Below are positions 1-38,582 of a DNA stretch of 38,582 nt, one piece after another; within the stretch, counting starts at the first letter, position 1; each line of letters opens with the position of its first letter. The notes below the pieces were generated by a model. That model was not told the DNA's origin, searched no databases, and saw nothing but the letters and a program-made list of their open reading frames with translations. The DNA is from Bacteroidota bacterium (GTDB taxonomy: Bacteria; Bacteroidota; Bacteroidia; Chitinophagales; S012-47). Where the stretch lies: positions 1-38,582 of the forward strand of contig JAJRWN010000065.1 in NCBI GenBank assembly GCA_024276745.1, in the 5' to 3' direction. Made by a program: the position numbers and the translations under genes.

Positions 1-306
1 GATGGGGAAGAAGAGTTTACCGTAATGCAAGTATTGATTGAGGGAAATGAATCCGGCCGGCAAGTACGCTATACTTACGATATTTTCGATCGCTTTGATA
101 AAATGTCCGGGATGAGCTCTATGGCAAGAACTACCGGATTCACTTGTGCAGCTATGGTGAGAATATGGGCTCAGAAAAAACTTCAACAAGCGGGTATTTA
201 TCCACTTGAATTATTGGGAAAACAAGCTTATATCACAAACTTCACAATTGATTTTCTTAAAAAGAAAAATATTGAAATTAAACTGAAGCGGGAACTTATC
301 GGCTAA
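1..306 (+). CDS. Saccharopine dehydrogenase-like protein, C-terminal part (5' end outside window)
   Basis: The reading frame is open from base 1 and ends with TAA at 304-306, so only about the last 101 residues are present. The segment SMARTTGF followed by a helix-rich tail resembles the C-terminal domain of saccharopine dehydrogenase / lysine 6-dehydrogenase-type NAD(P)-dependent oxidoreductases, which act in lysine and related amino-acid metabolism. The Rossmann domain would lie upstream, outside the window, so neither substrate nor cofactor can be judged. The first ATG in view (25) is internal, not a start. It converges on the biotin-carrier gene with 3 bp between the stop codons. Confidence 0.7.
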   Translation, partial: DGEEEFTVMQVLIEGNESGRQVRYTYDIFDRFDKMSGMSSMARTTGFTCAAMVRIWAQKKLQQAGIYPLELLGKQAYITNFTIDFLKKKNIEIKLKRELIG

Positions 307-309
307 GAT

Positions 310-810
310 TTATTCCATTTTAATCAGCAATTGGTTTTTTTCTACCGCATCACCGGCACGAACACAAATCTCCTTTATTTTGGCTCCGGTCTCAGCTTTT
401 AAAATATTTTCCATCTTCATGGCTTCCAGCACAAGAATACTATCTCCTGTTTGCAATTGCTGACCTTCTTCTACGAGCAAATCTTTCACCAATCCGGGCA
501 TGGGTGCTTTGATATCGGAAGCTTTCTGATGATCGTCTTTTTGCATATCAAGCTTTTCAAGCAGCCGGTCGTAGCGGTCTTGCAGCGAAACCGTAAAATC
601 ATGACCGTTGATACGTAGTGTAAATAATTTTTCAAAGCTATCAATATGTATTATTTCGGCACGAAAAGATTGATGATTCCATAATACATGATAGGCTTTT
701 CGACCGGTCTGCACGATATTCCAATCAAGGATTTTTCCATCCAGCTCAAAATATCCATCTCTGAAATCCAGGGTGAAACTTTCTGCTTCGTTTACGATTG
801 CTTTATACAT
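310..810 (-). CDS. Biotin carboxyl carrier (biotin/lipoyl-attachment) protein
   Basis: The protein has 166 residues. The C-terminal 70 form a biotinyl domain: an APMPG turn near residue 102 and the biotinylation motif EAMKMEN with the acceptor lysine at K132. The first ~90 residues are a beta-rich region like that preceding the carrier domain in acyl-CoA carboxylase alpha chains. It should carry carboxybiotin between a biotin carboxylase and a carboxyltransferase, as in propionyl-CoA or a related acyl-CoA carboxylase, or a decarboxylase. The partner subunits are not in the window. meaB, which serves methylmalonyl-CoA mutase, lies 6 kb away and would fit propionate metabolism, but that link is inference. 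Confidence 0.85.
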   Translation of the reverse strand: MYKAIVNEAESFTLDFRDGYFELDGKILDWNIVQTGRKAYHVLWNHQSFRAEIIHIDSFEKLFTLRINGHDFTVSLQDRYDRLLEKLDMQKDDHQKASDIKAPMPGLVKDLLVEEGQQLQTGDSILVLEAMKMENILKAETGAKIKEICVRAGDAVEKNQLLIKME

Positions 811-871
811 CTGCTTTAAAATTATGCTTTGGCGATAAAATATTGTAATCTAGTGGTAGATTTTATTTAAA

Positions 872-879
872 TATCTTTG
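872..879 (+). promoter_or_regulatory. -7 element (TATCTTTG) ahead of the M1 aminopeptidase gene
   Basis: TATCTTTG matches the Bacteroidetes -7 consensus TAnnTTTG exactly. The final G lies 6 nt before the ATG at 885, so transcription should begin at about the start codon and give a leaderless mRNA. No good TTTG -33 box is seen at 19-21 nt upstream, which lowers confidence. Confidence 0.5.
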
Positions 880-884
880 CTATC

Positions 885-3434
885 ATGTATAAGTCTTATC
901 TAAACTTTATTATCATATTGATGATCTTCCTGGCTTTTTCGTGCAAAACACAGGCTCCTGTGGCACAAGAAATCAATCAAACAAGTCAGACAAAAATACA
1001 ATTTCATCATGAAGATACAAGCACTGTTGGAAGCAATCATCCGGCAGCTACCCGTATTAATGATTTAATTCATTCTTCCTTAAAGCTTGAACCAGATTGG
1101 AATAATCATTTCTTGAATGGACAGGCTACCCTTATTCTGAAACCCTATTTCTATCCTGTCGAAAAGTTGCAGCTCGATGCCAAAGGATTTGATTTGCACC
1201 GGGTAGCCATGATTAGCGATCAGGATACAATCGATTTAAATTATCAATATGATGACAGAAAAGTACTGAATATTGATTTGGGACAAATTTTTAACCGGAA
1301 CGACCGGTACACCATTTTTATTAATTATACGGCAAAGCCCGGTTCACTTGATTCCATTGGATTGACGGGTAACGATGAAAAAGGAATTTATTTTATAAAT
1401 GCTGATGGAGCAAACCGGGATATACCCCGGCAATTCTGGACACAAAACGAAACTGAATTTGCATCTTGTTGGTTTCCGACCATCGACCGGCCTAATGAAC
1501 GGTTTACGTCAGAAATTTATGTAACAGTTGATGATTATTTAACTACACTTTCCAATGGTATTTTGCAAGGAAGCGAAAACCATGAAAACGGATTGAAGAC
1601 AGACCATTGGGTGATGAATATGGAATTGCCTGCTTATCTTGTGCTAATGGTGGCCAGCGATTTTGCCGTAGTTCGTGATGATTGGCATGGTAAAGAAGTT
1701 TCTTATTACGTTGATCAAAAATATAAGCAATATGCACGCGATATTTTTGGCCGTACGCCTCAAATGATTGACTTTTTCTCGCAAATATTAGATGAGCCTT
1801 ATCCGTGGCCTAAATATGCGCAGGCAGTAGTTCATAATTTTGTATCGGGAGCGATGGAAAACACTTCGGCAACCATTCATTTCGAAGGTCTTCAACAAAC
1901 CCGGAGGGAAATGCTGGACGGTAATAATGAAGACTATATATCGCACGAATTATTTCATCAATGGTTTGGCGATTTAGTTACCTGTGAATCCTGGGCAAAT
2001 ATTTCGCTCAATGAATCTTTTGCTACCTATGGTGAATACCTTTGGATAGAACATGCCGATGGCCGGATGGAAGCTGATGAACATTTAAACCATGATTTGA
2101 CAGCATATCTTAGTGAATCAGAACACAAACAAAAAGCTTTAATCAGGTATGAGTATGGAAGCCCTGATGAACTTTTTGATGCTCATTCTTATCAAAAAGG
2201 AGGACGCATTTTGCACATGCTTCGCAAATATCTGGGCGATGATGCTTTCTTTGGTGGCTTGCATCTTTACCTCGAACAAAATAAATATCAACCGGTAGAA
2301 TGGACACAATTGCGTTTGGCGATGGAAACCGTCAGTGGTTTCGATTTGAATTGGTTTTTCAATCAATGGTTTCTCACACCCGGCCACCCGGTGCTAGACA
2401 TCACTTATCATTACGATCAAGTCAAAGATTCGACTCTGGTAAGCATTCGGCAGCATAGCAGTATGCATAATGATTATATCTATCGATTGCCATTGAAAAT
2501 AGATGTTTACCGGGGCAATAATAAAAAAAGAATAGCTGTTGAGCTGAATGATAGTATTGAAATACTGGCTTTTCAGGGTAAACCTGATTTAATCAATATC
2601 GATGCTGAAAAAATGTTACTCTGTGAAAAGACTGATCACAAGACAGAAGAAACATGGATTTATCAATTCCGGCATGCACCTTTGTTTATTGATAAGATAG
2701 AAGCTTTGGATACGCTTTTTATCATTCAAAGTAAAATTGGTAAACCGGTACCTGTATTTTATGAAGCCTTGAATGAATCGTACCGTGGCCTTCGTATAGC
2801 CGGTTTGAAAGATTTGATTATGGATAAAAATACATCTGCCAAAATACTTAATAAAGTAAAGTCAATGGCAGTTTCAGATATCGATGCCGGGGTAAGAAAC
2901 GCAGCTTATGGTCGATTATCAGAATTAAACGATCCGGTTTTAAACGGGTTTTTTATCCGTGGACTGCAGGATAGTTCTTATGATGTGGAGTCCACTTGTC
3001 TAATTGCACTATACCATATCGATTCGCTCAAAGCGTATCAATTATCGACTTCATTTGAGCATTCTTTAAGCGGAAACATACTAACAAGTGTAGCCTTTAT
3101 TTATAGCAAAATGGGCGAAGTCGATAAGAATGATTTTTTTGTATCAGCGATTGAGCAAAATCATGGGTGGAGTGCGTTTTCGCTGTATGCTTATTATGGC
3201 AAATACCTGAACCGTCAGTTTGATCCGGCACTATTCGATAAAAGTATCCATCAGCTTGATCATTTATTAAGCATGAATCCAAGCTGGATGACGCGTTATG
3301 GAGTACTAAGCGTGCTCGCCACGGAGCAAAAACGTTTGGAAATTCTTTTGAAAGATGCAGATGATGATCAAAAAGGGAAATTGAGTGAATTAATTGATCA
3401 AGTGACAGCAATTCTAGACAAAATGGGTGGATAA
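885..3434 (+). CDS. M1-family zinc aminopeptidase, lipoprotein
   Basis: This is an 849-residue gluzincin aminopeptidase expected to trim N-terminal residues from peptides. A lipoprotein signal with lipobox LAFSC (Cys near residue 20) places it on a membrane, probably in the periplasm or at the outer membrane. The N-terminal beta domain is followed by the exopeptidase motif GAMEN at about 322-326, the zinc motif HELFH at 354-358 and the third zinc ligand E377 in NESFA, with the expected 18-residue spacing. The last ~250 residues look like the helical C-terminal domain of the family. The ATG at 885 is needed to keep the full signal peptide. The gene ends one base before the stop codon of the convergent ABC exporter. 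Confidence 0.93.
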   Translation: MYKSYLNFIIILMIFLAFSCKTQAPVAQEINQTSQTKIQFHHEDTSTVGSNHPAATRINDLIHSSLKLEPDWNNHFLNGQATLILKPYFYPVEKLQLDAKGFDLHRVAMISDQDTIDLNYQYDDRKVLNIDLGQIFNRNDRYTIFINYTAKPGSLDSIGLTGNDEKGIYFINADGANRDIPRQFWTQNETEFASCWFPTIDRPNERFTSEIYVTVDDYLTTLSNGILQGSENHENGLKTDHWVMNMELPAYLVLMVASDFAVVRDDWHGKEVSYYVDQKYKQYARDIFGRTPQMIDFFSQILDEPYPWPKYAQAVVHNFVSGAMENTSATIHFEGLQQTRREMLDGNNEDYISHELFHQWFGDLVTCESWANISLNESFATYGEYLWIEHADGRMEADEHLNHDLTAYLSESEHKQKALIRYEYGSPDELFDAHSYQKGGRILHMLRKYLGDDAFFGGLHLYLEQNKYQPVEWTQLRLAMETVSGFDLNWFFNQWFLTPGHPVLDITYHYDQVKDSTLVSIRQHSSMHNDYIYRLPLKIDVYRGNNKKRIAVELNDSIEILAFQGKPDLINIDAEKMLLCEKTDHKTEETWIYQFRHAPLFIDKIEALDTLFIIQSKIGKPVPVFYEALNESYRGLRIAGLKDLIMDKNTSAKILNKVKSMAVSDIDAGVRNAAYGRLSELNDPVLNGFFIRGLQDSSYDVESTCLIALYHIDSLKAYQLSTSFEHSLSGNILTSVAFIYSKMGEVDKNDFFVSAIEQNHGWSAFSLYAYYGKYLNRQFDPALFDKSIHQLDHLLSMNPSWMTRYGVLSVLATEQKRLEILLKDADDDQKGKLSELIDQVTAILDKMGG

Positions 3435-5252
3435 TCAAAAAGCCTGCAAGACTACCATACGGCTGTATTCTCCGTTTAATTGCATCAATTCCGTGTGCGT
3501 ACCCTGTTCAATAATATTTCCGGATTTCATCACCAGTATTTGATCGGCATGTTGAATGGTGGACAAACGATGTGCAATCACAATGGAAGTTCTGTTTTTC
3601 ATTAAACGTTGTAAAGCTTCTTGCACCAAATATTCGCTTTCGGTATCGAGCGATGAAGTAGCTTCATCAAGGATTAATATTTGTGGATCTTTGAGAACCG
3701 CTCTTGCTATGGTAAGTCGCTGCCTTTCTCCACCACTAAGCCGGTTTCCCCTGTCGCCAATCATAGTTTGATATCCCTCTTGCAATTGCAAAATAAAATC
3801 ATGGGCACCGGCAATGCGGGCAGCTTCCTGCACTTTGTTTTTGTCGGCATCAGGATTACCGAAAGCGATATTGTTAAATACCGTATCGTTAAACAGAATG
3901 GATTCCTGGGTAACAATACCCATTAAGCCTCGGAGATCGGCCAGTTTCAACGATTTTATATCTTTTCCGTCTATGGTAATTTTACCTCTACCGGTATCGT
4001 AAAAGCGGGGAAGCAAATCGGCCAGCGTAGATTTTCCGGATCCACTTTGGCCAACCAAAGCATAAACTTTTCCTTTGGGAATAGTAAGCCGGATATTTTG
4101 CAATACCGCTTGTTTATCGTAAGTAAACCCTACTTCATGATATTGAATACAATCAGAAAATTTTGAAATAGATATGGGATGATCCTCTTCATTTATTTTA
4201 TTGTCGGCATCAAGAATATGTTCAAGCCGTTCGACCGAAGCGGCACCTTTCTGAATAAAAAACCATGCGTTTGATATGGCTTTGGCAGGATTGATGATTT
4301 GAGAAAAGATAACAATGAAACCGATAAAAACTTCAGGATCGAGTGTAGCATGATGCTGAAGTACCAAACGGCTACCGAAATACAAAACAATAACCACCAC
4401 CAAAGTACCGAGAAATTCTGATAAAGGAGAAGCCAGTTTTGTTTGCCGTTCCATGCTGCGTGCCAGTTTAAAATAACTTTGATTTGCCTGTTTGAAACGT
4501 TGATCGAAATAATCAGCTGCATGAAATGCTTTGATAATACGCTGTCCCGAAAGGGTTTCTTCAATCATGGCAAGCAATTGCCCTAATTTACTTTGGCTTT
4601 TTTGAGATGCATTTTTAAGGTTTCGACCGAGTCGTCCGATTATCAGACCTGCTACCGGCAAAAGAAGGAGAATCATAAGCGTCAGCCGGCCATGCATAAT
4701 AAACAAGGTAGCAAGGTAAATAAGAATTGTAAAAGGTTCTTTAAAAACAACTTCAACAATACGCAGCATAGAGCCTTCAATTTGTTGAACATCGTTTGAC
4801 ATTCGCGCCATGATATCGCCTTTTTTTTCTTTGGAAAAATAGGAAAGAGGCAGTTCAAGAATTTTCCGGTATAATTGATTTCTTAAATCACGGGCCACCC
4901 CACCTCGGGCTGTTTCCATCACATATAAAGCAAGAAATGCAAACAGGTTTTTGAGTAATGAAGTAATTAGTACCAAAGAACAAATAAACAGCAGAGCTGC
5001 CATTTCGCCATAATCAAGTTTTATTTGGCCGACATAGTAATTAAACATATCACGAAGGTTTGCTGCCGAAAGGTGGAAAACGGGTTTATTGACAATTGGT
5101 TCTACCCGGCTAAACAATACTTCCAGAAATGGAATAACCATTAATAAAGAGAAAAGGGAAAATACAACTGAAAGAATATTAAAAAAGATATTCAGTATCA
5201 ATTGACTTCTATAGGCCGATATATAGCGTAGTATGCGAAAAAAACTCTTCAT
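3435..5252 (-). CDS. MsbA-like ABC exporter (fused permease and ATPase)
   Basis: This is a 605-residue half-transporter. About six membrane helices lie in residues 1-330 and the nucleotide-binding domain in 370-600. Visible ATPase motifs are Walker A GQSGSGKST near 401, signature LSGGE near 505, Walker B ILILDEA near 523 and the H-loop in IVIAHRLST near 555. The protein should work as a homodimer in the inner membrane. Proteins of this size and layout in Bacteroidota are usually annotated as MsbA-type lipid A or multidrug exporters; the substrate cannot be read from the sequence. It lies tail to tail with the aminopeptidase gene with no gap and is divergent from rbfA. Confidence 0.88.
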   Translation of the reverse strand: MKSFFRILRYISAYRSQLILNIFFNILSVVFSLFSLLMVIPFLEVLFSRVEPIVNKPVFHLSAANLRDMFNYYVGQIKLDYGEMAALLFICSLVLITSLLKNLFAFLALYVMETARGGVARDLRNQLYRKILELPLSYFSKEKKGDIMARMSNDVQQIEGSMLRIVEVVFKEPFTILIYLATLFIMHGRLTLMILLLLPVAGLIIGRLGRNLKNASQKSQSKLGQLLAMIEETLSGQRIIKAFHAADYFDQRFKQANQSYFKLARSMERQTKLASPLSEFLGTLVVVIVLYFGSRLVLQHHATLDPEVFIGFIVIFSQIINPAKAISNAWFFIQKGAASVERLEHILDADNKINEEDHPISISKFSDCIQYHEVGFTYDKQAVLQNIRLTIPKGKVYALVGQSGSGKSTLADLLPRFYDTGRGKITIDGKDIKSLKLADLRGLMGIVTQESILFNDTVFNNIAFGNPDADKNKVQEAARIAGAHDFILQLQEGYQTMIGDRGNRLSGGERQRLTIARAVLKDPQILILDEATSSLDTESEYLVQEALQRLMKNRTSIVIAHRLSTIQHADQILVMKSGNIIEQGTHTELMQLNGEYSRMVVLQAF

Positions 5253-5284
5253 GCTGAAGCAGCTAATTTACCACTATTGTTTGT

Positions 5285-5292
5285 TACTTTTA
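5285..5292 (+). promoter_or_regulatory. Possible -7 element ahead of rbfA
   Basis: TACTTTTA differs from TAnnTTTG only in the last base. It overlaps the longer TTG-initiated version of rbfA (5277) and would put a start site about 14 nt before the GTG at 5313, which favours that GTG as the start. No clear -33 box is visible. Confidence 0.3.
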
Positions 5293-5312
5293 CGAACAAA
5301 CAAGTCAATAAA

Positions 5313-5693
5313 GTGGAATCAAGAAGGCAACAGAAAATAGCAAAACTCATTCAACAGGAACTTGGGGCACTCATCGAACGGGAAGAATCCTTTCGTTTTG
5401 GCCGTGCCATGCTTACCGTTTCGGAGGTGAGAATCACTCCTGATTTGATGGTCGCACGGATATTTATCAGTATTTTCAATACAGACAATACCGATGAAAT
5501 ATTTAGTAGTTTGAAGCTACATTCGGCAGAAATCAGATATAAACTGGGCAAGCGGATCAGGCATCAGTTAAGGCGAATACCGGTATTGGAATTTTATAAA
5601 GATGAATCGCTGGATGAGGTATATAGAATTGAGCAGATACTTCGTGAATCAAAGAAAGACAAGCCTGATGGTTTAGAACAGGCAGAAGATTAA
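5313..5693 (+). CDS. rbfA: Ribosome-binding factor A
   Basis: The KH-like fold protein RbfA binds the 30S subunit and helps mature 16S rRNA. The product begins VESRRQQKIAKLIQQELG, the usual RbfA N-terminus, and contains the core pattern (SEVRITPDLMVARIFISIF, then IRHQLRRIPVLEFYKDESLD). I choose GTG 5313 (126 residues) because family members normally begin at this point. A TTG at 5277 would add 12 unconserved residues encoded by a probable promoter. The lolC/E-like gene starts 2 nt after the stop codon, so the two are probably co-transcribed. Confidence 0.9.
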   Translation: MESRRQQKIAKLIQQELGALIEREESFRFGRAMLTVSEVRITPDLMVARIFISIFNTDNTDEIFSSLKLHSAEIRYKLGKRIRHQLRRIPVLEFYKDESLDEVYRIEQILRESKKDKPDGLEQAED

Positions 5694-5695
5694 TT

Positions 5696-6925
5696 ATGCG
5701 GGTTGCTCTGAAATTTGCCAGGCGCTATTTGTTTTCGCGCAAATCTATCAATACGATTAATATTATTTCCATTATCAGTATGGTGGGAATGACCATTGGT
5801 GTTGCTGCATTTATACTTATTCTATCGGTGTTTAATGGTTTTGAAGCTTTGGTAGTAGGCCTTTACGATTCGTTTTATGCCGATATACGCATTGAAGCCG
5901 GCAAAGGAAAAATTTTTCAAGCAGATAGTCTTTTTGTAAATCAGCTTGCCCGGATTGATGGCGTGCAACGGGTGTCTAAAGTATTGGAAGAGCATGCTTT
6001 ATTGCGCAATGGTGATCAACAATCGATTGCTACGATTCGAGGGGTAGATGATGCTTATGGAAGCATTACGGGCATCGATACCTGTATGGCATTTGATGAT
6101 TCTTTTGTACTTCACGATCGATGGCGATCTTATGCAATATTGGGCGCGGGTATTGACCAGGCCCTGCAAAGTAGTTTTAAAGATGCACTCAGTCCGATTA
6201 CCGTGTATATGCCACGAAGAGGAAAATCGATGCATTTCCTGCCAACCGATGAATTTAGAAGAAAGCAAATTGTGGTTTGGGGGGCTTTCACCATTCAGGA
6301 TGATTTTGATGCACAATATGTTTTTGTTCCACTTGAATTTATGCAGCAATTATTGCAATATACCAATCAGGTGAGTTCTCTGGAAATTGCCGTTAAACCG
6401 GGCTATGACCGGGATAAACTGCGTTCGCGTATCAAGGCTGCTCTGGGCGATGATTTTAAAGTACAGACTAAATTTGAACAAAATGCTACTTTATTTAAAA
6501 TTATGAAAATTGAAAAACTGGTAGTTTATCTTATTCTCAGTCTTGTACTTTTTATTGTTGCTTTTAATATGATAGGTTCTTTGAGTATGCTGGTTATTGA
6601 TAAGAAAAAGGATATCGGAATATTGAAAACAATGGGTGCTACTCCGGGATTGATTCGAAATATATTTTTATCAGAGGGAATATTACAGGGACTCATTAGC
6701 ATCGGTCTTGGCTTTGCTATTGCCATTATTTTTAGTCTTCTTCAAGAACATTTTGGTTTGATAAAAATTCAGGGTGGGGGTAATTTTTTGGTTTCTTATT
6801 ATCCGGTAAAATTAAAACTCCTGGATTTTGTGGGTGTTGCGGTATTGGTATTCAGCATAGTGTTTATGGCAAGTTGGTTTCCGGCAGCCAGAGCATCAGC
6901 TCAATCTCAAATTCTGGAACGCTAA
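5696..6925 (+). CDS. LolC/LolE-type ABC permease (FtsX family)
   Basis: The product has 409 residues with the MacB/FtsX layout: one membrane helix near residues 20-45, a large extracytoplasmic domain to about 270, then three helices to the C-terminus. The N-terminal stretch of aromatic and basic residues before the first helix (FARRYLFSRK) and the VFNGFE segment after it are typical of LolC/LolE permeases, which extract outer-membrane lipoproteins from the inner membrane with the LolD ATPase. No LolD gene is nearby. Bacteroidota usually keep it elsewhere. The stop codon overlaps that of meaB by 3 nt in convergent orientation. Confidence 0.85.
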   Translation: MRVALKFARRYLFSRKSINTINIISIISMVGMTIGVAAFILILSVFNGFEALVVGLYDSFYADIRIEAGKGKIFQADSLFVNQLARIDGVQRVSKVLEEHALLRNGDQQSIATIRGVDDAYGSITGIDTCMAFDDSFVLHDRWRSYAILGAGIDQALQSSFKDALSPITVYMPRRGKSMHFLPTDEFRRKQIVVWGAFTIQDDFDAQYVFVPLEFMQQLLQYTNQVSSLEIAVKPGYDRDKLRSRIKAALGDDFKVQTKFEQNATLFKIMKIEKLVVYLILSLVLFIVAFNMIGSLSMLVIDKKKDIGILKTMGATPGLIRNIFLSEGILQGLISIGLGFAIAIIFSLLQEHFGLIKIQGGGNFLVSYYPVKLKLLDFVGVAVLVFSIVFMASWFPAARASAQSQILER

Positions 6926-7845
6926 TGCTTGTTTTTTAACCAGGAAGCCATAAAACGGTAAAGACTGAAATCAGCTTTTTTTTGAAGAGCCATTTGTAAA
7001 TCATGCCGAAGCATTTGCTCATCCACCGTTTTCATTTTCTCTTCGGCAATGATAGTAAGTGCTTTGCGGGTTAATAAGGCAAGTCTTTTTTCCTTGGGTG
7101 CTGAACGGGCAAGCTGACCGGTAATAGCATCGACCAATTTATCGATACCTTCAGGCTTGATTGCAGATGTTTTTAGCAATTTAATTTCAGGGCTGCCAGT
7201 AGCTCTTTGGTGAAGCATCATTTCGAGATTTGCGGCAAAACTATCGGCATCCGGACGGTCAGATTTATTGACCACAATGATATCTGCAATTTCCAGAATA
7301 CCTGCTTTCATTGTTTGTATTTCATCACCCGATTCGGGTACCAACACCAGGACACAACAATCTGCTAAAGCGGCAATTTCAATTTCAGATTGTCCCACAC
7401 CGATGGTTTCGATAAAAATCCAATCGAAACCGGCAGCACGCAAAATATCGCTGATTTCAAGGGTCCTGGCCGAGAGTCCACCAAGAGAACCCCGGCTTGC
7501 AATCGAACGGATATAAATATTTGGATTGGCAAAATGCTCTTTTAGTCTGATTCTGTCGCCTAATATAGCACCCAAATTAAAAGGTGATGAAGGATCTACA
7601 GCCAGAATAGCAATTTTTTCTCCTTTGCTTGAACAATGGGCAATTAATTCATTCAGTAAGCTGCTTTTACCGGCTCCGGGCGGACCGGTTATTCCAATGA
7701 CCGGTACATCAGCTGACGGGTCTAATGCTTCCAATAAATCTTTAGCACGCTTATGTTTGTTTTCTACAAGGGAAATACTTCTCGACAAGCTTTTATGCTC
7801 GTTGTTTTTTACCCCATTGACCAGTTGTTGAATAGCTATTGACAT
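6922..7845 (-). CDS. meaB: Methylmalonyl-CoA mutase-associated GTPase MeaB
   Basis: This 307-residue G3E-family GTPase (formerly ArgK) protects and reloads B12-dependent methylmalonyl-CoA mutase. The P-loop GPPGAGKS lies at 54-61, followed by the conserved switch regions (VDPSSPFNLGAILGDRIRL; FIETIGVGQSEIE) and the base-recognition motif NKSD near 193. Length and motif order match the family closely. The mutase genes are not in the window. The gene is convergent with and overlaps the LolC/E-like gene; the anti-sigma gene ends 16 nt upstream of its start. Confidence 0.95.
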   Translation of the reverse strand: MSIAIQQLVNGVKNNEHKSLSRSISLVENKHKRAKDLLEALDPSADVPVIGITGPPGAGKSSLLNELIAHCSSKGEKIAILAVDPSSPFNLGAILGDRIRLKEHFANPNIYIRSIASRGSLGGLSARTLEISDILRAAGFDWIFIETIGVGQSEIEIAALADCCVLVLVPESGDEIQTMKAGILEIADIIVVNKSDRPDADSFAANLEMMLHQRATGSPEIKLLKTSAIKPEGIDKLVDAITGQLARSAPKEKRLALLTRKALTIIAEEKMKTVDEQMLRHDLQMALQKKADFSLYRFMASWLKNKH

Positions 7846-7861
7846 CGGCAGGTGCTACATG

Positions 7862-8143
7862 TCATAAGTTAGAAGTGTCGATCCTGTTTTTAATCGAATC
7901 AATTAAGGTTTCGGGTACTTGTAATTTTTGCACTTTGTGGCAGATAAAGGCTTTATAAGCACGGGCGATATTCATTTTTTCAAGACAACAAGGATATTTT
8001 TGAATTTGTTCAATGACTTCCATTTCTTCCTCATGAGAAAGACTTCCATCTAAAGAGCGGATAATTTTATCTGCAAGGGCTTTACAATCATCTTCTTTTT
8101 GTAAGCATACATGATCGTTTTCTAATGCACCGTTTGTTTTCAT
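7862..8143 (-). CDS. Small soluble anti-sigma factor (degenerate zinc motif)
   Basis: This 93-residue protein overlaps the ECF sigma gene through ATGA (8140-8143), the usual arrangement for a sigma/anti-sigma pair. Its layout, with an early Cys (C20), the LDGSLSHEEEMEVIEQI helix and a Cys pair (C52-C53), resembles zinc-binding anti-sigma (ZAS/zf-HC2) domains. The usual H-x3-C-x2-C is not intact, however: Gln replaces the His and the first Cys of the pair is shifted. No membrane segment is present, so it would act in the cytoplasm. Binding of its cognate sigma factor is inferred from context. Zinc or redox sensing is uncertain. Confidence 0.65.
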   Translation of the reverse strand: MKTNGALENDHVCLQKEDDCKALADKIIRSLDGSLSHEEEMEVIEQIQKYPCCLEKMNIARAYKAFICHKVQKLQVPETLIDSIKNRIDTSNL

Positions 8144-8709
8144 TTGTAACCTAATTTATTTGCATAATGACTCAACGATTCTTTTAACATATTTCTGGCT
8201 CTGTGCAATCTCGAACGCACCGTACCAATTGGAATGTCTGTAATCTTTGCAATTTCTTCATAAGTAAATCCTTCAATATCACAAAGCAAAACAACTAATC
8301 TAAAATCAACAGGCAGGGTATTTAAAGCAAAAGTAACTTCATCGCCAAGCATACTTTGATAAATTTCCTGTCTTAAATCAAGAAATTCTACCTTGCTATG
8401 ATCTTCCGAATCGTGATAGCCGCTAATCTCCTCATAATCAACACGCGATGGTTTTTTCGATTTTTTTCGATACTCATTGATAAAAGCATTTTTTAAAATC
8501 TTAAATAACCATGCTTTGGCATTCGTACCCGAAACATACGAACCAATAAACCGATAGGCTTTCAAATAAGTTTCCTGTACCAAATCATTTGCATCTTCTT
8601 CGTTATATGTTAAGTGGTAGGCAAAAGTGTACAAGGCATCAATCAAAGGCATAAATTCCTCATTGAAAATTTTATCCTTGTTTTCTTTCGATTGGCTATC
8701 TTTATTCAC
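8140..8709 (-). CDS. ECF RNA polymerase sigma factor (SigH/RpoE-like)
   Basis: The product has 189 residues with sigma region 2 at about 25-95 (DALYTFAYHLTYNEEDANDLVQETYLKAYRF) and region 4 at about 125-180 (LPVDFRLVVLLCDIEGFTYEEIAKI, then the helix-turn-helix GTVRSRLHRARNML). It should direct RNA polymerase to stress or envelope promoters and be held by the overlapping anti-sigma product. The start is GTG at 8709. The next ATG falls inside conserved region 2, so GTG is preferred. It is divergent from the O-antigen-ligase-like gene. Confidence 0.93.
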   Translation of the reverse strand: MNKDSQSKENKDKIFNEEFMPLIDALYTFAYHLTYNEEDANDLVQETYLKAYRFIGSYVSGTNAKAWLFKILKNAFINEYRKKSKKPSRVDYEEISGYHDSEDHSKVEFLDLRQEIYQSMLGDEVTFALNTLPVDFRLVVLLCDIEGFTYEEIAKITDIPIGTVRSRLHRARNMLKESLSHYANKLGYK

Positions 8710-8755
8710 GTCTTAAAAGTAAGATTTTAATCTAAATTGCAGATAGATAATCAGG

Positions 8756-10006
8756 ATGAAAGTTTTTAACAATTTGTTTGCTTATTATTTGCACAAACGT
8801 CAGATTTTGTTTCTGATGGCTGCTTTTATGCTGGTTTGTGGCCTCCTGGGTTCACGTGCTTTAATTAGTATCAGTATGATGGTTTGGACATTTACGGCTT
8901 TGGTTCAAACTGAATTAAAACAAGATGCAAAACGTTTTTTCCGTACTCCTGAATTGTGGGTATTGTGCTTGTTTTTTGTAGTTTATTTCTTTTGGGGTTT
9001 GAATAATGAGCACCATCAGGATTGGATTACCGGCATGCGCGTTAAGCTTCCCTTTCTTGCCATTCCTTTTGTTGCCATGAGTATGAGAAAATATGGCCCC
9101 TCCTTTTACAAACTGATTTTTTACTTTTTCTTTTATGCGCTGACAGTATCATCTTTTGTAGTATTTGCCCATTACCTGATGCACTATCATACCATCAACG
9201 AGATGATGACGCATGGAAAAATTATTCCGGTACCTTATAACCATATCCGGTATAGCCTCATGATTGTCTTTGCTATTATCATCGGTTTGCACCTTTATTC
9301 CAAGCGTTTTTTTGTATTTCAACGGGTAGAAAGAATACTATTGTTGCTTATATGTTTATGGCTGATTATTTTCATTCATATCCTTTCGGTAAGGAGTGGC
9401 ATGATGGTTTTTTACTTGCTGGTATTTGTCTCTGTTTTAAAGTTACTGTTCATAAAACAATACCGGTGGCGGGCTTTATTGATACTTATTATTATGTTGA
9501 CAGGGCCACTTATTGCTTATTATTCATTCGATTCGTTTCACAATAAGGTTGATTATACCCAATTTGATGTAAACCGGTATTTAAGCAATAAAAGTGTCAA
9601 AGGAACTTCGGATGGAAGAAGGATTATTTCTATCAAAGCCGGCATAGAAGTCTTTAAATCAAATCCCTGGTTCGGAGCCGGAATCGGAGATGTAAGAAAT
9701 CGCTTGAACCAGATTTACCGGGAAAAATATCCGGATATTCCGGACAATTTTATTGTTCACAATCAATATGTCTTTTGGTTGGCTGCTTTGGGTATAAGCG
9801 GATTTTTAATACTTGTATTTGCTTTGTTTTTTCCGCTTTTGTATAAAGGGCGATTTAAAAACCATCTTGTTTTATCCTTTTTTATTATCATGGCTGCCAG
9901 TTTATTGGTAGAATCAACACTTGAAGTTCAAATTGGAACTGCATTATTTCTGTTTTTTATACCTCTGGCAATAAACTATTCCAATTTGGAAAACAATAGC
10001 GATTAA
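8756..10006 (+). CDS. O-antigen ligase / polymerase-like membrane protein
   Basis: This 416-residue integral membrane protein has about ten hydrophobic helices and a larger extracytoplasmic loop around residues 255-335. The loop carries the NPWFGAGIGD segment and a following HNQYVFWLAALGISG stretch, the pattern of the Wzy_C/WaaL (O-antigen ligase) family. Such enzymes transfer or polymerise undecaprenyl-linked glycans at the periplasmic face of the inner membrane. The following glycosyltransferase genes support a role in surface glycan assembly. Ligase cannot be separated from polymerase by sequence alone. Confidence 0.8.
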   Translation: MKVFNNLFAYYLHKRQILFLMAAFMLVCGLLGSRALISISMMVWTFTALVQTELKQDAKRFFRTPELWVLCLFFVVYFFWGLNNEHHQDWITGMRVKLPFLAIPFVAMSMRKYGPSFYKLIFYFFFYALTVSSFVVFAHYLMHYHTINEMMTHGKIIPVPYNHIRYSLMIVFAIIIGLHLYSKRFFVFQRVERILLLLICLWLIIFIHILSVRSGMMVFYLLVFVSVLKLLFIKQYRWRALLILIIMLTGPLIAYYSFDSFHNKVDYTQFDVNRYLSNKSVKGTSDGRRIISIKAGIEVFKSNPWFGAGIGDVRNRLNQIYREKYPDIPDNFIVHNQYVFWLAALGISGFLILVFALFFPLLYKGRFKNHLVLSFFIIMAASLLVESTLEVQIGTALFLFFIPLAINYSNLENNSD

Positions 10007-10026
10007 TATTAAACCATGCACGCATC

Positions 10027-10794
10027 ATGAATCCGGATTTATCAGTAGTAGTGATTAGTCAAAATGCTGAACGGCATTTCGAAGCTTGTTTAAATGCTTT
10101 GAAAAAAGTAAGCGATGATGTAGTGATTGTAGATCATTATTCTGAAGACGCCACCGTAGAGATTGCAAAAGCAGCAGGATGTCGTGTTTTTTCAAAAAAA
10201 TGGACCGGATATTCTGCCGGTAAAAACTTTGGAAACGCCAAAGCAAAGCATGACTGGATTTTATCTATTGATGCTGATGAAGTACTTTCTGATGAATTAA
10301 TCCAATCGATCAATTCCTTAGAACCGGATGATAAGCAATGTGTTTATGCCATCAATTGTTTGAGCAGCTATTGTGGTAATTGGGTAAAACACGGGTCCTG
10401 GTATCCCGATTGGCATATCCGCTTGTTCAACCGCTTAGAGGTATCATGGAATCTGGAGGAAGTACACGAAACGCTTGCTTTACCTGCCGGTGTTTCGATC
10501 GTTAAATTGAAAGGCTCTTTATATCATTATACCGTTGATACAATTGAACAGCACCAATTAAAAATCGAACATTACGCTTCCTTAGGGGCTCAGAAGATGT
10601 ATGCTGCCGGCAGAAAGCCATCAATAATAATAAAATTTCTAAATCCTCCTTTTCGCTTTATGATTGATTATTTTTTTCGTGGAGGAATTTTAGACGGCAA
10701 AGCCGGTTGGCATATTGCAAGGCTTACTGCTAAAGAAAAATGGTTGAAATATGCTAAACTGCAACAATTAATTAAGCAGAAGAATGCGCTTTAA
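10027..10794 (+). CDS. Family 2 glycosyltransferase (WaaE/KdtX-like)
   Basis: The 255-residue protein has a GT-A fold: N-terminal nucleotide-sugar binding segment SVVVISQNAE, the DxD metal site in IDADEVLS (residues 82-84), and the pattern CGNWVKHGSWYPDWHIRLF seen in WaaE/KdtX-type lipopolysaccharide-core glucosyltransferases and their Bacteroidota relatives. It follows the O-antigen-ligase-like gene by 20 nt and is probably in the same transcript. Donor and acceptor sugars are not known. Its last 23 nt overlap the 3' end of the convergent glycosyltransferase-TsaC fusion gene. Confidence 0.88.
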   Translation: MNPDLSVVVISQNAERHFEACLNALKKVSDDVVIVDHYSEDATVEIAKAAGCRVFSKKWTGYSAGKNFGNAKAKHDWILSIDADEVLSDELIQSINSLEPDDKQCVYAINCLSSYCGNWVKHGSWYPDWHIRLFNRLEVSWNLEEVHETLALPAGVSIVKLKGSLYHYTVDTIEQHQLKIEHYASLGAQKMYAAGRKPSIIIKFLNPPFRFMIDYFFRGGILDGKAGWHIARLTAKEKWLKYAKLQQLIKQKNAL

Positions 10795-12406
10795 TAAAGC
10801 TGCGAAGCGGCTCGTTCATTCGCCCCTCTCTGATTAGTGTAAGTCGATTGTGTTCTATCCGTACGATTGTTGATGCTTTTTTGAATGTCTGAGCGCTTTC
10901 CTCGTGCAGTATAAAATCAACTTGATTTTTAATCACCTGATCTACTTCTTTCATTGAGCTTGCTGCAGCATTATGACTGAAATTCGCGCTTGTTGAAAGC
11001 AATGGCCGGCCTAATGTTTCAATCAATTGACGGATTGATGCTGAAGCCGGTATCCTAATGGCAATACTGTTGTCAGGACCTGTAATTGTTTTATTTAACT
11101 GCCGGGAAGCGGTAAAAATCAGGGTAATAGCCATGTTTCCGGATAAATCCCAGATTTTAAAGGCTATATCGGGAATTTGACGGGTATATTGCTGAACCAT
11201 TCGAACATTGCTGCACAAGACAATAAATCCTTTGTCAGGTTTTCGTTCTTTGATTTCAATGATTCTTTGAACGGCATCCGGATGATTTACTGCACAGGCC
11301 AGTCCGGGGATGGTATCGGTATCCATTAATAATACGGCACCTACATGTAGAAACTTAAGTGCTTCTTGATGATAATCGCTGACGGTATAAATAGGAGCGG
11401 TATCGTGATGGAAGTCTATGGCAGTATAAACAGACCTGGCTTTTATATGCAGTGCACAAGAAAAATGTTTTTCCGGACACGATGAGTAACCATGTAATCC
11501 ACACGGGCGGCAATCGAGCTTGGTATCTGTTTCCACTATCTTGTTTTGATCAGATAAAGGACCGAAACCGAATTGGGGTACAGTAGAACAGTATATGGTC
11601 GTAACCGGACTATTGACCCCTGATGCAAGATGTGTAGCGGCACTGTCGTTGCTAAACACCCGGACGGCTTTTTCCAGCAATGCTGCGGTTTGCAGAAGAT
11701 TTAGTTTACCGCATAGATTGCTAATCTGCGGATGAGCATCAAGCAGTTGTTTGGCAATGGCCGTGTCGGCTTTGCTACCAATGATATACACATTGAATTT
11801 TGAGGGTAATCTCCACAGCAATGATTTCCATTTTTCGACAGACCATTGTTTTGTAGCCCAAACCGATGCAGGGGCTACGACAAAATAAGGGCTACCCGAT
11901 TGATAGGTTTTAACGGCATCGTATTCATCATTTCCGGGGTATAGTTCCGGCCTGACGGGTGCTATGATTTTTTCTTCGAGTAAAGATAGATTACGCTGTA
12001 CTTCATGAATAATTTTACCTTGTTCCGAATCGGGAATACGATGGTTTACTTTTACGGATGCCAAAAAGGAGAAAGGGTTTTTATCAAAACAAATTTTTTT
12101 ATCCGTTTTGATAAATGCCATAATTAATCCACTTGAAGCAAAACGATGAACATTATAAACAGTATCGAAACGATAGTTTCTTAGTTTTCTGATGAGTTGG
12201 TATAAAGAGACCTGTTTATGGTGGCTTTTATCCCAAGTCCAAACCCGGTTAACGGCCGGATGATTTTTTAATAAAATTTCATTGCCCTTCCTGACCAGGA
12301 AATGTATATCGGCTTGCGGATATTTTTTGCGAAGTTGCTGTAATAATGGAAGTGCAAGTATCACATCGCCAATAAAGGCTGTTTGAATGACAAGTATTTT
12401 TCGAAT
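10772..12406 (-). CDS. Fusion: family 9 glycosyltransferase (heptosyltransferase-type) + TsaC/Sua5 threonylcarbamoyl-AMP synthase
   Basis: One uninterrupted frame carries two unrelated enzymes. Residues 1 to about 335 are a GT9 (ADP-heptose:LPS heptosyltransferase-like) domain: RKILVIQTAFIGDVILALP at the N-terminus with the catalytic Asp (D14 here), and FVVAPASVWATKQW and FSNDSAATHLASG in the donor-binding half. After a short linker, residues ~345-540 are a YrdC/Sua5 domain: DTDTIPGL near 362, IKERKPDKG near 385, SIAIR near 445 and STSAN near 470. That domain makes threonylcarbamoyl-AMP for tRNA t6A37. The conserved GT9 start lies upstream of the first GTG (12364), and no ATG/GTG/TTG precedes it before the in-frame TAG at 12434-12436; ATT at 12406 sits where Met is expected (544 residues). 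The gene follows infB by 22 nt. Confidence 0.85.
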   Translation of the reverse strand: MRKILVIQTAFIGDVILALPLLQQLRKKYPQADIHFLVRKGNEILLKNHPAVNRVWTWDKSHHKQVSLYQLIRKLRNYRFDTVYNVHRFASSGLIMAFIKTDKKICFDKNPFSFLASVKVNHRIPDSEQGKIIHEVQRNLSLLEEKIIAPVRPELYPGNDEYDAVKTYQSGSPYFVVAPASVWATKQWSVEKWKSLLWRLPSKFNVYIIGSKADTAIAKQLLDAHPQISNLCGKLNLLQTAALLEKAVRVFSNDSAATHLASGVNSPVTTIYCSTVPQFGFGPLSDQNKIVETDTKLDCRPCGLHGYSSCPEKHFSCALHIKARSVYTAIDFHHDTAPIYTVSDYHQEALKFLHVGAVLLMDTDTIPGLACAVNHPDAVQRIIEIKERKPDKGFIVLCSNVRMVQQYTRQIPDIAFKIWDLSGNMAITLIFTASRQLNKTITGPDNSIAIRIPASASIRQLIETLGRPLLSTSANFSHNAAASSMKEVDQVIKNQVDFILHEESAQTFKKASTIVRIEHNRLTLIREGRMNEPLRSFIKAHSSA

Positions 12407-12428
12407 AGGAGTATCGATGATCTGCAGA

Positions 12429-15197
12429 TTATTCTAAAGTACGTTTTATTTGAATTTCTTCAAAAGCTTCAATGGTATCGCCTACTTTAAGATCGGCATA
12501 ATCTTTTACCGTTAGTCCACAATCTTGCCCTGATCTTACTTCTTTTACATCGTCTTTAAAACGTTTCAGAGAACTCAGTACACCGGTATACATAACAATA
12601 CCCTCACGAACTACATGAATTTTTGAATTTCGGTTGACTTTACCGTCAATAACCATACAACCGGCCACTTTACCCACTTTGGTAATTTTGAAAATTTCTT
12701 TTATTTCAATCATCCCCAAAACATGCTCTTCCACTTTAGGCTCAAGCATACCTTCGAGTGCCGATTTAATTTCTTCAATAGCATCATAGATAACGGAGTA
12801 GTTTCTCAGTTCAATATTGTGAAATTCGGCCAGTTTACGTGCTTTCAATGCAGGCCTGACCTGGAAACCGACAATAATAGCGTCTGATGCCGATGCCAAT
12901 AAAATATCGGATTCGGTAATTTGCCCCACTCCTTTATGAACGATATTTACTTGAATTTCTTCGGTAGAAAGTTTTAACAGAGAATCGGAAAGTGCTTCAA
13001 CGGAACCGTCAACATCACCTTTTACGATGATGTTAAGTTCTCTAAAGTTGCCGAGTGCCAAACGTCTGCCAATTTCTTCCAGGGTGATATGTTTTTGTGC
13101 TCTTAGTCCTTGTTCCCGTTCGATTTGCGATCTTTTATAGGCAACCGATTTGGCATCTTGTTCAGAGGTATACACTCTAAATTTTTCGCCTGCCTGAGGG
13201 GCCCCGTTAAGGCCTAATATTTGAACAGGTGTTGACGGTCCGGCTGATTTAATTTTTACACCTCTTTCATTATTCATTGCTTTTACATGGCCAAAACAAC
13301 TGCCGGCCAATACCATATCACCTATTTTCAATGTTCCTTCCTGAACCAGCACTGTAGTTACATATCCCCGGCCTTTATCAAGGGTAGCTTCAATTACGGT
13401 ACCTATGGCCGGTTTATCGGGATTGGCTTTTAATTCTAATAATTCGGCTTCAAGCAAGATTTTTTCCATCAGTTTATCGATGTTAATACCTTTTTTGGCC
13501 GAAATATCTTGTGATTGGTATTTGCCTCCCCAGTCTTCAACTAATAGATTCATGGCGGCCAATTGTTCTTTTATTTTTTCTGCATTGGCATTGTCTTTAT
13601 CGATTTTATTAATAGCGAATATCATAGGAACACCGGCTGCTTGTGAGTGGCTGATGGCTTCTTTTGTTTGGGGCATGATATTGTCATCGGCTGCAACTAC
13701 AATAACGGCAACATCTGTAATTTTTGCTCCCCTTGCTCTCATGGCTGTAAAAGCTTCGTGGCCGGGTGTATCTAAAAAACAGATTCTTTTACCGTCATCA
13801 AGAATAACCTCATAAGCACCTATATGCTGGGTTATTCCGCCCTTTTCTCCGGCAATTACATTAGTGTTTCTTATGTGGTCAAGCAGCGAAGTTTTTCCAT
13901 GATCTACATGACCCATAATCGTAACTATAGGCGGACGGGGCAAGAGTGTTTCCGGATCATCGTATTCTTCTTCCTGATCATCCTGTTCGCTTATGGTTAT
14001 AAATTTTACTTCATGATCAAATTCTGCCGCGACCAATTCTATTATTTCGGCATTTAGCCTTTGATTGATCGAAACCATTATGCCAAGACTCAGGCAAACA
14101 CCGATAATCTGGGTAGGCGATACATCGAGCATATTGCCTAATTCAGCTACAGAAATAAATTCAGTGACTTCAATGAGATTGGTATTGATATTTTCTACAG
14201 CTTCCAGTTCGTTTTGTGCATGTAGATCACGCTTGGATTTACGGTGAACTTTACGGCTTTTGGTTTGCTTTTGGCCTCCGGTAATTTTGGCCATGGTTTT
14301 TCTTAGCTTTTCTTCAATCTCTTGTTGAGATATTTTGTTTTCCTCAAGTACAGCCGTTTTAGGCTTGATTCGGTTGTCTCCTGGTATGGTTTTAGACTTT
14401 ACCTTTTTTCTTATTCTTCTTTTCTTTTCGGTTTCTTTTTCACCCGATGTAGCCACCGGTTTCTTTTCTTTCTTTTTTTGCTTTGTTTTTTTCTCAGCCA
14501 GTTCTATTTTGCCTACTTTTTTGGTCCCCCGAAGTTTTACATACTTTGTTTTTTCAATTTCAGTAATGTTTTCTACTTCTTTATTTTTTTCAATTTCAGG
14601 GGTTTTCTCCGGAACTTTTTTGGTTTCTTCTTTTTTGGGTGGAAGTACTTCTTTGCTTGTTTTTTTTACTTGTGTTTCTTCTTTTTTCCGTACGGGCTTT
14701 TCAGGTGCTATATTGATGCTGCCTACTACTTTCGGCCCTTTTAATTGTGGTTTTTCATTCGTTTTAACTTCCTTCTTTTCGATGGGTTTTGGGCTAGATT
14801 CTGGAGAAGGCTTTGCTGTGGTTTTTTCTACTGCCGGATTTTTTTCTTCCTTAGGTTTTTCGGTAGTAACTTCTTTTGTGTCTTCACCTATTCCTCCAAT
14901 CGATACGTCAACCGGTTCTTCATCTTGACCTTTGCGATGCAGTATTTGTTCCCGGTCGATTACAATGTCTTCTTTATCGCTATTACCCAAAGTGATTTTT
15001 TCGGCTTTGTCTTTCAGGTCTTTTTCAGGTTGAAATTTGGCCACGAGTAAGTCATACATCTCGGCAGACAATTTACTGGAAGGACTACTGTTAATTTCAA
15101 ATCCTTTGCTATGTAAGTATTCAACAATAGTTGAAATCCCTACATTAAATTCGCCTGCTGCTTTGGCTAATCGTTTTAATTTTACTACCTCGGGCAT
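12429..15197 (-). CDS. infB: Translation initiation factor IF-2
   Basis: The 922-residue protein is a GTPase that brings initiator tRNA to the 30S subunit. An N-terminal IF2N domain (residues 1-55) is followed by a long, highly charged Lys/Glu-rich segment (about 60-330), a second IF2N domain near 345-395, the G domain with GHVDHGKTS at about 429-437, DTPGHEAF and NKID, and the C-terminal domains that bind fMet-tRNA. Length and order are normal for Bacteroidota. It is the third gene of rimP-nusA-infB (9 nt after nusA). The charged segment creates long spurious open frames on the opposite strand around 14.3-15.0 kb. Confidence 0.98.
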
Positions 15198-15206
15198 AAA
15201 TAATTT

Positions 15207-16448
15207 TTATTCTTCTTCAAATTCTTCACGTAATATGCGAAGAATTTCATTAATTGTTTCATCTTCAAGATCAGTTCTTCTGACCAGTTCAGCTGCATTT
15301 AATGCTAATACGCTTTTAGCCGTATCGCAACCAATTTTCTTCAATTCATTAATCATCCAGGAGTCAATTTCATCAGAAAATTCTTCCAAATCTATGTCAT
15401 ATTCTTCATCATCTGTATCACGAAATACATCAATTTCATATCCGGTTAACCGACTAGCCAATTTAATATTCAATCCACCTTTTCCTATGGCCAATGATAC
15501 CTGATCGGGTTTTAAAAATACTGAAACTCTTTTGTTTTCATTATCAAGCTCCATATTGGTAATCTTGGCTGGGCTTAATGCACGCTGGATGAATAGTTGT
15601 GTATTGTTAGTATAATTGATAATATCAATATTTTCATTTTTTAATTCACGTACAATTCCATGAATTCTGGAACCTTTCATTCCTACACAAGCACCTACCG
15701 GATCAACCCGGTCGTCATAAGATTCTACCGCTACTTTGGCTCTTTCGCCCGGTTGCCGTACAATATTTTTTATGGTAATTAATCCATCAAATATTTCGGG
15801 TACTTCCAGTTCAAGTAATTTGGCTAAAAAAGCATTATCAGTCCTGGATAATATAATTACAGGAGTATTGTTTCTTAATTCTACTTTTTTAATTACGCAG
15901 CGTACCGATTCTCCTTTTTTGAAAAAATCAGAGGGTATCATTTCAGATTTTGGAATTACCAATTCGTTGCCTTCATCGTCAAGCAAAAGAATTTCCCTTT
16001 TCCAAATTTGATATACCTCTCCGTTTACAATTTCACCCACACGGTCTTTGTATTTTTTATAAATTTCATCTTTTTCAAGATCAAGAATTCTTGATATTAA
16101 GGTTTGCCGTGCAGCCAATACTGATCTTCTTCCAAAAGAATCGATAGAAATTTCGTTAAATACTTCTTCTCCTATTTCAAAATCATCTTCAATTTTAAGA
16201 GCATCGCTCAACTCAATTTGTGAGATTGGATCTTCCAATTCGCCATCGGCTACGATGACACGTTTTTGAAAAATTTGCAAATCACCTTTATCGGTATTGA
16301 CAATAATATCGAAGCTTTCATCGCTTCCGTATTTTTTGCGAAGCAATGTGCGAAACACTTCTTCAAGTACCCGCATCATAGTGGGGCGGTCTATGCTTTT
16401 AAATTCTTTAAATTCTGAGAATGATTCTACTAATTCAATGCTGTTCAT
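15207..16448 (-). CDS. nusA: Transcription termination/antitermination factor NusA
   Basis: The 413-residue protein has an N-terminal RNA polymerase-binding domain (1-110), an S1 domain (about 130-200), and two KH domains (about 220-340) including VGACVGMKGSRIHGIVREL and the second-KH LAIGKGGLNIKLASRL, then a short acidic C-terminal helical region. It binds RNA polymerase and nascent RNA and modulates pausing and intrinsic termination. The length matches Bacteroidota NusA, which lacks the duplicated acidic repeats of E. coli. It lies between rimP (13 nt) and infB (9 nt), the classic operon order. Confidence 0.97.
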   Translation of the reverse strand: MNSIELVESFSEFKEFKSIDRPTMMRVLEEVFRTLLRKKYGSDESFDIIVNTDKGDLQIFQKRVIVADGELEDPISQIELSDALKIEDDFEIGEEVFNEISIDSFGRRSVLAARQTLISRILDLEKDEIYKKYKDRVGEIVNGEVYQIWKREILLLDDEGNELVIPKSEMIPSDFFKKGESVRCVIKKVELRNNTPVIILSRTDNAFLAKLLELEVPEIFDGLITIKNIVRQPGERAKVAVESYDDRVDPVGACVGMKGSRIHGIVRELKNENIDIINYTNNTQLFIQRALSPAKITNMELDNENKRVSVFLKPDQVSLAIGKGGLNIKLASRLTGYEIDVFRDTDDEEYDIDLEEFSDEIDSWMINELKKIGCDTAKSVLALNAAELVRRTDLEDETINEILRILREEFEEE

Positions 16449-16461
16449 TATGCAAATAAAT

Positions 16462-16938
16462 TTAAAAAGTCACTTCAACTTTTGTCATACTAATTTGGTC
16501 AAATTCAATGTTTTTGAAAGTGACCTTTTCTTTTTTAGCCTTTCGTCCTTTTATGGATATCGGGGCTTGTTCTATCATAATATTGTTATCGTCAACCAAA
16601 AGCAAACGGCCTTGTTCTACGCTTCCGTCATTTAGTGTGACGGATACCATTCTGCCTACATTTTTCTTATACTGCCGTTTTTCTTTTAGTGCCTGATTTA
16701 ATCCGGGCGAAGATACTTCGAGTGCATAATCTTCAAGTATGCTTTCGGTTTGATCAAGCCCGGAAGAAATATAACGGCTTATTTCAACACATTTATCAAT
16801 GCTTAATCCGGTATCGCTATCCGCAAAAACCAATATTTTGTTATCGTTTTGAATTTGAATATCGACTAAAAATATTGATGTATGAGCATATTTGTTATTA
16901 AATAAATCGCTGATCTTTTGGCTAATTGCTTCCATCAT
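16462..16938 (-). CDS. rimP: Ribosome maturation factor RimP
   Basis: This 30S maturation protein is the first gene of the rimP-nusA-infB operon. Diagnostic stretches are GLSIDKCVEISRYISSGLD and YALEVSSPGLNQALKEKRQYKKNVGR (the family's EVSSPG motif), then an Sm-like C-terminal domain. An in-frame ATG at 16950 would add MFIF, but it abuts the T-tract of a hairpin terminator (16956-16980). I prefer the ATG pair at 16938/16935, giving about 158 residues. The leader and its possible regulation are described under the promoter and terminator entries. Confidence 0.92.
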   Translation of the reverse strand: MMEAISQKISDLFNNKYAHTSIFLVDIQIQNDNKILVFADSDTGLSIDKCVEISRYISSGLDQTESILEDYALEVSSPGLNQALKEKRQYKKNVGRMVSVTLNDGSVEQGRLLLVDDNNIMIEQAPISIKGRKAKKEKVTFKNIEFDQISMTKVEVTF

Positions 16939-16955
16939 GAATATGAACATTTACT

Positions 16956-16980
16956 AAAAAGAGGGGACGATGTCCCCTCT
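16956..16980 (-). terminator. Intrinsic terminator after hflX, also inside the rimP leader
   Basis: On the minus strand AGAGGGGAC and GTCCCCTCT form a perfect 9-bp stem with a 3-nt loop, followed by TTTTT. It lies 61 nt past the hflX stop codon and just ahead of rimP. Because a good promoter (16996-17027) sits between the hflX stop and this hairpin, the hairpin would also be near the 5' end of the rimP-nusA-infB mRNA. Confidence 0.85.
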
Positions 16981-16995
16981 CACTTAAATCTGCTG

Positions 16996-17027
16996 CAAAG
17001 TTACATTAAAATTTCCGGATAAGCAAA
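16996..17027 (-). promoter_or_regulatory. Promoter of rimP-nusA-infB (TTTG-N20-TAACTTTG)
   Basis: On the minus strand a TTTG at 17027-17024 is followed after exactly 20 nt by TAACTTTG (17003-16996), a full Bacteroidetes -33/-7 pair. The predicted start site, near 16989, is upstream of the hairpin terminator at 16956-16980. Confidence 0.75.
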
Positions 17028-17041
17028 TTGTAATTTATTTG

Positions 17042-18241
17042 CTAATAGAAGCTGTGTTTATAGGGATATCGTATGCGATAATGCTTAATGACTTCTTTTA
17101 ACAGGGTATCTTTAAGCGTAACTATATTTATACCTTGGGTTGCCGACAGGAAAATGACTGGTCCTTTATGTTGTTGCCGGATGGATTTTTGTAATTTATT
17201 GAATAATTCTTCTTTTTTGGCTTTGGGCATCAATTCATCGTATGCCTTCTTTTTGTACAAATCTATTTTATTGTATATGGTAATGATTGTTTTGTTCGAA
17301 GCGTCTATTTCCTGCAATGTTTTCAGTACTACTTTAAGTTGATCCTCAAAATGAGGATGTGATAAATCAACCACATGCAAGAGGATATCGCTTTCTCTCG
17401 ATTCGTCCAGGGTTGATTTAAAACTTTCAATTAAATGATGTGGTAATTTTCTAATAAACCCTACGGTATCGGACAAAAGAAATGCTGTAGTTTCTATCAC
17501 CACTTTTCGAACGGTAGTGTCTACAGTAGCAAACAGTTTATTCTCGGCAAAAACAGCCGATTTGCTTAACAAATTCATTATGGTTGATTTACCCGTATTT
17601 GTATAGCCCACCAGTGCCACTCGTATTAGTTGTCCTCTGTTTTTTCGTCTTGTTTTATTCTGTACATCAATTTGCTTTAGTTTAATTTTAAGCTGATTGA
17701 TTTTGTATTTTGCCACTCTCCGGTCGGTTTCAATTTCTTTTTCACCGGCACCACGCATACCGATACCTCCTTTTATCCGGTCCAGGTGCGACCACATGCC
17801 TCTTAGCCGGGGCAAGAGGTATTGCATTTGTGCCAATTCAACCTGAGTTTTTGCTTGAACGGTTTTAGCTCTTAGTGCAAATATATCGAGAATCAGCATA
17901 CTACGGTCGATGACTTTGCATTCGAATGTTTTTTCAAGATAGTTTTGTTGTGAGGGGCTTAATTCGTCATCGATTATGGCTAAATCAATTTCATGGGTTT
18001 TGATGTAATTGGCTATTTCGATGAGTTTTCCGCTACCAACATAAGTTTTTGAATTGGGCATACTCAGTTTTTGATAAAACTGCTTCACTACCTGAGCTCC
18101 GGCAGTAGATGCCAGAAAGGTCAACTCATCAAAATATTCCATGAGCATTTCCAGTGTTTGATCACTGCTTACAAGCCCCAGAATGACAGCTTTTTCAATC
18201 TCTTGTTGCGAACGATCTTGTTTTTGGCCGGCCATAAACAA
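17042..18241 (-). CDS. hflX: Ribosome-associated GTPase HflX
   Basis: The 399-residue GTPase splits or rescues stalled 70S ribosomes. The N-terminal HflX domain includes SPSQQNYLEKTFECKVIDRSMLILDIFALRA, the glycine-rich hinge GGIGMRGAGEKEIETDRR, and the G domain with P-loop GYTNTGKST near 211, DTVGFIRKLPHHLIESFKSTL and NKID. All HflX signatures are intact. The start may be ATG 18241 or the ATG two codons later. It follows the DUF3127 gene by 2 nt, so the two form an operon that ends at the hairpin at 16956-16980. Confidence 0.96.
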   Translation of the reverse strand: MFMAGQKQDRSQQEIEKAVILGLVSSDQTLEMLMEYFDELTFLASTAGAQVVKQFYQKLSMPNSKTYVGSGKLIEIANYIKTHEIDLAIIDDELSPSQQNYLEKTFECKVIDRSMLILDIFALRAKTVQAKTQVELAQMQYLLPRLRGMWSHLDRIKGGIGMRGAGEKEIETDRRVAKYKINQLKIKLKQIDVQNKTRRKNRGQLIRVALVGYTNTGKSTIMNLLSKSAVFAENKLFATVDTTVRKVVIETTAFLLSDTVGFIRKLPHHLIESFKSTLDESRESDILLHVVDLSHPHFEDQLKVVLKTLQEIDASNKTIITIYNKIDLYKKKAYDELMPKAKKEELFNKLQKSIRQQHKGPVIFLSATQGINIVTLKDTLLKEVIKHYRIRYPYKHSFY

Positions 18242-18243
18242 GT

Positions 18244-18603
18244 TTAAAATGGCAGATCGTCAAGAATTTCGTCTGGCGGAACAGGATCTTGGCCTTCAAA
18301 GTCGGCTCCGGTATTTGTTTTTTCAATTTTCCAGGCTTCCAGACTGGTAAAATATCCAGACCGGTCGTCTTTTTCCCATTTACGACCACGAATATTAAAG
18401 GTGACTTTAACCGTGTCATTTATTGCTAAATTATCCAGTACGGCACATCGGTCTTGTGTCAATTGAAATTTAATAAGATCGGTAAAATCACGACCATTGT
18501 TATTTTCGGTATGATCCAGAATAAACTCTCTTTTTTTAAATGTTTCGGTTATTTGAACAACGTCAAATATTTCAATAATTTTTCCTTCTATTTCGAACAG
18601 CAT
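18244..18603 (-). CDS. DUF3127 family protein with SSB-like C-terminal tip
   Basis: This 119-residue protein is recognisable as DUF3127, a family found mostly in Bacteroidota, by FKKREFILDHTE near residue 22 and FNIRGRKWEKDDRSGYFTSLEAWKIEK near 70-97. The beta-rich body is compatible with an OB-fold. After a short Gly/Pro/acidic linker the protein ends LDDLPF (114-119), which resembles the acidic C-terminal peptide of single-stranded DNA-binding protein (DDDIPF type). That hints at a nucleic-acid or SSB-partner role, which is inference. It is translated just ahead of hflX. Confidence 0.85.
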   Translation of the reverse strand: MLFEIEGKIIEIFDVVQITETFKKREFILDHTENNNGRDFTDLIKFQLTQDRCAVLDNLAINDTVKVTFNIRGRKWEKDDRSGYFTSLEAWKIEKTNTGADFEGQDPVPPDEILDDLPF

Positions 18604-18649
18604 GATGAATGTAAATTTTCTGTGGGCTAAATTACTTAGAATATGGCAT

Positions 18650-18686
18650 AAAAAAAGGCAACCGTATATCTATTGTCCGGTTGCCT
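18650..18686 (-). terminator. Intrinsic terminator after rpoD
   Basis: On the minus strand AGGCAACCG and CGGTTGCCT form a perfect 9-bp stem with a 13-nt loop, followed by a T7 tract. It begins 20 nt after the rpoD stop codon and separates rpoD from the DUF3127-hflX operon. Confidence 0.9.
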
Positions 18687-18706
18687 GATTAAAGTATTTT
18701 AAAAAC

Positions 18707-19576
18707 TTACTGAGCTAAGTATGTTTTTAATGATTTGCTGCGTGTGGTTGAACGCAATTTATTCAAAGCTTTATCCTTGATTTGTCTGACTCTTTCACGG
18801 GTAAGACCCAATTGATCGCCAATATCCTCAAGGGTTAAAGGATGTGCCACACTGATGCCAAAGAATAATTTCACTACATCACGTTCTCTTTCGGTTAATG
18901 TTGATAGTGTTCTTTCGGTTTCAACTTGAAGTGAATAATGATAATTCATTTCCCTGTCGGTGCGTTCTAATCCTGTATCTTCCAAAACATCTAATAATGA
19001 ATTGTTTTCGCCATCTACAAATGGTGCGTTAACGGATACATGTCTTGAACTTACTTTTATGGTTGTTTTAATCTCTTCAGGAGAAAGTTCAAGCATTTCA
19101 GATAATTCTTCTGCCGATGGTTCTCTTTCGTATTGTTGTTCGAGATGGGTAAATGCTTTATTGATTTTTGATAATGAGCCTACTTTGTTTAAGGGTAATC
19201 TTACTAATCTTGATTGTTCGGCTAAAGCCTGAATAATAGATTGACGAATCCACCAAACTGCATAGGAAATAAATTTAAAACCACGGGTTTCATCAAATCT
19301 TTGTGCTGCTTTTACAAGGCCAAGATTACCCTCATTAATCAAATCGTTCAAGGATAAACTATTATTTTGATATTGTTTTGCAACAGAAACAACAAAACGC
19401 AAGTTGGCACTGACTAATGCTTCGAGTGCTTCCTGGTCTCCTTGTTTAATTTTTTTTGCCAAATCTACCTCTTGTTCTGCCGTAAGCAAATCAACTTTGC
19501 CAATTTCTTGCAAATACTTTTCAATAGATTGACTTTCACGATTGGTAATGGATTTTGAAATCTTTAATTGACGCAT
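18707..19576 (-). CDS. rpoD: Primary RNA polymerase sigma factor (RpoD/SigA)
   Basis: The 289-residue protein is the short housekeeping sigma-70 factor of Bacteroidota, lacking region 1.1. Region 1.2 ([20 protein letters not shown]), region 2 ([33 protein letters not shown]), region 3 and region 4 with the DNA-binding helix [19 protein letters not shown] are all intact. It should recognise the -33/-7 promoters noted in this window. The gene is monocistronic: two similar promoters lie upstream and an intrinsic terminator follows. Confidence 0.97.
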
Positions 19577-19617
19577 GAATAATTGCTTTGTTTTTTTGAA
19601 TGAAAAATTTCAGACTG

Positions 19618-19649
19618 CAAAGGTACTCCTACCAAATGTCGATGTCAAG
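19618..19649 (-). promoter_or_regulatory. rpoD proximal promoter P1 (CTTGACAT-N16-TACCTTTG)
   Basis: On the minus strand CTTGACAT (19649-19642) is followed after 16 nt by TACCTTTG (19625-19618). The start site would fall near 19611, about 35 nt before the ATG. The upstream box is a CTTG/TTGACA-like version of the TTTG -33 motif. Confidence 0.7.
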
Positions 19650-19794
19650 TGTCATTTTCTGTTCAACCAATAAGTGGTGTTTAATCCACTAAATAAATTT
19701 CTTCCGGTTCTTGTTGAGAAATGGAGAAAGGTGTTTAGATACATTGTGCTGCAAAAGAAATGGAATTGATATAAGACATCTAATAAAAGTGCTG

Positions 19795-19826
19795 CAAAGT
19801 TACGAGTGTTAACGCTTAATGTCAAG
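19795..19826 (-). promoter_or_regulatory. rpoD distal promoter P2 (CTTGACAT-N16-TAACTTTG)
   Basis: The same CTTGACAT (19826-19819) and the same 16-nt spacing lead to TAACTTTG (19802-19795), 177 bp upstream of P1. Together they occupy the 297-bp gap 19577-19873, which has no gene. A third, poorer TTCTTTTGCAGCAC at about 19746-19759 lacks an upstream box. Confidence 0.65.
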
Positions 19827-19873
19827 ACCAAGTTCCGGAATAATGTAAAATAAATTGAATAAAAAAATATTGA

Positions 19874-22800
19874 TTAATTTTCTTCGATTTTCGATGTCAA
19901 TGCCGGAAAGTTTGTGTATTTGTTTTTTATCAGATTGCACCAGTCACAATTTTCTTCACCGCATCCTTCTTCAAATTCAAGATTATGAATTTTTTGATTT
20001 ACCATGAGCATTTGTTGTTTAAGTGTGTCCAAATCGTTTTGACCGATATGTATCCGTTCTGATTTAAATTGTCCGTTATCGTCAGGTTCTACAAATTCAA
20101 ACACAACATCCTTTGCCTGATAAACCGGTTTGGCTTGTTGAAGCAGCAATACATAAAAGGCAGCTTGTCTCCAATAATCTGATCCGTATTTTTTTACTTT
20201 ATCCTCTTCGTTTTTAGATTTGCTTTCCCCTGGGCGATAAAATTTCTTTTTTTCCCATTTGCCGGTTTTATAATCAATTAACAGAATTCCGTCAGGACGA
20301 TGTTCTATTTTATCAAGTTTTCCGGTTATCCTGATGCTGTTCCAATCTGTGGTAAAGTTTTTTTCAATTTCAACGTCTTTAAACCATTCTTCTTGTTTAG
20401 CGGCATACAGTTTTGTGAGTACTTCCCGCCCGTAATCAAGCCTGCGCTGAAAAATACATGCTCTAAAATCTTCGCGAAGTTTTTCTAATTCAAAATTATA
20501 TCGATTGAGCAATTCTTCTAAGCTGGGAAATACTTTTTCGTGATTCTTTTTCATCTCCACAAAGAGCCATTCCAATGTTTCGTGAATAGCCGTACCAAAA
20601 CTCATTGCATCGTTTTTGGCCGAGGGCATTCTCAGTAAAGTATTATAATAGAATGAAAGGGGACATCTAAGATAATTATTCAAATGTGTGACTGACATTT
20701 TATATCTTAATAGTATATGTTGAAGATATTCTTTTTCGAGCAACTGTATGGGAGGGCTATCCTGTTGTCCGGCTTCCGGACGGGTGGTCTTTGTCCTGAA
20801 TCCATGAAGGGTATAGTATTCAATTTGATGCTTGCTGGCAGATATTTGTTTGGTCTTGATGCCGGCATCGGCCAGTTCATCTACAAATTGCGAAATTTCA
20901 ATGGGTTTCAGTTTTTCGTTTTTCCTTGCTGTACAGATATATAGTTTTTCTTCGGCCCTTGTGATGCCGACATAAAACAATCTTCTTCTTTCTTCCAATT
21001 TGTTCTCAGCAGAAAGTCCGGACACCAGGGTTTTTGGATAAGTAAATGACTTATTTGAACCCCTGCTCGATTCCCAATTCCCTTTATTGCTATGCAGCAT
21101 ATACACATATTCAAATTCCAAACCCTTTGCACTATGGGCAGTTGTCAGTGTAACAGCATGTTCTTTAAATTGAACCGGACTTAGCGGTGCTGCTATATTT
21201 AATTCTTTCATTTTTGAAATCAATTCCACAAAACCATGAAGGGTCATATCCGGCTTTTTTTTGTTTTCTGTGCGTAAGAAAGCAAAAATGCCATTGAGTT
21301 GTTCCATCAGGGTGATTTTCTCCGGAGAGTGCATTACATAATCGACAAGGCCTGATTGATAAATTACATTTTCAAACAATTCTTTTAAAGTAAGCGTATT
21401 CAGCGAACTGAGCCAATCTTCAATTTTTCGACCGAAGGATTGTAATTTCTTTTCAATATCAGCGTGATTATTAAATAAACTTGCTTGTCCTTTATTGGGT
21501 GCATCGAAAAGCCGGTTGCGCCATTTGAATTTCCAGTTTTTAGCATTTTCAGCAGCTATTTTTGCAAGATAAAGAGGAGGGATACCTAAAAAATCGAAAT
21601 GCAATATTTTTATCAGTAAATCTTCTCCGCTGTATGCTTTTTGTGCTTCTTTATCGATATAGGTCAGCAGCTTGATAATGGTATCTACAAAAGGTGTTTT
21701 GATTAAATCAATTTGTGTACTCAACCTGTAAGGAATTCCGAGCCGTTCGAACCATTCGGCCAATTCAACACCGAAACTGTTTTTAGCATAAATTACCGCA
21801 ATATTATCCAGGTCCACTCCTTTATCCATCAAAGCTTTTATGTCGAAACCAATTGAAATATTTTCATGAATACTCGAAGGATATTCCCTGATTTCAGGTT
21901 TTATCCGAGAAGAAATCCGGTCGGCAAGAGCTGCTTTCAAACTTTTTTCTGCAGACAGATTAGGTAAAAAGTTTAGCAATCTTTCCTGATTTTGATTAAT
22001 CAATGTTGCCGAACAGTCGAGGACAGCCTGAGTTGAACGGTAATTCTTTTCGAGCATTATAATTTGCAGACTATCGGCATAGTGAGTATAAAAATCTTTG
22101 ATATTCACCATATTGGCACCTTGAAACCGGTAAATCGACTGGTCTTCATCTCCCACTACAAATACATTGGGATTGGGCCAAAAATCGAGTAGTTTGTATA
22201 GTAATTTATTTTGAATACCACTGGTATCCTGATATTCATCTACCAAAACATACTGATATCTTTCCTGATACGATTGTAATAACCATTCTTCTTTTTCAAA
22301 AGCATCCAATACCCACAATTGCATATCATCGAAATCGTATCGACCCATAGCGGTAAGCTGTTGCTGATAATTTTTGTATTCGGCAGCCCCGGCTCTGAGT
22401 TCTTTCATTTGCTTTAGCAATTTATCATAATCAGCTTGTTTTAAGTCACCTTTTTTTATGCCTTTTCGGTTTACTTTATAAAGATAGCGCTCATCCGTTT
22501 TCATGTTTTCGAGATAATCGTCAATCGATTGGCATATAAATTCATAAGTCCAATCTTCTTTTTTCATGGTACTGAACAATTCTTTCAATCGCCCCGGCAT
22601 ACCTGGGTAAATTTTTCCTTTTTGAAAAAGTGGATGTCCCGGTTTAAAACCATTGATAATATTTTCAAGAATTTCCTGTCGTTCCAGTTCCGACACCACA
22701 TCCAAATCGCCTATACCAAAAACATCAGGATGTTCTTTAATCACTTGCTGGCAAAAGGCATGGAAAGTGAATATACCGACATTATGTGCCTGATGATCCA

Positions 22801-23059
22801 TAAAATTTCTCAATTTCTGTCGCATATTATAGGCTCCGATATCGGTGTAGGTCAGGCAGAGTATGTTCTCCGGATTAGCTTGAGTTTTTTGTAAAATATT
22901 ACAAATTCGAATAGCCAGAATAGTTGTTTTTCCGGTTCCCGGGCCGGCTATTACCAGCACAGGTCCTTCAACTTCTTCAACAGCTTTCCGTTGTGCTTTA
23001 TTTAATATTGAGTAAGCTTCAAGGAATTTATTTTCTAAAACGTGCGATTGATGATTCAT
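19874..23059 (-). CDS. UvrD/AddA-like helicase with C-terminal Fe-S PD-(D/E)XK nuclease domain
   Basis: The protein has about 1061 residues from ATG 23059; an ATG at 23101 would add 14. The superfamily 1 helicase core has P-loop GPGTGKTT at about 39-46, VDEYQDTSGIQ (motif II), GDEDQSIYRFQGA, EKNYRST, TTAHSAKGLEFEYV and RRRLFYVGITRAEE. The C-terminal ~270 residues are a RecB-type nuclease: FGTAIHETLE, GKLDKIE and LIDYKTG supply the metal ligands and catalytic Lys. Four cysteines (about C799, then C1033, C1038 and C1041 as C-x4-C-x2-C) match the 4Fe-4S scaffold of AddB-type nucleases. It probably resects or repairs DNA ends. No AddB partner gene is adjacent. I chose 23059 because family members start just before the helicase Q region. 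Confidence 0.92.
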   Translation of the reverse strand: MNHQSHVLENKFLEAYSILNKAQRKAVEEVEGPVLVIAGPGTGKTTILAIRICNILQKTQANPENILCLTYTDIGAYNMRQKLRNFMDHQAHNVGIFTFHAFCQQVIKEHPDVFGIGDLDVVSELERQEILENIINGFKPGHPLFQKGKIYPGMPGRLKELFSTMKKEDWTYEFICQSIDDYLENMKTDERYLYKVNRKGIKKGDLKQADYDKLLKQMKELRAGAAEYKNYQQQLTAMGRYDFDDMQLWVLDAFEKEEWLLQSYQERYQYVLVDEYQDTSGIQNKLLYKLLDFWPNPNVFVVGDEDQSIYRFQGANMVNIKDFYTHYADSLQIIMLEKNYRSTQAVLDCSATLINQNQERLLNFLPNLSAEKSLKAALADRISSRIKPEIREYPSSIHENISIGFDIKALMDKGVDLDNIAVIYAKNSFGVELAEWFERLGIPYRLSTQIDLIKTPFVDTIIKLLTYIDKEAQKAYSGEDLLIKILHFDFLGIPPLYLAKIAAENAKNWKFKWRNRLFDAPNKGQASLFNNHADIEKKLQSFGRKIEDWLSSLNTLTLKELFENVIYQSGLVDYVMHSPEKITLMEQLNGIFAFLRTENKKKPDMTLHGFVELISKMKELNIAAPLSPVQFKEHAVTLTTAHSAKGLEFEYVYMLHSNKGNWESSRGSNKSFTYPKTLVSGLSAENKLEERRRLFYVGITRAEEKLYICTARKNEKLKPIEISQFVDELADAGIKTKQISASKHQIEYYTLHGFRTKTTRPEAGQQDSPPIQLLEKEYLQHILLRYKMSVTHLNNYLRCPLSFYYNTLLRMPSAKNDAMSFGTAIHETLEWLFVEMKKNHEKVFPSLEELLNRYNFELEKLREDFRACIFQRRLDYGREVLTKLYAAKQEEWFKDVEIEKNFTTDWNSIRITGKLDKIEHRPDGILLIDYKTGKWEKKKFYRPGESKSKNEEDKVKKYGSDYWRQAAFYVLLLQQAKPVYQAKDVVFEFVEPDDNGQFKSERIHIGQNDLDTLKQQMLMVNQKIHNLEFEEGCGEENCDWCNLIKNKYTNFPALTSKIEEN

Positions 23060-23102
23060 TATTGAAATATATTTTTTGTTCAGGCTAATGATAATGTTCA
23101 TA

Positions 23103-23121
23103 AACGCATACTATATGCGTT
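23103..23121. repeat. Inverted repeat AACGCATA-CTA-TATGCGTT
   Basis: A perfect 8-bp inverted repeat with a 3-bp centre lies in the divergent gap between the helicase-nuclease gene and the prohibitin-like gene. It is compatible with a dimeric regulator site; no T-tract follows on either strand. The core GCATACnATATGC recurs at about 28799-28811. Confidence 0.6.
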
Positions 23122-23214
23122 CATTAGACTTACCGGACAAAATAATAATAAAAAGTCGGTTATTTTTAATATTTTCGGAAATGCTTATTACTTACTAAAC
23201 CATAAAATATAGCC

Positions 23215-24033
23215 ATGAGAGAACGTAAACTTATCAGATTAATCAGTTTGGGTATTGCCGGGCTTTTTATTATTATTCTTTTTTCAAAAAGTTTGTTTGT
23301 CACGATAAACTCCGGAGAAGAAGGGGTTATTTTCAAGCGTTTTGGGGGTGGGCTTGATGTGGAAAATATCTATGGACAGGGATTTCATGTCATTGCACCC
23401 TGGAACAAAATGTTTGTTTACGATATCAGAGAACAAATCAGAGAAGAAACCCTGGATGTATTGTCATCGAACGGGCTTACAATCAATGTAGATGTATCGG
23501 TAAGATACAAGCCAATGCCCGATAAAATTGGATATCTGCACAACGAAATCGGCCGTAATTACAGCGATATTATCGTAAAAGACCTTGTGCGTGCAACCGC
23601 CCGTAAAATAGTAGGCCGTTATACACCGGAAGAATTATATTCTACCAAGCGTGAGGAAGTACAAAATGTTATGGAGGTTGAATTAGATTCTTTACTGGAG
23701 AAAAAGTATATTTTGTTAAAAGCCGTATTGGTGCGCTCGGTAAAATTGCCCGAAACCATACAAAATGCGATACAAAGCAAACTGGAACAAGAACAGGAAT
23801 CTTTAAAATATGAGTTCAGATTGCAAAAAGAAACAAAAGAAGCGGAGCGGAAGTTGATTGAAGCCAATGGAATAAAAAACTTTCAGGAAATCGTCAACCA
23901 AGGGCTGAGCAAAAACTACCTCCAATGGAAAGGTATAGAAGCCACGACCGAATTGGCTAATTCACCCAATTCGAAAGTGATTATTATAGGGAATTCGAAA
24001 GATGGTTTACCGCTTATTTTGGGTGGGAATTAA
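23215..24033 (+). CDS. Prohibitin / SPFH (band 7) family membrane protein
   Basis: The 272-residue protein has an N-terminal membrane anchor at about 10-27, then an SPFH domain (VTINSGEEGVIFKRFGGGLDVENIYGQGFHVIAPW, and further RATARKIVGRYTPEELYSTKREEVQ) and a coiled region (QSKLEQEQESLKYEFRLQKETKEAERKL), as in prohibitins and HflC. Such proteins form large rings in the membrane that organise lipid domains or restrain FtsH-type proteases. No hflK partner is adjacent. The 3' end overlaps mfd by 20 nt in convergent orientation. Confidence 0.9.
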   Translation: MRERKLIRLISLGIAGLFIIILFSKSLFVTINSGEEGVIFKRFGGGLDVENIYGQGFHVIAPWNKMFVYDIREQIREETLDVLSSNGLTINVDVSVRYKPMPDKIGYLHNEIGRNYSDIIVKDLVRATARKIVGRYTPEELYSTKREEVQNVMEVELDSLLEKKYILLKAVLVRSVKLPETIQNAIQSKLEQEQESLKYEFRLQKETKEAERKLIEANGIKNFQEIVNQGLSKNYLQWKGIEATTELANSPNSKVIIIGNSKDGLPLILGGN

Positions 24034-27000
24034 CAGCAGCCAATAAATATTCCAGTTTTACCCGTGCCTTTTCAATTGAATGGATTTGATTGATAGTTAT
24101 ATACAAATATTTGGGTGTTTGCTTTATGTGGCAGAAACGACTGTTTTGTTGAATAAAATGAAGTACCGCTTTGAATTGTTTCGATTCGTAGAATGAGGAA
24201 AGCTGATTTCCAATAAAATAGCATTGCATTTTGCCATTTTTTAAGACAATACGCTCAAAGCCAATTTTCACTGCCAGCCATTGCAAACGGATGGCATCCA
24301 TGAGTGCAAGGGTTTCGCTGGGCACCGGCCCGAAGCGGTCTTCCAGTATGGCTTTAAACGATTCCAACTCATCTCCTGTTTTCAGTCCATTTAGTTGGGT
24401 GTACAAACTTAATCGTTCATTAATATTTTGCACATAATGGCTGGGCAATAAAATTTCAAAATCAGTATCTACCTGACAATCGTTTACATAATCGGTTTTT
24501 TCTTTCAGCTCAGACGAAAACAAGCTTTTAAATTCGGTTTCTTTCAATTCAAGAATAGCTTCATCAAGAATTTTTTGATACATATTAAAACCGATTTCGG
24601 CAATAAAACCACTTTGTTCTCCGCCCAGTAAATTACCAGCACCCCGGATATCCAAATCGCGCATGGCAATTTGAAAACCACTACCTAATTCAGCATATTG
24701 CTCAATGGTTGTTAATCGAAGTTTAGCTTCTCTTGTCAAGGAACTTAATGGAGGGCTAAACAAATAACAAAAAGCTTTCCGGTTTGACCGGCCTACCCGA
24801 CCACGCATTTGATGCAAATCGCTTAAACCGAATTGATGTGCATTATGTATTATGATGGTATTGGCATTCGGAATATCAAGCCCCGATTCAATGATGCTCG
24901 TAGATATCAATACATCATATTTCTGTTCAATAAATCCCATCATTTGTTTTTCTAGTGTCCTGCCTTCCATTTGTCCGTGGGCAATACCAATATTTACCTG
25001 CGGACAAAGTCTTTTTACCATATCGGAAATTTCATGAATGTCGCGAACCCGGTTATGAATAAAGAAAACCTGACCTCCCCGGTTATATTCGTAATTGATG
25101 GCCTCTCGAATAATTTTTTCATCCAGAACGTGGAGTTCGGTATGAATGGGTTGCCGGTTGGGTGGAGGAGTTTGAATCACAGATAAATCACGGGCACCCA
25201 TCATGCTGAACTGAAGGGTCCGGGGTATAGGGGTTGCCGTCAGAGTAAGGGTATCTACATTCACTTTTAAAGCTTTGAGCCGTTCTTTGGCTGCTACTCC
25301 AAATTTTTGTTCTTCATCAATAATCAGCAGACCAAGGTCTTTGAATTTCACATGTTTACCCAACAAAGCATGGGTTCCTATAATGATATCAATTTTTCCT
25401 GTTTCCAGGTTCTGTAAGGTTCGCTTTCTTTGAGCCGGTGTTTTAAATCGGTTTAAGTAATCTATGGTGGCAGGTAGTTTATCCAATCGCTCGCTGAAGG
25501 TTCTGAAATGTTGTGTTGCCAAAATGGTAGTCGGCACCAAGACCACTACTTGTTTACTGTCGGCCACTGCTTTAAATGCTGCCCGGATTGCAATTTCTGT
25601 TTTTCCAAAACCTACATCACCACATATCAAGCGGTCCATCGGGTTTTCCTGCTCCATATCTTTTTTTGTATCAAGCGTGGCTTTCAATTGATCAGGCGTA
25701 TCTTCATAAATAAAAGAGGCTTCAAGCTCATCCTGCAAATAGCTGTCGGGTTGGAAAGCATAACCTTTCCGGGCTTTGCGCTCGGCATACAATTTTATCA
25801 GGTCTTTGGCAATGTCTTTAACCTTTTTCCGGGTTTTACGCTTAAGGGCTTCCCAGGCGCCATTGCCTAGTTTATTGATGGCTGGAACGCTTCCGTCTTT
25901 ACCTGCATATTTCGAAATCTTATGCAGCGAATTGATTCCAACATACAATAAATCGTTGTCGCGATATTTTATTCTTACCGATTCCTGTACTACTCCGTTG
26001 ATTTCAAGTTTCTCAAGTCCCGAATATATACCAATCCCATGATCGATATGCGTGATGTAATCGCCCGGTTGCAACTCGCGAAGGGTTTTAATGGATAAAA
26101 CCATGTTTTTATCAAAACTTTCCCGCAGTTTATATTTGTGAAAGCGATTGAAAATTTGATGATCGGTGAAACAGGCGATTTTTAAATCTGTATCGCTAAA
26201 ACCTTCATGGATAATGGAAGGAATGGGGTAGAACTGTGGCGAAATTCCCAAATCTTCAAAAATATGATGATAGCGTTCCAATTGTTTGGGCTTGGCGGCA
26301 AAGAGAAAATTTAATATGCCTTTTCTTGAATTCAAGGTCAGGGTATCGGCAAACAAGCGATAGTTTTTATTAAAAACCACTTGGGGTATTGAGGCATAAT
26401 CTAAGCATAAGTCCGGCTCAAATAAAAAGCGATGACCAAATTCCAAAACCCCTTTCTTTTTCAAACTTTCAAAGCAGCTTTTCGCATCGAGTATGGCTGC
26501 TTTGTTGTCACGGTCAATAATGGGATGAGCTTCGTCATTCTCCACCAAATGACTACTGATATTTAATACGGAAAGTTGTTCTTCACACAGCAGCATCTTT
26601 TCTTTCACCAAAGCGGCATCTTTAATCCATAGCAGACTGCTTGAAGAAAGATAGGACAGTAAGCTTACTTTTTTAGCCGATTCAAAATGTGTTTGAATAT
26701 TAGGTACTATGCTCACCCGTGCAATTTTTTTGGCCGATTGTTGGGTAAGCGGATTAAAAGTTCTGATGGATTCCACTTCATCGTCAAATAGCTCAATACG
26801 ATACGGAAGTTCATTGCCAAATGAGAAGATATCGATAATACCACCACGAATGGAAAAGTGACCGGGTTCGTACACAAAATCGCTGCGTTCAAATCCATAT
26901 TCCACTAAAAACTCAATCATAAAATCCATATCAAGTTTTTCGCCTATTTTGATTTGGATCGTGTTTTCACGCAAGGTTTTTTTCTCAACTACTTTTTCAA

Positions 27001-27391
27001 ATAAAGCCTCGGGATAAGTAATCATCAGAGCCGAACGGGTATCACCTGAAGTAAATCTTGCCAGGGATTCGGCTCTTAAAAGAATATTGTTTTTGTTGGT
27101 TTCGCGAAAGGTTCCGGGACGTTTAAATGAATCCGGAAAAAAAAGTATGTCCTTCTTGGGCAATAAGCTTTTTAAGTCGTTTTGGAAATAAGCGGCTTCA
27201 TCTTTATCAGGCAGGATAAACAAATGCTTGCAGGCCTTTTGCTGAATTTGTCCACAGATAACGAATGCAGGTAGCGAGCCTACCATGCCCTTCAGATGTA
27301 CCATCGGTTGAGGATGACCGGACAGGTAGTCTGTTAATGCTAATGTGCGAGGATCGCTACTATAAAATGCCAGCAATCGCTTTAATTCCAT
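24014..27391 (-). CDS. mfd: Transcription-repair coupling factor Mfd
   Basis: The protein has about 1125 residues. The N-terminal UvrB-like damage-recognition domains include FFPDSFKRPGTFRETNK and FSIRGGIIDIFSFG; a CarD-like RNA polymerase-interaction domain (ELQPGDYITHIDHGIGIYSGLE) follows, then RecG-like helicase domains with GDVGFGKTE near 590 and DEEQKFG near 690, the TRG region (GAGNLLGGEQSGFI) and the C-terminal TRCF domain. It displaces stalled polymerase and recruits UvrA. The longest frame begins at a TTG (27403) that lies inside a TATCTTTG promoter element, so ATG 27391 (MELKRLLAFY) is the better start. Confidence 0.96.
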   Translation of the reverse strand: MELKRLLAFYSSDPRTLALTDYLSGHPQPMVHLKGMVGSLPAFVICGQIQQKACKHLFILPDKDEAAYFQNDLKSLLPKKDILFFPDSFKRPGTFRETNKNNILLRAESLARFTSGDTRSALMITYPEALFEKVVEKKTLRENTIQIKIGEKLDMDFMIEFLVEYGFERSDFVYEPGHFSIRGGIIDIFSFGNELPYRIELFDDEVESIRTFNPLTQQSAKKIARVSIVPNIQTHFESAKKVSLLSYLSSSSLLWIKDAALVKEKMLLCEEQLSVLNISSHLVENDEAHPIIDRDNKAAILDAKSCFESLKKKGVLEFGHRFLFEPDLCLDYASIPQVVFNKNYRLFADTLTLNSRKGILNFLFAAKPKQLERYHHIFEDLGISPQFYPIPSIIHEGFSDTDLKIACFTDHQIFNRFHKYKLRESFDKNMVLSIKTLRELQPGDYITHIDHGIGIYSGLEKLEINGVVQESVRIKYRDNDLLYVGINSLHKISKYAGKDGSVPAINKLGNGAWEALKRKTRKKVKDIAKDLIKLYAERKARKGYAFQPDSYLQDELEASFIYEDTPDQLKATLDTKKDMEQENPMDRLICGDVGFGKTEIAIRAAFKAVADSKQVVVLVPTTILATQHFRTFSERLDKLPATIDYLNRFKTPAQRKRTLQNLETGKIDIIIGTHALLGKHVKFKDLGLLIIDEEQKFGVAAKERLKALKVNVDTLTLTATPIPRTLQFSMMGARDLSVIQTPPPNRQPIHTELHVLDEKIIREAINYEYNRGGQVFFIHNRVRDIHEISDMVKRLCPQVNIGIAHGQMEGRTLEKQMMGFIEQKYDVLISTSIIESGLDIPNANTIIIHNAHQFGLSDLHQMRGRVGRSNRKAFCYLFSPPLSSLTREAKLRLTTIEQYAELGSGFQIAMRDLDIRGAGNLLGGEQSGFIAEIGFNMYQKILDEAILELKETEFKSLFSSELKEKTDYVNDCQVDTDFEILLPSHYVQNINERLSLYTQLNGLKTGDELESFKAILEDRFGPVPSETLALMDAIRLQWLAVKIGFERIVLKNGKMQCYFIGNQLSSFYESKQFKAVLHFIQQNSRFCHIKQTPKYLYITINQIHSIEKARVKLEYLLAAVNSHPK

Positions 27392-27400
27392 CTGAACCGG

Positions 27401-27408
27401 CAAAGATA
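27401..27408 (-). promoter_or_regulatory. -7 element (TATCTTTG) of mfd
   Basis: The minus-strand TATCTTTG ends 9 nt before the ATG at 27391. The start site would be about 3 nt upstream of the ATG, giving a nearly leaderless mRNA. No convincing -33 box was found at the usual distance. Confidence 0.5.
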
Positions 27409-27470
27409 TAAGATTTAATGTGCTGATTATGATTTAAGCTTCATATTGTTTTAAGCATCTTTTCGGCTCT

Positions 27471-27496
27471 TCAGAGTCTCTCCAAGAGGACTCTGA
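27471..27496. repeat. Hairpin-forming inverted repeat between mfd and the lipoprotein gene
   Basis: TCAGAGTC and GACTCTGA form an 8-bp perfect stem, extended inside by CTC/GAG around a bulge, with a 3-nt loop. It lies in the 176-bp gap 27392-27567 and has no T-tract on either side, so it is not a standard intrinsic terminator. It might mark the 3' end of the lipoprotein mRNA. Confidence 0.5.
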
Positions 27497-27567
27497 TGTT
27501 ATGCTACAAAATCATGCTCTTGTTTCAGCCGCGGGAAACTCTGCCAGAACGGGAAATACATTTATCC

Positions 27568-28698
27568 TTACTCAAATTGCGCACAAGCCGTATTCAGCAC
27601 TTTCAGTTTATCCTGAAACAACTCATCCTGTGCCGGCAGGGTCAGTACTTGCAGTTTATCGAGTGGAATATGACTTAATACCGGATAGTCTTCATCGGGC
27701 AATAAGCCCTGGTAAGGGTTTATTTTCACACTTTTGGGATCAATGGCATAGAGACCGATACCCGTACCACCACTGCTGCCGTTGCCGCCACCGCCTCCAT
27801 TATCGCATAGATAAAGTCCGTAATCTTGCATGGCTTTGGCAATAATCATTTCTGAGGGACTTAGGTTGAGTGAAGACAAATTGAGGGCAGGGTCGAGGCG
27901 CAGATGTGCCCCTTCGGGCAAGGCATCAGATCGATTTACTTCTCCGTCACTTTCGGATGCGGGTGCAACCGGTCCATTCGATTTGGTCAGTGAATAATTG
28001 AAAACAAGGGCATGATTGATTACTCCGTTTTTCAGTTCATCAGGCCAGATTATACCTCCCAAAAAAGCAAAACCGGAACCCCGTGTTGAAAGACCATACT
28101 CATACACTCCGTTGCCATCCATCGAAATGGAATTCGCCCAGCTGGCTTCCCAGGCTCCATTTACCTTTCTGGCTTGCCAAAAATCATACTCACATCGATT
28201 ATCAAGATCAAGAATCACCATATTATTATCCTGATCCGATTTTTCACCACATTTGCCGGCTTTCACCGGTCGGTTTTCTCCGTCTATATCATAAGTCGGT
28301 TCGGCAAAATCCGGTATCGGAACATCATTGAGATAATTGACACCCAATTGCCAATAATCGCCACAAGGCAGAAAAACCCGGTGCCGTGGTGTACTGTCGT
28401 TGGCTATAAAAACTGTTGTCGAAAATTGTTTGAGTGAAATGACAAAATTATCTTGTGGCTGAGCCGATTCAACAAGTGCCGAAATATACATCGAAGATTC
28501 AGGATCTATAGAGGCATTTGCAGCTATAAGTTGATTGAACGGACTTTGCTGACTGTATAAATTTAAATCGTTGTAATGTACCAATGAATCCGGTTTATTG
28601 CCATTTCCGGTATAAGAAATATTATTTTTCTTGCAGCCGGGCATAGCAATAATAGATAGCAGCAAAAAGATTATTATAAATTGAACGTTTGTTTTCAT
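27568..28698 (-). CDS. Secreted lipoprotein of uncharacterised family
   Basis: The 376-residue product has a lipoprotein signal peptide with lipobox AMPGC (Cys22), so it is exported and lipid-anchored. The body contains VILDLDNRCEYDFWQA, a GVINHALVFNY segment and AKAMQDYGLYLCDNGG, an order of motifs I associate with a family of uncharacterised secreted beta-sandwich-like proteins in several phyla. No function is known to me. A Gly/Ser-rich stretch follows the DNGG segment near residue 300, and Cys residues are plentiful enough for disulfides. The gene is divergent from the GH73/LysM gene across 205 bp. Confidence 0.75.
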   Translation of the reverse strand: MKTNVQFIIIFLLLSIIAMPGCKKNNISYTGNGNKPDSLVHYNDLNLYSQQSPFNQLIAANASIDPESSMYISALVESAQPQDNFVISLKQFSTTVFIANDSTPRHRVFLPCGDYWQLGVNYLNDVPIPDFAEPTYDIDGENRPVKAGKCGEKSDQDNNMVILDLDNRCEYDFWQARKVNGAWEASWANSISMDGNGVYEYGLSTRGSGFAFLGGIIWPDELKNGVINHALVFNYSLTKSNGPVAPASESDGEVNRSDALPEGAHLRLDPALNLSSLNLSPSEMIIAKAMQDYGLYLCDNGGGGGNGSSGGTGIGLYAIDPKSVKINPYQGLLPDEDYPVLSHIPLDKLQVLTLPAQDELFQDKLKVLNTACAQFE

Positions 28699-28797
28699 GA
28701 TATTTTTTTAAATAAGCTATTTGCAAGTTACGGAATTATTACAAAAACTAAACCATGTACTTCCTTTAAAATATGCCGTTTATAGAAAAATAAAATG

Positions 28798-28812
28798 GGC
28801 ATACAATATGCC
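28798..28812. repeat. Inverted repeat GGCATA-CAA-TATGCC
   Basis: A 6-bp inverted repeat with a 3-bp centre lies in the divergent gap (28699-28903) between the lipoprotein and GH73/LysM genes. The core GCATACAATATGC differs from the repeat at 23103-23121 in one central base. Overlapping GGGCA/TGCCC arms could form an alternative stem. Confidence 0.45.
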
Positions 28813-28903
28813 TTTGCCCAGAAAACTATATAAACGCAAAGTTTTCGTGTAAAATTTAACCGGCTATCCGTACCGGCTAATCTTACATTTACGTTTCAAA
28901 TCT

Positions 28904-30283
28904 ATGCGCAAACAAATACTTCTTCTTTTTGCTATACTGCCCATGCTTCCGGTATGGCTTTCCGGCCAGCCGCAAGGCAAATACAGCACCGAAGAGTATA
29001 TCGACAGATACAAAGAAATTGCCGTATTCGAAATGATGGAAAGCGGAATACCGGCCAGTATTACACTGGCACAAGGCATACTCGAATCATCATCGGGCAA
29101 CAGCCGGCTGGCACGGGAAGGCAATAATCATTTTGGTATCAAATGCCATGACGACTGGCACGGTCCCCACCTGTATATGGATGATGATGCAAAAAATGAA
29201 TGTTTCCGAAAGTATGAAAGTCCTGAAGCTTCATTTCGCGATCATACGCTTTTTCTCAGCACCCGCGAACGATATGCCTTTTTATTTAAACTCGACCCGG
29301 GCGATTATAAAGCATGGGCACGAGGGTTGAAAAAAGCCGGTTATGCCACCAACCCAAGGTATGCTGATATCCTGATTGACCTGATCGATCGTTATGAATT
29401 ATATCGCTTTGATAATGGCATTCCGGTTGACACACAAATAATAGCCGGAAACGACAGTTTTCCGGTTTATCCGGCTCATCATAATATATTTATGGTAAAC
29501 CGGATTAAAACTGTTTATCTCTTCCCGAATGAAAGTCTTGATGATATTGCCCGTCTTTTCGATCTTAAAACCTCAAGACTTGAGCGTTATAATGAAGTCA
29601 GCCGCTCTCGCCAATTAGATGCCGGCATGCATGTCTTCCTGCAACCCAAACGACACCGGGGAGCGGTAAGATACCATCGGGTAAACCGGGGCGAAACAAT
29701 GTATATGATAGCTCAAATGCATGGTATCCGCCTGAATGATTTGTATAAAAGAAATCACATGCCTAAGCTTTCAGAGCCTGCCGGGGGCGAGAAGCTATAC
29801 CTGCGGAGACATAACCCGAATCCGGTAAAACTCAGACCTAAAGGGAATATGAAACCGGAAGCTCAGAAAGAATCAATGCCCAAAAACAACGAGCCGTTGA
29901 TAGAAATTCCAATCGATACAATATCAACTCCCAAGGCTGATACAACGCTGCTGATTGAACAGAAGGACAGCCTGCCCGGGCCAAAGGCTGAACAAATATC
30001 GAAACCCGGCAGCATTAATGAAACCCATATTTTTCAACCGGTATCGAACAATATTCCGGAAAATACAAAGGCTACTAATCCACTGAACAGAGCAGATAGT
30101 TTACCGGTCATTGACAAACCTGCAAACCTCCATTATATCTATCATATTGTGCGTTCAAAAGAAACCCTTTACAGTCTGTCTAAAAAATACCAAACCACTG
30201 TAGATCAGTTGAAAGTCTGGAATAACTTAGCAGACAATCATATCGAAATCGGACAGCAACTCATTGTAGGCAAAGAAAATTAA
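28904..30283 (+). CDS. Secreted GH73 N-acetylglucosaminidase with three LysM domains
   Basis: The 459-residue product starts with a signal peptide (about 1-22). Residues ~30-160 are a glucosaminidase (GH73/FlgJ-like) domain: ASITLAQGILESSSGNSRLA with the probable catalytic Glu61, and NNHFGIKCH. Two LysM-like repeats follow at about 200-250 and 260-305, then a Pro/Lys-rich spacer and a clear third LysM at the C-terminus (YHIVRSKETLYSLSKKYQTTVDQLKVWNN). It should bind and cut peptidoglycan glycan strands during growth or division. hpt follows 21 nt after the stop codon but appears to have its own promoter. Confidence 0.92.
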   Translation: MRKQILLLFAILPMLPVWLSGQPQGKYSTEEYIDRYKEIAVFEMMESGIPASITLAQGILESSSGNSRLAREGNNHFGIKCHDDWHGPHLYMDDDAKNECFRKYESPEASFRDHTLFLSTRERYAFLFKLDPGDYKAWARGLKKAGYATNPRYADILIDLIDRYELYRFDNGIPVDTQIIAGNDSFPVYPAHHNIFMVNRIKTVYLFPNESLDDIARLFDLKTSRLERYNEVSRSRQLDAGMHVFLQPKRHRGAVRYHRVNRGETMYMIAQMHGIRLNDLYKRNHMPKLSEPAGGEKLYLRRHNPNPVKLRPKGNMKPEAQKESMPKNNEPLIEIPIDTISTPKADTTLLIEQKDSLPGPKAEQISKPGSINETHIFQPVSNNIPENTKATNPLNRADSLPVIDKPANLHYIYHIVRSKETLYSLSKKYQTTVDQLKVWNNLADNHIEIGQQLIVGKEN

Positions 30284-30288
30284 TTTTT

Positions 30289-30296
30289 TACATTTG
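30289..30296 (+). promoter_or_regulatory. -7 element (TACATTTG) of hpt
   Basis: TACATTTG ends 8 nt before the ATG at 30305, so transcription would start about 2 nt ahead of the ATG. An upstream ATTG is 22 nt away, slightly long for a -33 box. Confidence 0.5.
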
Positions 30297-30304
30297 TGCC
30301 TTCC

Positions 30305-30844
30305 ATGAACAATAATATTTCCATACTCGACAAAGATTTTAAACCCTATCTTTCGAAGGAAGAAATTCAGGTAATAATACGTCAGGTGGCTGCAAGAATT
30401 AACCGAGATTATGCAGATAAAACACCTTTGTTTTTGTCTATCCTCAACGGTAGTTTCATGTTAACAGCCGATCTTTTCAAAAATCTGGATATACCCTGTA
30501 CGGTATCTTTTGTAAAGCTGGCTTCTTACCGGGGCACCCGGTCAACCGGCAATGTACTCACACTTATTGGTCTTGACGAGGATATCAGCGAACGGCATGT
30601 TGTGATTTTGGAAGATATTGTAGATACCGGAAAAACCCTCAGCGAGCTAATTCCTACCCTGGGGAAAAGAAACCCATTATCACTCGAAGTATGTACCCTT
30701 CTGTTGAAACCCGAAGCACTCAAGCATCCGATGAAGCTAAAATATGTAGGAAAAAAAATTCCGAATGATTTCATTGTCGGCTATGGTCTTGATTATGACG
30801 GACAAGGCCGCAATCTGCCTGCGATTTATCAAATCGTGGATTAA
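30305..30844 (+). CDS. hpt: Hypoxanthine phosphoribosyltransferase
   Basis: The 179-residue purine-salvage enzyme joins hypoxanthine (or guanine) to PRPP. It shows FLSILNGSFMLTADLF, SFVKLASYRG, the PRPP loop VVILEDIVDTGKTL and the C-terminal FIVGYGLDYDGQGRNLP that closes on the base. The frame can be extended to a GTG at 30296, but that codon lies in the promoter -7 box, so ATG 30305 is used. It is followed by adk and obgE in the order common in Bacteroidota. Confidence 0.96.
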   Translation: MNNNISILDKDFKPYLSKEEIQVIIRQVAARINRDYADKTPLFLSILNGSFMLTADLFKNLDIPCTVSFVKLASYRGTRSTGNVLTLIGLDEDISERHVVILEDIVDTGKTLSELIPTLGKRNPLSLEVCTLLLKPEALKHPMKLKYVGKKIPNDFIVGYGLDYDGQGRNLPAIYQIVD

Positions 30845-30898
30845 AGAAATAATAGCCTTCTACCGGTATAAATTCAAAGCTTGGGCGAGTGAATTTTG

Positions 30899-30906
30899 TA
30901 CCTTTG
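30899..30906 (+). promoter_or_regulatory. -7 element (TACCTTTG) of adk
   Basis: TACCTTTG fits TAnnTTTG and would start transcription near 30913, 14 nt before the adk ATG. The -33 position has no clear TTTG. Confidence 0.45.
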
Positions 30907-30926
30907 CGACAGAAAAAACTTAAAGC

Positions 30927-31502
30927 ATGAAAAACATCATTTTATTCGGCCCTCCCGGAAGTGGAAAAGGTACACAAGCTGCTAAATTAGTAGAGAAATA
31001 TGGATTAAAACATATTTCAACCGGTGACATTTTTCGTGAAGAATTAAAAAACAATACTGATCTCGGTCAAAAAGCGCGCGAATATATGGACCAGGGATTA
31101 CTGGTTCCTGATGAAGTGGTAATCGCCATGTTGGGTAGTAAAATGGATTATTTTTTAAAAGAAACACCAAAAGGATTTATATTCGATGGATTTCCGCGAA
31201 CCCTTGCACAGGCAGAAGCCCTTGATAGATTGATGAAAGGAAAAGACTTGCGTATTGATAAAGTACTTTCATTGGTCGTGAGTGAAGAAGAATTAACCAA
31301 AAGAATATTATTAAGAGGAAAGACTTCCGGACGTGCCGATGATGCCGATCGGGAAACGGTAAAAAAACGGGTTGAAGAATACAATAACAAAACTGCAGTG
31401 GTGGCCGGTTTCTACCGGAAAAAAAACATATTGAACGAAATAAAAGGCGAGGGTAGCATCGATGATATTTTTGCCAACCTTTGCACGGCTTTCGAAGCTT
31501 AA
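30927..31502 (+). CDS. adk: Adenylate kinase
   Basis: The 191-residue enzyme interconverts AMP and ATP with ADP. It has the P-loop GPPGSGKGTQ at 8-17, the AMP-binding ISTGDIFREEL and GFPRTLAQAEAL motifs, and the LID-hinge segment RGKTSGRADD. The LID is the short kind without zinc cysteines. Its place between hpt and obgE is typical. Confidence 0.98.
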   Translation: MKNIILFGPPGSGKGTQAAKLVEKYGLKHISTGDIFREELKNNTDLGQKAREYMDQGLLVPDEVVIAMLGSKMDYFLKETPKGFIFDGFPRTLAQAEALDRLMKGKDLRIDKVLSLVVSEEELTKRILLRGKTSGRADDADRETVKKRVEEYNNKTAVVAGFYRKKNILNEIKGEGSIDDIFANLCTAFEA

Positions 31503-31536
31503 CAAACTCAATGGGTCAATATGCTGACCGGAGATT

Positions 31537-32532
31537 ATGGAAGGAGGAAATTTTGTAGATTACGTGAAGATTCATCTACGCTCAGGAAAAGGTGGAGCCG
31601 GATCGACACATTTGCATCGTGAGAAATACATACCCAAAGGTGGTCCTGACGGTGGAGACGGAGGCCGGGGCGGACATATCATCCTAAAAGGAAACCGGCA
31701 AATCTGGACCCTATTACCGTTGAAATATCGCAAACATATAAAAGCCGATAACGGCAAACCCGGTAGCGGGAGCACGAGTTCGGGAGCTCAGGGAAAAGAT
31801 ATTGTTATAGAAGTACCGCTCGGCACCATTGCCCGTATGGAAGAAAACGGAGCATTATTGGCTGAGATTACCGAACATGGTCAGCAAGAAATTATCATGC
31901 ATGGAGGAAAAGGAGGCTTAGGAAATGTTCATTTCAAAAGCTCTGTAAATCAAACCCCACGCTATGCTCAACCCGGTTTGCCCGGTGTGGAAGCCTGGGT
32001 AACTCTTGAACTTAAACTGCTTGCCGATGTTGGATTGGTAGGTTTTCCAAATGCCGGCAAATCCACGCTGTTATCGGTATTGAGTGCCGCCCGTCCGAAA
32101 ATAGCGGATTATCCCTTCACCACACTAAAACCTAACCTGGGCATAGTAGCTTACCGGGAAAACCGCTCTTTTGTGATGGCCGACATACCCGGAATTATTG
32201 AAGGGGCTCATGAAGGCCGGGGTTTGGGTCATCGTTTTTTGCGACATATAGAACGCAATGCCGTATTACTTTTTATGGTTCCTGCCGACAGTCAAAATGT
32301 ATATCATGAATATCAGGTACTGCTCAACGAAATCAAACAATATAATCCTGAATTACTCGATAAACCCCGTTTGCTGGCCATTTCAAAATCAGACCTGATT
32401 GATGAAGAGCTCAAACACTTAATCGACCTTGAAATTCCGGCCGGTTTACCCCGTATTTATATCTCCGCTATTGCCGAAAAAGGACTGAATACCTTGAAGG
32501 ATAAAATTTGGGCATGCTTTGAAATAGAATAA
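31537..32532 (+). CDS. obgE: Obg GTPase (ribosome assembly / growth control)
   Basis: The 331-residue protein has the glycine-rich Obg fold in residues 1-158 ([15 protein letters not shown] and [14 protein letters not shown]) and a G domain with [11 protein letters not shown] near 169, the switch segment [36 protein letters not shown] and SKSD. It lacks the long C-terminal extension of some Obg proteins. It acts in 50S assembly and stress-related growth control. It starts 34 nt after adk and ends at a hairpin shared with the convergent hydrogenase operon. Confidence 0.97.
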
Positions 32533-32560
32533 AAAAAGCAGGGAAGCCCAATACCCTGCT
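32531..32560. terminator. Terminator between obgE and the hydrogenase operon (better on minus strand)
   Basis: AGCAGGG and CCCTGCT form a 7-bp stem with a 10-nt loop. On the minus strand it is followed by a T7 tract, a good intrinsic terminator 42 nt past the cytochrome b stop codon. On the plus strand the downstream CTCTTTG is weaker but may also end obgE transcripts. Confidence 0.85.
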
Positions 32561-32601
32561 CTTTGATTAGAAGTATAAATAGAAGAGCTCTTTGATTGCG
32601 T

Positions 32602-33285
32602 TTATTTATCGTCTTTATCAACAAATTTCCATCCGCCAATCATGGAAGAAACCGTTCCTTTTCTTTCAATATAATCATGATAGAAAACCAGGTAAATATG
32701 CACCATGGCAAAAAGAATGAAAAACCACATGGTTATATGATGAATCTGACGGGTCATCATGTCGCCACCGAGCAAATGAGGAAACCAGGCAAACATTTTC
32801 GGTAACCAGGATTGACTCATAGCTGCATACATTCCAAAACCGGTAAGACATTGTAAGAGAAAAGCCAAAAAAGTCAGAAAATAAGTAAAGCTTGCCAGAG
32901 CATTATGACCAATTGGTTTGCTTTCTTCATCATACTTTAGCAGTAAAACATCGGATTTGATAACTGCCCAAATTTGAGCCCATTGTTTTTTCCGGATCGG
33001 GATATAATTAAACCACCGGCTATATTCGTTACCGACCAATCCCCAATACATACGGAATATAAAATTGAAAAAGAATAAAAAAGCAAAAGCAAAATGCAGA
33101 AAACGAACCCATCCAAACCAATAAGTCATGGAGGCTTCAGGAGCCAGATGAATGCCAATAGGATGACCGATAAGCAAACCTGTAGCAATCAAAACAGTTA
33201 TACTCAAAGCATTTATCCAATGATAAAGCCGTACCGGAAATTCCCATACATAAACAACATTTCTGGTTTTTTTTATCATATCCAT
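32602..33285 (-). CDS. hyaC: [NiFe]-hydrogenase b-type cytochrome subunit
   Basis: The 227-residue di-haem cytochrome b of HyaC type has four membrane helices with histidines placed as axial ligands (for example in VRLYHWINAL in helix 1, FLHFAFAFLFF in helix 2 and HHITMWFFILFAMVHIYLVFYHDY in the last helix). It anchors the hydrogenase to the membrane and passes electrons from H2 oxidation to quinone. It starts 2 nt after the large-subunit stop codon and is the last gene of the operon, before a strong terminator. No maturation protease gene follows it, unlike the E. coli hya operon. Confidence 0.94.
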   Translation of the reverse strand: MDMIKKTRNVVYVWEFPVRLYHWINALSITVLIATGLLIGHPIGIHLAPEASMTYWFGWVRFLHFAFAFLFFFNFIFRMYWGLVGNEYSRWFNYIPIRKKQWAQIWAVIKSDVLLLKYDEESKPIGHNALASFTYFLTFLAFLLQCLTGFGMYAAMSQSWLPKMFAWFPHLLGGDMMTRQIHHITMWFFILFAMVHIYLVFYHDYIERKGTVSSMIGGWKFVDKDDK

Positions 33286-33287
33286 AA

Positions 33288-35006
33288 TCAGAAAGTTTCT
33301 ACCTGATGAACATAAGTACCTTTTTCGTCATAAAGATGAACTGCACAAGCTATGCAAGGATCAAAGGAATGAATGGTCCTTAAAACTTCAAGTGGTTTTT
33401 CCGGATCATCCACCGGAGTTCCAATAAGTGAAGCTTCATAAGCAGAACGTTGTCCTTTTGCATCGCGTGGTGATGCATTCCAGGTACTGGGTACCACCAA
33501 TTGGTAATTATTAATTTTTTTGTCTTTTATTTTAATCCAATGTGCCAGAGCACCCCGTGGTGCTTCGGTCATACCTACTCCTTGAGCTTCATCGGGCCAG
33601 GTATCCGGATCAAATAATTCGGTTGTGGCCGTACGGGTATCACCATTTTTGATATTTGCCATCAGTTGATTATAAAATTCCATACTCCAGCCGGTCATCA
33701 ATTGAGTCTCAAGCCCACGTGCCGCTGTGCGTCCAAGGGTAGAAAACAAGGCTTCTACCGGTACGTCAAGAGCTGTTAAAACACCTGTAACCGCTTCGAC
33801 ATATTCATCCTTACCTGAGGCAAAACCAACCAACATTCTGGATAACGGACCAACTTCCATAGCATTTCCTTTCCAGCGTGGTGTTTTCATCCAGCTATAC
33901 TTACCTTCTACATTTAGTTGATCGTAGGGTGGATTGGGTCCGGTAAAGTTTAATTTGGTTTCGCCCTCAAAGGGATGTTTACCGGTTTCGTCACCTTCTT
34001 CATATTCGTACCAGGAGTGGGTCACAAATTCTTGAATTTCTTCTAAATCGGCCGGATTGATTTCTTGTACTTCATTCAAATTACGATTCATAATGACACC
34101 GCGTGGAAACTTAAAACTTGAGGGGTCATTATATCCGTTCATCGGCAAATCGCCATAAACCAGGTAATTGGACAAACCACCACCGATAGCAGCCCAATCT
34201 TTATAAAAAGAAGCTACAGCCAGCAAATCAGGTATATAAACCTGATTGATAAAATCCTGTGCCTGGCCAAGCAAAGTACCTACATAAGCAAGCCGTTCGG
34301 CATTGATGGCATTATTTTCATCGAGATTGATAGAACAAGGCACACCACCTACCAAATAATTCGGATGTGGGTTTTTACCACCAAAAATGGTATGAATTTT
34401 TACAATTTCTTTTTGCCATTCCAGGGCTTCCAAATAGTGGGCTACAGCCATCAGATTGGCTTCGGGTGGTAATTTATATGCATTATGTCCCCAATACCCA
34501 TTGGCAAAAATACCAAGCTGCCCACTTTCAACAAATTTGCTTAATCTTTTTTTCAAATCGGAAAAATAACCCGGAGAGCTGTTAGGCCATTTCGAAATAC
34601 TTTGTGCCAAGGTGGAAGTAGCCGCAGGATCAGCACTTAATGCCGAAACCACATCAACCCAGTCAAGGGCATGCAAATGATAAAAATGAACGACATGATC
34701 TTGCATATATTGAGCAGCAAACATGAGGTTTCTAATCATTTCGGCATTAGGCGGAACAATCATACCCAATGAATTTTCGACACAACGCACCGATGCCAAT
34801 GCATGCACTGTAGTACAAACACCACATACTCTTTCAGTAAATGCCCATGCATCGCGCGGGTCTCGTCCTTTTAAAATAATTTCAATACCCCTGACCATGG
34901 TGCCTGAGCTGTATGCATCAACGACTTTGCCATTTTGAATATCTAATTCTACCCGCAAGTGGCCTTCAATCCGGGTAACGGGGTCAACTACAATTCTATT
35001 TGCCAT
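33288..35006 (-). CDS. hyaB: [NiFe]-hydrogenase large (catalytic) subunit, group 1
   Basis: The 572-residue subunit binds the NiFe(CN)2CO centre. The L1 motif RVCGVC gives C61 and C64, with E14 in TRIEGH, and the L2 motif DPCIACAVH gives C551 and C554. After His557 there is a 15-residue tail, the extension normally removed by a HyaD/HybD-type endopeptidase once nickel is inserted. The protease gene is not in the window. The sequence fits respiratory uptake hydrogenases (HyaB type). It lies 15 nt after the small-subunit gene and 2 nt before the cytochrome gene. Confidence 0.97.
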   Translation of the reverse strand: MANRIVVDPVTRIEGHLRVELDIQNGKVVDAYSSGTMVRGIEIILKGRDPRDAWAFTERVCGVCTTVHALASVRCVENSLGMIVPPNAEMIRNLMFAAQYMQDHVVHFYHLHALDWVDVVSALSADPAATSTLAQSISKWPNSSPGYFSDLKKRLSKFVESGQLGIFANGYWGHNAYKLPPEANLMAVAHYLEALEWQKEIVKIHTIFGGKNPHPNYLVGGVPCSINLDENNAINAERLAYVGTLLGQAQDFINQVYIPDLLAVASFYKDWAAIGGGLSNYLVYGDLPMNGYNDPSSFKFPRGVIMNRNLNEVQEINPADLEEIQEFVTHSWYEYEEGDETGKHPFEGETKLNFTGPNPPYDQLNVEGKYSWMKTPRWKGNAMEVGPLSRMLVGFASGKDEYVEAVTGVLTALDVPVEALFSTLGRTAARGLETQLMTGWSMEFYNQLMANIKNGDTRTATTELFDPDTWPDEAQGVGMTEAPRGALAHWIKIKDKKINNYQLVVPSTWNASPRDAKGQRSAYEASLIGTPVDDPEKPLEVLRTIHSFDPCIACAVHLYDEKGTYVHQVETF

Positions 35007-35021
35007 TTTAATTCCTCCAAC

Positions 35022-36116
35022 TTATTTTTCGTTAATAACAATATCTTCATTTTTTATCCGCTTCCGTTTGGCAACATTGGTAGCCAGGAAATGAGCTGCA
35101 ATGCCTGCACCGGTTGCGATGCCCAGGCCAAGTCCGATTTTATCGGCATTTGATTCAATACCAAAACCGGGGAAGCTGGGTAAATGTTGATAGAAAGGAC
35201 CATTATCCCAAAAGCCTTCTTCACTGCAACCTATACAGGGATGACCGGATTGAATCGGATAGCTGGTACCGTTGTTCCAGCGTATTACACCGCATGCGTT
35301 ATAAGTAACCGGTCCTTTACAACCGACTTTATATAGACAATATCCTTTTTTTGCATTTTCATCATCGAATGATTCAACAAACAAACCGGCATCATAATTA
35401 GGTCTGCGGTAACAAGTATCGTGTACCCTGCGGGAATAAAAAGCTTTGGGACGGCCCATGCGGTCGAGTTGAGGCATCCGGCCAAAGGCAAGAATATGTA
35501 CAATTACTCCGGCCATAACTTCACCTATCGGAGGACATCCCTGCACATTAATGACTGTTTTTCCTTTCAAAACTTTATGCACGGGTTTGGCTCCGGTCGG
35601 ATTAGGTTTTGCTGCTTGTACACATCCTGCCGAAGCACAATTACCCCAGGCAATAATGGCTTTGGCACCTTCGGCAGCTTCTTTCACAATTTCTAATGCA
35701 CTCCGGCCTCCAATGCAGCAATAAGCTTCATTTTCGGTGGGTATCGAACCTTCTACCAACATCACATATTCACCATGATATTTTTCCATAGTGGCATGCA
35801 ATGCTTCCTCTGCCTGATTGCCGGCAGCTGCCATTAAGGTTTCGGTATAATCAAGTGATATTTTATCCAAAATAATATCTGCTACAATGGGATGTGAAGA
35901 ACGGATAAACGATTCGCTGCAGCAAGTACATTCCTGAAAATGAAACCATACAACCGGTAAGCGCGGATTATTTTCCAACGCTTCGACCACTTGGGCTACT
36001 CCGCTTGATTCCAGCCCCAGATAAGCAGCCATCATACTACAAAAACGTAGAAAATCTCTACGTGAATGACCGGCTTCCCGAATCTCCTCATACAAGGTTT
36101 TTTGTTTAATTGCCAT
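35022..36116 (-). CDS. hyaA: [NiFe]-hydrogenase small subunit, oxygen-tolerant type
   Basis: The 364-residue Fe-S subunit has a Tat signal (SRRDFLRFC, 18-26), so the folded complex is exported to the periplasm, and a C-terminal membrane helix at about 327-346. Proximal-cluster cysteines are C63, C66, C160 and C194, plus the two extra ones, C65 (CTCC instead of CTGC) and C165 (CASAGC instead of ..GG). These match Cys19 and Cys120 of E. coli Hyd-1, which support the redox-flexible [4Fe-3S] cluster. Distal ligands are H232, C235, C260 and C266; medial [3Fe-4S] ligands are C275, C294 and C297. It should oxidise H2 in the presence of oxygen. Confidence 0.97.
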   Translation of the reverse strand: MAIKQKTLYEEIREAGHSRRDFLRFCSMMAAYLGLESSGVAQVVEALENNPRLPVVWFHFQECTCCSESFIRSSHPIVADIILDKISLDYTETLMAAAGNQAEEALHATMEKYHGEYVMLVEGSIPTENEAYCCIGGRSALEIVKEAAEGAKAIIAWGNCASAGCVQAAKPNPTGAKPVHKVLKGKTVINVQGCPPIGEVMAGVIVHILAFGRMPQLDRMGRPKAFYSRRVHDTCYRRPNYDAGLFVESFDDENAKKGYCLYKVGCKGPVTYNACGVIRWNNGTSYPIQSGHPCIGCSEEGFWDNGPFYQHLPSFPGFGIESNADKIGLGLGIATGAGIAAHFLATNVAKRKRIKNEDIVINEK

Positions 36117-36140
36117 AATCAGTCAGTTTATATTTTAATC

Positions 36141-36350
36141 TTAATTTAATGTCGAATGCTTCTGAATATCTTCTATCAATAATGTCCCTTTCACCAAAAC
36201 TCTTTCTCCCAAATAATGTCCTTGCGTGTTGTTGGCGGTTAACATAATGGTTTTGGAATCGCAATAAACGCGAATGCTTTTTTTGCCATCATGTTCCAAT
36301 ATTTCAACAACTCGTCCGCTAAGTTCAATCTGATGCGTTTTGTTTTCCAA
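36141..36350 (-). CDS. Small protein of unknown function, first gene of hydrogenase operon
   Basis: This 69-residue product is one I do not recognise. It is predicted to be nearly all beta strands (QIELSGRVVEILEHDG, SIRVYCDSKTIMLT, GERVLVKGTLLIEDIQ), the look of a small beta-barrel such as an OB or TOBE/Mop-like fold. It has one Cys, no signal peptide and no membrane segment. The start must be TTG 36350: no in-frame ATG or GTG lies upstream within the transcript. It sits 22 nt after the predicted sigma-54 start site and 24 nt ahead of hyaA, so it is co-expressed with the hydrogenase. A chaperone or assembly role is conceivable but only from context. Confidence 0.7.
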   Translation of the reverse strand: MENKTHQIELSGRVVEILEHDGKKSIRVYCDSKTIMLTANNTQGHYLGERVLVKGTLLIEDIQKHSTLN

Positions 36351-36382
36351 TATGCCACCATTAAGAGAACAGCAATCCTTTA

Positions 36383-36398
36383 GGCAACGGCCGTGCCA
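36383..36398 (-). promoter_or_regulatory. Sigma-54 (-24/-12) promoter of the hydrogenase operon
   Basis: The minus strand reads TGGCACGGCCGTTGCC: TGGCAC, 5 nt, TTGC, identical to the sigma-54 consensus. With GG at -25/-24 and GC at -13/-12, transcription would start at about 36372, 22 nt before the TTG of the 69-codon gene. A sigma-54 activator gene lies immediately upstream. Confidence 0.85.
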
Positions 36399-36417
36399 TA
36401 TTGCTGTATTAGCAATA
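36399..36417. repeat. Inverted repeat TATTGCT-N5-AGCAATA beside the -24 box
   Basis: A perfect 7-bp inverted repeat abuts the -24 element, covering about -27 to -45. It is too close to the promoter for a normal activator site and might be a repressor or accessory-factor site. Confidence 0.4.
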
Positions 36418-36426
36418 CAAAAGAAA

Positions 36427-36439
36427 CAAGTCCTTGATT
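36427..36439 (-). promoter_or_regulatory. IHF-consensus site between enhancer and sigma-54 promoter
   Basis: The minus-strand AATCAAGGACTTG fits WATCAANNNNTTR at every position and lies at about -55 to -67, where IHF-type bending sites sit in sigma-54 promoters. Whether this organism has a true IHF or a related HU-like protein is not visible here. Confidence 0.5.
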
Positions 36440-36498
36440 ATGATAATTATATAAAGACAGTAAAATGATGGCCTGTAGTGAAAGGAATAAAACATCTG

Positions 36499-36529
36499 TG
36501 GATTTCCGTTAATCGCTTGCGGAAATCCG
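36499..36529. promoter_or_regulatory. Candidate enhancer (UAS): two palindromes 21 bp apart
   Basis: GGATTTCCG (36500-36508) and CGGAAATCC (36520-36528) are perfect inverted copies; each is itself near-palindromic (CGGA-N2-TCCG), with centres 21 bp apart on the same helix face. The pair is centred near -142 from the predicted sigma-54 start site. It also starts 7 nt past the activator's stop codon and could act as that gene's hairpin terminator, though a T-tract does not follow directly. Confidence 0.6.
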
Positions 36530-36535
36530 TAATCA

Positions 36536-37531
36536 CTAAACCTGGCCATGATTGGATGAATCCTGGCTTTGCAGATGACCGTTAAGTTTATACTTTTTAA
36601 GTTTATCCCTAAAGGTGGAAAGATTCATTTTAAGTTTACGGGCAGCATCGCTTTGATTGGCACTTGATTCAGACATGGCTTGCATAATCAGATTTTTCTC
36701 TACACAATCAACCACTTCTGAAAGAGTCATTTCTCCTTTCCCGAAACAAACCGAACATGCCTGAACAATTCTGCTTAAGCTATTATCATTTCTAAATTCA
36801 TCAGGCAAATCTTTTATATTTATTTCGCCATCGGTAAATAGGCTGGCCCGCTGAATGACATTTCTTAATTCGCGTACATTACCGGGCCAATGATAGGCAA
36901 TTAAAGCCTGCAGTGCCTGATTGGATACACTTATGCTGCGTCCGGAGGCAAATCGTTTTATAAAATGATTGACCAACAATGGAATATCGTCCCGTCTTTC
37001 CCTTAAGGGTGGTATTTCGATGGTCACCACATTGACCCGGTATAAGAGATCGGCACGAAAAAGTTGTCGTTTTACCATTTCTTTTAAAGATACTTTAGAA
37101 GCTGATATAAGCCGTATGTCAATGGGAATAGATTTTGTTCCACCGATACGCATCAGTTCTCTTGATTCGAGTACCCGTAGCAATTTTGTTTGAATATTCA
37201 GGGGTACATCATCAATATCATCAAGAAAAATACTGCCGGTATCGGCTAATTCAAAAAGACCTTTTTTGGTGTTTACGGCATTGGTAAAAGCTCCTCTTTC
37301 GTGGCCGAACAATTCGCTGGCCATTAAATCAGCCGGTAATGCGGCTAAGCTGATTTTTATCAGTGGATTGCTGCTCCGCGGGCTGCTTCGATGAATATAT
37401 TCTGCAAATATTTCTTTCCCTACTCCGGTTTCACCCACCAACAACACAGAAGAATCAGACTCGAGCACTTTTCTCAATTTCTCGAGAATAGCTCGCATTT
37501 TTTCATTCTGGGTGATGATACTTACGGACAT
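36536..37531 (-). CDS. Sigma-54-dependent transcriptional activator without sensor domain
   Basis: The 331-residue enhancer-binding protein starts directly with the AAA+ domain, as in PspF. Walker A GETGVGKE lies at 33-40, the sigma-54 contact loop reads GAFTNA (80-85) rather than GAFTGA, Walker B is IFLDDIDD near 101-108, the arginine-finger region LFRADLLYR is at 157-165 and WPGNVREL at 215-222. The C-terminus (about 270-315) is a Fis-type helix-turn-helix. A CSVC pair (C259, C262) lies in the linker. It follows hypE by 10 nt and lies directly upstream of a sigma-54 promoter for the hydrogenase genes, which makes it their likely activator. Confidence 0.92.
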   Translation of the reverse strand: MSVSIITQNEKMRAILEKLRKVLESDSSVLLVGETGVGKEIFAEYIHRSSPRSSNPLIKISLAALPADLMASELFGHERGAFTNAVNTKKGLFELADTGSIFLDDIDDVPLNIQTKLLRVLESRELMRIGGTKSIPIDIRLISASKVSLKEMVKRQLFRADLLYRVNVVTIEIPPLRERRDDIPLLVNHFIKRFASGRSISVSNQALQALIAYHWPGNVRELRNVIQRASLFTDGEINIKDLPDEFRNDNSLSRIVQACSVCFGKGEMTLSEVVDCVEKNLIMQAMSESSANQSDAARKLKMNLSTFRDKLKKYKLNGHLQSQDSSNHGQV

Positions 37532-37541
37532 TATTTTTGCT

Positions 37542-38582
37542 TTAACAGATTCTGGGTAATTGTTCGCCCGAAATCATATCGAGAATCCGGGTACTTCCGA
37601 TTCCTGTTTCCATGGTAACCATACCTTTATAATCTGTACATACTTCGCCAATAACAGCGGCATTTTTACCGGCTGGATTTTGCTGCATCATTTTCAATAC
37701 GGCATCCGCTTCTTCAGGAGGAACAAAAACCAGTATTTTTCCTTCATTGGCTATATACATGGGATCGAGTCCTAGTATTTCACAAGCTCCTTTCACTTCT
37801 TCCCGGATAGGAATTTTATCTTCAAAAAGCTTAATGCCAATATTGGCTGTTGCAGCAATTTCGTTGGTGGCACTGGCAATACCTCCTCTTGTAGGATCGC
37901 GTAATACGTGCAAATTCCGGCTTACCGAAAGGATGTCGTCCAGCAAATGATTTAAAGCAAATGAATCGCTTTGAATATGGGTTTCAAACGTAAGACCTGC
38001 TCTTGATGACATGATACATACACCATGGTCGGCTACATAACCATTGATCAAGATGACATCACCCGGTTTGCAATAACGTGGATTGATGTCAAGTCCTTCA
38101 TATACTTGACCAATACCGGCTGTATTAATAAAAATTTTATCTCCTTTTCCTTTATCCACGACTTTGGTATCACCGGTTACTATTTGCACCCCTGCTTTAT
38201 CGGCTGCTGTTTTCATAGATTGAACCACACGCCATAAATCTTGCATTGGAAAACCTTCCTCAATGATAAATGCTGCGGAGATATAGAGTGGTTTTGCTCC
38301 ACAACAGACCAAATCGTTGACGGTTCCGTTTATGGCCAAATCGCCTATATTGCCACCGGGGAAAAATATGGGTTGCACTACATAGGAGTCAGTCGTAAAG
38401 GCCAGTTTTTGATGCCCCATTTGAAAAACAGCTCCATCGTGTGCCTGATTCAACAAATCATTATCAAAATGCTTGATAAACATATCGCCAATCAAACGGT
38501 TTGATAAAGAACCTCCCCCTCCGTGAGCAAGCAATACGCGTTCGTATTCCGAAATAGGAATCGGACAGTTTAAATTAAAATC
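37542..38582 (-). CDS. hypE: Hydrogenase maturation protein HypE (5' end outside window)
   Basis: HypE dehydrates the carbamoyl group on its C-terminal Cys to cyanide for the NiFe centre. The C-terminus PRIC is intact, and the body shows LAHGGGGSLSNRLI, FTTDSYVVQPIFFPGGNIGDLAINGTVNDL, VTGDTKVV, LRDPTRGGIASATNEIA and IANEGK, all diagnostic. The frame stays open to the window edge and includes NCPIPISEYERVLLAHGGGG, so the real start is beyond base 38582; the TTG at 38534 is internal. Only a few residues should be missing. Other hyp genes are probably upstream in the same transcript. Confidence 0.96.
   Translation of the reverse strand, partial: DFNLNCPIPISEYERVLLAHGGGGSLSNRLIGDMFIKHFDNDLLNQAHDGAVFQMGHQKLAFTTDSYVVQPIFFPGGNIGDLAINGTVNDLVCCGAKPLYISAAFIIEEGFPMQDLWRVVQSMKTAADKAGVQIVTGDTKVVDKGKGDKIFINTAGIGQVYEGLDINPRYCKPGDVILINGYVADHGVCIMSSRAGLTFETHIQSDSFALNHLLDDILSVSRNLHVLRDPTRGGIASATNEIAATANIGIKLFEDKIPIREEVKGACEILGLDPMYIANEGKILVFVPPEEADAVLKMMQQNPAGKNAAVIGEVCTDYKGMVTMETGIGSTRILDMISGEQLPRIC

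Follow-up and report, generated by a model that had tools for sequence, protein, structure and literature searches.

The window, a stretch of 38,582 nucleotides from a Bacteroidota bacterium, contains a gene at 10772..12406 on the minus strand that encodes a glycosyltransferase 9 (GT9) domain and a TsaC/YrdC domain in one open frame. The fusion is genuine in the assembly and rare, and joins two ordinary families. Judging from the sequence, it is probable that a conserved GT9/TsaC gene pair has been fused by loss of a stop codon, and that the resulting protein is bifunctional, with its TsaC half probably the sole source of threonylcarbamoyl-AMP (TC-AMP). We infer that a gene pair conserved in Bacteroidota, in which GT9 is followed by a short TsaC, became a single gene when the intervening stop codon was lost, and that translation from an ATT codon would yield one uncut polypeptide whose two active sites work independently. 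Its GT9 half, at the N-terminus, would transfer sugar in outer-membrane glycan assembly of the LPS/LOS-core type, and the C-terminal half would produce TC-AMP in the first step of t6A synthesis. In relatives in which a separate long Sua5-type enzyme is present, the catalytic motifs of the linked TsaC tend to be lost.

The fused gene and its GT9 half

The minus-strand frame is open from position 12433 to the stop codon at 10774-10772, and its 553 codons include no internal stop. The plus strand of 10772-12406 contains many stop codons, so that the fused gene is on the minus strand. When Pfam profiles are run on the fused protein with their gathering cut-offs, Glyco_transf_9 (PF01075) is detected at residues 78-304 with 118.9 bits (cut-off 22) and Sua5_yciO_yrdC (PF01300) at residues 361-537 with 139.2 bits (cut-off 25.1). 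A spurious or chance frame is ruled out, because both domains score far above their cut-offs. The continuous frame reported in the first-pass annotation is thus borne out, and the motifs KERKPDKG, SIAIR and STSAN that it named are present.

In the fused frame, the N-terminal motif of GT9 is not preceded by any ATG, GTG or TTG. The earliest of these usual start codons is the GTG at 12364, the use of which would delete the motif. The start was assigned by comparison with the genes of two relatives, G001 and G002; the ATT at 12404-12406 (minus strand), which coincides with the end of the gene as given in the first-pass annotation, is aligned with the GTG of the G001 gene and is close to the ATG of the G002 gene. 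This codon is likely either a rare ATT start or a one-base consensus error, in which ATG or GTG is misread. ATT start codons are rare, those of infC and pcnB being examples in E. coli. The linker between the two halves (11366..11440, minus strand), the first part of which is modelled with low confidence, contains no ATG, GTG or TTG in its list of codons, and none of them is found between codons 300 and 370 of the fused frame, codon 370 being already within the TsaC fold. The linker therefore offers none of these three codons from which a free TsaC could be re-initiated, and the internal re-initiation considered in the first-pass annotation is not supported for such codons there.

The gene upstream on the same strand (12429..15197), which we take to be infB, is the neighbor that adjoins the fused gene in G001 and G002 as well. 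A convergent gene on the plus strand (10027..10794), presumably encoding a GT2-type glycosyltransferase, overlaps the end of the fused gene by 23 bases at its 3' end. The genome to which the window belongs, G000, is a draft assembly of 2.3 Mb in 164 contigs with a completeness of 89.98%.

The GT9 half (11429..12403, minus strand) ends with a CxxC...HFxCA tail and matches the profile of its orthologue group with an E-value of 6.4e-172. Its PF01075 score places it in the GT9 family. Its best NCBIfam match is heptosyltransferase II (TIGR02195), but the score of 115.4 bits is below the cut-off of 134.6, so that it is not assigned as an LPS heptosyltransferase II. Thus, this half resembles the GT9 heptosyltransferases of the WaaC/WaaF/WaaQ type in its Pfam domain and in its best NCBIfam match, but the fused protein differs from them in its score below this cut-off and in bearing a TsaC domain.

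The TsaC half and the probable source of TC-AMP

The TsaC/YrdC domain (10823..11353, minus strand) is recognized by Pfam, by TIGR00057 and in an AlphaFold2 model. The KxR/SxN catalytic tetrad is used as a filter for TsaC in PMC10321239, in which threonine or serine at the position of E. coli Thr138 is given as the signature of TsaC and proline as that of Sua5. Alignments to 41 intact TsaC sequences and E. coli YrdC locate the first half of the tetrad (K395 and R397 in KxR) at 11243..11251 and the second half (S482 and N484 in SxN) at 10982..10990, both on the minus strand. K395 and R397 align with K50 and R52 of E. coli YrdC (1hru), and T481, which immediately precedes SxN, aligns with Thr138 of the same structure. 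The domain therefore combines a PF01300 score far above the cut-off with the tetrad and a threonine at position 138, as is found for short TsaC (YrdC) of E. coli, and like the latter has no Sua5_C domain (PF03481). It differs from E. coli TsaC in being joined to another domain, of which it forms the C-terminal partner, and in the loss of a W, of the proline of PTDT and of the RP that precedes the TVIY strand. It shares the catalytic domain and the tetrad with Sua5 (TsaC2), but differs from Sua5 in lacking Sua5_C and in carrying the serine-threonine-serine signature of TsaC instead of the Sua5 proline. It belongs to the same Pfam family as YciO, and its nearest sequence match in the PDB by E-value is a YciO structure (1k7j), but both KxR and SxN are present in it.

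The extent to which the domain is worn was estimated with a reference set of intact short TsaC, made up of 39 sequences from named loci and those of G022 and G016 (41 in all). In this set, conservation reaches 90% or more in 41 columns. Of these 41 positions, 27 are kept by the window domain, including K395, R397, K401, R460, T481, S482 and N484. When each member of the intact set is left out in turn, its retention is never below 79%, with a median of 98%, and that of the window domain is lower than those of all 41. Its terminal branch (1.26) is the longest in a tree of 75 TsaC sequences, which does not resolve its placement.

The window domain passes TIGR00057, the TC-AMP synthase model, with 136.3 bits (cut-off 123.2). 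The YciO-like protein P0009 also passes with 157.4 bits, and passing this model therefore proves little; annotations should be read with caution, because TIGR00057 labels a YciO-like protein as TC-AMP synthase as well. The score of the window domain for NF007919 (95.5) is below the cut-off of 175, as are those of the intact relatives L132 (99.3) and P0007 (108.8). Matches over the full length of the domain are obtained at 139-149 bits. The AlphaFold2 model, which covers the TsaC domain and the linker (10775-11440), has a mean pLDDT of 89.9. Foldseek matches it best to Sua5 and TsaC2 structures, then to YciO and E. coli YrdC, and less well to HypF. The ratio of pN of TsaC to that of GT9 is 1.34 for the window against G016 and 1.20 for the intact pair of G022 and G016. 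These results indicate that the domain has the fold of TsaC and a complete tetrad, yet is more worn than any control. It is most likely a working TC-AMP synthase, as predicted from these features.

Two proteins of G000 score above the PF01300 cut-off, one being the fusion and the other a protein of 204 amino acid residues on contig C65. The latter contains neither KxR nor SxN and is YciO-like. It is rejected as a replacement for TsaC on account of the missing motifs and of the argument in PMC12506659 that YciO is unable to have the role of TsaC. Sua5_C gives no match in the roughly 90% of G000 that is assembled. Thus, in the assembled part of G000, from which one tenth of the genome is missing, no candidate other than the fused domain was found to bear the tetrad. 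Synthesis of t6A is described as essentially universal in PMC10321239, and the fused TsaC half is probably the enzyme with which the cell starts it. The first-pass annotation expected the TsaC half to be essential in the absence of another copy, and the search of the genome agrees with this, having returned only the tetrad-less C65 protein.

At the end of the window (33288-38534, minus strand), open reading frames are present that we take to be NiFe-hydrogenase-like and HypE-like, and the contig stops just beyond them. A HypF-type YrdC protein is not found in G000, and may fall in an assembly gap. G001, G002 and G003 carry PF01300 frames of 708-794 amino acid residues. In G017, which belongs to the same order and is 99% complete, PF01300 gives no match at E-values up to 1, YciO included, and Sua5_C gives none either.

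Gene pair, fusion and degenerate copies in relatives

GT9 and TsaC are frequent neighbors. In a sample of 396 genomes of the order, the GT9 orthologue group is present in 120 (E <= 1e-70) and short TsaC in 222. Among the matches listed, which for short TsaC number 150, both genes are found in 66 genomes. They lie within 1 kb of each other in 47 of these, always on the same strand, with GT9 preceding TsaC in 18 (the fusion included) and TsaC preceding GT9 in 29; in the other 19 they are far apart on one contig (7) or on separate contigs (12). Among the best 80 of 574 confirmed named loci, GT9 and short TsaC are on the same strand within about 400 nt in 40. GT9 precedes TsaC within about 140 nt in 25 of these 80 loci and at 1.95 kb in one, TsaC precedes GT9 in 15, the genes are on opposite strands in one, and no TsaC is present in the locus in 38. 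This result indicates that the pairing is not random in Bacteroidota. Separate genes in relatives, which the first-pass annotation regarded as refuting the fusion, are indeed found, but as conserved neighbors, and they count against an unrelated pairing and not against the fusion.

Of the 25 close pairs in which GT9 precedes TsaC, 11 have both genes in one reading frame, and in six of these 11 only a single stop codon lies between the two open frames (L133, L134, L136, L138, L139 and L142). In L138 the TsaC that lies one stop codon from GT9 is motif-less. The distance from HFxC of GT9 to the PTDT motif is 138 nt in the window and 100-245 nt in unfused pairs. Because GT9 and TsaC are conserved neighbors, some of them separated by just one stop codon, the fusion would most simply have arisen by loss of such a codon.

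Frames of at least 509 codons are found in four of the 120 genomes of the order with the GT9 orthologue (G000, G001, G002 and G076). One long frame runs through the same junction as in the window in G001 (517 codons) and G002 (509 codons). These two, G000 and G003 are the four genomes of one family in the sample, and G076 belongs to another family. The GT9 gene of G003 is cut by a contig end, and a search for the rest of it gives just a short match to a GT9 paralogue. In a sample of 395 genomes of the phylum, GT9 is present in 22 (E <= 1e-80), and G000 is the only one of these with a frame of more than 400 codons. None of the best 80 of the 574 named loci contains a fused gene. A scan of contigs with the single fused protein as query found no relative. 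A long YrdC-containing frame of G024 spans undetermined bases and is not counted. Thus, the fusion is not widespread, given its absence from the 80 named loci and its restriction to G000 among the 22 genomes of the phylum sample, and it is not unique to the window, given the long frames of G001 and G002. In the gene of G076 (L227, 1-1689, minus strand), GT9 is extended at its C-terminus by about 220 residues, which are similar to the extension of G001. The fusion in G076 would be either an older one or a second, separate one. The family of G076 comprises six genomes, two of which have GT9, and G015, of the same genus as G076, has GT9 without the extension.

The extensions of G001 and G002 each keep seven of the 41 conserved TsaC positions. 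Unfused TsaC-like genes lie directly 3' of GT9 in L138 (4991-5545, plus strand) and L156 (4987-5565, plus strand). These genes keep 17 and 18 of the 41 positions respectively, with KxR retained and SxN and PTDT gone, and their homology to TsaC is clear (profile E-values of 1.2e-34 and 5e-32). Unlike the window domain, all degenerate copies have lost SxN. The similarity of the extensions to TsaC is weaker. Pfam detects no YrdC domain in P0002 and P0003 at E-values up to 1, and the search of the G002 genome gives only a sub-threshold YrdC match (E 0.109). The TsaC profile matches the extensions of G002 and G001 with E-values of 0.00075 and 0.0012, at the search size of a single sequence, the hhalign probability for the extensions against TsaC is 4-17%, and BLASTP with the window domain gives E-values of 9e-05 for G001 and 1.2 for G002. 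Among the 21 pairs tried, Z scores are 5.7 for the window and G001, 5.3 for G001 and G002 and 4.1 for G001 and G076 (each 0/500 shuffles), and 4.4 for G002 and G016 (1/500 shuffles); no signal is detected for the window and G002, the window and G076, or G076 and intact TsaC. The extension of G076 is thus connected to TsaC solely through G001. From their position, their length and this weak pairwise similarity, the extensions of G001, G002 and G076 look like degenerate TsaC. Such degenerate extensions in relatives, mostly together with Sua5, were not foreseen in the first-pass annotation.

A long Sua5-type gene, defined by the presence of Sua5_C or by a PF01300 frame of more than 300 codons, is found in four of the five genomes with a degenerate copy (G002, G076, G396 with L138, and G397 with L156), and is not found in the fifth, G001, which is 82% complete. 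Among the 41 genomes in which the copy is intact (G000 and the 40 behind named loci), it is found in two, which are those of L143 and L165. The difference gives a Fisher p of 0.0004 when the genomes are treated as independent, their shared ancestry being ignored. In a hand count of 59 genomes, with TsaC taken from the matches listed, Sua5_C is present in 35, short TsaC in 20, both in one and neither in five. The genome with both, G021, belongs to the same order. Short TsaC and Sua5 are described as seldom co-occurring in PMC10321239. These results indicate that, in relatives that have a separate Sua5-type enzyme, loss of the catalytic motifs from the linked TsaC is common. Apparently, Sua5 took over the job of the worn TsaC in these relatives.

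The motif-less TsaC copies of L138 and L156 are 50% identical, with a pN of 0.358 and a pS of 0.706, and the pN of the adjacent GT9 is 0.222. The ratio of pN of TsaC to that of GT9 is 1.6 for this pair and 0.76, 0.85 and 1.08 for three intact control pairs. These copies are therefore under purifying selection, although they are less constrained than their GT9 neighbors, which hints at a second role for the two unfused copies. The extensions of G001 and G002 are nearly unalignable, whereas their GT9 halves are 54% identical, so that the constraint on these extensions is weak. The chance that the extension frames stay open neutrally, counting substitutions only, is 0.0037 for 0.5 substitutions per site and 0.00075 for 1.0, and neutral drift is an unlikely cause of the open frames of the G001, G002 and G076 extensions despite their decay. 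A GT9-linked TsaC might have a dual role, as t6A enzyme and, without catalysis, as a domain that assists or regulates a glycosyltransferase of the outer membrane, and might after takeover by Sua5 be kept by selection as a pseudoenzyme, fixed by fusion in some lineages; we regard this proposal as speculative and rather unlikely.

Alternative explanations and known YrdC fusions

The window TsaC might also be no TC-AMP synthase but a worn, non-catalytic appendage of GT9, with a Sua5 encoded in the missing tenth of the assembly. This is conceivable but unlikely. The retention of only 27 of the 41 conserved positions, below every control, and the longest branch agree with it, as do the degenerate state of the extension in each of the other three long-frame genomes and the Sua5 found in two members of its own family, G002 and G003. 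The tetrad, K401, R460 and T481 are nevertheless retained, whereas SxN is absent from each degenerate copy. The domain is also matched over its full length, its pN ratio is close to that of the intact control pair, and G000 gives no match to Sua5_C. An error of sequencing or assembly, by which a stop codon is lost or the frame is shifted while the cell has two genes, is very improbable. It would fit a draft of 164 contigs, a missing usual start that could be a consensus error, and the many unfused pairs that are in frame and one stop codon apart, but the long frames of G001 and G002 cross the same junction, and the linker has no ATG, GTG or TTG at which a second gene could begin.

It is quite unlikely that the linked TsaC also serves GT9 in a second role without catalysis, as a scaffold or regulator. 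Such a role would explain why the pairing is conserved, why the two genes fused and why motif-less copies survive. The constraint on the L138 and L156 copies in genomes that both have a long Sua5-type gene, and the frames that are still open in G001, G002 and G076, are consistent with such a role. When Sua5 is present, however, the short TsaC beside GT9 is mostly simply missing, as in G005 and G015, the extensions of G001 and G002 are almost unalignable, and the adjacency may reflect operon structure only, both gene orders being seen. A fusion of two catalytic halves, with TsaC probably supplying the TC-AMP of the cell, is the reading that we prefer.

The relatives form a natural series, in which GT9 and TsaC are separate neighbors, are fused with the tetrad, are fused with a worn TsaC, or remain unfused with a motif-less TsaC in genomes that have Sua5. 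This series bears on the displacement of an essential enzyme by a non-orthologous one, and on whether the leftover domain has acquired a role in envelope glycan assembly. In the cases listed in PMC10321239, the first enzyme of t6A synthesis stands alone or is coupled to domains of related chemistry, and YrdC is joined to other domains in HypF and TobZ; vertebrate Ato transporters carry a YrdC domain as well (PMC13316224). In the window, by contrast, the domain of this first enzyme is carried on a cell-envelope glycosyltransferase. No fusion of a GT9 protein or heptosyltransferase to TsaC was found in searches of the open-licence literature of PubMed Central. YrdC is combined with a Kae1-like domain in HypF and TobZ, with other t6A enzymes in TsaN and with an animal transporter in Ato; none of these joins it to a glycosyltransferase, as the window fusion does. 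The structure of TsaN (8ide) is among the Foldseek matches of the window model.

What the first reader, a model, noticed from the sequence alone, without database searches (positions are those of the whole stretch)
36372..36398. Full-consensus sigma-54 promoter in front of a Bacteroidota hydrogenase operon
The sequence shows TGGCAC-N5-TTGC on the minus strand, 22 nt ahead of the first gene, with a sigma-54 activator gene just upstream. No other full TGGCAC-N5-TTGC site was noticed in the window. Sigma-54 control of [NiFe]-hydrogenases is established in Proteobacteria (for example HoxA in Ralstonia). Its use in this phylum for an oxygen-tolerant enzyme is, as far as I know, little described.
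Basis: partly seen in the sequence, partly recalled or inferred. Interest (0 to 1): 0.72.

Follow-up and report, generated by a model that had tools for sequence, protein, structure and literature searches.

The report
Sensor-less sigma-54 switch for a hydrogenase
The proposed sigma-54 promoter is real, and it belongs to a conserved control module (an activator without a sensor domain, a paired binding site for it, the promoter and a small partner protein) that sits in front of oxygen-tolerant hydrogenase genes in Bacteroidota and some neighbouring phyla, where such control is hardly described.

Summary
TGGCACGGCCGTTGC is at 36384-36398 (-). It is the only full match in the window and in the 2.3-Mb genome, and rpoN is present. 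The motif alone is not rare genome-wide (about 2.4 expected, 1 found). What makes it convincing is position and conservation. Hydrogenase loci with an orthologue of the adjacent activator keep a GG-N10-GC site in front of the operon, and loci without it do not (Mann-Whitney p = 5e-8).

The activator is an AAA+/Fis-HTH protein with no sensor domain in all 24 orthologues inspected. Just after its stop codon lies a tandem palindrome, [T/A]RCGGAWWTCCGYA twice, 21 bp apart. This is a very likely enhancer: it recurs upstream of the promoter in 37 loci, follows hyaA rather than the activator when the two are separated, and is unique in the genome. One complete genome keeps activator, enhancer, promoter and small protein with no [NiFe]-hydrogenase at all.

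Best reading: a sigma-54 hydrogenase switch of PspF-like (trans-controlled) logic, not HoxA-like. The signal and the small protein's role remain inferred.

The parts
37542..38582 (-). hypE (hydrogenase maturation), cut by the window end; gene upstream of the activator
   Evidence: TIGR02124 hypE, 468 bits, above cut-off
36536..37531 (-). Sensor-less sigma-54 activator: AAA+ domain and Fis-type HTH, sigma-54 contact loop GAFTNA, no N-terminal regulatory domain
   Evidence: PF00158 7.8e-63, HTH_8 5e-9; all orthologues inspected start at the AAA+ domain
36518..36531 (-). Enhancer (UAS) half 1: TACGGATTTCCGCA
   Evidence: Conserved tandem palindrome; coordinates; tandem unique in own genome
36497..36510 (-). 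Enhancer (UAS) half 2: AACGGAAATCCACA, 21 bp (two helical turns) from half 1
36427..36439 (-). Sequence fitting the IHF consensus, AATCAAGGACTTG, between enhancer and promoter; speculative
   Evidence: exact fit, but in only 3 of 18 loci of the long-gap class
36399..36417 (-). Perfect dyad TATTGCTAATACAGCAATA abutting the -24 element; no conserved counterpart found
36384..36398 (-). -24/-12 sigma-54 promoter TGGCACGGCCGTTGC; predicted start of transcription near 36372
   Evidence: conservation
36141..36350 (-). Small protein, 69 aa, TTG start; first gene of the operon; predicted beta-rich, weakly HypC-like without the N-terminal Cys
35022..36116 (-). hyaA/hoxK-type [NiFe]-hydrogenase small subunit with oxygen-tolerance cysteines
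   Evidence: TIGR00391 498 bits; PDB best match R. eutropha HoxK
33288..35006 (-). hyaB, [NiFe]-hydrogenase large subunit
   Evidence: PF00374 799 bits; the only [NiFe] large subunit in the genome
32602..33285 (-). hyaC, b-type cytochrome subunit
   Evidence: TIGR02125 168 bits, above cut-off

Best explanation
The site is the -24/-12 promoter of the small-ORF-hyaABC operon, used by RNA polymerase with sigma-54. The upstream gene encodes its dedicated activator, which binds the tandem palindrome at 36497-36531 (centre about 116 bp upstream of the -24 GG), forms its AAA+ oligomer and remodels the closed complex through DNA looping. Shown by sequence: promoter, rpoN, activator domains, tandem site, their co-conservation, and the tandem's uniqueness in the genome. 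Inferred: that the activator binds the tandem, and that its activity is set in trans, because it has no sensor domain, as in PspF/PspA and HrpS/HrpV. The 69-aa protein, first gene of the operon and nearly always found with this activator, is the best candidate for that trans regulator (probably feedback); the sign of its effect and the signal (H2, redox, oxygen or energy state) are unknown.
For: Full-consensus site and rpoN. Best -24/-12 score upstream of hyaA is higher in 23 activator-linked loci than in 54 others, p = 4.7e-8. Tandem palindrome: p = 1.7e-10 for a near-identical split; 37 loci with spacing 21-22 bp, mostly followed by a GG-N10-GC site at about 50 or about 110-127 nt (window 98), 62% scoring >= 22 against 7% of null stretches. 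In a set fetched by activator protein alone, 8 of 9 loci with hyaA have the tandem, and in L173, L175 and L176 it sits at hyaA although the activator lies elsewhere or convergent. In L118 and L111 it occurs twice, each time ahead of a sigma-54-like site. The exact tandem occurs once in the own genome, at this spot, with none in the reversed control, and only at hyaA in G493, G249, G199 and G213. Activator is sensor-less in all 24. Small protein: 8 strong matches in 396 genomes, all among the 13 with the activator, including G330, which has no [NiFe]-hydrogenase.
Against: No transcript, footprint or mutant data. The tandem consensus was first read by eye from the same loci that give the p-value; the held-out loci were found independently but may include some of the same species. 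The -24/-12 weights follow a consensus recalled from memory. The best -24/-12 site is weak in some loci (L166, L171, L176; none clear in L177). The activator's loop is GAFTNA rather than GAFTGA (variants throughout the family). No structure was obtained for the small protein, and some loci with the activator (L055, L117, L173) have none. Gene neighbourhood does not prove interaction.
Confidence: 0.88

Rival explanations
1. The motif is a chance match and the operon is transcribed from a housekeeping Bacteroidota promoter (-33/-7 type) or by read-through from hypE and the activator gene.
For: About 2.4 full matches are expected by chance in the genome. The activator gene and operon lie on one strand only 185 nt apart.
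Against: No -33/-7 site with both elements in the intergenic stretch. Site and tandem are co-conserved across families and placed at hyaA even where the activator is not upstream.
Confidence: 0.05
2. The inverted repeat after the activator stop is only a transcription terminator of the hyp-activator operon, not an enhancer.
For: In the window the two halves can pair as a 9-bp stem just after the stop codon.
Against: Each half is itself a palindrome of conserved sequence at fixed 21-22 bp spacing, not merely a stem; no T-run follows directly; in L173, L175 and L176 and in the second copies of L118 and L111 it is not downstream of the activator but ahead of a sigma-54-like site.
Confidence: 0.07
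3. The small protein is a hydrogenase maturation factor of the HypC/HupF/HoxL kind, protecting or delivering the active site, and has nothing to do with regulation.
For: Weak HupF_HypC matches in 3 of 22 members (best E 0.015); collinear profile match to HypC (hhalign probability 58-65%); it lies in the hydrogenase operon.
Against: It lacks the N-terminal Cys that is invariant in the HypC sequences of the same loci; many loci also have an ordinary hypC; it stays with the activator in G330, which has no [NiFe]-hydrogenase, and in G453, which lacks this type; five related hydrogenase loci without the activator lack it.
Confidence: 0.3
4. Control is HoxA-like: a kinase and a hydrogen-sensing regulatory hydrogenase act on the activator.
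For: Same class of enzyme, same sigma factor, activator beside the hydrogenase genes.
Against: No receiver domain; no second [NiFe] large subunit in the 90% complete genome.
Confidence: 0.04

Closest known systems
HoxA-controlled hydrogenase promoters of Cupriavidus necator (Ralstonia eutropha)
   Same: Sigma-54 promoter and an NtrC-class activator in front of an oxygen-tolerant membrane-bound hydrogenase; small subunit closest to HoxK
   Different: HoxA is a response regulator working with the kinase HoxJ and a regulatory hydrogenase (PMC10073562); here the activator has no receiver, no regulatory hydrogenase was found, and the enhancer and a small co-encoded protein are of their own kind
Sensor-less enhancer-binding proteins PspF and HrpR/HrpS
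   Same: AAA+ and HTH only, no cis regulatory domain; PspF and HrpS are controlled in trans by a partner, PspA or HrpV (PMC7057263)
   Different: Target is a hydrogenase operon; AAA+ domain closer to NtrC1/ZraR-type domains than to PspF; the candidate partner passes no cut-off of any named family
HypC/HupF/HoxL family
   Same: Similar size and collinear weak profile match to the small protein
   Different: No N-terminal MC motif; present without hydrogenase in G330

Membership tests
Sigma-54 (-24/-12) promoter | GG-N10-GC core with TGGCAC-N5-TTGC consensus | tested here: met
   Exact at 36384-36398; in 34 accepted sites GG is invariant and GC complete in 27, though the scoring favours the core
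Sigma-54 (-24/-12) promoter | rpoN in the genome | tested here: met
   Sigma54_DBD 189 bits, G000:C102
Sigma-54 (-24/-12) promoter | Upstream enhancer for an AAA+ activator, roughly 100-150 bp upstream | tested here: met
   Tandem palindrome centred 116 bp upstream of the -24 GG, conserved; binding itself not tested
Sigma-54 (-24/-12) promoter | Transcription start about 12 nt past the GC, rpoN-dependent | not testable with these tools
   Needs 5'-end mapping
Bacterial enhancer-binding proteins | AAA+ sigma-54 interaction domain with Walker motifs, GAFTGA-type loop and Fis HTH | tested here: met
   GETGVGKE, DDID; loop GAFTNA, i.e. a variant of GAFTGA
Sensor-less enhancer-binding proteins (PspF/HrpRS-like logic) | No N-terminal regulatory domain | tested here: met
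   At most a few dozen codons before the AAA+ domain in all 24
Sensor-less enhancer-binding proteins (PspF/HrpRS-like logic) | Control in trans by a partner protein | not testable with these tools
   Only co-occurrence with the small protein
HoxA-type response regulator | N-terminal receiver domain | tested here: not met
HoxA-type hydrogen-sensing cascade | Regulatory hydrogenase in the genome | tested here: not met
   Only one [NiFe] large subunit in the 90% complete genome
Oxygen-tolerant group 1 [NiFe]-hydrogenase | Extra cysteines near the proximal cluster | tested here: met
   ECTCCSES and CASAGCVQ aligned to HoxK; activity in oxygen not tested
HupF/HypC family (small protein) | Curated Pfam score and N-terminal MC motif | tested here: not met
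   0 hits for the window protein, 3 of 22 relatives at best E 0.015; no MC motif

The most novel reading that the evidence does not exclude
Activator, tandem enhancer, sigma-54 promoter and small protein form a portable switch in which the small protein senses a ligand or redox state (or reports hydrogenase assembly) and sets the sensor-less activator; it is a new, two-protein way to control hydrogen uptake in Bacteroidota, Ignavibacteria and Acidobacteriota, and was reused for other genes in G330 after hydrogenase loss or transfer.
Probability: 0.4. Interest if true: 0.75.

Novelty: new variant of a known kind. Interest (0 to 1): 0.62.

Why it matters
Hydrogenase regulation by sigma-54 is known from Proteobacteria, through response regulators that read a hydrogen-sensing hydrogenase. 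This module does the job with a sensor-less activator, a defined tandem enhancer and a small protein of unknown fold, in phyla whose hydrogen uptake in sediments and waters is poorly understood at the level of regulation. Because enhancer, promoter and candidate partner are now mapped to the base, the question of what switches these hydrogenases on can be tested directly in a cultured relative or a heterologous host.

Tried and rejected
(1) An IHF site between enhancer and promoter: AATCAAGGACTTG fits in the window, but only 3 of 18 long-gap loci have such a match; not claimed. (2) The dyad TATTGCTAATACAGCAATA next to the -24 element as the activator site: no conserved counterpart in relatives. 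(3) The inverted repeat after the activator as terminator: rejected, see rivals. (4) Fold of the small protein: two AlphaFold2 models (pLDDT 82-83, pTM 0.51 and 0.58) gave no PDB match at E <= 0.001; a profile search of PDB sequences gave nothing convincing. (5) Closest relatives: apart from the own genome, no activator above 51% identity in 199 genomes of the order, including three of the family, so conservation could not be tested at close range. (6) Scan for other sigma-54 targets in the genome: matches with up to one mismatch exceed the reversed control (89 against 51) but were not sorted into real and chance ones.

Full report
Observation. The minus strand reads TGGCACGGCCGTTGC at 36398-36384. 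A scan of both strands gives one exact match in the window and one in the 2.3-Mb assembly. By composition about 2.4 exact matches would be expected in the genome, 0.04 in the window and 0.0001 on the coding strand of this intergenic stretch, so the evidence must come from place and conservation rather than from the string.

Surroundings. On the minus strand the order is hypE, activator, 185-nt gap, 69-aa ORF, hyaA, hyaB, hyaC. The ORF that relatives keep starts at TTG 36350; a family profile recovers it at E = 9e-22, with the window protein one of the profile's rows. HyaA is nearest to the small subunit HoxK of R. eutropha MBH (454 bits) and carries both extra cysteines of oxygen-tolerant enzymes. 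rpoN is present, and three further genes with complete sigma-54 activator domains lie elsewhere in the genome.

Promoter conservation. Eighty loci related to HyaA were fetched. Twenty-three carry an orthologue of the activator (54-64% identity), in most just upstream of the hydrogenase genes (about 6.5 kb away in L096). With a sigma-54 scoring matrix, loci with the activator just upstream have much better sites in the 450 nt before hyaA than the rest (p = 4.7e-8; L096 was counted with the rest, and several of the rest are contigs that end before the activator could be seen, which makes the test conservative). Most sites lie 250-360 nt before hyaA, i.e. in front of the small ORF.

Enhancer. Reading the stretch between activator and promoter in these loci showed a repeated palindrome. 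Its consensus over 74 copies is [T/A][A/G]CGGAWWTCCG[C/T]A, two copies 21-22 bp apart (the scan allowed those two spacings; one search allowed 20-24). It separates activator loci from the rest (p = 1.7e-10; the consensus was read from the same loci, so this value is optimistic). The distance to the -24 element has two modes, 50-63 nt and 109-127 nt, with the window at 98. The pattern CGGANNTCC-N9-13-CGGANNTCC occurs once in the whole own genome, here, and not at all reversed.

Held-out test. The activator protein alone was used to search 396 genomes of the phylum. Thirteen, the own genome included, have an orthologue. Of the twelve others, nine stretches contain hyaA and eight of these show the tandem in front of it, most with a -24/-12 site about 50 nt on. 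In three (L173, L175, L176) the activator lies elsewhere or on the other strand, and the tandem is at hyaA. In G493, G249, G199 and G213 the exact tandem is found only there. Some of these genomes may be the same species as loci; this was not checked.

Activator. All 24 orthologues inspected begin at or just before the AAA+ domain. The sigma-54 contact loop varies (GAFTNA, GSFTSA, GAYTSA, GAFTGA). Known activators of this build, PspF and HrpS, are controlled in trans by PspA and HrpV (PMC7057263). HoxA, the known hydrogenase activator, is a response regulator fed by HoxJ and a regulatory hydrogenase (PMC10073562). Here there is no receiver and only one [NiFe] large subunit in the genome.

Small protein. 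Twenty-seven relatives were aligned. Members share L-x-G-E-V-x-E and LGD motifs. Pfam gives only weak HupF_HypC hits, and profile comparison with HypC is collinear but weak. The N-terminal Cys of HypC is missing, and many loci have a normal hypC besides. Structure prediction was inconclusive. In 396 genomes it has eight strong matches (E <= 3e-11), all among the 13 with the activator (hypergeometric 9e-14, ignoring relatedness). G330, estimated 100% complete, has activator, tandem, a sigma-54-like site and the small ORF in a row but no [NiFe]-hydrogenase anywhere. G453 has activator and small ORF without a group-1 large subunit. This speaks for a partnership with the activator rather than with the enzyme.

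Mechanism. Shown at sequence level: promoter, sigma factor, activator, tandem site and their co-conservation. Inferred: binding of the activator to the tandem, looping, control in trans, and the small protein's part in it. The signal is unknown.

Literature. The 2025 cross-phylum sigma-54 survey (PMC12316311) names [NiFe]-hydrogenase subunits as sigma-54 targets in Proteobacteria; searches of the held library found no report for Bacteroidota, Ignavibacteria or Acidobacteria. Supplementary tables could not be read, and most subscription journals are not held. The phyla named for related loci are those of the record titles, mostly metagenome bins, and were not checked.

Verdict. The module as a whole is a new variant of a known kind.

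Noticed in passing
L168 (G330:C44:144600-146500): Activator, tandem enhancer, sigma-54-like site and small ORF in a row in a complete genome without any [NiFe]-hydrogenase; followed by genes for apparently secreted proteins.
   Followed up: partly
L166 15353-16981: A second, paralogous sensor-less activator downstream of the hydrogenase operon, with its own tandem site and a TGGCATTTCTATTGC site, in front of a hydrogenase-maturation-protease-like gene and Hdr-like genes.
   Followed up: partly
L174 9666-12161: Tandem site and TGGCACACTGATTGC directly after the activator, ahead of genes that include an HdrA-like protein rather than hyaA.
   Followed up: no
L111 and L118, last 650 nt before hyaA: Two sets of tandem site plus sigma-54-like site: one ahead of the small ORF, one directly ahead of hyaA.
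   Followed up: partly
37 loci: Enhancer-promoter distance has two modes (about 50 and about 110-127 nt); the sites also tend to differ after the GC (TTGCA against TTGCC), perhaps two lineages of the module.
   Followed up: no
window 10772-12364 (-): ORF that reads like a family 9 glycosyltransferase joined to a Sua5/YrdC-like C-terminal part in one frame; could be a real fusion or an assembly join.
   Followed up: no
L044, L046, L053, L060, upstream of hyaA: Related hydrogenase loci without the activator have hypC directly upstream of hyaA and no enhancer or small ORF: a different operon layout for a closely similar enzyme.
   Followed up: partly
window 36399-36417: Perfect 7-bp-arm dyad TATTGCTAATACAGCAATA touching the -24 element; meaning unknown.
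   Followed up: partly
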